Source: Malus domestica
Lineage: Eukaryota; Streptophyta; Magnoliopsida; Rosales; Rosaceae
NCBI RefSeq assembly: GCF_042453785.1
Contig: NC_091675.1
Span: forward strand, 632,501-696,500
Direction: 5' to 3'
Length of the DNA stretch: 64,000 bases
Shown here: positions 1 to 64,000 of the stretch, in pieces
Layout of the letters: every line of letters begins with the position of its first letter
Numbering within the stretch: position 1 is the first letter of the stretch
Position numbers and translations under genes: made by a program
Notes under the pieces: generated by a model
Databases searched by the model: none
Seen by the model: the letters and a program-made list of their open reading frames with translations, nothing else
What the model was told of the DNA's origin: nothing

Positions 1-723
1 TGGGAAATCGAGACATTGCACTTATGTGATTCCGTGTTTGGTTAAGACATTAGGTCGAATAGATTTACTGCAATCAGATAAACGAGAATTTTGTCCCCAG
101 CATCTAGTTATTAGTTTCAGAGACTAATTAATGCCATGAAGTCTTTTCTTTGTAGATGCAATGTTCGATCATCTGTTTCTGTTTCTTGTTTCTTACCCGT
201 GCTTTCTGTTGCTTGTAAAATAGCTCTTGATTTATTAGGGAAATGGGTAAGGCCCGTAAGGTTATGGGTTCAAGCTCACTCTCTCCAATCCATGCTCATC
301 ATCTCTACTTTGCCTCCTGACACAAAATTGTGTTTTTTGGATCGTAAGAGTTAGCTATATAGGATTGAGTTTTCAGGGAAATGCCATATGAACAAATCCA
401 CCACCAGAAGTAAGTGGCTTCTTATTACTTGATAATCACTTTGTTTTTATGTTAAGTAACCTAACCAAGGTCAGGTCATGTCGGTTAGAGCAGTTTGCTC
501 TTTCTACATCCACCCTCTTTGGTGTTTAGATTAACTAAATCGTCCATCGCTTGTATTAAAAAGGTAACGTGCGGTAGCTCATTTTCGAATCTCATGAGTC
601 TCAAGAGGAACAAATGGGGGCTATCGTGATGACTCAAGGGGCAGAAACAGGCGACGAAGTTATTCACGAGAAATAATAAAATTACATTACCAAAGCTTAC
701 AATTCCGGCAAAGTTTGTTTTCT
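1..723. other. Intergenic, nothing recognised
   Basis: I see no convincing gene, RNA or repeat here. The short open frames have no family features and no plausible splice-linked partners. The right part is the downstream flank of the thaumatin-like relic that follows. Confidence 0.5.
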
Positions 724-1185
724 TTAGCAGCTGCTGAGCCTGCCTCGCCAACCAAATGTTTGGTATCCATGGCGGATATTGTTTCCCGCCACCGTCGGGA
801 GCTCCCCGGCCGTCGTTCCACTCCCACCTCCAGAACCCCGCCCATTATTTACTGTGCTTGTAGTTGTTGTCACCCCGGACCCATTATTTGTCGTGCTTCT
901 TGTTGGAGACGTATCTCTTGCAGATTTTTGACTGCATGCACACAGCATATAGATATAAAGTTAATTAAAGTGAGGAAAACGTAAGATTATTTTCGTTATA
1001 CCTTGCAGTAGAAGGGCAGAATGTTATGATGTAATCAGCTCCACTACAAGTAAACGTACTCGTGACATCGTTGTACGCGTAGCTATACGATCTCGGACAC
1101 GCCGACTTAAACATCTTCGAGTACACCGACGGCCTACGTGTCCGAGAACCCCAGCATGGCTACAAAATTGCATAGTACGGTATGC
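724..1185 (-). pseudogene. 3' relic of a thaumatin-like protein gene
   Basis: On the minus strand, bases about 1185-1002 encode the end of a thaumatin domain ([20 protein letters not shown], then [16 protein letters not shown]). This is closely parallel to the intact gene at 5110-6909. A donor AG|GTATAA at 1002/1001 is followed by a 69-base intron and an acceptor CAG before 931. A last exon then runs from 931 to the stop at 724. The join phase (2) is the same as in the intact gene. The last exon is Ser/Thr/Gly-rich and ends in ...RGRLSSC, without the hydrophobic tail of the intact gene. Upstream of about 1185 the homology stops: the signal-peptide exon and roughly three quarters of the domain are absent, an in-frame TAG lies at the left edge, and one expected Cys reads as Arg. 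It is best read as a truncated duplicate that can no longer make a secreted PR-5-type protein. Confidence 0.8.
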
Positions 1186-1352
1186 CAAGATCTTGGTTCT
1201 TTTTTCATAGTTCCGAGCTCAAAACTCTCTTCCGAAATTAATATAACAGTTTTAACTCTCTCTCCTCTAAATAATAGTAATTTTAAAAAAATTGCATTGT
1301 CTAAAGACAAAGAAATATAATTGCTTGTAAGTTATAGCATTCAAATTAAGTT

Positions 1353-1580
1353 TATGGAGGTCGGGATCCTGGATCCCTTTCATTAAATCCTATCAATCAA
1401 CAAATTCGGATCCTTAAAATTTGATTCAACGGCTAAAAACATAGAGCTCATTTAAAAGTTATCATAATTTAGTCGTTAGATCAAATTTTAAGGATCCAAA
1501 TTTGATAATTGATAGATCAAATTTTAAGGATTCGAATTTGTTAATTGATAGGATTTGGTGGAACGGATCCCTTTCCGTCG
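1353..1580. repeat. Fold-back MITE-like element with GGATCC-rich arms
   Basis: The left arm (from about 1361, GGATCCCTTTCATTAAATCC...) is matched in inverted orientation by the right arm (ending about 1575, ...GGATTTGGTGGAACGGATCC). The pairing extends about 70-80 bases per side. The right arm carries an extra internal copy of a ~40-base block (GATCAAATTTTAAGGAT...). No coding capacity. The ends were not defined by a clear target duplication. Confidence 0.65.
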
Positions 1581-1804
1581 TTAGCAATATTGGAGGATCA
1601 ACATAATAATGTGGGACCTAGTAAAGCAAAAGCTTTGGAGTAATCGACATTGCTGAAACGGTTCCACGTCACAGCATACATAGTTAGGGTGGACTGCACT
1701 TCCGCCGTGGGACTCCTGTTTTAATTAACAATTTTTTTACAGTTCGAGCCGCGTTTTTGTTAATGATGTATAAATACACATAACGGAGGAAAAGTACACC
1801 GCAA

Positions 1805-1888
1805 GTCAGGATGGCCGAGTGGTCTAAGGCGCCAGACTCAAGTTCTGGTCTTCGAGAGAGGGCGTGGGTTCAAATCCCACTTCTGACA
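1805..1888 (+). tRNA. tRNA-Leu, anticodon CAA, intronless
   Basis: This is an 84-nt gene with a complete cloverleaf. Acceptor GTCAGGA (1805-1811) pairs with TTCTGAC (1881-1887), and the discriminator is A1888. The anticodon stem CCAGA/TCTGG encloses the loop CTCAAGT, with anticodon CAA at 1839-1841 (reads UUG). The long variable arm is as expected for class II tRNA-Leu. The internal pol III promoter is present: A box TGGCCGAGTGG and B box GGGTTCAAATCCC. It decodes leucine in the cytosol. It stands alone between the two thaumatin-like genes. Confidence 0.97.
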
Positions 1889-1894
1889 GATCAG

Positions 1895-1899
1895 TTTTT
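1895..1899 (+). terminator. Pol III T-run terminator of tRNA-Leu
   Basis: A run of five T lies 7 bases after the discriminator base, followed by further T-rich sequence. This is the usual stop signal for RNA polymerase III. Confidence 0.8.
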
Positions 1900-2668
1900 A
1901 TTTTCTTTCAATAATTTTTTGCTTCATCAATATCTTTCAAATTTTGGGGGCCCTCACAGACATAATTCAAAAGAATTACGAAAGCTTATAAGTTTGGTAA
2001 TTTAAGTGGGTATCTGGAACGTCAACAAAGCAAAGCAAAAGCACATGTTTCTCTGCCTAGAGCCTAGCTACATTGCATGCATGTGGAAGGATCTTGGTGC
2101 CTTTGGTGCAATGACGTGCCTATACTGCTTTTTGTTCAATTGCCTACAAGGATTGATGTGGGAGCTTTGATTTGTAGAATATATACAGCTCAAAGAGTAC
2201 TTTTTCTCTGTTGAATTTCGGTGGAATTAATAGATTTGACGCTACTATGGTGTTCCAGGTTACTAACACAAACTCATGTGTAAAACTATATCTTGCTAGC
2301 TATAATCTTGTGTTAGTGTTTCGGGATGCTTAGTGGCAACCGTTCCATAAAAGTCTCTCTTGTCATGTTAATACATTGAATATGTACATCACACTTACAA
2401 CTGGGATCTTAGCATTACAAATAGCTTATTAAGAGGAGTGAGGTGTTTAAAACATGTTGCATGTATCATATATGATAAGTAAGAGATGGGATTGTGTTAC
2501 TCAAGGCTGATGATAATCAAAACCCTAGCACACCAAACTTTCTGCTTTTGTTCTGAAAAAAAAAAAGGAAAAAATAAAATTTGAGGTTTTGAGACTTCCG
2601 ACCATGCAAAAGTGCAGAAGGTCCAATAGCTTAGATAGGTTATCAAGTTGGTGGTGGAGGGAACCCTG

Positions 2669-2700
<32 letters not shown>

Positions 2701-5109
2701 CATAGTTTCTATACTTATGATGATGACATGCAAAAGTGGAATGTCGACGCTGCATGTTCAAAAGGTGCTCGCGAACCCTGAAACATCCCATGTGGAATAT
2801 TGCCGCTTGTGCAAAAATTAACCTCACCAGAAAGTTGTTCCCTTATCTTAATTAGAACCCTTTTATTTTGGGATGAGCATGAAATATGTGCAGCACTGCA
2901 AGGGGTACTAACTGTTATAGCTAGACGATGACTATGTAGTTTCTACTTTTCAAGCAACTTGATGACACATTTCCAACGCTGGTCTAATTAAGGAGGCGAT
3001 TCGTTGCGAGACTGATCGATCGATCGAAACCATGATACGGAAACATATTTCTTTACTTCCCCTTTGTGCCTGACTTTTAGATTGCTGATCAGTCACTGTA
3101 TGCTATTGCGGAGGATATAAATCTAGCAGATAGTGTATCTTTTTTTGGTACAATACTTTTTCTCTCTTCTCTTTACTTTAATTGTGCACAAATGGCTAAA
3201 GTATATGGACCCTAATTATAAAACGGAAAGATCGACTTGTAATAAAGGGCAGCTGACAAAGTGATGGCATGTAATGTAGGTGCCATGCAATCTAACCTTT
3301 ATATCAATATTCAAACAAGCTGCTCTTTAGATATCGAACTCGTTATTCATGAAAGTCAAATCATAAATCTACACTATGTACAAATGAAGAAGGTTATTAA
3401 TTACCACTAGACCGTAAGCAAGATCCTATTTTTCTCTTAAATTTATATATAAATACCAATTCGGAGTTTCAAAAGTATGAGATTAGGTTTTGAAGTTGAT
3501 TTTAGTTAAGTGCATTTCCTGGAAGTTTGTGAGTTGCGTGTTTGGCCCAGCACCACACACTTTGCATATGCTTTTGCTTCATTCATCTTGAATCGGGAAA
3601 AAACTAGACTTGCATGTACTTATAAGTAATTAGACTAATATTTTGGTCTAATATCTCATTCATTGTGACTCCGAATTCAATTATGAGCAATCTGCTTTTT
3701 CAAATTTCACAAACCTATAATACAAACAAATTATTAGGAATAATTTTGGCAAGCAAGCAACTTGGTAGATATGAGATCACTATCATATCCGCTCCAAATA
3801 CTTGTTATGAAACTGGTCCTGCATGAAGATATATGCTAAATATATGTATACATAAGCTAAGTTGGACCACGCACACCAGAGTGAAATGAAATATTATTGT
3901 GTGGTGTGGTGGTAGCGTGGATAAGGCAGCCAAGCCAATGAGCACGGAAGCTACCATGCCTTGCAGCAGAAGCATCACCACCAAATGAAGGACGTATGTG
4001 CGCTGCTTGATACTTGACACCGACCTCCCTTGGCCACTTCGAAACCTCTAACAGCCACCACCTCACCACCTCACCACCCACCATATATACAATCTTAACC
4101 TTATTATTATCTGCTTACACACTTGACACTTACACCCAGCGATCAAATGAGCCACACTTTACAAAAAGTGAATTTGAATAACCAAACACTTGTTACAATT
4201 CAATCCACGAATTATATTCCAAAAAATCTGTAACACACATAAGACATCGGTTATATGCGGTCAGTTTAAGGTTGTTATACAAACAAGTAATAAACCGTCG
4301 AGAATTCTACAATACACTTGGGTATTGGATGCATCGATGCATTAAGTGCTGTTAGACAACTAGATTTATTATTGTCATATGACAATCTTAATTTGGTCGT
4401 TCGTATTATTTACTAATTAGTTTTGTGTTATATTTTGATTATGATGAGAAAGTTGGGACACGATCAGTATCCCAGTCATCAAACCTTTGCTTGCAAGGAT
4501 TATGATAACATCAAAATATTAAAACAATGATAATTCGGAGAAAAAAAGTGCGAAAATCACTTCTCAAACGCTAAAAATACAGAGAAAGTGACGAAAGGGT
4601 TAGTTAGAGACCTTCACTATGCTTCGTGAAATTAAAAAGCTTTATTTACATTATCCTCATCCCATTATTGCTTCATATAATGTCAAATTTAATTAAAACA
4701 AAAATATATATAAAAAAAAATGCTCCATGACAAAGTGACATCAACTGGAAATAATACGAGCTTAGTAAAAACAAAAACTTCATTATCTTCCCACCAAATT
4801 AGGCAGTTAATATAAAGAATTGGATGACGAAAAAAAGCTTAACAATAATTTTTCCATATATAACTCTAGTTTCTAAACTAATAACCTAATAATCTAACAA
4901 TCTAATCTAACATCCGTACAACTTGCCACTTTTCTGATGGGTGGGTGGGCTTTTCCCATCACATGACTCCAATCCACGTAACCAAGGCCATGCATGTGGG
5001 TCCACCTTCCAAAATTCACATGGCCCAAAGAGTAAAAAAAGTTGGAAGGGTCCACGACCCCTATATTGGGCCCAGGACTCACATGGGCCCACCCCAGACA
5101 AAGAGTCAG
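1900..5109. other. Intergenic 3.2 kb, with a CA/TA microsatellite
   Basis: AT-rich spacer with no gene I can support. A (CA)n tract of about 12 units at 2669-2692 runs into (TA)n to about 2702. It generates false cysteine/valine-rich open frames on the minus strand. The last ~200 bases before 5110 would be the 3' flank of the thaumatin-like gene. Confidence 0.6.
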
Positions 5110-6909
5110 TTAGAACAAGAGCTGCCATAGCAACCCAATGGCTGCGACTACGCCGACCGCACTCGTCACACGTGTTTCGAATGCGTCAAAGGACGCGGCC
5201 GACGATGGATAGAAGTAGGAGCCGTCGTACTCCATCGTGTTGTTTATCTCCTGCGGCGAGGTTGAGGTGGTTGTCGGCGTAGCGGACGGTGTAGCTGTAG
5301 GCTGCGGCTGTGTGCTGTCCTGTGATGCTTTCTGGCTGTAAAATAAAAATGCACAATGATATTAAGAGTCAGTCAGTACATTTACCGTTACAAAAAATAA
5401 TAACCATGAAAAAGTAAAGTATTGACCGTTGCAAAAAATGATGTGACAAGTTTCGGAGTGTGGTGTGTGTGATGAGTATTATTTAAGAAAGGGAATCGGA
5501 TCTCTAGATTCCGAAGTGCATCGGGATCTGCGTTTCGCTCCGGCATTGGAGACCGCATGTGGGATTCCAGCCTGGATTTCTAAGCGCTCCACCATACCAC
5601 TTTATCTGAAAAGACAGTTTTGCCCTTCGCTGTGTAATATAGTTTGGGCGCTGATTATTATCTGTCTATCATGAAACTATTAAGATTTATGCGGAGACAG
5701 GCTTTCATGAAAACAATGACGTTAGGTGCAGTTAATCTGATAAAATGCATGATAATGTGTTATTGGTAATGTACTAATGTGTCAGCGGAGAGCCGCCCAT
5801 TTGTTAGTGCCCACCGTCGACAGCGACAAATGAACTTTCGGATATTCCGTTGAGTTTTGGCCCGGCGTAACGGACAAAAACTGGCACTCGAAAGTAAAAA
5901 ATGTGAAAAAAAAATCACCCTCAACGTTCCAATTGACAGGCTTTTTACGAACGAAAATGTGAGGACGAAACTACCCTTATAACGGTCGAGAATGGAGGGA
6001 AGCAGAATGTAAATTTACCTGGTGCTGGGCGACGGGCAGAAGGTGATGGTGTAGTCGCCACCGGCACATGTGAAGGTGCTGGTCTTGTCGTCGTACGCGT
6101 AACTGTATGCGTGCGGGCACGCGCTCTTGAAAATCTGAGAGTATTGAGATGGCTTGCAAGTGTCAGGTGAACCGTACTCGCCGCTGCAACAGTACTGCGG
6201 CTGGCCGAACGCCTCGCACGCGCTCTTGCACGCGACTCCTTCAGCTCCGTCGGCGCTGGTGACCTTGAGCTCTGAAGGACAGCGGGTGTTGAGGTCGACA
6301 ACACAGCCGGTGTTCGTACAGTTGGTCCCAGTGCCGCCATTGGGGACCACCAGCATAGGGAGGTTGTACCCGTCCACGAGGCTGACGTCGAAGAAATCGA
6401 GGCCGCCGGCGCCGTCGAGTGTGAACTCAGCGAGAGTGGCTGGCGGGGCGGCACCACTGCCGGAGCATTCTAGCTTTCCAGAGCCGCAATCGCCGGTGAG
6501 GCAAGAGAATTTGCCGGCGGAGTCGTGGGAGCAGAGGGTTCGGCCCCAGAAGCGGCCACCCCAGGATGAGGGGGCGGAGATAATTTTCGTTTCGCCCTTT
6601 GCGAGGGCGAAGCCGGTGGTCGGAAGAGGTGAGACGCCGGCGTTGGAGAGAATGCCGGGCCACACTGTGTAGTCGCACTTGTTTTGCATTGTGAATGTCC
6701 TTGAAACAACTCCTGCACGTTAATTAAACAGAGCAAAATTAGTACACTAGTCTACACAAAATAAACAAAACTGGACCCAGAATTGTAAACAAGTTGGGAA
6801 TTTAAGTGTAAAGAAGTTGGGAATTTAAGTGGGATTAAAGATTATTACCTGATGTTAGTAGCCCGAGGATGGTTAGTAGAGAAACTAACAATGATGGTAA
6901 TCGAGCCAT
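5110..6909 (-). CDS. Thaumatin-like protein (PR-5 family) with hydrophobic C-terminal tail
   Basis: Secreted thaumatin-fold protein of the PR-5 family, linked to pathogen defence and beta-glucan binding. There are three minus-strand exons: 6909-6849, 6712-6019 and 5335-5110, all with GT-AG joins, giving 326 residues. Residues 1-21 are a signal peptide (MARLPSLLVSLLTILGLLTS). The thaumatin signature GKFSCLTGDCGSGKLEC lies at about 87-103. The domain has exactly 16 cysteines, the number that forms the eight family disulphides. Acidic cleft residues are visible in AEFTLDG...DFFDVSLVDG. Exon 3 adds about 75 residues: a Thr/Ser/Pro-rich linker, then a hydrophobic end (AVGVVAAIGLLWQLLF). That makes the protein longer than compact PR-5 proteins (~225-245) and suggests a GPI anchor signal, so a membrane- or wall-attached form is inferred. 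A TATA box lies about 120 bases upstream of the ATG. Confidence 0.95.
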
Positions 6910-7025
6910 GGATTCAGAGGTGAATGTTTTCGTATGGAAGCTGGGTTTTGCAGAGAGGAGAGAGAGAGAGAGAGGAGAGAAGAGAGGGTGTGTAGGATTT
7001 TCTGAAAAAGGTGGGAGGGAAGAGC

Positions 7026-7032
7026 ATTTATA
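7026..7032 (-). promoter_or_regulatory. TATA box of the thaumatin-like gene
   Basis: The minus strand reads TATAAAT, 117 bases upstream of the ATG at 6909. A CT-rich tract (6955-6985) follows where the 5' leader would be, as is common in plant promoters. Confidence 0.6.
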
Positions 7033-7077
7033 GAAGAAAAGGGAAGAGGAAAAGCCCTTTACTTTGCGTCTTGCCAT

Positions 7078-9131
7078 TCTTTACTTTGCGTATTGGAATA
7101 GGAAAAGCCCTGTTTTTTTTACTTACTGTTTTTGTTTGTTTTTTTTTTTTTCCAAGAATCAGTTGGAAAATCAATTTAAATTGGGAATGTTTAATTTTAT
7201 TTTGTCAGCTAGGAATGTTTAATTAAGAAAGTGAATTTATTAAGACAGACATTGAAAAGGGTAAGTTTTTATCTCATGTCAAAAAGGGTAAGTAGTCTAA
7301 AAGATTTGATGCTTAAATTTACCACACTTTTCTAAAATGATACATACTCTCTGATTAAAACTTACGTCTAATTTGTTTCTTTTTTTCTTTCAAGAAAGTG
7401 ATTTTTACATCACTTATATTACGGTCTACTAATATTTCTCTCACTTATCTTTATTTACAAGTGAGAGATCTAAGTGTAAATACATCATTGTATTTAAAAA
7501 TGGAACTGTTATTAACACTCCAAAAATCTCAATCTACATTCCTCAAAAGTGTAACTTTTTGTCTAATTATAAAAAGTTTGAAGTGCCAGATGAGATTTTT
7601 GGAATGCCAATAACAATTTTCTTTAAAAAAAATGATCTTTTACATTCTTGTTTACACATGTGTATGTTGACAAATGAGAACTTAGAGCTTATGGTTTATA
7701 TCTTAAAAATAGTGCACAGGATAATATGGATCAATGAAAGTGAATTTTAGGAGATTGGCTTGTGTGATGAACTCTATTGATATGTCAATTTTATTGCTAT
7801 TAATTTCAAAGGTTGTTCTACCATACTCTTGTAGAATTTCCTAGTTTCCTATATCGATAAAACTTATGCAACATGCAAAAGAGAATCTGGAAAGTACGAT
7901 GAAGACAATTGATAACTTACGGGACTGCAACATGGCTAGTGCAATGGCTATAAAGTATTAAAAATCCACAATAAAATGTTCATGCCCATCAGATTAAGGG
8001 TAAAAAATTTCATGTAACTGGTTAACTATCATTTTTTTATCGGTATCTCACATCACGCGTATAGCATGATGTGAAAGATAATCCAGTACAAAATTATTGC
8101 ATGTACTCAATTATTATCACCTCATTTTCTATTCTACTTTAGGTCTTACATCTCGTGAATTACGCTCGAGATCAATAAGATGATATGTACGGATAAGATG
8201 AGATATATATAATTGGAATATGAAATATTAGTCAATAGTTAGACCTAGGTAGATCCCAAGAGTATTTTATATTCCCCGATTTTACCTTGTAGAATCTCAT
8301 AATTAGCAGCATAGATGGGTACAAAACAATATTATATTGTTTTCTACTTCATAACTTGACTGCGGGTTCATCTTCCCTGTTTAACTTGACTGCGGGTTCA
8401 TCTTCCTTCTTTAACTTGTCTGCGGGTTCACCCTGACGTTGTCAAGAGAGCGCGACTGCCACAAGTACAAGTAGCAGCCTCACTCATTCATAATTTGACC
8501 TTGGCAGTTGGCAGTCGGCAGTCGGCAGTCGGAGAATTACTGCAGACGGTCCTTTCTGGCTACCTTTTTCTTTAATTAAGGCACGTTTCTTATGGTTAAT
8601 TGATGAGGATAATTAAGGTCAACATTGTCTCACCAAACCTCCTCTTCCTCAGTTGACTAAACCCAACAACGTCGAATTGCAAGAAAGCGAGACATTGAAG
8701 GGTTACCTTCAACTTCCCTACGACTCTTTCTTAAACAACCTCTCTATATATATATATATATATATATAATCTTTGAGCTACCACAATAATTTTGAAAGAA
8801 TTTGTTACTGTTCCCCAGAAAACAGTTGAAGAATTCGGTCATACGAGGCATCGTGATCGGTTGGTAGGTTAGGTTTTACAATCCTTCCGCCTATTGGCCA
8901 TGGTGTCAACCTCACTCAAGGCACCCATTACTCAACGCCGGAGACGGCAGACAACCACACACTTCGGCTATTAAGCATCCCCTACTTTGACTCTTGAACA
9001 ATTTTGTCCTATTTCCTTGAGCGTTTCCGCGCGTTGACTCTAATTTGATGCCAGTTTTGCATTTAAAAAAAAAAATCACCATTTTTGCATGGAACGACAG
9101 CTTAACGTATTGAATTTGCACCATGGACGAA
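7078..9131. other. Intergenic, with short tandem repeats and a TA microsatellite
   Basis: No gene seen. Three copies of a 30-base unit (TTAACTTGACTGCGGGTTCA...) lie at 8352-8432. Several GGCAGTC heptamers occur at 8503-8534. A (TA)n run covers 8745-8769. The rest is AT-rich unique-looking sequence. Confidence 0.6.
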
Positions 9132-9328
9132 GGAACTGGATCCTCTCTGAGGTAAACCCTCAGGATCCTGCTGAGTAACAAACACGGACCGTTGGATTTC
9201 GATCCAACGGCTACAATTATTATAACTTAAGAGGAACTCCCCTGTTTGTGGACGTTGGATCGAAATCCAACAGCACATGTTTGTCGCTCAACAGGATCTC
9301 AAGGGTTTGCCTCGAAGAGGATGCAGGT
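9132..9328. mobile_element. MITE with ~70-base inverted ends and an 11-base flanking repeat
   Basis: The 197-base element is flanked on both sides by CCATGGACGAA (9121-9131 and 9329-9339), which looks like a target-site duplication. The two halves pair: GGATCCTC...AAACCCT...GGATCCTGCTGAG on the left, and its diverged inverse on the right. An inner stem CGTTGGATTTCGATCCAACG is near-perfect. A 9-11 bp duplication points to a Mutator-type (MULE) family; that assignment is inferred. No coding capacity. Confidence 0.75.
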
Positions 9329-9339
9329 CCATGGACGAA

Positions 9340-9923
9340 TAGAAGCATCATAACAAGTTCTATATTTTGAATTTCACACTAGTATTATGTGAATTAAATA
9401 TTCCTACTGCTTTGTCTTGTACAGATAGTCTTACTCGAACAATTAATTTGTTAATTTAGTTTAGTGTGGTAGTATTATCTCATATAATTGTCCCCTTACA
9501 CCAACACCACCACACGTGCTGCTCTATTCTCATGCTCGTGTATTGTTTTGGGGTCAACAATTAAGAATGTTCAACATGTGTTTGGGAAGGGTTGAGCTCG
9601 TGGGTTCATCACGGCAACTTCAAATGCAAAATACGTACAATTAACACGAGAAATCATAGTACCCTTCTTTCTTTTTCTCACCTTACATGGATTTTTGATA
9701 ATTTGGGTTGTCTATCTTTTAAGTAGTCCTTAAAAGATCGTTCATGCAAAAATTAACTAATACGTTGTTATCAAGCCCAGACAACGTGAATCTATGCAAG
9801 AAAAACTAATTTGCACCGTACAACCAAGAGAAAAAGAAAAGAAAAAAAAAAAAAAAACTGGACTCTTTAAGAAATATTACGTAATGACACATTGACACAT
9901 AAATAATGATGGAAACAAAAATA
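9340..9923. other. Intergenic and 3' flank of the DUF615 gene
   Basis: AT-rich, with no gene seen. An A-rich tract lies at about 9832-9857. The right end holds the likely 3' UTR of the minus-strand gene that follows. Confidence 0.5.
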
Positions 9924-11566
9924 TCATATCTCAATCTCCAGGCTACGTTTAGCAAGGGAACGAAGGAACCTGGTGAGTGCCTTTTCAGCCCTCACTCTCG
10001 CTGCATCAATCTTTACCGTATTTTCCTCCAAATCAACGTTCTGTTCCAATCTAGAATGCACACTTCGGACAAGTTTCCTTAGTTCCTGTCAAGTGAAGCT
10101 AGCATTAGCAACATCGAGCAAGAAACAGAACACTATGCTCCCTCAGGACAAGGGAACAATCGGCATGAGAGTTAACCGACCGACTCAAGTGAATATGAAC
10201 TGGCTGGGTTTTTAAGACCAGCCCTCACGAAGGACTTTTTATTGGGAAATCAACAGTGCCACTTAACCAGACCATCCACTCCATTAAGGATGTGGTGGAA
10301 AAACAAAAGCGCAAGTGACCTAGGCAGCAATGGAACTACTTAGGAAGCATGCTGACTGCTTAAACACATTATTTGGCATTGAAGACACTTATGTGGAGAT
10401 GGAATTTAACTTACCTGACGGTCAAACTCAACACTCGATATTGAATAAACTTCATTGGTGATCTTAATGTCCTTACTGACCAGACCATCAAACCATCTGG
10501 TTGCTTCATCAATGTGAGAACCCTGCATTCGATGCTCAATTAATCAGATGAAATATGTCCATAAACTACTTACCGAACCTTCAGCAATCTTTCTTGCACA
10601 GTTTCAAGCAAAGTAATTGTAACGTACCTCTTCTTCCTCCTCATAATCAGTTTCTTCTGCTTCTTCTGCATCGGCAACATCATCAACTCCCAATGTCTCC
10701 GGACCTGACAAAGCTTGCAGTTTACTTTCGTCACTGTCTTTCGTAGCCTGAATCAAAGCATCCATCAAGTCGGCCTCCACATCCCGCAGCAGTTTCCCTT
10801 AACACGAATATAACACATCCTTGTAAGATAAGATCACAAATTCACAATGCATACACAAAATGTAAGCAATGATGGAATTAAACAGATTCCAACCAGGGCA
10901 CAAAATTGTTGCATCACATACCAATATAATTGAACTGCCTTCGCTTCCCTTCTCGAACATCCGGTCCTAGTTTCTGAAGCATTAACACAAACACCTTAGC
11001 TGCAACAGCTGACATCAGTAGCTAACGCTTGTTTGAACAGAAAAGAATAAACTAATCAAGCACCTTCACTAGAATCACAGCATCCAACACGCCCTGGTCC
11101 AGAGAAGCCACTCTGCATCCTCGTCAGATTAAAATCCATAACTCCAAATTACTAAACTTACTGGAACTTTTTAACGAAATTTGAAGTTTTGGGGGATAAA
11201 CCTGACAATGCGTTTGATTTGAGGGGTGGAGAAGGAGGCGAGGTCCATAGCCCAACGGACAGCACGTCGGGCGTGGCGCTTCAACTCGTTTCGGCTCTTG
11301 TACGTGACTGCATCCGAATCCGAACCCGAACCCGAACTGGCGGTGCTGTTGGCGTCTTGGTAGTCGGACCGTCTGAGCCCGCGTAATAGTTTATGGACGC
11401 CGCGAGTGGACAGGTGGATGGTGGTCAAAGAGGGAAAACGGGAGTTGGTTCTGGTGGTGACTGGAAGTAGGGGGGAGTAGAGAAGGTGGTGGAAGGCGGC
11501 GTTTGAGCAGCAATGCTGCTGCCACATCGGCCATTGCCTCAGAAGCCGTCCCGCGTGAGCAGCCAT
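9924..11566 (-). CDS. DUF615 (YjgA/DarP-type) ribosome-associated protein, organelle-targeted
   Basis: Six minus-strand exons (11566-11202, 11112-11064, 10973-10922, 10797-10628, 10522-10415, 10085-9924), all with GT-AG joins, give 301 residues. The N terminus is Arg-rich, with Ser and hydrophobic residues and few acids (MAAHAGRLLRQWPMWQQHC...), which fits a mitochondrial or plastid transit peptide. The DUF615 core starts near residue 93 with YKSRNELKRHARRAVRWAM and continues with STPQIKRIV. The hallmark EGKRRQFNYIGKLLR follows, parallel to EGRRRQ...IGKMLR of bacterial YjgA. An acidic stretch (EEAEETDYEEEEE) separates this from a C-terminal helical part. Bacterial YjgA/DarP associates with the 50S ribosomal subunit and helps its assembly. 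A role in organelle ribosome assembly is inferred for this protein. The first exon is GC-richer than the rest. Confidence 0.92.
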
Positions 11567-12544
11567 CGCCTCTCTTTCCCCTCTCGCAGATTATTTGCTA
11601 TAAGCCCATACCACACTGAAATACATTTTATCTTCCCTTTCTTATTTGAAAAACATTAAGGACACAAGGCCCAGGCCCTTTATTAAGGACTTCAAACTGC
11701 TCAGTTGAATTGAGTCCTCTTCAGACTCGGCCCAAATTATTTGGCCTGTTTTGTTTCACTTGCCCACTCAAGTAAAATTAAAATTGTCACTTAGTACTAC
11801 GATTTAGTGGTATCCCTCTTTAATGGTAAGTGAAAGGTCTTATGTTCAATTCTTGCCAAAGAAGAATTTGAACCAAATTATTGCTAGCCTATTGTGAGGC
11901 TAAACCCACCCCCTCCCCTTAGCGTAAATAATATCGATTGTTCAAAAAAATAAAAAAAGTAAGATTAAAATTAAGTGTTTGTTTAGGAGTAGGGTAGACC
12001 TATCAAACATGTCATGTTTGTAGTATTCGTATTATTTTCTTGTCATATTTATTATCTTAACAAATTACGTCGTGTTCTAAACTGTTATCTAACTAACCGT
12101 TTATGACGAGCATTTGAATAATTTGTGGGCATTTATGGGTCCCTAAAAAGTTTATGGAGTCTTAAACTTGGATTGTGAAATGCTACTTGGAAAAGATAAG
12201 TATTTACATAATACAATATTCATCTTCAACAATTAGATCTTACAATTCGTTACAAGCTGACAATGAAATTGGAGGGATATCATTTCCCATAACTTTTCAG
12301 GCTGTAAAAATGGCGCCTGCAGCTTACAATATTCCAAGGATGATCAAGCTAGACATTGATCACCGTATCTATATATCTACACGCGAACACAAGAACTAGT
12401 AGATAGCACTTCGTCCAATCCGAGACAGGCGCGTGGCAGGGCAGCAGGTTTTCCTCATTACACTAATTAATCATTCAATTAGCTTAATTAGGTCGTTTAA
12501 TACAGAAATGATCCGAATATGTCCCGAGTGAAATGTCTGTAAAT
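11567..12544. other. Intergenic between two minus-strand genes
   Basis: Contains the upstream flank of the DUF615 gene, a SINE-like repeat (listed separately) and the 3' flank of the J-protein gene. No other gene is supported. Confidence 0.5.
11799..11959 (+). repeat. tRNA-derived SINE-like element
   Basis: The left part has weak pol III A-box-like (TTAGTGGTATC) and B-box-like (GTTCAATTC) motifs about 35-40 bases apart. A body with TTGCTAGCCTATTGTGAGGC follows. It ends in TTCAAAAAAATAAAAAAA, an A-rich tail. This layout fits short tRNA-derived SINEs of woody rosids. Family assignment is by recognition only. Confidence 0.55.
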
Positions 12545-12991
12545 CTACCAGCACTGGTCGGTTTCCCATCTCCGGCCAGTCGACATTGTGGTAGCGTAAG
12601 CGTATGATGAAGCCACGCCCGTCCGCGGCTGTCCGATCAACATCTTGCGGTCATAATCGGCGCGTTTTTGGGCGTCGGAGAGAGTCGAGTAAGCTTCGTG
12701 GACTTTCATGAACTCGTCGGCCGAAGATTTCGCAACGTCCGGGTGCACAACTCTCGCTAATTTACGGTACGCCGACTTTATCTCCTGACACGTGGCGCCG
12801 GCGTGAATCCCGAGCACCTCGTAGAGTGAAGAGTTTGATCCAATGCGGGAGCGCGGCTTGTCGACCGTCGATGTGCACGAGGCGGCAACGCGGTAGCTGA
12901 CGGAGGAGGGAGGGGCGCGTGGGCCGCCGTTGGCGACGGAGAAAAAAGGGGAAGAGGAGCAAGTGAAGGATGAGGATGATATGGAAGCCAT
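12545..12991 (-). CDS. Small chloroplast-type J-protein (DnaJ11-like, type III)
   Basis: Single-exon gene of 148 residues. Residues 1-45 are rich in Ser and poor in acids (MASISSSSFTCSSSPFF...), as in a plastid transit peptide. The J domain spans about 55-114: SLYEVLGIHAGATCQEIKSA, the catalytic HPD tripeptide at 83-85, and the KADYD-like RADYDRKM end. There is no Gly/Phe region, zinc finger or substrate-binding domain, so this is a stand-alone J domain (type III). Such proteins stimulate the ATPase of stromal Hsp70. Length and intronless structure match plant DnaJ11 (J11). The N-terminal half is GC-rich compared with the flanks. A TATA box lies about 80 bases upstream of the ATG. Confidence 0.93.
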   Translation of the reverse strand: MASISSSSFTCSSSPFFSVANGGPRAPPSSVSYRVAASCTSTVDKPRSRIGSNSSLYEVLGIHAGATCQEIKSAYRKLARVVHPDVAKSSADEFMKVHEAYSTLSDAQKRADYDRKMLIGQPRTGVASSYAYATTMSTGRRWETDQCW

Positions 12992-13069
12992 TTCCGAGAT
13001 TGTTGTTTGCTTTGAAATTTGATTGGTAGTGAGTTGGGACTTGTGGGCTAACGGGGTGGGAGTTTGAGG

Positions 13070-13077
13070 ATTTTATA
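13070..13077 (-). promoter_or_regulatory. TATA box of the J-protein gene
   Basis: The minus strand reads TATAAAAT, 79 bases upstream of the ATG at 12991. This is a normal distance for a plant gene with a short leader. Confidence 0.6.
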
Positions 13078-14395
13078 GGCAGTTGGGGATAAGATGCGAA
13101 ACATGGTTAACCGTGGTTAAAAGTGGGGCCGGGGGGGGGGGGGTTGGGTTATCGAACTATGAGGCTTATCCATTGGGAAAATGCCTGACTCAGTGTGGAC
13201 GTCGGTGTCCAATGTACTAAAATCCGACACAGCACATGGGTATATGCCGTTACAGTACAGTTTATAACGTTGTTGGGTTTGGGTAGGTTTTGTACTAGAT
13301 TTTGTATTTATGAGGTTGACAAATGGCAACACGGAATGCATTGGCAATGACACTCTGTCCGTCATTAATTTGCCAAAACTCTTGAATTTGCCATCTGATA
13401 GAATGGCGCATGCGAATTAATTAGCGAAATGTGGTCAAGGATTCAATGACTAGAATTACTAAGGGCGGATGAAAGCAGAGTTCAAAGTGGTCCTAAAATC
13501 CTTGAAGTTTGAAAAGTCTACATGCCGAAGGTACTATGAGAATTCCTTGAATGTTTGGTATATGTTTTTTTGTGCTTACTATATATTTGTTGTAATGCAT
13601 GATAAGGAATATTTCGACGAGCTATGTTGATAACACTCTACAAATTTTCTCTAAAAAACTTGTATTTAACATGGAAACTGCCAAATTCACCACTAATTAC
13701 TGTTGCATATTATGTTCTGAATTATATTAAGCAAACTCATTAGTTTGTTACTTGTGATTGTAGCAACACAAGCGCTCGTTCATATCAAAGTTAAATCTCT
13801 TATTTAAGAGCGTGTTTATAAAGAGGAAAGTGTAGCCTATTGCCTTTTAGCTCTTAGTCTTTAATGTTTCTTGTGTTTTGAAATTGTCGATTCACTTTTA
13901 TTCTTTAAAAAAGACAAGTTTAAGAGAATCGAAATATGCATGGTTCTCAACTTCTTATACTAAAATTATAATCAATGAAAAGTAAAATTTGTCTTCTATT
14001 AAGAGTTACTGAATAGTTTTGATTTCTCCAAAATAGTTGGATTTTAGGCAAAAAGAAATCAAAGGAAGAAAACCGGTGCGAGACAAGAATAGGGAGGTAA
14101 GAAACCTTAATAAAATAAAAATAAACAATAGCAAAAAAAAGTCAATAAATTGTCAAGCGAAACAGAAAGTATAGGGAAATATCCAGTTTTTAATATTAAG
14201 TATTGACGCGGTTTGTTGAAGGCAACCGCCGGACAGGGAAGCACAGCTGGGATGGCCCACCGCGGCGGAAACACGAATCTTTGGCTCGCTGGACACGTAA
14301 GCGGTGTAAGCAACGGGCGACCGACTTGGCATGTGGGTTACCGACGTGCTGAAGGAACGGCAGGAATTTGGATTCCATTCGCGTTCAAATTGTGG
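13078..14395. other. Intergenic, nothing recognised except a poly-G run
   Basis: AT-rich spacer with no supported gene. A run of 13 G at 13131-13143 lies just upstream of the J-protein promoter. Confidence 0.5.
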
Positions 14396-16256
14396 TGGGA
14401 TGACAATTCTAAACGTTAATACCGATAACCGTTGATAATCACCCGAATAGATTGAATTTAGGTATGAAAATTCGGTTATAATTTAGATATGGGAAAAAAC
14501 CGTGAATAATATTCAATTATGATTTTGGATATAGTTATAGGGGTTCACAATCCGTATCTGTCCAAAAATTTGAACCGAATTATATATAATTATTTACCTT
14601 AAAAACTATTAAGCCTACGTGGCGCACATGCCGAGTAATATATGAGCTAACTGCGTCATTCGGTTGAATGTGGGACGTGCCAACTCGTCGGCCAAGGAGT
14701 AAAATATGTTGATGTTGCGTTGGGTGCGCGGCCGACTTCTGCGTCTTGCGATTACGACCAAAAAAGGAACACGTCTCGGCCTCTTGGGTTCTCAAACCTG
14801 AAGACAAGGCTACTATTTTTACGAAGTTCACAAATCGTCATCGTCGGATTCGGTTACAGTGATGATATTCGTCAGAGTAAACTCACGCCGAATCGACACC
14901 AAAGTGTAAAGGCACAAATACTCAAAGCAAATATAAGTTTTAACAATAAACGTGGTTTGGCCGTCATAATGCCGAACTCTATATCCCACTTAAGAGTATC
15001 CAATCATAAAATAACTCAGCGTACAATATGTCAAGCCCAATAAACTATAACACATCACTTCGCCGAGAAGGCTAATGAGATGACCTCGACCAACAAAGAT
15101 TTGGAAATCCTTCTCGACCAAGACTTGGATAGATAACCAGTCACCCTCGACGCAGTGCTATCTATGCCGGCTGAAGATGCTGCGAGATTGGGTGGTTTTA
15201 CGGTGACAATGCTATCTATGCGGACTGAAGATATCACCGACTGCCTTTACAGTGCTGTTTATCCAAACTGAAGATGTATCAGCGAAAAGAGAAAAGGAAA
15301 AAGTCTCAAGGTTGTTGAGAGAATTTGCGCAGGGCAGTTGTGTGTTGAATTGAATAGAGGCTTGAATGATGCACAACCTCTTCTATTTATAGCGGCCAGC
15401 CTGTATTGAGTCTCAATCCCTCTCGGATTAGAACTCTTTTATCTCGGCCAATCTTATTCCCAATAGGACTTTGAATGTAACTTGTTATCAAACTTTATTC
15501 AATCTCATTATCCTAATTCTGTTGTAACTCCTTTTCAAAACAGAATTCGTCTACATTCCAACTTCCCATATGATATAGCCAAATTTAACTGTGCGGCCCA
15601 TGGACTAAATATCAATAACACCTGTACACGACTTCTGGACCGAGAACGAATCTAAACTCGGCCTATCCGATACTGGGCCGAAAAAGATCTAAGCTCGGCC
15701 CAAAACAATATTTTTGGGCCCAAACAATAATATAATAGTATTTTTATATAAATATAATATATATGTATATATATTTATTATTCACCAAATCTATTCTCTT
15801 GAGAATACAAAAGTTACACTCTGTGAGTTACATTTTGTAGGCAAGTTAAAAAGTTTTGATATGGATCAAAATCTATGAGAATCCAAACCAATAGTATTTA
15901 TAGGAGATATCAAAGATCAGCAACATTATAAATGTTTAGCTTTAATTTTTATGCTCCATAAGATCTATTCATTAAATCATTTTATACATCAAATATTTAA
16001 TGATAAAATTAATATTTACTAAATTATCATGCGTCAATTGAACGAATATATTTTTTGCATTGACGAAGATGAGTATAACCGTTAACTGATCGAGAATCCG
16101 TTGCCCGGTGTGTATGATTATGAATAATACCCGATGATTAATTGGCGGTTATGAATATAGTTAATATTATGGTTACAAGAATGGATAAAGTTAATTTTCG
16201 TGGTTATAGAGATGGATATAGCATTTCCGTCCCCAAAACGAACCGTTGCCATCCCT
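14396..16256. mobile_element. hAT-type non-autonomous element, interrupted by an LTR fossil
   Basis: The ends read TGGGATGACAA on the left and ...TTGCCATCCCT on the right, which is the inverted AGGGATGGCAA. The flanks are AATTGTGG (14388-14395) and AATTGTGA (16257-16264), an 8-base duplication matching at 7 of 8 positions, as hAT transposases make. The arms carry repeated GGTTAT/ATGGATA motifs typical of hAT subterminal regions. No transposase reading frame is seen. About 1.1 kb of the interior (14591-15726) is a later LTR insertion, so the element itself is about 0.72 kb. Confidence 0.7.
14591..15726 (-). mobile_element. Solo-LTR-like fossil, LTR retrotransposon, nested in a hAT relic
   Basis: On the minus strand the block begins TGTTTGGGCCCAAAAATATT. 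It carries a TATA-like TATAAATAG with a following leader-like stretch, and has no gag or pol coding. It is flanked by ATAAT on both sides (14586-14590 and 15727-15731), the 5-base duplication expected of an LTR-element insertion. I read it as a single LTR left after recombination of a larger element. The family is uncertain (Gypsy or Copia). It is younger than the hAT element that holds it. Confidence 0.6.
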
Positions 16257-16262
16257 AATTGT

Positions 16263-16425
16263 GAGAATCCTATGGACTCTCACGTCTTAATCATTCATCG
16301 TGCATCGTGTGGTCAGAATCATTTGACTTTTTATATAAAATTAAATACAAATAATATCTGATAAAAACTAACGCACAATATACGATGAACGGTTAAGATG
16401 TAGGCATATCCTCTTCCGAATGGAA
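16263..16425. repeat. MITE-like inverted repeat
   Basis: The left part (GTCTTAATCATTCATCGTGC...) pairs with the inverse of the right part (...ACGATGAACGGTTAAGAT). It resembles the element at 26619-26821 in its CATCGT/ACGATGAACG core, so the two belong to one family. Outer ends are approximate. Confidence 0.55.
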
Positions 16426-18027
16426 GTATGAGCGCAATAATACCACCAATGACAACTGGCCCCGTCGGCTTGAGGAACCCTGTGGTCCCATGAGCAAATG
16501 TGACTGATATTATTTGGGTTCATCCGTTGGAGTACCGATAAGGATAAGATCAAGTTTGTGCCAATGTTCCAACGTATGACAGGACGAAAACGCCACATTA
16601 GAAAATGCTGAAAGCTGGTTATGCTACTAAGGTTACTATTGATGATACGTTATTTGATTTGTAAATTTAATTTAAAATTTTAATCTTCATAACATTATTT
16701 TATAACTTATGCCCAGCTGGCTGTTTTGATAAAGACTTTACAATCTTTGGTAATTGTATAAGTACAAAATTACGTATGTAGTAAATTTGATTTGTGCGGA
16801 GGGTGAATTTTTCATGGGAAAAGTGAAACATTGCTTAACAATTTTAACAGTATTGAGCATGTTTGTTCAATGGCCAATTAATTTTTCGTGGAATGCTTAC
16901 ATTCTAATTAATAAGGTATCGTAACAAGTTATACACGCGCTTCATCATCTAATATGTACCCGTTGTTAACATGTTAAGTTTAAATGGTATGACACTTGAA
17001 ATGCGCCTTGCAAAATTATACCAAAAAGGTATAATAATTCAAATAAACTACATATTGTCATCATGTAGCTAATTAATTTTAGATTCAATATTAATATGGG
17101 CATGAGGGCCTAGCCACCCAACTTCGATTGAGTTCCAACCGTTTTTACATATTTATTCATATCCATTTATTGAGAATGCACATTTTATGCGTTTGTCCCC
17201 ATCACCAAAAAACTCAAGACTGGCCTTGCTAATCGGCGATTAGTAACTGCTCCCTCCTATGTCTAATTTAGTCTGTACTGTTCATTGTATTAGGTATAAT
17301 ATTCTGGTATGTAATGTTACATAGAATGATAAAGATTCAACGTATACAAATCAGGTAACCCATCAAATCAAATGTTAACATAAACAAGAACGCATGCATG
17401 CATGTGCATGGAAGGGAAAGGTGTTGGATTAGCAGAGAAAGGGCGGCCAAAGACTACGGCATGCATTTGTGATCTCCAAGCCAAAAATAACGTACCCTAG
17501 TTCCCTTCCCCACCTCCACGTGAGGAGACCAGCACTCTCTCGATTTACTACACAAAACCATATAAACCACGTAAAGCTTTTTTAACACTCTCCGAATCTT
17601 GCTCCGATCCTTTGGGCTTTTGAGTACGTGCGCACTTCTCAATTCAGTTTCTTGAATCTTAATTTGTTCTCTCTTTAGCATTAAGCAGGGACGAGCAGAG
17701 AGCTAAATGGGGACGATGTGCCCTGTATTTGCGACGCACATGAAATTTGGGCGGTGCTGCGTTACATGTTAGAAATCTAGTTGAATTGAGACGTCATGTT
17801 ATTGACTGCCACCTCTTTTGAATACACTGACATATATGAGAATTAAGAGAAATGCTAATGCGACTCTTTATGAGTTATATGCCACTTCATGTATTGGACA
17901 TAACATTTTAATGTTAGTGTAAAAATTAACGTTAAATTGTGAGGTGGCAGATAATCCTTTAAAACAGTTCGCCTTTTTTGCTAAAAAAGGGCACCATCAA
18001 GATCTTGTGTTTTTCATTGCAAACTTT
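16426..18027. other. Intergenic, nothing recognised
   Basis: AT-rich. A 75-codon minus-strand open frame at 17454-17681 has no family features. A (GCAT)n run lies near 17393-17407. No supported gene. Confidence 0.5.
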
Positions 18028-18035
18028 GCGCTGGC

Positions 18036-18923
18036 TAGACCTGTAAACTGGTCGGGTTTATTGGGTTTGGGTCGGATTGAATCCGACCCGTTAAGCTAAC
18101 GGATCATCTGAACTCAACCAGTTAAGCTAACGGATCACCCGTTTCAACCCGTTAACCTTTTTTCTTTTTCTTTTTTACATTTCATAAAAAAAAAACTGCA
18201 GAGACATCTTCATACTGCATATTTTAATGAAACTTTTGGGAAGGTCTGAATTCAAAAGTTTGACAAAGTCAGTAGCCAAATTTTAATAAAATTCCATGGA
18301 AACATCATATCTTTCAAGAAGGGTATCCATAAAGTTTCAACTTTTCAACAATCCCAAGTCTGATTTTTCAAATTTTCAAGAAACCCAACTGGGATGTGAG
18401 ATTTTGGAACTGATTCTATAGAGAATTGAAAGTGAAATGAAAAATGGAATCTGGGTTACGAAGAACTCGACCCAATTGGGCAATTGAGAAAATATCCAGA
18501 AACAGATAGCAAGATTCAGATTTTGCACAAACCAGCAAACAAGTTATGAACAGGAAAATAAATTGAATTGAACAAACAATAATTGAATAAATAAAAGCTG
18601 CTTAAACTTATGGAATAACTAAGAAAGATAGCAAACTGGTTATGTCTTAGAGAGCATGCGACGGTGCGAGAGAGAGACGTGAGGAACTTGAGGTTTTCTA
18701 TCAGGACTATTGAAATTACACAAAAGTCCTCAATAATGGATCTTAATGGGTGGTTAACGGGTTTCGTGAGTTCATCCAAATGACCCGTTATTTAACGGAT
18801 GATTAACAGGCTAACTCGTTAACTACCTGACCCGTTTATCACTCACCCCAATACTAATTTTAATGGATCATGTTGGATCGGGTCAGGTCGGATTAATAGA
18901 TCGGATGAAAAATGACAGGTCTA
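18036..18923. mobile_element. 888-bp hAT-type non-autonomous transposon
   Basis: Terminal inverted repeats TAGACCTGTAA (18036) and ...TGACAGGTCTA (18923) are flanked by 8-base repeats GCGCTGGC (18028-18035) and GCACTGGC (18924-18931), 7 of 8 identical. Both ends are rich in repeated ACCCGTT/AACGGGT and GTTAAGCTAACGGATCA motifs, the subterminal binding-site style of hAT elements. The interior has no transposase frame. One or two changes between the flanking copies suggest an old but not ancient insertion. Confidence 0.82.
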
Positions 18924-18931
18924 GCACTGGC

Positions 18932-20699
18932 AACATACGATGATTGGCTGCTTGTACGGAGTAAGACGTCATAATTGTGAGTCCAACTTTAGAGGATTTC
19001 TGTTTGGGCCTATATATCATGAACTCTAAAACAGGTCCAAACAAAACTTAATAATTAATCAGTCTCTGTCCAAAGGCTTACAGGGCTGGCCCACCAACAA
19101 GTTAACACAAGTTCAAGGATGTGGAGGTCGCAACCGGAAAAACTTCCGAGTATGTTTGGATGAGGATTTACAAAATTTAAAGGATTAATGTCCAACTTAT
19201 GAAAAAAATAGACATCACAAAAGTACGGGGAAGATATTTGCAAAACCCTAATTGGGGTTATTATCTACAAAGTCACGTCACATTTTATGATCCCTTTCTT
19301 CATAGCTTGACATAAATCCCTCAAATCTTGTAAAACCCTTGTCAACACATACCCTAAAAGAAGTTCTGGATTTCAACCTTCTGTACAACATCAATTTATA
19401 TGACGAGGAAAGTGAATGGGTTAACCTGGAAGGACCAACAAACCCATGCCACACTTTCAAAACCTCCCACCTGCGATCACTCTATCACCTACGTATGGGT
19501 GGATCACTGTCACGTGAGTTTTCAATATTATTTTATTGAAATGCTACGCCATGGTATTAAGGATTGTCTTCTATGTAAGTTATTCTCGTTTGGACGGACA
19601 TATTTACTTCTCTTAAAACGCACAAGCAAGAAAAACACTAAAGTCAAAACTCCCGCATTCAAGCCCCACCATCCGCTCTTGGTCCCATCTATCGTGTTTT
19701 GGTCGAACAGCCCGCACCAGCACCACAGAGTTTGGACCATGTTGAAGTATGTCTCACATCGAAAATTAACCTTATGAAGTTAAATCTCCGGCATGTGACC
19801 TGAGGCATGTGATCCTATTCAATGCACTCCACCATGAATAAATGTCTTTGTGTGGTCCCACGTTAGCATGTCCCACGTTTGAAAACTCACGAAACAAAGC
19901 TCCAATGTATTGGAAGATGGATCTGGAGAGTTTAACCTATGAGAGAACGCACGGGGGCATCCCACATCGACGAGGGAGCACAAGATTAGTTGAAGCGGTG
20001 TGTATAACAGGACGGGACAGAGCAATGAAAATGCATGATCCTTCAGGCAGAAACGGGATGTGATGAGTGGTCATAATTCGCAAATTAAAATGCGAGAGAT
20101 GGGTGTCTGCCCCAAAGCCTGTTACGACAATTGGGCACTCTCCTCTTATACCATCTGATCCCCAGTCTATTTTATTTTCAACGTTTACCAAATTTAATTT
20201 TCAGTAGTTTCAATTTTCAATTCAAATACACTCGATTAATGAACTGTTATTTTTTATTATTAATTTCTAGTGTTTGGTTTGATAATTGTTATGGTGCCAT
20301 CATGATTTAATAAGAACGTGTAAAAAATATATATTCTAACGTAGTGTGATCAACCAACACTTGGGAGTCAATGGGTACAAACCATATATGAATAACACAA
20401 TATTAGCTAATACGTGTGATTGTGTTCTAGTATCACATCAAATTTTCTACAATAGTGTAATTTTGCTCATCCCCAATTAGTTGTCGTAAGATTAGTTTGA
20501 TATAACTGATTTAAAACACGAATCTCGAGATTTAAACTAATCATTAGGTTTAAGCGTCACCCTCACTTTAGGGGTGAAAAAAATTGCATATACAATAAGC
20601 CTGTTCTTCTCAAAACTATACACAGAGAAATATAATATTTGTAAGAGAAATATAATATTTGTAAAAGAATTTGATTAAAAACTCGAAAGTAAAGACTCA
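18932..20699. other. Intergenic, no supported gene
   Basis: Several open frames of 60-125 codons occur on both strands (e.g. 19400-19777 plus), but none has a recognisable family. CATCCCACATCG-like strings at 19749 and 19960 are reminiscent of small LTR elements but could not be bounded. Confidence 0.45.
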
Positions 20700-23600
20700 C
20701 TATATTGAATCTAAGCCGTCCATGACATCCAAGGTATTAATCTTTGGCTGATCCTGATCCAAGTTTTTACCTCTTGAACCCAGCTCCCTCGTAGGGGAAC
20801 TCCCTGTGCTCTTGCTCAAAGCCCAAACTCCTCTTCTTTTCGTCTTGGTAATCGAAAATTCTTGACTTTTACTAATTCCAGGAACCCTTCTCATCCTCCC
20901 CATGACCTCGTCTAATAAGTTCCGGTCTTCTTCCGAAAGTTGAATTCTTTGGGGCTTGGTGCAGTATGTCTTGGTTAAAAACTGCTGCATCTTGGAGTGA
21001 ATATCCAACCCTTTACGAGTTGGAGACCTTGTATGCAAGGGCTTCAAACCGTGATCTCCTTGTCTTACAAGGTTGATAAGATGGTGAAGCCATGTCACTA
21101 ATTCAAGGATGTAGAGATCAGTCTTCTGCTTATCTGCATGATATAGCGTCTGGAGGCGGATCAGGTTAATTTGTGAGGATTCATTCTTACCAAACTCAGT
21201 ACTGAAAACAGAAAAACAAACGTTAGAATTGGACTCTATCCCTTCAATTGTATTATATATAGAGAGAGTGAGAGAGAGAGAGAGAGAGGACTGACCCAGA
21301 ATTTGCCCATTCTCCAACCCACCCGAAACCTTGATGTGCTCTGCCCCAAATTGCAACATCAGAAGAACAAAGATTAGTGAATGTAAGACAGTAACGGCAA
21401 TGCATAACAAAATTGTTGGCAGAGTCTGATTTAAAAGAATGAAAACAAACGAAGGCAAAGCTTTGCAAGCAATTTCCGATTAGCATGCTACAGAACATAC
21501 TTGTTTGTGTTTGTGGAAACTGGAACAAGCCACTGGAGAGTCTTTTCCATTTCTTCCTTGACCTGAGGAACACAGAGCTGCAGAAACGCAACATGAAAAA
21601 GGATAAGATGATTGGCATGCTGAAGCTCCAAGACAGAAAACCGAAACCATAATGAGGAATCTACAATATAAAATAATGACAAATGTATGTGTAACATGCA
21701 TTGTGATACCTCTTCCTTGGCATCAAGAGTCTGCAATCGGGACCGTAAAGCTTGTTTAACACTATTTGGCAACCCTTGATATAATGTGTCCCTTGTGTTT
21801 GGAGGGAGGGAGGTTGGTCGGGACACCTATTAAGATTAATCATTCATGAGTACATTTTATTTTGCAAACACAATATAATGGAATAGAGAATTAAGCTTAC
21901 AATGTTATCAATTTGGTTGATCATGTTAGCGTAGTGTAGTGCAAGACCAGCTACTCCTAGTCTTTGAGGATCCGTGCTCTTCTCCACTCTAACCAAAGTC
22001 ACACCTGGAAAAAGCAATCATAATGTACAAGATTAAAATAGCGCATTTTAGAGAGTGCGGGAAATGAAACTGCCAGCTATATCAAAAGTGAGCACGTGAT
22101 CTACGGAGTGATAACGCAAACTCAAGTTGATCATTAAGTTCCTTGAGGCAGGATGAAGAAAGTTATAATGACCAACTATTCTATATACACTAAATATTTG
22201 ATATCGGTGTGAGATGCTGCTCCTACCATTATGTCCAAATGCTTCCAAGATTGCTTGATGTATATAAGTAACAATATCAACAAGTTTCTCGACAATCTGC
22301 AAAGAGAAAATGAATTCTAATGAAATCCTATTGTGCCCTGTTGAAAGGCAAATAATGAACTACCACAGCAACATCTTTCCATTGCCTGCATTGCTCTGAA
22401 TTTTTTTTGCAAATGGTAGCAAACGATTATGCAATTTGAAAAGCGGTTCACGATAGTACCTCATCCAAATTTTTAGCCCAAAGAGATTTCTTTTTCAAGC
22501 TACTTACAAGCTTTCTTTGTTGCTTTACATCACTTAGCAACATCATCAGAGTCTCTCCTGAAATTACAAAGAGAAAGTATCCAGAAATGTCTTATGATGT
22601 TATAAACTAGACTATTCAAATACTCAAAGGATGACACTCACTGAAAGTCAAGAACAGAAAGCAAACCAACAACAAAAATCGAATTCCATGCCTAACCTTT
22701 TTGAGGGAGATTCAAGGCTTTTGCTTCCTCTAGCTTTCTCCGGTAATCTTGTTCAAATCTGTCCAGTGAATTTAATTCATGATATAATTCCTACAAATGT
22801 CGGAAAAAATTAGTTTCTTCAAGTTGGACTCAAATATATAAAAATTGTTGGTTACTATGAATCTGCAACTTACAGAAGTATTCTGAGCAAGAGAGGTCAA
22901 TTCCTGCATTGTCATTTCCGCCTCTGTTCGTAGCTGTTTGTAACCTAAATCATCATCTGAATCTAGTCTGAAAATCAATTTCACCGAATATATTAAAAAT
23001 GGCAAAAAATCATAAATATAATCGCAGCATAATTCTCATGAATCTACACACCTTGAGAAGTATCGACCCAGGCTATGCCACTGTGGGTCTTTACACAAGT
23101 CTCCAAACCTTATTACTTCACGTGAGAAAACTTCAAGCTCTTCCCTGCAGGTGCGCATGCAACGAAAAAAAAGGTCAAGATAACAAGAGGCAACGAATAG
23201 CTTCAACTAAATTCAACCTATTCTCTACAACAACCAACAACCTTTTGTCAGAAGCGGCAATGCGTAGCAACTCCTTCATATCTTTAGAAACTAAGTTTTG
23301 TACAGCTTCCGAAGGTAGAACATCTTTCTTTAGGAACTGGATGTTTTTGTCCGATAGAGATTGCAACAAGTTTGCACCTTTTGTGATTGTATTAGCTACT
23401 TCAAACGACAATATAGAGATCCTATTGCCTTTAGACGCCCCGCCAGTAAGAAATCCGCTATTGACATTCAAATTTGACATGCCACTGCCGAGCGTATCCA
23501 AAACCTCTACTGCCCTCTCCAGGCCAACAATGCCAGCCCTTCCTATGAAGGAGTTCTTCGGGGTGACCTGCCATAGAAAACACAAATTAAAGCAATAATG

Positions 23601-24070
23601 CCACAATGCTTCTACGATGGCTAAAAGTGTTTTCTGACCACCAAATGCACTTTTGACTACATTTGACATAAAAACTTAAAAAGCGTCTATGGGTCGTATA
23701 AGTGCTTCACGGAGAAGCATTGAGAAAATACTTCCAACATTTTCCAAGTTCCAAACAAAAAATACATCGATCAATATTCCCCGAAAACATTCTAGTAAAA
23801 AATTAAAGCAATCGATACCTTGCTAGTAGCAGTCCTAGCGGGAGTTGAGGGCTTCAATTCGCGGGAAATTGAAGACCGCAGTTCGCCGGAGTCGAACCTA
23901 TTTGGTGTTTTCCAAGGAGCAATTCCTTCGGAAAACGAGGAATTAGAATTCTCCTTGTTCTTGCCGATGGTCTTCATCGACTGGAGTTTCCCGGAAAATC
24001 CCGAACTTTTCCCTCCGTAAATATCGGGATTTTCCTTAGCAGACACCCCGCCCGAGCACATCCCACCCAT
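20700..24070 (-). CDS. PSI1: PSK SIMULATOR 1-like protein (DUF3475 + DUF668)
   Basis: Twelve minus-strand exons (24070-23819, 23567-23242, 23144-23052, 22967-22874, 22790-22697, 22557-22460, 22296-22227, 22004-21901, 21826-21710, 21577-21501, 21340-21296, 21201-20700) keep one frame and give 623 residues. The chosen start gives MGGMCSGG, an N-myristoylation-type N terminus as in Arabidopsis PSI1; an upstream in-frame ATG at 24142 would bury it. After a Ser-rich head, DUF3475 begins near residue 130 (ISILSFEVANTITKGANLLQ), with KREELEVFSREVIRFGDLCK-like features following. DUF668 covers about 343-475 (STDPQRLGVAGLALHYANMI, EMEKTLQWLVPV, AHQGFGWVGEWAN). The C-terminal exon ends with basic and Ser-rich sequence. 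PSI proteins promote growth downstream of phytosulfokine peptide signalling. Their biochemical activity is not settled. Confidence 0.93.
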
Positions 24071-25103
24071 CGTTTGCCCCAATTCAAAAAACCCACAAGA
24101 GCTTTCCAACTGCACCTGAATAAGTAAACAAACCTCGTTCACAAGCTCTGATTTTCCTTCTTAATTTTCTCAGCAACCAAACACCATATTAATTTAAAAA
24201 AGAAAAACATAAACCAACCAACCAACATACCTATTTGCAGAGATGATTCTCGAGAACCCAGTAATTTTCTCAGCAACCAAACAACGTTATCAATTAAAGA
24301 ACACAAATGCAGAGAGCTGAAAGGGAAAGAGAGTAGAAATTCTAGAGCCAAAATGTTTGACTGAAAAAAAAAATGGCGAGAATTTTCTGCGGGACTGATT
24401 GATTTTTTTGGGTTGGTGAGGAGGATAGAAAAGGGAATGTATACGCGTGATTCGGAAGAACCGGAAATCTCGTGGGAAGTGGGAATATATTGACTGGTAT
24501 GAAATTGCGAAAATTGGATTTGAATTTATGGAAAAATGATGGATATGAAATGTGAAATAAACACCCAATTTGATATTAGGAATGAATGAATGGATGCGTG
24601 ATTGCCCGGGGGAGGGAAATGTCAAAGTCCCCGCCTACTTTCTCTGTCCGGGTCTCTTTCCTCTGTCTTGGCTGACGTGTCATTGCCATCTTCCTCTATT
24701 TACCTCTTTTACTCCGCGACTGCGTTTATTTACGGCTTTAGTAATTGACTGAGGTTTTACGAGACAAGCGTCTGGGTTTTGTTGCCTCTTGCGTGGGGAG
24801 AGGAAGGCATCGACGCCGTCGCCGGCGCCGGCAACGGTGAACGTGCCTGGGCTCTTTTGGGGGAGGGAGATGAGGTGGCATCAGGGTACACATGTGGCCA
24901 ACATGTCATCAACTTAGTGGGCTCCGCTCAAGCCACGTAGGAGACCTTTTAACAAATTTTGACGGAATTGACGGAATCATGCAAAATGTTCTCTAATTCC
25001 GTACTGCCCTCAATCATGTCAAGTAAACATGTCACAATCGAAGAAAATTAAACTCGAAAAAGCATAAAACGTTTGTGGAGGTGGAAGAACACATCACCAG
25101 AAG
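24071..25103. other. Upstream region of the PSI1-like gene
   Basis: Holds the likely 5' leader and promoter of the minus-strand PSI1-like gene. A T-rich, CT-rich stretch precedes the ATG, and a direct repeat of TTTTCTCAGCAACCAAACA occurs at about 24164 and 24267. No other gene is supported. Confidence 0.5.
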
Positions 25104-25273
25104 ACATTTTTTTTTTGGTGATATCCACGCATCTTATTTTATTTCTCACATATCTTCTTAATTTTCTGCCGTCCGATCAGATGAATTGAAGAAGATCAAC
25201 GGACATAAATTAACAAAGGGTGTGTAAGAAGTAAAATGAGGTGTGTGGATAACATGTCCCATTTTTTTTTACA
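25104..25273. repeat. MITE-like inverted repeat
   Basis: The left side ATATCCACGCATCTTATTTT pairs with the inverse of the right side TAAAATGAGGTGTGTGGATA. The pairing continues inward through TTCTCACA/TGTGTAAGAA and the CCGTCCGATC/GATCAACGGA cores. No coding capacity. Confidence 0.65.
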
Positions 25274-26609
25274 AAAACAGTGACATCCTGTATTTTGGTT
25301 CTACGGGACTCTATTCAATCTTATTCGCTGGGAAAAAAACATAGTCAGGCATCACTACCGACTATCCTCCCCTAAATATGTCACCTTGTGCAATGCATCA
25401 CTTTGAATGAGTATCAAGATGGTTTAAAAAATCACACATTAAAAATGTCAAGGTGACATATTTAGGGTGAATCGGAAAAAATCACACGTTAGAAGTTTTT
25501 ACTGTTTTAGACGTCTTTATAAAAAATGTATGGTGACTTAAATATCAATCCATCTTAAATTATTTTAAAGGCAAAGTTTGATTTGTCAACGATTTGATGA
25601 TTAAGAAGGATTTAATTATAAAAAGTGCCAAAAACATGAAGACAGACGGAAAAGATGTACCCTTTTTAAAAGATGCTAATTGCAATGTTGGACTACAAGT
25701 TGGTTTTGAAGTTTGAAGTTTGAATCGAGATTTGGACATGTTTCGGCTTCCATACTTGCCTTGCGTTTACGTTTCCATAATATATTACAATATTTTACAT
25801 TTAAACAACTAGGCTATCGACATTTGTCGCAAAAAAAATTTACAAACAAAAGACCCAGAAACGAGAAACATAAACAAGCCAAAAAAGGGCCAACTAGACA
25901 TACCAACAAGACCCCGCTGCCAGAACAATGCATCTCGATGTGCACAAATCCATGCCCATCACCGAACATCGCCTCGCCAAACTTATCATCCAACCCTGAA
26001 CAGCTCGCCGAACATTTAGTCTTGTAGATTCTCTTATATTTTAAGTTCCTACATGTAGTTTCAACAAATTTATTGATTGCAAGATGTGTTAGTTGGAATT
26101 AAGAGTCCAATAATTTGACTTGAATATTTCGATGATAAAGTTAGTATAGTGGAAGGATTTTGGTATAGGCAAAGTGAGGAGAAACTTAGAAATGTCTACT
26201 TCGAAGGGAGGTTGGCTATTTATAGAGAAGTGATGGAGTAGGCAAATTTCCAAATTTCATGGACCACCAAAGAATTTCTCCATACAGTTTGAGATGGCAG
26301 ATCGTCGGATACTTGCGCAGTTGTATATTGCCAGTCTGAATGAGGCACCATGACATTGTGACAAGTGTTTATGAGATCTAATATGAATATGAAATCGTGA
26401 GATTTGGGAGGTATGAGCTTCTAACGATCTCTCTAAACAGGAATTAATGTTTGGTGGTCAAGAGGTGAGGAAGGTCCGAGCCAACCTGAAGTGCGATACA
26501 AAGGTTTATGGTTGTGGATGGTAGTGGATTATTGACGCAATCTTCGGGCATCAGGTCAACCTCGATGTCCCTGGTGGTATGACTATTTTTTGCTGACTTG
26601 GTAGAGGTT
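25274..26609. other. Intergenic, with a small inverted repeat
   Basis: CCTAAATATGTCACCTTG near 25372 is repeated in inverse as CAAGGTGACATATTTAGG near 25450, possibly a short MITE. Otherwise AT-rich with no supported gene. Confidence 0.45.
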
Positions 26610-26618
26610 CTCTGAAGG

Positions 26619-26821
26619 GAGAGAGGATCCTCGGATCCTCGGATCCTCTTTGTGAGGATCTTGGGAATCTTTCAATCGTATTCGTTCATCGTACATTATG
26701 CGGTCAGTTTTTGTTAGGTACCGTTTATATTTAATTTTAAATAAAAAAATTTAAAATAATTTCTGACCACACGATGTACGATGAACGAATGTGATTGAAG
26801 GATCCGGCGAGAATCCTCTGG
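26619..26821. mobile_element. MITE, GGATCCTC-ended, 9-base target duplication
   Basis: The 203-base element is flanked by CTCTGAAGG on both sides (26610-26618 and 26822-26830). The ends GAGAGAGGATCCTC and ...GAGAATCCTCTGG are roughly inverted. The inner arms TCGTATTCGTTCATCGTAC and GTACGATGAACGAATGTGA pair closely. A 9-base duplication suggests a Mutator-type family. GGATCCTC is tandemly repeated at the left end. Confidence 0.75.
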
Positions 26822-26830
26822 CTCTGAAGG

Positions 26831-29504
26831 TATCTTTGTGGTCATACTATTCTTGCAACATACTTTATAGTTTATGCCACTTGAAAACTTGTTAGTAGTA
26901 AATCAGCTCAGAAATGTTTCTTTGCTACATATTCATGCTGAGTAGGATGCCCCGTTGGTCTAAAGCTAAGCTCAACCTCCTCACACAATCAATCATTTTT
27001 AAAAGTTTGTTTAGTTACAAGCTCATACTATTAGACTTGACAATTGACAAATAAATGTATATATACCAACAGATGGCACAAATGTATGGCGATTGTATGC
27101 TTGATTATCGCGGAGATCCTATGTTTTCTTTTATGCAAATGAGTCTATTATTTTCCTAAAGGCCAATGTTGTCAATTGCCCTAACCCTATGAAAATTATG
27201 GAATAAGAGTGGAAGTGTGCTCAATTATTGATAGACTTTTTAGCTAAAACGATAATTGAGATTGACATAACTCTTTACTCTGGTCCCTAAGAGTTGGAAC
27301 TCTATAAAAGTGATCCCTGAGTTTGTCCACTGTCAATCATTTTGTGAAAATCTCCATTAAATAATAATAAAATGACAAAAATATCCTGAATTTTTGTCAA
27401 AACATTTTTGCCATTGCTTATTAAATTGAGAGTATTTTTATTATTTTGATCATTATTTAATATTATTTTTTCACAGAATATCCAAAATGATTAACGGTGA
27501 ACAGATATCACTTCTAACAAGGAGTTATGTCATCAGGACCGTTTTGGTTAAAAAACTAAACTACATCAGACCGGTGCTTTAGGAATATCGTTAGATCAAG
27601 ACCGTTGAGATCTGACACGTGTTGTGATCATTTTCGCCAAACGGCAAACAAGCTAGAAGGTACAAATAATCCAGTTGTACTTGGGAAATATTAAGTTGGA
27701 ACGGAGCGCGGGAAGCGAAGTGAAAAGGACGTTTTAATATTGGACCCTATGAGCCTAACGTCATCCACAAAAGTTAGAGGATTCTCTACTCTCTTATTCT
27801 TATTTCCTTTTATCATTTCTTTTCATACATAATTTTTTATCTCATTATCTCTATAAAAAAATTAATATAAGACGTTGACATGGTTTAATCATAACCATTC
27901 AAATATGAGAGAATGTAAGGGTACGAGAGATTAGGAGGATAGAGAATCCTCCTCCAAGTCCAAGTCCAACAACTGCCTCGTAGACTAGTACCGGTATATT
28001 TTAGTCATCTTTGCTATCTTTTCATGTTTTCTATTTTTTAGGAACAAAGTAACAAAGTATCTATCGTTAGAGTTTGTTTGAGATTACTTTTAGAAGGAGT
28101 AAACAAAAGGCATTTCCAACTACGTTTTGCAAAAATAAAAAAAAATGTTTACGAGTTATACAAACGCTTTTTAGTAGGTATTTTTTCGGAATTACATTCA
28201 AATGCTTTTTCCAAAACAATACTGAATGCGTAAATATAATCGGTCAAGTTATACTTCTGATGACGTTGGATTTGGTAAAACTTGTGCTTCTAGATTAAAA
28301 ATTCTTTATGGAAAAGCACTTTCCAGTACCTTTCAACATAAAAAATTAAAAAATGTAAGTTAATTTGCAGTAACAATTTGAAGGCTTTGATTTGGTCAGT
28401 GAATGAGTGTCTGGCTTGGTATAGACAGAGAGATCATAGATATTATTCACGCGCGTCCAATGATTAAGCCAAAAGGGCGAAATGCTCTCTTGTCAATGGT
28501 GTCATTGCATACGACTACTCAAAATCTTAATCAATTATTAATTACGACAGAAACAGTGATTAGCATATTAGTTTAATGCTCAGTCCACGGTTTGCTTTGA
28601 TCATCACTTGAGCACCAGCCTCCCTCTGCCGGCACAGCTGCTACCAGCCTACCAGTCTTCCAGCATAAGAAACACCACCAGCCGGCTCTCTCTCCCTCTC
28701 CCCCTCTCTCTCTCTCTGTAGTTTGCTTGAAGAAAAAGTGATCATTTTTCTAATGAGGATTTTCTGGAAAAGAATCACAAAATAATCACCAACTCCACTT
28801 CTGAGGCTACCTAACTTCCTCAATAAGGTAACCATTTTCCAGAATCCAATCTTCTTTTCTTTTCATTGGTTCTTCCATTTTTTTAAGAGAAACGACTGAA
28901 TTTTTTTTTCTTTCTCCTTTTAGCAACAAGAAGATTGAGTTTCTCTAATGATATATATATATATAGGGTATATGTATGCATGTATGTATGTGACGTGCAT
29001 GGCGTTGTTATAGATGTCTGAGTTATGATCTGGTCATACATTTGATGATTTTGTGATCAAATACAGGAACATAATTATGAACATGTATGTTGGATGGTTT
29101 TACATGATTTCTTCGGGTTGATGTTTTCTTTTCTGATTAGGAAAACGATTTCTGCACTCCCTTTTCTTCTCCTACACTCGTCTCTTTTTTTCTAGCTGTA
29201 ATCAAGGGACATAAACCAAGGGAGGGTGCAGAAGGAGAAAACGGAAGTGCATAAATCATTTCAATTCTAATGATTGCATGCGCTTCTTAAAAGCTGGTGA
29301 GGTCGAACTTTAGGTTTTGTTTCAGAGTCAGAAATGGTTGATCAGCTCTACTAGATTACTAGTGGACTTGTGTTTGATTTGTGTTTTGATTTTGTTATTG
29401 AAGATTCATTTATTTTTTTCTCAGCAGACTAACGGAACCCCGAATTGCAATGAGATGATGAGGTAAATAATTTGATGAGATAGTATCATCTCCAAGATCC
29501 AAAT
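26831..29504. other. Intergenic and 5' region of the LIN-like gene
   Basis: No gene up to about 28600. A CT microsatellite lies at 28686-28718. A plausible 5'-UTR intron runs from donor AAG|GTAACC near 28828 to an acceptor CTCAGCAG near 29428. That would place the LIN-like transcript start near 28.6 kb; this is inferred from splice consensus only. Confidence 0.45.
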
Positions 29505-32500
29505 ATGGCGAGAAACTATGGATTTGCAATGGGCCAACAGGACATTGTTAGGATCTTAACGACCACAGTTGATGGATTTATCAGGGATCAGCTGATCAAC
29601 AAAGACCAAAGAGCCCAACACAGGGAACAATGTGCTGAGAGATTGGCAGCACAAGATGGAAGTTGTGACAGAGATACTGAGGTTCGATACTCTGATCAAG
29701 CAGTGCTGGCAAATCTGGACTGGGGTATTGAATCCCTCGAAGAAGCTATCGGAACTTCAAACATGGAAACTAAGCTTGCAAGACTTGATCATGCTGAAAA
29801 AATGTTGCAAGTTTGTGCAATGTTGAATTGTGACCAGAGAACTGCTGGAGTCCCCAATTATTATCTATCTGCTTGGGCACACCTCAACCTAGCATACCTT
29901 TCGAAATTGCGCAACAATATCCAACTAGCGGTTCTCCATGTGATTGAGATGTTTATAGTTGACCCTTTCTTCTCAAGGATAGATTTTGCTCCCGAGCTAT
30001 GGAAAAATCTGTTTCTTCCACACATGAGCTCGATTATAGGGTGGTATTCGGAGCAGAGGCACAGACTTGTGATGGAAGTAATCCCTGATTCTGCTGATCT
30101 GTCTTTTACAGCTGATCTTGATCATCTTTTTAACGAGTCAGTGGTCTGTTCGATGAGGCCTGATCAGGGTGAGAAGTTGCAAAAGCTGGAGCAGCTTTAT
30201 GGAGAATCGTTGGATGAGAACACGCGGCTTTACGCAAAGTACTTTAAGGATTGCATGAACACTGATTCAACAACCCCAAGTAAAAAGGTGGTTCCAATGC
30301 TGCCAATCGCAGAGGCACCAATGACTCCGTTGCATGAGGTCAGCCACTCAATTCCTGATTTCGTAAAGTTTGGTCCTATCTTGCCCAAGAGTGCCGGTTT
30401 TTCTCCCGTCCTCAAGTCTAAAGATAGCACAAGAGAAACAAGCAGGTGAGGAAATAGTTATTAGTCTGCGATGAAAAAAAACGACGAGAATTTAGAATTT
30501 GAACACTTGCTTTGTTTAGAACTCTAATAAGTGTGTACCATTTTGATGTTTCGTCAAAACAGAATGAATTTAACTTCTGCATCCTTACTGAAATTGGAGT
30601 CTGCTAGATGGGATCCTCAGGTAAACCCGAAAATTCATTTGCAATATTAGGAAGCAGCTTTTGTTTTTAAATGTTATGCTTTCTGAAATGCATGAATTTA
30701 TCTGGTGCATTATTCCAGGAAGGCATCCCTGAGGAAAATGAAGACGAATCAGATTACGAGGCTAACGATGCTATTGTGGCTTTGGATGAAAAGGAAAGTG
30801 TGGAAAATGTACAGCCATCTGTAAGAAAGAGTCGAATACACACTCCTTCAATCTTTTCTCCTTTTCAATCGCCTAGAACTTCTCCAAAGATTTTATCTCC
30901 AAAGCCAGACAGTGTGCAGTCTAAAAACGAAGCCACTTCTGTATTGCGCTTATTTTCCACTCGCATGACGGATTCAGCTATTACAACCTCTTTGCCTGCA
31001 TCTCCAGTCATTAGTAATGAGTTCAGCATCAGCTCAGCAGACTCCGATTGCGAAGTGATAGTAATGACACAAACCCTACACCTACTAATTAATCCAAGAT
31101 CTTTACTTGTCAAGCATTTTTTGTATGTTCTATTTACTATACAAAGTTGAATTGCTGGATTTTAACTGAAAATGTGCGTTGTGTTTGGTTAGAAGACTCC
31201 GAAAAGTTGCAGGAAAACTTCCAGCCGGACAGAAAGTGATATTTCGGATCATGTGAATGGCCAAAAGTCGAAAGATAGGTAAAGTTTTCAGTTTAGATCT
31301 ACTAAAAACATCCCCTATATCGGTTTTTTTTTATTTAACTTTCTTCTAATTGTGCAGTCCACGTAACGAAAATGATGAAGGAAGCCACAGTTGCAGTTCA
31401 ATCCCATATTCCGATAGACTGACACATAAATCAAGGCCGCCTAAGGATTTTGTTTGCCCTATCACTGGCCAGATTTTCGGTGATCCAGTTACCCTCGAAA
31501 CAGGCCAGACATACGAAAGAAAAGCAATCCAAGAATGGCTCAAACGAGGAAACACGACATGCCCCATTACAAGGCAACCCATTGCGACTTCTACACTGCC
31601 AAAAACGAACTACGTTCTGAAAAGACTAATAACATCATGGAAAGAAGAGCATCCTGAACTTGCTCAAGAGTCTCCGTACTCTGAATCACCAAAAATATCA
31701 TTCGACCCCTCCTCCGGGAAAGAAACTCATTCAGCAACAGCCACTTCACAGAGAACACCTAGTTTCCTAGGTCACAGCAATGCCGATGATTATACCAATA
31801 TCATCCAACGGAACAAAAGATTCATGCGAGTAACGGTTGCTACATCACCAACAAGTGTGATATCTCAAGCTGCAGTCGAGACAATTATCAGCAGTTTGAA
31901 ACCTCATGTTTCATGTCTATGCACTTCAGAAAACTTACAAGAATGTGAGGCAGCCGTGTTGTCAATAGCCAGACTATGGAAGGACTCAAAGGCTGATCCC
32001 GCAGTGCATTCTTACTTATCTGAACTGACAACTGTCAACGGATTCATCGAAATACTTTCAGCTTCCCTGAGCCGAGAGGTCCTCAGATCATCAATTTACA
32101 TCCTCTCAGAGCTAATATTTTCAGAAGAAAGTGTTGGAGAAACTCTTACGAGTGTAGATTCTGACCTCGATTGCCTCGCTACTCTGCTAAAGAATGGACT
32201 AGCTGAGGCTGCTGTTCTTATTTACCAGTTGAGGCCGGCATTTGCTCAGCTTTCAGTACATGATCTCATACCCTCCCTTGTCCAGATAATTCTAAGCAAA
32301 ACTGAGGAATTGGATGATCTTCAGTTGGTGATGGAGCCTAAAGATGCTGCATTGGCAATAATTGAGCAAATCTTGATGGGAGGAGACGAAAACAGCAGAT
32401 CTATTAACGCGTTGAGTGTTATATCTGCAAACGGGATTCCTGGACTTGTAAGGTTTTTGGATAAAGCAGAAGGGACAAGGTCGATTGTTTCAATTTTATT

Positions 32501-35374
32501 ATGTTGTATGCAAGCTGAAAAAAGTTGCAGGAACTTGATAGCAAATAGAATCGATCTGTCTCCTGTTCTTGAATTGTTTCATGCCGGAAATGATTGCGTG
32601 CGAGGCATATGTGTAGAATTTCTTTCGGAGCTGGTTCAGTTGAACAGGTACAGTTTTTCTTCACTTCTCTCTGATTTGCACTGTACTTGTTGAAGAATGT
32701 AAAAGTCTCACATCGGAAACCTGACCAAATTAAATACAACTTTGACGGTAATTTACATTCTTCTTATGGGCAGGAGAACATTGAGCAATCAGATCCTGCA
32801 CATGATTAAAGACGAAGGAGCATTCAGTACGATGCACACTTTTCTCGTGTATCTCCAAATGGCGCCGATGGAGCAGCAACCTACAATCGCTTCTCTTCTT
32901 CTTCAGCTTGATCTTCTGGTTTCCTTTGTTCTTGACTTCAATTTTATTCATTAACTTGCAAGTCAAGCTTTCTGGTATACACTCACCAGGCGACCTAAAC
33001 ATAGTTTATGGTTCGATTTTCCAGGTTGAGCCGTGGAAGATGAGCATTTACAGGGAAGATGCAATTGAGGCATTAATTGAAGCGATGCGGCGGAAAGACT
33101 TCCCTAATTCTCAAATGATGGCTCTGGATACCTTGTTATCTCTTACCGGACGAGTGACTTCCTCAGGGGATTCGAATACTGAAGCCTGGTTACTCAAGAC
33201 TGCAGGGTTTGATCAACCGTACAATGCTTTGATGAAGGCAGAGCGGCTGAGGAAACACGACAATGATTTCATGGAAACAATGGTGTGCCTTTTTTTGGTG
33301 TTTTCGTTCTATCACAGTTTATACCACATAATTTGCTGTGAATCCTGAATCCCTGATCTTTTAATGCTCCTAAACAGGACGAAGAAGAGAAAGCTGTAAC
33401 CTCTTGGCAGAAAAGGGTCGCTTTCGTACTTTGCAACCACGAAAAGGGGTCGATTTTTAAAGCTTTGGAAGAATGTCTCAAGAGTAATTCATTAGAGATG
33501 GCAAAGTCATGTCTTGTCATTGCTACATGGCTAACACACATGCTCTCTGTACTTCCTGATACTGGCGTGAAAAGTGGCGCTTGCAAGGCCTTGCTTGACG
33601 AATTCATGAATGTTCTCCAATCGTCGAATAATATGGAGGAGAAGATTTTGGCAACTCTTGCCTTGAAATCTTTTGTCAACGATCCAGGTAAATTTGGTGC
33701 TGAAAACGTTTTGTTATGGTACGCAAATGAATAGAAGTTAACCTTTTCAAACTTACCAATTGCAGCTGCACTTGAAGCACTAAGAGTGTATGCTAAACCC
33801 ATCTACAAAACCTTGAGAAAGCTCAAGAAGTATGCATTCGTGGCAAACGACATAATGAAAGCGTTGATGAACTTGTCATCTATTGATATAGTAAGTGGGT
33901 TGGGGAGCATAATATCAACTTGAAGCAATTCATATGGAAAGATTACTGACTTACTCGATATTTTGCAATGTAGGCAGAGCTGTGGAGTTGTTCCGAAGTG
34001 CTTGAATTGGAATCATCCACGAACGGGGAGGTTCTGTCTTTGCTTCATCTGAAAAGTCGCATTTTAAGCAGCCATTCGGATGGGACTATAAAGGTGTAGG
34101 CCAAACCAGAACTCATGCATTTCATACTTAAGCCTAAAATCGAGGCTCTATACACAAATTGTATTAAGCGGAGTTGAATACAGAAAGATTTGCTAAACAG
34201 CAGCTGAGACTAATATTGTCTTCCCTTTAGGTATGGGAGGCAGGGAAGAAGGTGCCACGATTGATTCAAGAAGTTCGTGAGCACGCGAAGGCTGTTACAT
34301 GCCTCTATATTTCACCTACAGGCGACAAATTATACAGCGGTTCTTTAGACAAAACAATTCGAGTAAGCCATCTATAACTCGTGAAAATAGTTCTCATTAA
34401 CATCCGTTCTTTACAGTTTAAGGTTCAGGACTGGATTATCTATAAACGTGTTCTCGTCTACAGATATGGGCGATTAAAGCCGAAGAGATTCATTGTCTCC
34501 AAGTTCATGACGTGAAGGATGCAGTTTATGAGTTGGTAGCGAATGGTAAAATGGCGTGCTTCGTTTCTCAGGGCACCGGAGTTAAGGTAAGTGCAGCCTT
34601 TAACAATTGTGACATAGTCCAGAAGAAAAGGGTTCCTTCTTTTATGGTTATATTTGTGCAGGTGTACGAGTGGTCTGGAGTTCAAAAGCACATAAACTTC
34701 AACAAATACGTAAAGAGCCTTGCCATTGCCGGGACTAGTTTGTACTGTGGTTGCTCTGGCTACAGCATCCAGGTAAATCAAAGCACGCAGTTCGCTCTGT
34801 GAAGGACGTGCTCTCCGCGTTCTAAATAGTCAACCATTTCAATAAATTTGATCAAATATGGCAGGAGGTTGATTTGGGCAAATACACATCAAGCACATTC
34901 TACTCTGGCACAAGAAAGCTGCTTGGGAAACAGGTCATCTACTCCCTCCATATCCACGACGGCATTCTATATGCTGGCGGTTCATCAGTAGATGCCTCAG
35001 CCGGAAAGATGTTCTCGCTTCCCAACAAGGCAGTGGTAGGATCGTTCACAACCGGGCTTGACATCCAACGAATAACCATCAACAACGACTTGATATTCAC
35101 GGCCAGCAAGTGCGGGACGATTGAGGTTTGGTTGAAGGAAAGGTTCACACGAATTGCTTCGTTCAGAATGGTTAACGGAGGACACGCCAAGATTACATCC
35201 TTGGCAGCAGACATGGATGGAGGAATGCTGTATGCGGGTTCATCAGATGGCAGAATTCAGGTTAGAGATGGAAACTATGATGTACCCGAGCGCTTTCAGA
35301 TAAACAAAAACGCTGAGTTTCATCTTAATCCAGTGTTTTTGCTTGTTATTTTGCAGGTTTGGGCACTAGACTAG
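29505..35374 (+). CDS. LIN: LIN/CERBERUS-type E3 ubiquitin ligase (U-box + ARM-like + WD40)
   Basis: Fifteen exons: 29505-30445, 30563-30620, 30719-31060, 31193-31278, 31358-32647, 32774-32918, 33025-33282, 33378-33687, 33766-33890, 33974-34093, 34231-34362, 34464-34586, 34662-34772, 34865-35260 and 35357-35374. They join in frame to 1484 residues, close to legume LIN/CERBERUS (about 1480-1490). The N-terminal helical LIN domain is in exon 1. The U-box spans about 505-580 (PPKDFVCPITGQIFGDPVTL, then TCPITRQPIATSTLPKTNYV) and binds E2~ubiquitin without zinc. An armadillo-like helical region follows. WD40 repeats run from about 1186 to the end (KVWEAGKK, KLYSGSLDKTIRIWAI, MLYAGSSDGRIQVWALD). 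In legumes LIN acts in rhizobial infection-thread growth. A non-nodulating plant would use it elsewhere, and mycorrhizal entry is one inferred role. The last exon codes only VWALD. Confidence 0.93.
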
Positions 35375-37071
35375 CAAGATGAGCATAATTATACATGTAA
35401 ATTCGACTCCTTGCTGAAGTAGCTACATCAGGGTTCAATATAAAATCAGGCTAAACATATGGGAAAAACGAATAACATCAATAAATTTATATTAATACCA
35501 TTTTTTTTTATCTTTTATCTTTTACCAAAGTGGCATTTTCCAATATTTTGATGGTGCGGCGGCAGGAGGGAGCCGGGATGTGTTGCGGTCGGAATTAACA
35601 GATTTTCTTACAGAATTTACGGGCAAGACCAACGTTTTGTCAAGTCCAAAAACCTAATTCTATATTTTCTCAGAAACAGAATTTCTCAGTCTATTGTAGT
35701 AATGGCCTTCAACTAAAAATCTATTACCATTGGTCTTTCAACTAAAAATTAGCATTGATCTCCAACACATCAAAACATGCAACTATAATCCTCAACTTTA
35801 ATCCAATTGTAATATTGATCATTCTAACATAACTCATTTTGACAAAATTCTAACGAAGTTGATAAAAATAATCAGAGCTACAATTGAGGAATCCTAATTG
35901 TCTCAATGATTCTTCCAACACAATTTATTTTGCCAAAATTCTAAAGAAGTTGACAAAAAAAGAAAGATAGCTAAGCATTTTCATGAATTGAGGAATCTTT
36001 GCTCTAATTTGTAATTTGATTAAAGTTGATAAACCATTTCTACAATTTACTATTTTTAATTTGCAAATCCATATTTACTTCACATACACCATTCTCAATT
36101 TCCGATAATCGGCCGGCCGGCCGGCCATCGCATATTAAAATATATCAAAACTAAAATTTGCTTATTAAAATTTTTAAAATAAATAAAAAACAAAATAATC
36201 AAGGCACTCAGAATGAAAAGGACTAAAATTTTTAGTCATTGATTTATGAATCTCATAAATACCACTACTATAATTTCTCCTCATTGTGCCTCTTCAATTA
36301 AGAAAATAAATAATAAAAAAAAACCTAAATATTAACTTCACAAACAAAAGCAATGGCCGGTAAGGTAACCATTCGGAATGAGTAGGTGGTTGTGCAATTC
36401 CAATCACGAAAATTAATCGGACAAATACAACATCTTCCTCACCTTGCTCCATCCCATACCCAAATCAATAAAATCCAGGTAAAAAACAAGACGAATTTAA
36501 ACAAAAATAAGAAGAAAATTAAAAAAAAAAAATTAGGAAACCATCAGAAGCAAAGGATCGTTTCAGCTTCGACACTGAGTCTCAGACGACCGTCGTGAGA
36601 TGATTAATCCAAATTCATCATCTGATTTCATACTAATTTTGCACAACTGAACTACTTGCTAAATAAAAAGAAAGAATAACAGAATCGGGAAGAAGGCGAG
36701 AGAGGGTGTGGAGTTTTCGGATGGAGAAGCGGAGGCCGTAGCGTTACGATTAAAACAACGCAGACCGAGACTTTATTAGGGTTTTCATACTTTCGTCTTG
36801 CCGGTTTTGCCCTTTTATTTGGATCTGGACTCGCAATTCTGCCCTTGATAGGGCTGGACTTGAAAAAATGGGCCTAATAGACTCATAAACTGATGGGCCT
36901 CAAAAAACAACTATTGGACCAAGCCCACTTACATGACAACTTCTTGGGCCGAAGGCGCAGGTTAGTGCTGGACGCTGCCGTTTTAGGTCTCTCCTACTTC
37001 CTGATTCAGTTGAGGTGACGAATTTCACTTCCACCAGATCAATTTCTCAGTCTCTTCGCTCTGCGACCACC
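35375..37071. other. Intergenic between LIN-like and BRE-like genes
   Basis: AT-rich. A 35.7-36.0 kb stretch has imperfectly repeated CAACTAAAAAT and TTGATAAA motifs. The palindrome CGGCCGGCCGGCCGG lies at about 36110. The last 150 bases are the promoter and leader of the BRE-like gene. No supported gene. Confidence 0.5.
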
Positions 37072-39962
37072 ATGTCGTCGGAGAGTGTTCCGCCGCTCGT
37101 CGCCACCCAGCTCAACTACCTCCTCACTCACTTCCCTCTCGTCGTCAAGGTAATGCCCTCGTAAACCCAACGTCTTCGCTTCATTTCCAATTTTGCAAAG
37201 AAAACGGATTCCGGAGAAACTCCAAAATTTCATTTCATTCGTCCCGACGGAAATAGTTCGCTGAGGCATTTTCTCGGAATCCAGACAATCTAGGGTTCTT
37301 GGATTTTCATTTGCTGTATAATATGCCGAATTCTCTGAGCCGTCGTACAATCTAGGGTTTTTGTAAAAAGAATTTTTAGGACATTTTACAGGATCGATTT
37401 CGCATTGCAGATTGAGAACAAGTGGTCTGGCAGCAAGTACTACCCCGGATTTCTCGACCGGTTCACCTTAGTCATTTCCTACTGTCTAGACGTTATCAAG
37501 TGTGAGTGGATTGTTGTAATAAGCAGTTTCATGTAGTACTGATTGTTTTCAATTGCTAAGAGTATGGGTTTTGATTTGCTGTAGGGGATGTTATATTTGA
37601 TTCGGAGTCTCCATTCTCTGCACCGGATGTTATATTCGGACCTGATGATGAGAGATTTCAGCAGTTTCTTGTATCGCCCGATGAGGGAGAAGGGGACTCA
37701 AAATTTCACATGAAGTGTTTGAGTGATTGGAATAGCAGAGACCCTACACAGCTAATGCTTCTCATTCAAGAACTAAGGTGATGGATTTTTCGATTATACA
37801 TTTTCTTTATAGTTTTGTGTTTCTTTTAGGAATAATGTAGCTAACGACTCCCTTGGTTGTCGATGAAATACGTGTGTTCCAATTTAAAGGGATCAGTACA
37901 TGTCCTACCAGAAGAAGCGCGTTGCAGAAGTTGATGATGACAGGTTGAAGTTTGAAATTAGCACAATTGTTGCTCGTGAGGTATGCTTCAAACAACCGTG
38001 AGAAATTTGAATGAAAAACACTATGTATATTACTAGATTTCTGTTTGGGTGTGAGGGATGCACTAGGAGGAACATTTTCATCAGTATCTAGTTTAATTAT
38101 GACATTATGAAAAACACTTGTTATGTTTTGCTTCAGGGCATTGAGATGCAGATGAGTTCCGGAGTTGACAAGGTATTAACGATTGAGCAAAAAACATGTT
38201 TGACTGTTGTTATTGATTCTATGGAATACCAGTGTTCACTAGAACTTGCCTGTGTAGCTTCTGATTATAAATGTGGTCCTTATGCCTCTGAATTTTAGCG
38301 TAGCCAGAGGAGGTCAAATTTGCAGTTCCTCTATTAGACATGAACATAAATAAGATGGTGCCTGCATACCCCTGGAGACATCAACAAAAGATATACTTGC
38401 AGGTTGATAATCTCTTTTTCTCTGTCTTCCCCCACCCCCAAGTTTGAACCCATTTTTCCCTAATTTTTACCTTTCTTCCCGGACATTGTATTCAATGATG
38501 TGAATTCTGGGTAGTGCAGGTTATATATCCTGTTGAGAAAAAATATGTTTCCACTCCTTCAGCACCTCGATTGAAACTAGTGTCTACCTCAGAGTTGAAG
38601 ACTCTATTTTCCATTGATGAAGTCAAACTTCGTCCGTGGTTGAATGGGATGTATGTCAGTTATATGTTCTGTCCTATAAATTAGAAATGCTTAAGTCATC
38701 TATACTTTACTAGTATTGGTTCATTATGGATTTCAGTTTCAATTTTTTTTTCTTACTCTCGAAAGGTGCATGGCTGAATACCTTCCGCATCTTGAAGAAT
38801 CTCTTGAGAAGCAGGTCAGCTGCATTTGAGTTTATATTTTGGCAGTTTTAAGTACAAAATATTTCATATTTGTAAGTATATTTTGCCTTGTTATTCAGGT
38901 TTTGGAGGCAGTCTCCTTGGTTGATGTTAGGAGGCGCTTTATTGAGGCATTAGCTCTGCAGTTTGGAAGACCAGTGGAAGCTGATTCGGTAGGCATCCTA
39001 GGCATGTAATGCTCTCTGCAAAGTTCTTGAAACTTTAATACTAATTGTTCATGTCTAATTGGGCAGGTCTTATGCAGAAAGGCAACATTCCTTACTGCTT
39101 CTGGAGTTTTCACTTTTCTGGTATATATGATCATCACTGTATCATCTTTGTATTGAATATTCCTTTAAGCTAAAGCATGTGCTCGACCATTGATTAAGAA
39201 CTCGCTTAATCTATACAATTTTGTTTCTACCTTTCTTATAAGCATTTGGCTTATCTAGCAGTAATTCACGTGGATTCAGTGTCGTTTAATGTTGTGAATA
39301 GCAAGAGTTTTTCCAATCTACTATGTTATTGTGCGTTATCTGGTGGTACTTTTGTTCTATTTTCAATTGTTTTATCTCTACAGTTGGTACTGTACTCTCG
39401 TTAATCTTCCCTTTTCAAGTGACCAAGCTTCTGATTGTCTTGCTTTGTATAGGTTCATGTTTCGATTTCAACTCAGTTTCCAAAGCAAAAGCCGGCTTTG
39501 ATGCTTCAAAGTTCACAGGCAAGGATAATTATACAAATTTATGAATTAATGATTACAGCAATACTAAACCGTATATATATATATATATATATAGCTAGTT
39601 AATCACGTATATCAGCTGCTGTACATGTGCAGTTTGTTCAATTATTGTTCTTGGTATATATGTTTTCTAGTCAAAACTCATTAATTGATGGGGATATATT
39701 TGTGTAATGATGTAGCATTTCAACCTCCAAGGTGTGCCAATCAAGTCGCTTCCTCTAACTGAATTTCCTTGGAGCCCTAGATGGGAAGTACCTCATATGG
39801 CCGAGCGAATTTGGTGAGTTCCTTTGTAAATTGTCATCATGCTCATTCACCACTTTTGCGTTTGAGCAATGTCACTGACGGGGATCACTTTTCAGTGAAT
39901 ATTTGACGGACGAGGCTGTGAACTTCAAGAAGCACTGCAACGAGCCTCCACCGCAGCACTAG
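37072..39962 (+). CDS. BRE: BRISC and BRCA1-A complex member 2 homologue (BRE/BRCC45)
   Basis: Twelve exons: 37072-37149, 37411-37501, 37585-37777, 37890-37980, 38137-38172, 38304-38402, 38520-38650, 38766-38814, 38899-38988, 39067-39120, 39716-39813 and 39896-39962. They join in frame to 358 residues, slightly shorter than human BRE (383). The protein is a scaffold with ubiquitin-conjugating-enzyme-variant (UEV) folds. It works in the BRCC36 Lys63-deubiquitinase complexes that act in DNA repair and signalling. Recognisable parts are FTLVISYCLDVIKWDVIFDS, SAPDVIFGPDDERFQQFL, KLRPWLNGMCMAEYLPHLEE and FPLTEFPWSPRWEVPHMAER-like text near the end. It ends CNEPPPQH. Exon 5 is only 36 bases. The intron before exon 11 is the longest (595 bases) and holds a (TA)n run near 39573. 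Complex membership is inferred from the family. Confidence 0.92.
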
Positions 39963-41075
39963 GGTGTCGTAGATTGCCGCGGTTAATGTTCGGTATCCTT
40001 GTCACCTTTACCAATCGAATTGTGTAAATTTTTGTAATGTCTTTGAACTCTTTTGATTCATGGGTATGAGCGTGGATGGAAAAAAGTCACTTGTGTTAGT
40101 AACTGGGAAATGGAGCGATGATTATTCTAATCTAGTAATCTTTGCCATCACATATCAAGATCTACTGAATCGGGTATTATTGAATTTGGTTTTGGATCCC
40201 AACACATGGATTTTCAGATTCAGAATTATTTTATTTAATTAAAAACATTATTAGTATTTGTCCGATTGTCAATGCCTAGTGACAATAATTCAGCCGTTTG
40301 AGCAGTTTCTCTAAGGGTGGCGTTATCCGCACTTTTTTTTTTCTCCTTTTATATGTCCTTCAATTTCTGATAGTTGAATACAATTTTCGATCGTCGAATT
40401 GAATGTACTAAAGAGATCAATAGTGATTAAAGGAGATCAAATCTAGCACCGGAACGGAATCAAAACAAGTTGCTTGGACTCAACACTCTTTCGAGTATTT
40501 TTACAATGCACCATTGCACGCCATGCATCACTTCAGCGGACGTTTAAACCATGCAACGGATTATATATATATATATTTTTTTGGAGAAATATACGATTTA
40601 ACATCACAATGTATGCAATACATCGATGCATCACACAATTTTCGGGAATTTTCTGGTCCAGCCAAACAGAGTCAATGACAGTAAAAAGGAAATCAACGGA
40701 CTAAATCTTATGATCAACGGTTAAATTCTAACACTGTTTCCCGCGGGAAACTATCTGGCGGGCGGGTGGGATCCCCGAATTAACGTGCGCACTCATGCCG
40801 GCCAGAGCAACACAGAGAAAGAGGAGAGAAAAAGAAGAGAGAGATGGTAGTTTGTTTGTCCGTACTCTCTCTGTCTGGCTGTCACACACACGGCAACCAA
40901 CATGCCAATTGGCTAAAAAAATATCCCACCGGCTATTATTACCTTCCTAACCACCCTCCCACTCTCTCCTCCCCTTCTCCTTCATAATCTGCCTCTCTCC
41001 CTCCTCTCGTCAATCCTCCCACAACCCTAAAAGCGCAGCAGATCTCGCTTCATTTCCGGCACCTCCGTCGCGACA
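39963..41075. other. 3' flank of BRE-like gene and promoter of beta-tubulin
   Basis: No other gene is supported. The last 250 bases are rich in CT (40860-41010), which looks like a plant tubulin leader. A CCCACC-type GC-rich patch lies near 40760. I found no clear TATA box. Confidence 0.5.
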
Positions 41076-43735
41076 ATGAGAGAGATTCTGCACATCCAGG
41101 GAGGCCAATGCGGCAACCAGATCGGCTCCAAGTTCTGGGAGGTCATCTGCGACGAGCACGGCGTCGACCCCACGGGAAGGTACCGCGGAGACGCCGGCTC
41201 CGATCTCCAGCTCGAGAGGATCAACGTCTACTACAATGAGGCCTCCGGCGGTAGGTACGTCCCCCGCGCCGTACTCATGGATCTTGAGCCCGGTACCATG
41301 GACAGCATCCGATCCGGCCCCTTCGGCCAGATCTTCCGCCCTGACAACTTCGTCTTCGGCCAGTCCGGCGCCGGCAACAATTGGGCGAAAGGACACTATA
41401 CCGAAGGTGCTGAGTTGATCGATTCCGTTCTCGATGTTGTTCGCAAGGAGGCCGAGAATTGTGATTGCCTTCAAGGTAGTTTTTCTTTTAATTTCGACAT
41501 GAATTATAAAATGAAATGCTTCTGAATTGGATTTGAATTTCTGCTCTATTGAATATATTGATGCTTGATTGATTGTTCAGTTGGTTTCTGTTTTCTGTAG
41601 CTCTATGAGTTCGTCGTTAAAGATTGATAATCTGACTTCAAAATGCTTCTGAATCGGAATTGATTTTCTGCGAGATTATAAACATTGATGCTTGAAAATT
41701 CAGTTGATTACAGTTTTCATTAGCTAGATGAATGAGTTGTTAATTACATATTTAACATTAACCTAATTACAAAGCTAGGATTGTCAGATCCTTCATCCAA
41801 AACTTCAATCTAATTCCAAAATTATAAAGTTGCTCGGTAAACTTGATTACAATTTCAACTACTTGACCGTGGCAGTCAATGCATTTTTTATTCCGCATCC
41901 TTGGCAGAGGATCTAAGATAAAACGATTCTAATTTCTAATCTTGTCCTGTACTTTTTGTTTCATTGTTGATCTGACATATTCATCGTCAGCTTCCCAACA
42001 TTGCCATGTGGGCAACTGTACTGCGTCTCGCAAATATTATTTTTTTTTATAAAAGCAATATTCTTTATACTGAATTAAATTGTTCATTGTGTGATTTAAC
42101 CGAATTCTCTTTTTAGTGTAAAAATATCGATGTGCTAAAAAAAAATTTTATTATAATTTGTCTTCATTTTCCATTTATATAATTTGTCTTTATAAGGCTG
42201 AGTTGCTTGTGGTCCCCCCAGTTTTATGGTCTTCAGTGGATAAACAGATCAAGAAAGTAGTCTTTGATGTTTGATCTGTCTTTTTGCTAATTTACATGTA
42301 AATTAGCAAATCTGATTACTTTCTTTGTATTTGATATGATTGTGATTTCCCAACCGTCAATATATCACCACACAGACATTGTGTCGGTTCTTTAAGCAAA
42401 TTAACTGTTGCAGTAAATCTGAGATGGCAGTAACTTACACAATGGAACATGCTTAATTGTTTGAGGATTACTGATTTGTGCTTACAGTGGAACATTTAGC
42501 TTATATTCTAAGATGGCAGTAAGAACTTTTTTCAACCATTTTTAGTTTGGCTTATAGGGCCTTGTATGATTGTATCATTGATTTGTTAGTGTGAGGATGT
42601 GTGATTGTATTGGATCCTTGTTCCTGTAAAAACTTGAAACCTCACTTACCCATTTCCATTTTTGTTATCGATATGCTGATTGACATATTCTTTTTTGTAC
42701 GGGCCAGGTTTTCAGGTGTGCCACTCTCTTGGAGGAGGAACTGGTTCTGGAATGGGAACCCTTCTCATATCAAAGATTAGAGAGGAATACCCTGACAGGA
42801 TGCTGCTCACGTTCTCTGTTTTCCCTTCACCAAAGGTCTCAGACACCGTTGTGGAACCATACAATGCCACTCTTTCGGTGCACCAGCTGGTTGAGAACGC
42901 AGATGAATGCATGGTTCTTGATAACGAAGCACTTTATGACATTTGCTTCAGGACCCTAAAGCTCAGCACCCCAAGCTGTGAGTGACAATCTAATTCTTTG
43001 TACAATTATTATAGCACCGGTTCTAATTGTACTTAATTTTATCTCTGGTTTGCAGTTGGTGACCTGAACCATTTGATATCCGCAACCATGAGCGGTGTAA
43101 CATGCTGCCTAAGGTTCCCTGGACAGTTGAACTCAGACCTCCGGAAGCTGGCCGTGAATCTCATTCCATTTCCACGTCTTCACTTCTTCATGGTCGGGTT
43201 TGCCCCTCTCACCTCTCGTGGATCTCAACAGTATATCTCCCTCACTGTGCCGGAGCTGACTCAGCAAATGTGGGATGCCAAGAACATGATGTGCGCCGCT
43301 GACCCTCGTCATGGACGTTACCTGACAGCCTCAGCTATGTTCAGGGGGAAGATGAGCACCAAAGAGGTGGACGAACAGATGATCAATGTGCAGAACAAGA
43401 ACTCGTCCTACTTCGTTGAGTGGATCCCTCACAACGTGAAGTCAAGCGTATGCGATATTCCACCCAGGGGTTTGAAAATGGCATCTACCTTTGTTGGTAA
43501 CTCTACATCAATCCAGGAGATGTTCAGGAGAGTGAGCGAGCAGTTCACAGCCATGTTCCGGCGCAAGGCCTTTTTGCATTGGTACACCGGTGAAGGCATG
43601 GACGAGATGGAGTTCACCGAAGCAGAGAGCAACATGAATGATTTGGTTGCGGAGTACCAGCAATACCAAGATGCAACCGTGGAGGATGAGGGCGAGTACG
43701 AGGAGGAAGGTGCCGAAGAGAATTACGAGGAATAG
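41076..43735 (+). CDS. Beta-tubulin
   Basis: Beta subunit of the alpha/beta-tubulin dimer that polymerises into microtubules for mitosis, phragmoplasts and cellulose-guiding cortical arrays. Three exons (41076-41475, 42708-42977, 43056-43735) give 449 residues, the normal length. The intron count and positions (phase 1, one splitting the GFQ codon near residue 134) match most plant TUB genes. The N-terminal MREI tetrapeptide is intact; in animals it mediates co-translational autoregulation of tubulin mRNA. The GTP-binding signature GGGTGSGMG lies at about 142-150. [19 protein letters not shown] and the acidic C-terminal tail ([17 protein letters not shown]) mark the microtubule surface. The first exon is strongly GC-rich relative to the introns. 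Which TUB paralogue this is cannot be told from the window. Confidence 0.97.
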
Positions 43736-46227
43736 AACATGCCGGCAATCACAAATCAGGACGGGAAGAAACAGATGTTTGACATGGAAGGGGTGTCCTT
43801 TATTACTTGCTTGTCTACTTAAATGGTAAAATCTGTGTTTTTGGTTTTATCATTTTTTTGTCTTTGCTTGTGGATTGTTGTCTCGGCTAATCACGCAAGA
43901 TCATCACCTTGCTGGATTAAGTTACTGTTACTATATCATCTTGTAAGACGATATTGTGTGATTGTTCTTTTCCAAGTACGGAATAAAATTGTCATTTTTG
44001 CATTAGCTGCCAATCGTTGATTATTTTTTTCCAAATTGCATTAAGGTTGGGATGCAACCATGGAAGTTCATAGATTTTTTGCAACGCCGAAATTCAATTT
44101 TGATCACACTTTTTTTCGGATTGCATTAAGGTTGGGATTCAAACTCAATATTCGCTCCACTTTGACGAGACACAGAGATTGATAGAGAGATAGAAATGGG
44201 CATAATTATTTTCTTTAAGATTGATAGGTGATTTGTATAAAATGGTAAAACCTCAAACAAGTAAATTTGGGTTGAAAAACTCTTAGCAGTTGGGGAATAA
44301 AAATTGTGAAACTCAAAAACCTATTTGGTACTCTACTTGAATATAACTTTTCAAACTCAAAAACAATTTTTAAATTTTAAACTTTAAAAATTTATTTGGT
44401 ATAACTATTTTAAAAAATTGAATTCAAAACTTACTAAAAACTATAATCTATTTTCTAAAAACACAAAAAATAACTTTTTAAAAAATTTAAACTTAAAGTC
44501 TCTCATTTCTTTTCTCTCTCACTTCACTCTCCCTCTTCACTCTTATTTCTTTTTTCTTCTTTCTCTCTCCACCTTTTTTTTCTGCTTCAATCCGTTCTTT
44601 TCTTTCTCTCAGTTCTTTCTCTCCCCCCTCTTCATTTTCTAAAGTTTTTGAATTAAAAAAAAATTATTTTCAAGAAAAATTCTTAAAAAATATTTTAAGA
44701 AATACAAAAAATTTCAAATAGAATATAAAAGAAACCCTAATTAACCAATGGAATTTCAGATTTTATCCCAAACCGAACGAATTTCAGATTATGCCAGTGG
44801 AATTTCAAGATAATAAAAACAAAATTCACGAAAATCTAGATGGTATTATAAAAGAAAACAATTAAAAAAACCAAAGAAAAGGAGAAAAGAAGAGAGAAAG
44901 GAATGAAAACACAGATGATTTAGATGCATCAGAGTCATGGAAGTATGAGGTGCAACATCGCCTGCACAAATAAAATTGCAAGCTTCTCGTACCAATTAAT
45001 AATTCTCGTCACTTGCATCAATATTTAATTCTATCTTGATTTACAAAATTATACACACAATTATATAAAAGAGAGAGATTATAATAGTATTTGACTCTGC
45101 ATCTTTCCCAGCAGAGGAGGAGGAGGAGGCAGCTGAGGCCTTCTGATCTCGGAGAATAACTATTGCTTATATAGGAACACAAGTAGGGTTTCATTCGGGT
45201 GCGAGTGTACTCTTCGTCATCTACGGCCGAGATTCTCTTGCCAACTTAGAATTCCCATTGGGCCATCTTCTTTTTGGGCCATTTTTCTCTGTAACGGCCC
45301 AGACTTAAGGCCTGCTCCATGTTGTTACTATATGAGATAACCTATTAAGGAAAACTAACGAAAATTCTAAAAAAAACCTCATTTTTAATGAAAATTTCTT
45401 TTTAAAGATATAGTGAATAGTATCAGGAAAAAGTATAAATGTGGTTTTTCATTAAAAGTGAACAGTATTATGAGTGTTTTGTTAAAACTTCCTAACTATT
45501 ATTCTTCGACGTATGACATGATCGTGTAGTACTATCAGTGCATACTTTTTAACTCATTAAAAACTCTATTATGCTCTGGTGTATAATATATATTAGATGA
45601 ATGAAGCATTACTTGTGCAACTAAGGACTCAATGGCTGCGAATTTTCAATATGTAGTTTACACTGGTGCATACTTAACCAATTGAAATGCAAGTCATCTC
45701 ATTTTATTTGTTTGTTAAGATTAGCATCGGCTTGGTAAACTTTAACACTACGTGATTGATAAAGAGATTTATAGCTCAAGTGGTTAAAATTTATAGGTAT
45801 ACAACACTAATGCAGTAAAATGCTTATTATACACGAGCACAAGGAATAAAAAAGGGCTCAAAATTACATGCACCTTGTTTCGTGTTCTGCTAGACGAACT
45901 TCCCTCAATCAAAACATAGAGACTTACGCATTTTTTGTTACAAACAAAAATAGTTATCGACAATACATCAATCAAACACCAACACAAATGTAAATCCTAA
46001 AGACCAAAATTTCATTACGAGCTTCTCTTGTTTTATAATATGGAATTATAGGTAACCAAATATCCACAATATACTATTATTTATGCTAAAACCGTGACTA
46101 AAAACTGTCACCTTAATAATTGCTAAAACCTCACCAAACCTTTGGTTTGGATAAAAATTACACCCCAAATAAAGTAATAAAATTATTGGGGGTAAAAAAT
46201 GAAAAACACCATGAGCCAAAGCCCAGG
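43736..46227. other. Intergenic 2.5 kb, with CT tract and a MITE
   Basis: The 3' flank of beta-tubulin is followed by AT-rich sequence. A CT-rich block lies at 44500-44640, and a MITE-like repeat at 45345-45494 is listed separately. No supported gene. Confidence 0.5.
45345..45494. repeat. MITE-like element with AGGAAAACTAAC-type ends
   Basis: The left end ATTAAGGAAAACTAACGAAAA is roughly the inverse of the right end TTTTGTTAAAACTTCCTAA. The interior has GTGAATAGTATCA and GTGAACAGTATTA as internal mirrored copies. About 150 bases, non-coding. Confidence 0.55.
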
Positions 46228-47659
46228 TCATCTGGAGTGGAAGCGAGGTTTCTTGACCCTGCAGATTTCGAGTCTCTTCTGCCTTGCCTCGGCTGCCCTT
46301 TTTCTAATCATATTTTTGTTAACCAAGCTAAGATCAAACGGCTGCGAGGAGTTCAACACGTTTGCATCCCTAAAACAAAGGTTAATGTGACCGCCGTGTG
46401 GGCCCGCATTGATCTCTCTTCTTTGAGTCTTAGCCGTCTGATCCATGATCAGCTGCTGCAGTTGACGTTGATAAAGAATCACACCAGGAGGATGAATTTG
46501 CATTGGCATTTGCACCTGATGAGGATGTTGGTAAGGCTCTTGTCTTGGGGCCGGAGGAGCCGAAGTTACGTAAGTCGAAGTTACAAATGTGAGTTGGGTC
46601 GGTTGGCTTAATTGCGCGGCTGGTTTCGAACTTGGATCCGTATCCACATGGGGATCCTGTTCCTGTTTATGGCTAAATTTCGTTAGCTGTTTAAAAAATA
46701 AAAAAGGGTAAGAAAAATAAAACAGAAAAAAATATTTTTTAAGGGAAACAAAAAGAATGCAGGATAAATTAGCAAAAAAGAAACAAAAATATACCTCCTC
46801 TTTCCTTGATTTAAACTCCAAATTAAGACCATTCATCTTCTCAAATAGACGCTTCACGTCCTCAAGCTCCTGCTCAAATTATCAAAAAGCGAAATTACAT
46901 AAATAAATTGAAAAAGAAAAAGGATAATCTGGCTAAATTTGAGAAAAAGATAGAGAACTTGCTGCAAAAGAACCAAAAACAAAAAAAATAAGAAAATACT
47001 CACTTGATATCGCCATTTTTCCTTCGAAGTCAATTCGTCCACAATAGTAATCCAGTCCTCTCTCTTCTGCAGAAACAAAATATATCAGAAAAAACAGTAA
47101 ATAATAGTAAATAAATTAAAATATTTAGTCCGTAAATTGAAAGAAAAAGAAGGAGATAGAACCCAGTTGTCAGAATTGCCAGATAATCAAAACCCAGATC
47201 AGAGAAACAAAGAAATACCCTTTTTTGACTAAAGAGTTTACTACTCAAGTCGTCAGGCTGCTTCTCGTCAGATTCACTGGGCTCGAAGCACAGCGGCGTA
47301 TCAGGGCTGGAAGTTTCCTTCTTGACTGCATTAGGGACGGGGGGCGGCGGCGGAGCCTTGGCCGCCGAAGGCCAGCGAGCCAGAGAAGCCCAGAGTTGCA
47401 GTGAACAAAAAAAATCAGGTCCAATCAGACGACGCAGAGTGGAAGCGCATCCGTCGTTCTTCAGGGCGAGTACAGATCTCTTTCCCTTGCATCCCCAGAT
47501 GAGCTCGAGTGGAATTGGAAGCGGAGTCTCCAATTCGGAGATCATGTGAGGAAGATGAATCAGGATATTCGCCACCTCTATCTCGCCGTCGCTGGCGTTC
47601 GGAAAACGGGGGAAGAAGAGGAGCCTTTGTTCCATTGTTAGTGTTTCTCTCTGTTCCAT
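46228..47659 (-). CDS. Plant protein of unknown function, coiled-coil and basic C terminus
   Basis: I do not recognise a named family. Four minus-strand exons (47659-47219, 47066-47004, 46869-46795, 46686-46228) join in phase 0 throughout, giving 345 residues. A second ATG at 47635 would give 337, and the shorter form (MEQRLLFFPRFPNASDGE) looks like the conserved start. The N-terminal part has PNASDGEIEVANILIHLPHM. A Pro run (APPPPPVPN) and an acidic PSESDEKQPDDL follow. Exons 2-3 encode a short heptad-like helix (WITIVDELTSKEKWRYQELE...). The last exon is Gln/Pro-rich and ends in a basic patch (RKRAAEARQKRLEICRVKKP) that could be a nuclear localisation signal. Clean splice sites, constant phase and a TATA box support a real gene. 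A nuclear role is a guess. Confidence 0.75.
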
Positions 47660-47864
47660 TGCCTTTCACTTTCTCTCTCTACAATCGAAGATTTTGCAGC
47701 AATACTGCAGGCTTTCTGGCCAAAAGCACGTATATATATGCGCAGGAAGCAGGGCGGACGACGGCGGCTGCGGAGGCGTTGAAGGAAGCGAGAGAATTGG
47801 AAGAGAGAATTGACAGAGAAAGCAGAGAGAGTGAGTTGCTTGGAGGACGGGTATTTTTTCTGTG

Positions 47865-47873
47865 TTTTATATA
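47865..47873 (-). promoter_or_regulatory. TATA box of the unknown coiled-coil gene
   Basis: The minus strand reads TATATAAAA about 206-230 bases upstream of the two candidate ATGs. A CT-rich leader lies between them. Confidence 0.5.
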
Positions 47874-48757
47874 GAACGCGAGAGAAAATAATCCTTGAGG
47901 AGGTAGGAGAGAGCGACACGTGTTGAGTAGAAGGAGACTGAGGCCGATCCCCTAGGGTTTATGGTCTTTGTAATTTTTTATTATTTTTTAATGAGAACGT
48001 GTGAAGCACTGGAGTGAGGACTGAGGAGAGAGAGAGAGAGAGTTTTCCTTTATCCTTTTGGTTTTTCTTACTTTCTGTTTTCCTGGTTAGTTATTTTGCT
48101 AGGAAGGAATATGCAAGAAAATTCCTAGTCAATTAAGGGTAGAATGTCTCGTAATCCCCGGTTGGACTACGTGTCGTGCGGCCACATGGACAGGATCTTT
48201 TTGTAATTTTGCATGAATAACATTCAGCTACTCAAATAATGAGTAGGAATTTTTGCTTAAAATTGTTCGTTCTCAATTTATAGAATTTCGTATTTAAAAT
48301 TAGATTTGTTTATATAATCAACTTTGCAAAAATTAATTAAAACTAAGATCAACTACCACATAGTAGCTCAGTAGTTGGAAACGAATTTTAAGCTCGTATT
48401 CCACACGACACATCTTGGATTCGATTCCTAGCTCGTGTGAATCACACAAGAGTGGCATGGTACTGATGAATCAAATGATGGTGACCAGAAGAAGGTTGAA
48501 ATGCCTCTGTAAATCTTCCTATATAGATGGACTGGAATGGTAAAGCCACCAACTGGTTTTAGTCATCTATTTTAAGCATTATAAACCGTCTTTGAATTTG
48601 CTACAATAGATTGTCAGTAGAAAATGTTCTCCAATTGCGGACGAAAAGTTAAACTCCAAACCAATTTTGTTCACCTTCCTTCATGCATTGCGTCCTCACT
48701 ACGATGAAAAGTTGATTACATCCAAATGCGGAATAATAGGCTATCAGCCCAAGGTTG
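47874..48757. other. Intergenic, with a SINE and a 25-base direct repeat
   Basis: Contains a GA run near 48025-48042, a SINE-like element (48355-48565) and the first copy of TCCAAATGCGGAATAATAGG (48720). The second copy of that repeat (48769) falls inside the end of the minus-strand reading frame that follows. No other gene is seen. Confidence 0.5.
48355..48565 (+). repeat. tRNA-derived SINE-like element
   Basis: TAGCTCAGTAGTTGG is a good pol III A box and GGATTCGATTCCT a good B box, about 45 bases apart. A body of about 140 bases follows. The head looks like a tRNA. The end is approximate because no clear A tail was found. Confidence 0.6.
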
Positions 48758-49096
48758 TCATTGGTTTATCCAAATGCCGAATAATAGGCTAACATCCAAT
48801 TTTGTTATATTTCTACTGGCCACCATAAAGTCGTCATCAGAGTCGTCATTCGAGCTGCTATATTCAGTCTTCTGCTTCTTGGACAGCTTTGATGCGTCTT
48901 TGGAGACCAGTGTTGGCGGCTTTTTATTTGAAACTGCTATTGGTGATGGTGTGTTCTTCTTAACAGTAACTGACTTTGTGCTCGTCTTTACAGAAGATTT
49001 CATTGGAGAATTGAGCTTTTGCAGCTGACTTTTCTTCTGCTTCTTCTCAAACACTTTCTCTGCCTCTTGTTTGGGTAGCAAACCATGCTCCATCAT

Positions 49097-49487
49097 CTTG
49101 AATTCACATTGAAAATTTGAAATCCATGCTTTTACAGAAGCAATCTAGGTATAATTATACTTGGTCGGTTTCTAGTTTCTATTTCTGGAGTTGTAGCACT
49201 GCGAATAATCAAAAGGGTGAGTGGACAAGACTCCCACCATTGCAGGATTTGGGAGGATTGAAACATTCTTGCTCTTACCCCCAGTTTGGGGAGAAGTTGC
49301 TCAAGGGCTTCACATTAGTAAATGGGAAGGAAATGAAGGAGGAGAGCCCTATTTATAGGCAAGAGAGGATAGGGTGGATGGTTAGGCTCATTCTACATGA
49401 CCTAATGGCCAAGCTTTTCCATTACGAATCCGTCCTTTCAAGTTGCAAACAACCAATCTAAATCATTCGTAACCTATAGGTTGCGGA
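49097..49487. other. Left remnant of the host intron
   Basis: Non-repetitive sequence between the putative exon 3 and the Copia block. It ends with the perfect 12-base palindrome AACCTATAGGTT (49471-49482), which occurs again at the other edge of the block (62666-62677). Confidence 0.5.
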
Positions 49488-50810
49488 TTAAAAGGGAATC
49501 TTCTTCATTGCTTGTCCACTAAGCCGTCTAAGTACACTAGCTGTCATTTCATGATTGCTTCCATTAGCTATTCGTGATTGTGTCTAGTCCACTAGCTGTT
49601 CATTAACCTTTCATGATTGTTTCCATTAGCCATGAATGATTGATTGTTGTCTGGCTCCTATAAAGAGCACTTGTAAATCATTTGTAAGATAACTGAATAT
49701 ACATTCATACTAACCTTAATTTGGTATCAAGAACAACAAAGCTCCATCGAGCATTTTTTTTTTCGATCCTCATGTTTGAATCCACCAACTCACTCCCCTT
49801 GCCCACCCCTGTCACCATTAACGCTGCTGCTCAGTTACCTCTAAAACTCACACCCACCAACTTTCCTTCCTGACGAGCTCAATTCAATGCCCTGCTTCTT
49901 GGATATGACCTGTTAGGTTACATTGATGGATCAAAACCATGTCTTGCTGCCTCCGCTGCCGTGTCCTACACATTCTGGATTCGTCAAGATCAGCTCATAC
50001 TCAAGGGCATAGTGCAAAACGTTGCCCTCAACTTTCTTCCGCTCCACTACGGTCAACCACACCATTATCCGCTCCTCAACATCATCTCCTTGGCTGCTCG
50101 ACTCGGGTGCCTCTCACCATGTCACCTCTGACTCTAGGAACATCTCGGACTCCATTACCTATGATGGTCCTGATTATATTATTATTGGTAATGGAACAGG
50201 TTTGAGTATTACATGTTGGTTCCACATCACTCTCTTCTTCCTCTACCACCCCATTTCACTTAAATGATGTCCTGTGTGTTCCTTCCATTTCTTGTAATAT
50301 TATTTTCATTGCCAAATCTACTAGACAAAATGCAACCTCTATTGAATTTTTTCCTGATTTCTTTCTTGTCAAGGATCTCAACACGGGAGCGGCACTTCTT
50401 CGAGGCCCGAATAAGGACGATACATATGAGTGGCCGTGCTTGATGCCTCAAAAACAAGTTATGAGCAGTGTGATGGACTTCTCCAATGTGTGGCATCGTC
50501 GGCTCGGTCACCCCAACCATCGAACCTTTCTTCAAATCCAACGTACCTCCTCCATTCCTATGTCTTCAACTCATTCTGTTTGCACTTCTTGTCATTGCAA
50601 TAAAAGCCACAAGCTCCCGTTTGGTCATTCTACGCTTGTTAGTAAGCGTCCCCTTGAACTAATTTATAGTGATGTATAGGGTCCTGCTCCCTATTTATCT
50701 ACTGATGGTTTTTTATACTATGTTATGTTTGTAGATCATTTCACAAAATATATTTGGTTTTATCCCATGAAACACAAATCTGATGTTTTCTCAATCTTCA
50801 CAACCTTTAA

Positions 50811-51627
50811 GGGCCCGTTTGTTTGACAGGATTAAGAAGAACTGGACTGGACTAGACTATAGTCCTTTGTTTGGTGTGCACTAGGATTAGCTTTAATGAG
50901 CTTAGCAAGGATTCGCTCGGATTAAAGACCTCCTTAGCCGTTCTTAACGAGGATCCCCAATTTTGGGCGGACTCGTAAGCCAGAGAAAACACGAGAGATT
51001 TTATGCGTCTTCCCTTATCGTCATCATCTCTACGTCTTCCCTCATCATTGTCCTTCCCGTGCTCCCTCATCGTCGTCATCCTCACCCTCATCGCTGCGTC
51101 TTTGCTCATCTGCATCTGCTCGCCCTCATCTGCCTCAAGTTGTCTGGTAAGCTTCGAATCTTTGATTTATTTCGTCGATTTGTGTGGATTAGTTTGTGAT
51201 ATTAACTGAGCTTTATTTGATTTTGTTGTTTTGGGTTTGAGAAATTTTCAATCATAGACCTCTGCACTTGAACAAATTAGGGTTTTGATATTTATGTGAA
51301 ATTGAGATTAGAATTTTGGGTTTTCATAAGATGAGATGGAACTTGGGAATTTAGGATGTCAAAGTTGTCAAACTTGGAAGTCCTACCCACATGCTGTTTT
51401 CGATTTTTAAAATTTGGGGTTTCAACAATGGGAGTACTCTGTGTGTGTGTGTGTGTGTGTCTGTGCGTGCGTGTGTGTGTTTTTGTGTACTATGTGTGTG
51501 TGTGTGTGTACTCTGTGTGTGTGTGTGTCTGTGTGTGTGTAATCTTGTGTGTGTGTGTCTGTGTGTGTGTGTGTGAAATTGTAAAGTTTTTGTAGAAGAC
51601 ACGTAGATAATGGAAACACCTTGTGTG

Positions 51628-51659
<32 letters not shown>

Positions 51660-53051
51660 TCTCATAAACCCATTTGCCGCAGTTTCAGTTTTTCAGGTCT
51701 GTTGGAGTTTTGAAGCAGGACCTTGAAAAACAGTGGTGTACAACCCGAATCTTTTGATTACGACTTGGAGAAACGGATTGTGCCCACTTATGATTTCTTG
51801 AAGAGAATGGTTTATGAGATAAAAATGGCAATCAATGTTTTTGGAAGGGCTCGTGGATCTTGGTGGAAGGCTATGCCAAGAAGGTGACGCCAAACATTCA
51901 AATTTTGAGAGAATTAGGTATGCCTTACACTGCATTTCTCTATTGCTTGCTTGTTATCCCTACGTTTTTATGCTAAAGCTTAAAAAGCTTGAGGTTAAGC
52001 AAATGGGTGTTAATCTGCAGAAATCAACTTCGCTAACAGCAATATTCGCATTGTTTGGTAGCAATAGGTCTATAGAAATCAAAGTTGCCAAGTTTACAAA
52101 ACGTGGGGTTGGTTTGGCGATAATGTTCTCTCTACTTTTAAGCTGTACCCACATTGTATGTTTATGTCGAAGAAGAAACAAATGCTAGCAATGGAGTTTT
52201 TAGCGAACAAGATTGGATGGCCTAAAAAAACTATTGCAAAAAATCCAATGGCTCTTGGTTTCAATTCCAATAAGAGATTGGTTCCAAGGTTTTCAGTTGT
52301 TAAAGTTTTGTTGTTGAAATGATTGATAAGGGGGTTTGAAAATGTGAGTTTGGGTTTTGTGCTGGTGCCATCAGAGAAGTGCTTCTTGGAGAGGTTTATG
52401 GCTTATAACTTAGCTTTGCACTATAAAGTATTTTGGCTAATGTTAACTAGGATTTTGTAAATTATGGAGATCTACTTTGGAATGTTATACTATAGTTCAC
52501 TAGCATTTTGTAAAATATCCTGGATGAAAGTTTAGTGAATGATGTTTTAAGAGTCAATCAATGGCAAAGATTGACTTGTCACAAGTATCTTCTTATGTAC
52601 TTGTATTTGTTGAAGTTGCATGTATTGGGCACTATTCTTTTTCTTCTTTTGGGTGATAGAGTTTAAACCAAGCCACATTTGCAAATTAAACTCAACTATT
52701 TATAAATAGTATGTCCCAACTATACTATGTTCCAATTCTAGTAGCAGGTAATAGAAACAAAACAATTGTCCTCTTTTTTTTAAGATTCATAATATACATG
52801 GCAAAAATATGCTCCAATTAACCCATATCATGAGATTTGTAGCATTACTTTATTACACAATGGCAAAAATTTGTAGTCCTAGTCTAGCAAACACAAATCT
52901 GGTGAACAGTACTGTTTTTATTATCATGCTTCTTAGTCCGACACTGCACCAAACGTTTCACTAAGTTAGTCCAGCTCAGTCTAGTCTAAACCAGTCCAGC
53001 TTAATCCCTGCAGCTAGTCCAGTACGAGACGGTCTGGTGCAATAAACACTC
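50811..53051. mobile_element. PIF/Harbinger-like non-autonomous DNA transposon carrying a host gene piece
   Basis: The 2241-base insertion is flanked by TAA on both sides (50808-50810 and 53052-53054). It begins GGGCCCGTTTGTTTG and ends CAATAAACACTC, an imperfect inverted repeat (G.G...GTTT.TTG). Subterminal AGGATTAAG...CTGGACTGGACTAG on the left mirrors CTAGTCTAAACCAGTCCAGC...TTAATCC on the right. A 3-base TAA/TTA duplication and these ends fit PIF/Harbinger. The related Copia copy (59085-62660, minus) has the uninterrupted site, so the insertion boundaries are direct. No transposase is seen. The interior holds (TG)n tracts (51440-51575, 51621-51642) and an mTERF-gene fragment. Confidence 0.8.
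51690..52430 (+). pseudogene. Captured mTERF-family gene fragment inside the Harbinger-like element
   Basis: Translated in changing frames, this stretch gives plant mTERF-repeat text in the correct order. First comes YDLEKRIVPTYDFLKRMVYE, then PNIQILRELGMP, then LLLACYPYVFMLKLKKLE with MGVNLQKST. Next are IFALFGSNRSI, KKKQMLAMEFLANKIGWPKK and TIAKNPMALGFNSNKRLVPR, then SVVKVLLLK and PSEKCFLERFM. mTERF proteins are helical-repeat nucleic-acid-binding proteins of mitochondria and plastids, numerous in plants. The copy has several frameshifts and at least one stop, lacks the targeting N terminus and has no promoter of its own. It is a transduplicated, decayed gene piece and not a functional mTERF gene. 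Seen: the motif order. Inferred: capture by the transposon. Confidence 0.75.
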
Positions 53052-54913
53052 TAAAGCTCTTATAGAAAACTACTTCCACACCAAAATAATCACCTTTTAC
53101 TCTGATGGAGGGGGATAATATGTTAAACTCAAGCATTTTCTTTCCACAAATGGCATCACTCACCTCACCACTCCTCCACACTCCCGAACACAATGGTGTT
53201 ACTGAACGCCGCCACCGCCATGTTGTCGAAACAAGGTTAACACTTCTCCACCAAGCATCCTTACCCCTGACTTATTGGTCATATGCTTTCAAAACCGATG
53301 TGTATCTTATTAATAGGATGCCCACTCATGTTCTCAATAATATCTCTCCATACAAAGCTCTCATTGGTGATCTTCCTAACAACATTACGCTTCGTGTGTT
53401 TGGTTGCTTATGTTTCCCTTGATTAAGACCCTACAATTCTAACAAGCTTCTTCCTCGATCTCGTCCATGTCTCTTTCTTGGTTACTCCATGTCTCTTTCA
53501 GAGGTCTCAGAGTTGTCTCACCCCTGCACCATCACCATATGCGACTACTCACCTCTCATCTCCACATCTATCACTCCCTTACTCCCACCACCAAATAATT
53601 TCAACCATCACCCCATGACCACCCGAGCCAAAAACAATATCTTTAAACCTAAACAACTTTGCACTGCCACCAAACACCCATTTCCTTCTCCCATTGAACC
53701 AATATGTGTTTCTCAGGCTATCAAAGATCCTCTTTGGCGTGCAGCCATGTTCGACGAGTTCAATGCGTTAATCCGCAATGGCACTTGGGAGCTTGTTCCT
53801 CCTAAACCTTCACAGAATCTTATCGGGTGCAAATGGGTCTTCCGCATCAAAATACATTATGATGGCAACATTGATAGGTACAAAGCACGCCTTGTTCCTA
53901 AAGGCTTTCACCAACGTCCTGGCGTGGATTTCTTAGACACCTTCAGTCTAGTTGTCAAACCCACCACCATCCGTATTGTTCTTCATTTGGCTCTCACTCA
54001 TGGTTGGCCTCTTCGTTAATTAGACATGAACAATGCTTTTTTGCATGGATCACTCTCTGAGGATGTTTACATGGTGCAACCCCCCGGGTTCAGTGAATCT
54101 ACTGTTCCAACACATGTCTGGAAACTCCGCAAAGCTTTATATGGCCTAAAGCAGGCACCCCGATCATGGTACAAGGAATTGAGCGCCTTTTTGCTCAATC
54201 AAGGATTTGTCAATGCCATCTCAGATACCTCTCTTTATTTTTCATCAAGATAATGATGTGATCTTCCTTCTAGTTTATGTTGATCTTGTTCTTAGAGGAA
54301 CTAATACCAGGCTCCTCTCTATGTTTATTCAAGCCTTGGCAAATCGTTTTTCTGTCAAAGGTTTGGGGAACCTTCATTATTTCCTTGGGGTTGAAGTGAT
54401 ACCCACCACCACGGATTTGTGTCTTTCTCAACATAAATACATCCATGATCTTCTAGCTAAAGCTAAAATGGATGGTGCTAAGGATGTGACCACGCCAATG
54501 GCTACCTCTACTCCTTTGATTCTCTCTGATGGCTATCCTCTCACTGATGTTACTACATTTCGACAACTTGTTGGAGGTTTCCAATACCTCAGTCTCTCTG
54601 TGGCTTCTTCAAGTCACATGTTTCTACTCAGGATCAGCTTGCAGACATCCTCACAAAAGCCCTTCCTCGTCCACGCTTCCAATTGTTACGATCCAATGTC
54701 GGTGTTTAACGGGACCACCGTCTTGCGGGGGCGTAAAAGGGAATCTTCTTCATTGCTTGTCCACTAAGCCGTCTAAGTCTACCAGCTGTCATTTCATGAT
54801 TGTTTCCATTAGCTATTCATGATTGTCTAGTCCACTAGCTGTCCATTAACCTTTCATGATTGTTTCCATTAGCCATGAATGATTGATTGTTGTCTAACTC
54901 CTATAAAGAGCAC

Positions 54914-56154
54914 AAATTAAACCCTCTTTTGACAATTGTAGTATATGTATAAGTAGAGATCGTTCTAAACCGAGGATTACGAGGGATTGCTAATTGATTC
55001 TAAACTGATTTAAAGACATAAAAACAAACTTAAAAACGATATGATAGATTCAAACATATTGCACACATAACTGGAATTCATAATTGGAATTTATCAACTC
55101 ATATTGCACATATAATCATGGCTTTGAAATCACCCCTAGCCAAGAGGGGTTTAGCCACTCATGTTCACAGCAAAACGAAAGAAAAAGAATTTAAACATTG
55201 TAAATATAGAACGAAGTACACCTAAAACGCTCCAATCTTTAAGCTTGAAACGCCAAATTACCTTCTTCTTCCTTACCTTGCTGCGGCACAAATGTCTAAG
55301 GATGTGTATGGATATATGGAAGGGTCATGAATGTATTTAGGTTGGATAGAGGCCACGGCTTTGGATGAAAGGTTGCTGGAATTGTGTTTGGGAGAGTTTG
55401 GATAGTATGTTGCGGCAAAGAAAGGGGAATAGCTGAATGTGTTTATGATGTAGTGTAGTGTGTGTTGTTCTTCCATTCACTTTCCATTTATAGAAGTTCA
55501 AAAGCAAAGAATCACTCAAGTGGCCTTAATAAACAATACAAACAAAGACCAAATGATGCAAAAACAGCTAGTGCACATGCCCTTTTGTCACATGTCTTGC
55601 TTTAAACAAAAGGCAATTATTCATCTCTTGCCAATTCAACTCCTTTGCAGTTGTCCATGTGCCTTCAAACTTGATTTTCTGCACTCTTTACTGTGTGTTC
55701 CAGCTCACTTCCACATGTACTAGCTGTTAGATAAATTTCACACACATGTTTTGCATCATTTCATCTTGCAAACATCAACTTTCGGCCACTTTACACCTTT
55801 TCACACATGCACTATTTCTCCTTGTCCCGTAGGTGAGAACAAAGACAAGGACAGAGAGAAAGCATGATATGAGATACTCTTGCTTTCAACCTTCATGATA
55901 TGAAATACTTTTGCTCTTGATGAGTTGTTTGCAGAGGTACCCCAAGGGATGAGGAACACTGAGTGACTCGAGAGGCTTCATTGGGAATGCATTCTCGGAG
56001 ATGAAGAAAAGTTGAGTATGTCTACCTTGCTATGGAGGGTGAATGTTGACATTTATAGGAATTTCTTAATAACCGGTAGATGTACTATTCTTTCACTCTT
56101 GTCGGCAACCGTTGGGTGATTGAACAGTAAGATTCACGCGCTTTCTACTTCACC
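54914..56154. repeat. Unclassified repeat sequence between the Copia copies
   Basis: No host gene seen. The text around 54950-55010 (GATCGTTCTAAACCGAGGATTACGAG...) is a type often found in non-coding parts of LTR elements. The block 55250-56150 has the look of LTR or leader sequence. Boundaries and family are not established. Confidence 0.4.
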
Positions 56155-57650
56155 AGAAATCTTCGACAGATTGCCCGTAATTTTCGCAAAGCTGAGTGTG
56201 CATATGGCAGGTGCTAACACGTCTGGAAAAGCAGATGCCTCTTCGATATCTGAGATCGGCGCTTCGACAAATTGCCCATGATTTTCGCAAAGCTAAGTGT
56301 GCATGTGACAGGTGCTGACACGTCTAGAAAAGTAAGTGCCTCTTCGATTTCTGAGATCGGCTCGTGGTTTCTGAGCAGGCCCAGCTTTTGAGAAAGCAGG
56401 CGTCTCTTCGATTTCTGAGCAGGCTCATCTTCTAAGAAAGCAGGCGCCTCTTCGATTTCTGAGCGGGCGCCTCTTCAATTTCTGAAGCTCCGTCGAGTGC
56501 TGATTTTTATAGAGGCATGCATTACGTTTCAAAGCATACTTGCATTGCCGCCTGTAGAAACTCCCTTGTTTCACTTCTGAAATCTTGATTTGTCTGACCT
56601 CGTCTTTTTCTTCAACACCTTCGGAAATGTCTTGCACATTTGACCGTCGTCTTAACTTGAATGTCGGGGAAGATATTAACATGTCTTCTCCAGAAAACAT
56701 TTGGCATCCGTCCTTCTTATCCCCCCAATGGTCATCTTACAGTTGGAGAGTCTATGATGATGAACGATACAACTGCTTCGGTGGTGGCCAGAAATCTTCT
56801 CACTCCAAGAAACAGTAGGATACTTTCCAAACGGTTCGACGAGTTGGCTGTTCAGGACTTTCTGGCCTTTAACGTCCAATGTGCAGCCTCAGTATCAAAC
56901 ATGGGCCAACGCCTTCTCGCTCGATCTCGTTAGGTTGAGTCTTTGATTGCTGAGATGGTTAGTCTTCGTCAAGAGATTAGAATGCTTAGGCACGAGACTA
57001 AAGAGTTGCACATACTCGCAACTAATTACTCAACGAGTATGAAGAGGAAGCTTGACCAGCTGCAGGAGTTTGAAGTTTGGATTCAGAGTGATCATCAAAG
57101 GTTTGTAGCGTTACTCTAGAGGCAACTTCTGCCTTCGTCATCTGGCGCTTCACAAGTGTTAAGGCTCCGGAAAATCAAACTCTGATGCTTCATCTTTCTG
57201 AAGCTCCGTCGAGTGCTAAGGCATCACCTGACCAATGAAGGACGGATGCCAAATGTTTTTTGGAGAAGACATGTCAATATCTTCCCTGACATTCAAGTTA
57301 AGAAGACGGTCAAATGGGCAAGACATTTCCGAATGTGTTGAAGAAAAAGAAGAGGTCAGACAAATCAAGATTTCAGAAGTGAAAGAAGGGAGTTTCTACA
57401 GGCGACAATGCAAGTGTGCTTTGAAACGTAATGCATGCCTCTATAAAAATCAGCACTCGACAGAGCTTCAGAAATCGAAGAGGCACCTGCTTTATCAGAA
57501 GATGAGCCTGCTCAGAAATCGAAGAAACGCCTGCTTTCTCAAAAGCTGGGTCTGCTCAGAAACCACGGGCCGATCTCAGAAATCGAAGAGGCGCTTGCTT
57601 TTCCAGACGTGTCAGCACCTGTCACATGCATTAAAATATAGCTCAAAATA
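56155..57650. repeat. LARD-type retroelement fossil with a large inverted duplication
   Basis: A ~105-base tandem duplication (56155-56263 and 56264-56363) is followed by an arm at about 56303-56710. That arm reappears inverted at about 57235-57650. The centre (56711-57234) has a gag-like, coiled-coil-type coding remnant. I read it as a piece of a non-autonomous LTR retroelement (LARD-like). It is broken, with many changes between the arms. No pol region is seen. Confidence 0.55.
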
Positions 57651-59084
57651 GGCTAACAATTAATTCCTCACCAGAACACGAGACGATAATCAATATATTA
57701 AATCAACAAGCTTCACATAAATCAAATCATAAATCCGTAGGCATGCTAATCATTTATGCATTTACTATAAAATCATGTAATTTTAGAAGGGGTCCACTCA
57801 CAGTACTTAGTTGCCAAAAGCTGCGCCACTAGCAAAGATGGAAACGTCACAATAATTGCCCCTAAGCACATTAAATGGTCCAATAAATCAAACTATATAA
57901 TAGCAATTGAATTTGGGAAAACAGACATTGGAAACGGATTCAGAACGTTGAATTACCCTAAGAAAGGTCCCGAACAAAAACCCAAAAAGTCAACCCTAAA
58001 ATCAGCGTTGACCGGGGGTCAATGGTCAAATTAGGTCTATCGGGTTTTAGGCTTGAAATCCGGATTAGGGTTTTAAATGGGTTTTAGAAACCTAGGGTTT
58101 TTGGTTAAAAAGGATTAGGATGAAAAATGGTGGTTTGGGCTTAAGCCCAAACACACACACATACACTACAAACACACACACATGCACGGGCTACTCACAC
58201 ACAGCCCATACACATACACACAGGCCCCAAGGCCTTATTAAAGGGCTGGGCTTAGAACCCCTTAACCAAAAACCGGCCCAAGGCCATTCTAAATAAGGCA
58301 TGTGGCCTTTGGGGTCTTTAAAACAAATAACTAAAATAAAAATCAAACGGGCTGGGGATTTGGGCTAAGGCAAAACGGGCTTAAGGCCCGTGGGATTCTA
58401 AACAGCCTGAAAGGCCTGGTTTTGCCGAAGAAGAAGGCCGGAAAACCACCCAACTTTAAACGGCTATAACTTTGTCACTACTCAACGAAATCAAGAGAGA
58501 AAAAAACAAAAGTTGTAGCCCTTGAAGAGACGAAGAGAATGGTACCTCACACGACGTCTAACTCGCCGTGGTTTGGCCGGAAAATGCCTCGAAATCTGTC
58601 GGACTCGCCGGAAACTGGGTAAGATTCAAATGAGTATAACTTCTTTAAAACTCAACTAAATTGAGTGAAACAAAAAGGAAAGTTGTAGTACTCAGGGAGA
58701 TGAAGGGATTGATACCTTACACGCCGGCCAACTAGCCGTGGTTTGGCTGGAAATGGCCTCGAAAGGGGCGGTGCTCGCCGGAGCTCGTGTACGGGGCTTC
58801 GTGGTTCGACTTTCAAGATGCCAAGACTATGGTTGAGTTCGTAACGACGAGATAAAGATGATGGTGATGATTGTTGGTAACAAAAACTCTCAGAGGGGTT
58901 GAGATAGAGAGAGCCGAGAGAGTGAGGGAGAGAGAGTTGCGGAAGAGGTGAGGGAGAAGAGAGAACTGAGAGAAGAGAGAGGGAGACCAGAAAACATAAA
59001 ATAAAACAAGGTGGGCCCCACGGGCTCACCAATTAAGGACTAAACAAATTTTTAAAATATAAAAATGGGGGTTGGGGTGTTTCA
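57651..59084 (-). mobile_element. Probable LTR of a retrotransposon, solo or truncated
   Basis: On the minus strand the block starts TGAAACACCCCAACCCCC exactly where Copia copy 2 stops. It runs about 1.43 kb with no pol or gag coding, a CA/TG-rich microsatellite-like patch (58140-58225) and two mirrored-sense copies of a GCCGTGGTTTGGC-containing paragraph (58440-58620 and 58625-58770). Start motif, length and lack of coding suggest a long LTR. The far end and target duplication were not found, so it may be truncated. Confidence 0.4.
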
Positions 59085-62000
59085 ATCCATTTTAGCTTTA
59101 GCTAGAAGATCATGGATGTATTTATGTTAAGCAAGAAACAAACCCGTGGTGGTGGGTATCACTTCAACCCCAAGGAAATAATGAAGGTTCCCCAAATCTT
59201 TGACAGAAAAACGATTTGCCAAGGCTTGAATAAACGTAGAAATGAGCCTGGTATTAGTTCCTGTAAGAACAAGATCATCAACATAAACTAGAAGGAAGAT
59301 CACATTATTATCCTGACGAAAAATAAAGAGAGAGGTATCTGAGATGACATTGACAAATCCTTGATTGAGCAAAAAGACGCTCAACTCCTTGTACCATGAT
59401 CGGGGTGCCTGCTTTAGGCCATATAAAGCTTTGCGGAGTTTGCAGACATGTGTTGGAACAGTAGATTCACCGAACCCGGGGGGTTGCACCATGTAAACAT
59501 CCTCAGAGAGTGATCCATGCAAAAAAGCATTGTTCACGTCTAATTAACGAATAGGCCAACCATGAGTGAGAGCCAAATGAAGAACAATATGGATGGTGGT
59601 GGGTTTGATAACTGGATTGAAGATGTCTAAGAAATCCATGCCAGGATGTTGGTGAAAGCCTTTAGCAACAAGGTGTGCTTTGTACCTATCAATGTTGCCA
59701 TCAGAATGTCTTTTGATGCGGAAGACCCATTTGCACCCAATAAGATTCTGTGAAGGTTGAGGAGGAACAAGCTCCCAAGTGCCATTGCGGCTTAACGCAT
59801 TGAACTCATCGAACATGGCTGGACGCCAAAAAGGATCTTTGATAGCCTGAGAAACACATGTTGGTTCAATGGGAGAATGAAGTGGGTGTTTGGTGGCAGT
59901 GCAAAGTTGTTTAGGTTTAAAGATAATGTTTTTGGCTCGGGTGGTCATGGGGTGATGGTTGAAATTATTTGGTGGTAGTGGTAGGGGTGAGGGAGTGATA
60001 GATGTGGTGATGGGGGGTGGGCAGTTGCAGATGGTGATGGTGTAGGGGAGAGACATAACTCCGAGACCTCTAAAGACGTATGAGTGGCAACATGCTGAAA
60101 AGATGAGGTGTGTGATGGAACCGGTGGTACCTCGGCAATGTGAGCAGGAATGGAGATGGTTGTTAGAGTGATAACAGACCATGCGGTGGAGTTGGGGGAA
60201 GGAACTAGAGGGACGACGGAGTCAGGAGAAGAAAAAGGAAAAGTGTTTTCGTCAAATCGAACGTGACGGGAAACAAACATACGATGGGAATGGAGATCAA
60301 AACATAGATAAGCACTTTGAGTAGAGGAGTAACCAAGAAAGAGACATGGACGAGATCGAGGAAGAAGCTTGTTGGAATTGTACGGTCTTAACCAAGGGAA
60401 ACATAAGCAACCAAACACACGAAGCTTAATGTAGTTAGAAAGATCACCAAATAGAGCTTTGTATGGAGAGATATTATTGAGAACATGAGTGGGCATCCTA
60501 TTAATAAGATACACATCAGTTTTGAAAGCATATGACCAATAAGTTAGGGGTAAGGATGCTTGGTGGATAAGTGTTAACCCTGTTTCGACAACATGGCGAT
60601 GGCAGCGTTCAGTAACACCATTGTGTTCGGGAGTGTGTGAAGGAGTGGTGAGGTGAGTGATGCCATTTGTGGAAAGAAAATGCTTGAGTTTAACATATTC
60701 TCCCCCTCCGTCAAAGTAAAAGGTGATTATTTTGGTGTGGAAGTAGTTTTCTACAAGAGCTTTAAAGGTTGTGAAGATTGAGAAAACATCGGATTTGTGT
60801 TTCATGGGATAAAACCAAATATATTTTGTGAAATGATCTACAAAGATAACATAGTATGAAAAACCATTAGTAGATAAATAGGGAGCAGGACCCCATACAT
60901 CACTATAAATTAGTTTAAGGGGACGCTTACTAACAAACGTAGAATGACCAAACAGAAGCTTGTGGCTCTTATTGCAATGATAAGAAGTGCAAACAAAATG
61001 AGTTAAAGACATAGGAATGGAGGAGGTACGTTGGATTTGAAGAAAGGTTCGATGGTTGGGGTGACCGAGCCGACGGTGCCACACATTGGAGAAGTCCATC
61101 ACACTGCTCATAACTTGTTTTTGAGGCATCAAGCACGGCCACTCATATGTATCGTCCTTATTCGGGCCTCGAAGAAGTGCCGTTCCCGTGTTGAGATCCT
61201 TGACAAGAAAGAAATCAGGAGAAAATTCAATAGAGGTTGCATTTTGTCTATTAAATTTGGCAATGGAAATAATATTATGAGAAATAGAAGGAACACACAG
61301 GACATCATTTAAGTGAAATAGGGTGGTAGAGGAAAAAGAGAGTGATGTGGAACCAACATGTGTAATACTTAAACCTGTTCCATTACCAATAATAATCTGA
61401 TCAGGACCATCATAAGTAATGGAGTCCGGGATGTTCCTAGAGTCAGAGGTGACATGGTGAGAGGCACCCGAGTCGAGCAGCCAAGGAGATGATGTTGAGG
61501 AGCGGATAGTGGTGTGGTTGACCATAGGTGGAGCGGAAGAAAGTTGAGGGCAACGTTTTGCACTATGCCCTTGAGTACCACACCATTGACATAAACCACG
61601 ATACCCCGTACCGGAACGGCGATTATAAGATTTGTGGTTGTTAGCACGGTGAGAGTTGTAGATGGTATTCGTTGGACGTTGTTGGGAGGCTTGTGTGGAC
61701 CTGAAGTCACGCTGGGAGGAGCGGGGAGCTTGAGCAACAAGGGTAATCATAGGAGCTGGTGGTGCATCCCGTTGGAGAAAAGTTTCATGTTCAATGAGTT
61801 TGTCATACAGATTCTCAAAGGAGATGGAGGTATCGCTAGCTCGAACAACGGTAGCTATTTCTTTGAATGCAGGTCCAACACCACTGAAGACGTGTAGAGC
61901 AACATCATCGTCGGATAATGGAGAATCAATGATGGCAAGCTCATCGATGATAGCTTTGATAGCTTGTAGAAAAACTGACACAGGTTGTGTATCACGATGA

Positions 62001-62660
62001 GCATAAGATGTTCTTTGAGGTTGAGAACCCGATAGCGTGTTTTGTTGGCGTAGAGCTTGGTGAGCTTGTCCCAAGCCTCCTTAGAGGTTTTAGAGGAGGA
62101 AATGAGAGATATAATATGTTCAAAGACAGAAGCTAAGATAGCATGTAGTAGGAGCTGATCTTGACGAATCCAGAAGGTGTAGGACACGGCAGAAGAGGCA
62201 GCAGGACATGGTTTTGATCCATCAATGTAACCTATCAGGTCATATCCAAGAAGCAGGGCATTAAATTGAGCTCGCCAGGAAGGAAAGTTGGTGGGTGTGA
62301 GTTTTAGAGGTAACTGAGCAGCAGCGTTAATGGTGACAGGGGTGGGCAAGGGGAGTGAGTTGGTGGATTTAGCCATGAGGATCGGAAAAAAAAATGCTCG
62401 ATGGAGCTTTGTTGCTCTTGATACCAAATTAAGGTTAGTATGAATGTATATTCAGTTATCTTACAAATGATTTACAAGTGCTCTTTATAGGAGCTAGACA
62501 ACAATCAATCATTCATGGCTAATGGAAACAATCATGAAAGGTTAATGAACAGCTAGTGGACTAGACACAATCATGAATAGCTAATGGAAGCAATCATGAA
62601 AGGACTGCTGATGGACTTAGACGGCTTAGTGGACAAGCAATGAAGAAGATTCCCTTTTAA
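59085..62660 (-). mobile_element. Copia LTR retrotransposon fossil, copy 2 (inverted to copy 1)
   Basis: Minus-strand Ty1/Copia fossil. The 5' LTR lies at about 62660-62420. It is followed by a gag region with a UBN2-type domain and CCHC zinc knuckle (CQWCGTQGHSAKRC, near 61.58 kb), a protease (WLLDSGASHHV, near 61.48 kb), integrase (WHRRLGHPNHRTF) and part of reverse transcriptase (YVDDLVLTG). A long gag-to-integrase frame survives, but the element is broken: the 3' end, including RNase H and the 3' LTR, is missing beyond 59085. It lacks the Harbinger-like insertion present in copy 1. The two copies are close relatives in opposite orientation. Confidence 0.87.
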
Positions 62661-63227
62661 TCCACAACCTATAGGTTGCAAACAAGCAAAACTAGTGCTA
62701 AAACCATGAATCTGTAATATGTATTTTAAAAGTACGACCACCACTCAGACATACCAAAAATGCAGGTTTCAAACTGTCAATTGCAAGCTATAATAAAACC
62801 TAAAGTGCTCTAATGCAGCATCCACCAAAATAAACATTTACTGATTCCCATATATGCCAAACAACAAGGGCTTGGTTGAATTGCAGGTATACGTGATCTA
62901 GCTGCAGAAAGCGACGATATGTTCATTACTTGTATTCCAAGTTGGGTACTTGATCAGACATGCTTTCTGATGCTTCAAAGTCAGCACTTCAGTGCATGCT
63001 GCAATGGCCAGGCAAGCAGAGCATAGTGGAGACTAAATAACTAGCTATGACACTTAAACACAGTCCAAAACAAATTCTATTTCCTGAATGGAATGAGAAG
63101 TATAAAGCAGCTCAAACAGTATGCAGTGAACCCAGCAATAATTGTTCAAGCAAATCCAATTATCGGAACCCAACTCAACGAGCAAAAAGAGTGCTACAAT
63201 TAAAGAAATGGGGAAGCAAAGACTCAC
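62661..63227. other. Right remnant of the host intron
   Basis: Begins with the second copy of the palindrome AACCTATAGGTT (62666-62677) and continues as non-repetitive sequence to exon 2 of the split gene. With the left remnant it suggests an original intron of about 0.95 kb. Confidence 0.5.
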
Positions 63228-63659
63228 CAGAACTGCGCCATTTCGCTACGGAGAATTTGCTGATGAAGTGACTCATAAAATTGCCTAAGTGGGTCCTTCT
63301 GAACTTCAAAATACAACAAAACAATCAGCCAAATAATTTCAAAGCAACATTTCTAAATCCAAATTAAAGAAATAAGAGAAAAAAAGGTAGTTGTTAGTGT
63401 ACCTTCTCGGGAGGGTCCTTCTTCTGATCAGGCAAATCATACACCTTCTTCTCCCTCTTCTTCTTCTCCTCCGTCTCAGCCTCTGGAGCCTTCCTCTTCC
63501 TCCCCTTCTCCTCATCCTCCTCCTCCATTTTTTTCACCTTCTTGTTCTTGATTTCCTTCATCCAAATAACCCGCATTCGTCAGTAAAACAGTAAAATTCA
63601 GTATTTCTCTCAAACAAAACCCAAAATTGAAAACAAAAACAAAAATCAAGAACCTTTTC

Positions 63660-64000
63660 GGGCCTCGAATTCTAACTCCTTTTCGGCTTCAAACCCAATT
63701 CCTCGTCGCTCTCGCCGCCGTAACCACCTCCGTAACCAGGTCGACGATATCTCCGATTCTGTTTCAGCTCTTGAAAACCAGCAAACAACTTTCCAACAAT
63801 CTCTTGACCAACTGCAACATTCCAACGCAACCTTTCAAACCCCCATCACCTCCCAGTTTGCGTCGTTCCAATCACTACTATTGGAGGAACTACGCCTTCT
63901 GAAATCCACTTTTCCCCCACCTCCGACCACCACCGACTACAACCTATACGGGTTTGGGCCTCTCCCACCCACCCACTTTGGCCACTCTTCCATCGTCAAT
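63660..64000 (+). other. Open reading frame running off the window, possibly retroelement gag-like
   Basis: One plus-strand frame stays open from about 63660 to the window end (at least 113 codons) but has no ATG near its start. It encodes DDISDSVSALENQQTTFQQS followed by LDQLQHSNATFQ and LLLEELRLLKSTFPPPP. This is a short coiled coil and then a Pro-rich stretch, a style seen before the gag domain of some plant Gypsy elements. It overlaps the upstream flank of the minus-strand gene. Family and completeness cannot be judged. Confidence 0.3.

Follow-up and report, generated by a model that had tools for sequence, protein, structure and literature searches.

An mTERF-bearing PIF/Harbinger element in apple and a family of copies with differing interiors

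The window analyzed here, a stretch of 64,000 nucleotides of the Malus domestica genome (contig NC_091675.1, positions 632,501 to 696,500 of the forward strand), contains two related retroelements in inverted orientation, one of which is interrupted by a shorter DNA element that carries part of an mTERF gene (Table 1). Consistent with the first-pass annotation of this DNA, which had pointed to an uninterrupted insertion site in the sister retroelement, the empty site reads GAGCTTTAAAGGTT at 60757 on the minus strand, or AACCTTTAAAGCTC in the sense of the element. This comparison supports insertion of the element later than the retroelement copy that hosts it. The Copia label of the host retroelement was put to a weak test, in which a 43-aa piece matched rve at E 0.048, below the cutoff, and a 71-aa piece gave no profile match. 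Two further features of the window were observed: roughly 570 bp between aligned blocks of the sister (61577–62147) are missing from the host copy near 50001, and a large inverted repeat at 56161–57630, with arms of 255 nt at 56462–56716 and 57237–57491 that are 95% identical, is made of tandem units of ~44 and ~100 nt and is possibly a fold-back element.

Table 1. Features of the element and its surroundings (window positions)
Feature	Position	Strand	Basis
Host retroelement, 5' terminal repeat	49489–49670	+	94.5% to 54734–54913
Left target-site duplication TAA	50808–50810	.	Sequence
Putative Pack-PIF element	50811–53051	+	Lies between TAA duplications
Left terminal inverted repeat GGGCCCGTTTGTT	50811–50823	+	Start matches 17 other copies, with small variants
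5' family region, without transposase coding	50811–51575	+	74–96% to other copies over element positions 1–765 or most of them
TG-rich simple-repeat tract, T run at its end	51440–51659	+	Sequence; length strongly variable from copy to copy
Captured mTERF coding fragment	51666–52397	+	PF02536 E 5.8e-10; 77% to C2 mTERF gene
3' family region	52396–53048	+	86–97% in other copies over element positions 1586–2237 or part of them
Right terminal inverted repeat, decayed	53039–53051	-	Other copies mostly end CAACAAACGCACCC or near it
Right target-site duplication TAA	53052–53054	.	Sequence
Host retroelement, 3' terminal repeat	54734–54913	+	94.5% to 49489–49670, over 182 bp
Inverted sister retroelement	59085–62677	-	93–96% to host, five aligned pieces
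Uninterrupted insertion site in sister	60757–60770	-	Exact match, once in window

The element itself, with its TAA duplication, PIF/Harbinger-type ends, mTERF interior and empty site, is confirmed as real. Its terminal inverted repeats are short and imperfect (GGGCCCGTTTGTT at the left, against a common family 3' end of CAACAAACGCACCC, the reverse complement of which is GGGTGCGTTTGTTG), and the right-end repeat of the window copy has decayed. All 10 copies for which both ends were read are flanked by a 3-bp duplication, which is TAA/TTA in eight, TGA in one and CTA in one. A search of the whole genome (651 Mb in 19 contigs) with the full element returned 2003 candidates; among the 40 that were scored, copies match element positions 1 to ~765 and 1586–2239 at up to 97%, and matches that continue past position 765, up to ~838, are weak and lie in the repeat tract alone. 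The 3' end is also abundant on its own, with a 32-mer from it occurring at 718 genomic sites at up to three mismatches and the reversed pattern of the same 32-mer at none. Several copies share an interior of ~2.7 kb that encodes DDE_Tnp_4 and Myb/SANT-like domains; this was tested in one of them, L016, where interior pieces matched DDE_Tnp_4 (PF13359, E 1.8e-8 and 2e-12) and Myb_DNA-bind_3 (PF12776, E 2.8e-9). The DDE_Tnp_4 transposase is encoded by family members and not by the window copy. Given the 3-bp duplications, the end family and the DDE_Tnp_4 and Myb/SANT-like domains, we assign the family to PIF/Harbinger, and the Harbinger-style ends and TAA duplications reported at first pass are borne out.

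The middle of the element is related to mTERF genes, in the decayed form that the first reading had described. It is collinear with them over 732–737 bp, with a best DNA identity of 77%, exceeds the Pfam cutoff for PF02536 (stops being read as X), and as a 742-bp DNA query retrieves an mTERF gene at E 2e-156. The homologous stretch begins at 51666 and extends to 52397–52402, with family sequence beginning again at 52396; the interval originally proposed, 51690–52430, departs from it slightly. The piece corresponds to approximately codons 127–378 of mTERF genes that are roughly 400 aa long. Its gene frame is interrupted by five frameshifting indels, one 15-bp deletion and one stop in 240 codons, and no intact mTERF reading frame is present in the fragment. 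A gene frame broken several times, first recognized by eye, could raise the suspicion of chance or low-complexity similarity, but the PF02536 match (E 5.8e-10) and the DNA match refute that explanation, to which we assign next to no probability.

When the mTERF piece was searched against the genome, 40 matches at 37 candidate places were obtained, mostly in two mTERF arrays at C2:33.5–34.4 Mb and C7:2.8–4.2 Mb, with five places outside them. Eight of the 11 array copies examined have a single open frame of ~386–451 codons, and intact genes as well as an mTERF protein profile do match the piece, two points on which the capture proposed at first pass had been staked. Both arrays also include numerous copies that are truncated or contain stops, and fragments are dispersed over other chromosomes. 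Flanking sequence was fetched for three of the five off-array places (L053, L054 and L067; C7:1.99 Mb was left out), and none of the three has element sequence within the 0.5–1.6 kb beside the match; the off-array match on C4 sits in a 415-aa open frame. The capture proposal had likewise been set against the possibility that every element copy carries the mTERF sequence: among the 40 scored of the 2003 element candidates, no copy other than that in the window matches the mTERF middle, and no second element copy with the piece was found among the genome matches or in the flanks of the three off-array places. The copies seen have differing interiors, which for them rules out mTERF sequence as an original component of the element.

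To describe what these interiors contain, we compared 32 copies (that of the window, plus 20 and then 11 regions, labeled L, taken from the best whole-genome matches), a non-random sample in which several copies were read in part. Many of the regions contain a partial copy, meaning that further content could be missed. A content class was assigned in 26 of the 32, the remaining six being L014, L019, L020, L023, L026 and L066. Ten have the transposase body by alignment (L011, L012, L013, L015, L016, L024, L025, L057, L058 and L060). Fragments of host loci occur in 10 of these 32 non-randomly sampled copies and derive from five sources, including an unnamed locus on chromosome 1: the mTERF cargo in the window copy alone, a kinase-like cargo in two (L009 and L010), an A_thal_3526-like piece joined to a kinase-like tail in one (L028), a chromosome-1 tail in three (L017, L018 and L021) and a TLD-like piece in three (L063, L064 and L065). 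BLAST finds no transposase body in the cargo copies read from end to end, namely those of the window, L009, L010, L017, L018 and L028. A 2.24-kb interior is common to four copies (L056, L059, L061 and L062), and a second, distinct interior is shared by two (L022 and L027). The former (positions 1–2240 of L059) is 97–99% identical in L056, L061 and L062; parts of this type of interior are also found at C12:7.79 and C12:9.46 Mb, and inspection of its longest frames by eye recognized no gene or transposase. In the interiors of L015, L022, L024 and L025, the TG-rich tract has grown to long variable tandem repeats.

Two of the host loci that match captured pieces do so at 96% and lack element sequence next to the stretch that was copied. 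The first is C1:30839635–30841991, matched over 2334 bp by the A_thal_3526-like piece of L028, with no element sequence in the 735 and 698 bp that flank it. Similarity of this piece to A_thal_3526 (E 5.2e-5) is below the Pfam cutoff, and related sequence lies in separate blocks at C7:35.1 Mb. Because its open stretches are all short, the piece likely includes introns. It runs straight into the kinase-like tail, making L028 a compound capture. The second locus is C1:29429903, matched at 96% over 257 bp by the chromosome-1 tail, which is present in L017, L018, L021 and a fourth place on C6 and for which a Pfam search gave no match; no element sequence lies beside the genomic match as fetched in L068. 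The kinase-like piece shared by L009 and L010, which we take to represent a lectin-type receptor kinase gene, is up to 88% identical to genes at C10:2.28–2.45 Mb and collinear with them into the gene tail, with Pfam kinase domains below the cutoff (E 0.0035). The remaining piece, 1.05 kb in length and presumably TLD-like, is 88–91% identical to C14:3251748, and its Pfam search returned one irrelevant viral-family match at E 0.035. Three of the cargo pieces are multi-copy (two copies for the kinase-like piece, three or more for the chromosome-1 tail and three for the TLD-like piece), which argues that packed copies of this family have spread.

The junctions of these pieces share 0–4 bp. At the 3' junction of the mTERF piece, TGGC is common to the window copy, to two of three element copies compared, L009 and L012 (not L015), and to three of five mTERF genes compared, L033, L035 and L036 (not L030 or L031); the 3' junction of the kinase-like piece shares TTA, the join between the A_thal_3526-like and kinase-like pieces of L028 shares CA, and the 5' junction of L028 is blunt or shares 1 bp. 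The TG-rich tract adjoins the mTERF and kinase-like pieces on their 5' side and the TLD-like piece on its 3' side, which puts it at or beside a junction in three of the four cases examined; none was seen at that of L028.

Taken together, we read the window element, with a probability of about 0.87, as a Pack-PIF (a Pack-type, non-autonomous member of PIF/Harbinger) with an mTERF-replaced interior, belonging to a family that captures repeatedly and most likely exchanges its interiors by template switching during repair. The interior, which in other copies encodes the DDE transposase and the Myb/SANT-like protein, has given way to DNA copied from the internal part of an mTERF gene, most likely when repair of a break or gap within the element switched to another template. 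Donor-like loci that are still in place, the long genomic stretches copied, junctions inside the element that share 0–4 bp and the TG-rich tract at three of four junctions all favor such a mechanism. As the ends are kept, transposase from other copies could mobilize elements of this kind in trans. It is also conceivable that the element inserted with a different interior, which was later patched in place with mTERF sequence by gap filling, and that its present form has never moved. That the mTERF piece was found in a single copy and that ~4 bp are shared at its 3' junction is what such an order of events would leave, but three other pieces of the family each occur in more than one copy, and with the window itself not decisive we consider in-place patching a serious possibility that falls well below even odds. 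Going beyond the Pack-PIF reading, this may be a habitual gene-copying family in which the unstable TG-rich tract acts as a site of breakage and template switching, where pieces are loaded, sometimes two in succession, and from which they then spread; we regard this extension as rather unlikely.

The age of the capture is a separate matter from the age of the insertion. We counted private changes at positions where the remaining sequences are identical or have at most one exception, and found 12/547 and 19/642 in the two ends of the window element (31/1189 in sum) and 72/518 in the mTERF piece (Fisher p 1.4e-17), a comparison in which the reference sets differ, being element copies for the ends and array genes for the piece. 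The ends are thus much less diverged than the piece. The empty site dates the insertion and not the capture; the first-pass dating of the event, to after the split of the two Copia copies, is supported for the former, as later than the host retroelement copy, and not for the latter. The search for a parental gene had a similarly divided outcome, reaching the mTERF gene family and not the exact donor, with no gene closer than 77% found in the assembly. A 12-sequence tree places the piece on a long branch (0.23) that joins the C7 genes near the C7/C2 split with support of 0.946. These comparisons suggest that the source of the piece diverged earlier or is unsampled, and the donor is likely either an mTERF gene that evolved fast and was lost or an older pseudogene.

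Whether that donor was already dead, a pseudogene at the time of pick-up, rather than a working gene that was lost later, can be weighed from how the piece has changed. Its excess of private changes over the element ends, the even spread of its differences from L030 over the three codon positions (0.23, 0.19 and 0.22) and the many broken copies in the mTERF arrays would suit a dead source. Under neutral simulation, however, 100–140 changes, which is our estimate for the branch of the piece, produce a mean of 3.9–5.8 stops, and the single stop in 240 codons (P for one or fewer 0.016–0.094) mildly favors gene status for much of the separate history of the piece. Array copies carry nine to 56 private changes per 532–556 sites, the high of 56/556 belonging to L040, which diverges most among them. 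Given such divergence, and with no codon position spared among the array genes, a fast-evolving mTERF gene that was later lost fits as well. On balance, we place the dead source only a little short of an even chance. Together, C-to-T and G-to-A make up 25/72 changes in the piece, against a higher 19/31 in the element ends (p 0.017) and 103/169 in other copies by a hand tally of L009, L010, L012, L013, L015 and L016 that leaves out L017, L018 and L028. The lower share in the piece gives a weak hint that most of the mTERF changes predate the stay of the piece in the element. At 77% identity, long perfect small-RNA matches between the piece and its nearest mTERF gene would not be expected.

The apple locus offers a PIF/Harbinger family that has captured host sequence repeatedly, two donor loci at 96% for sister copies and one exact empty site, making the pick-up of genes by cut-and-paste elements testable through the reading of junctions and the comparison of cultivars. 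It also calls for caution in annotation, as mTERF-like matches in such genomes can be transposon cargo.

Pack-MULEs and Helitrons likewise capture gene fragments, and differ from the apple family in that they belong to other transposase families, with target-site behavior unlike that of PIF/Harbinger. The first-pass remark that capture is less documented for PIF/Harbinger elements is a fair one, and the phenomenon is not new: Pack-PIFs have been documented in both maize and rice (PMC8903248), and grapevine Pifvine-3 elements are described as containing transduplicated exons and introns (PMC2528002). The literature searched, with subscription papers outside its scope, yielded no report of mTERF capture by an apple PIF/Harbinger element; the main text of PMC8903248 has no match to Malus or apple, and a 2026 review (PMC13317346) has no term match to Harbinger, apple or mTERF. 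The Pack-PIFs of PMC8903248 resemble the apple element in keeping PIF/Harbinger ends around gene fragments and in having interiors that differ. Their formation is modeled there as the fusion of neighboring insertions, whereas both junctions of the apple element lie inside one conserved element frame, an arrangement that would fit template switching better. Pifvine-3 is also a single PIF family with many copies that bear host sequences, some of the pieces being common to several copies; its pieces are reported to lie in a long extra 5' region (PMC2528002), while the apple cargo copies read end to end are without the transposase body. Template switching at the DNA level during repair has been proposed for animal Pack-TIRs, which are reported to show single-copy and multicopy captures and short shared sequence at junctions as seen here (PMC8277862). 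That work concerns other hosts and draws on chance-tested overlaps and species comparison, in contrast to the plain overlap counts presented here. Gene capture by PIF elements is thus already in print, and the mTERF-bearing element of apple adds a well-bounded new example to it.
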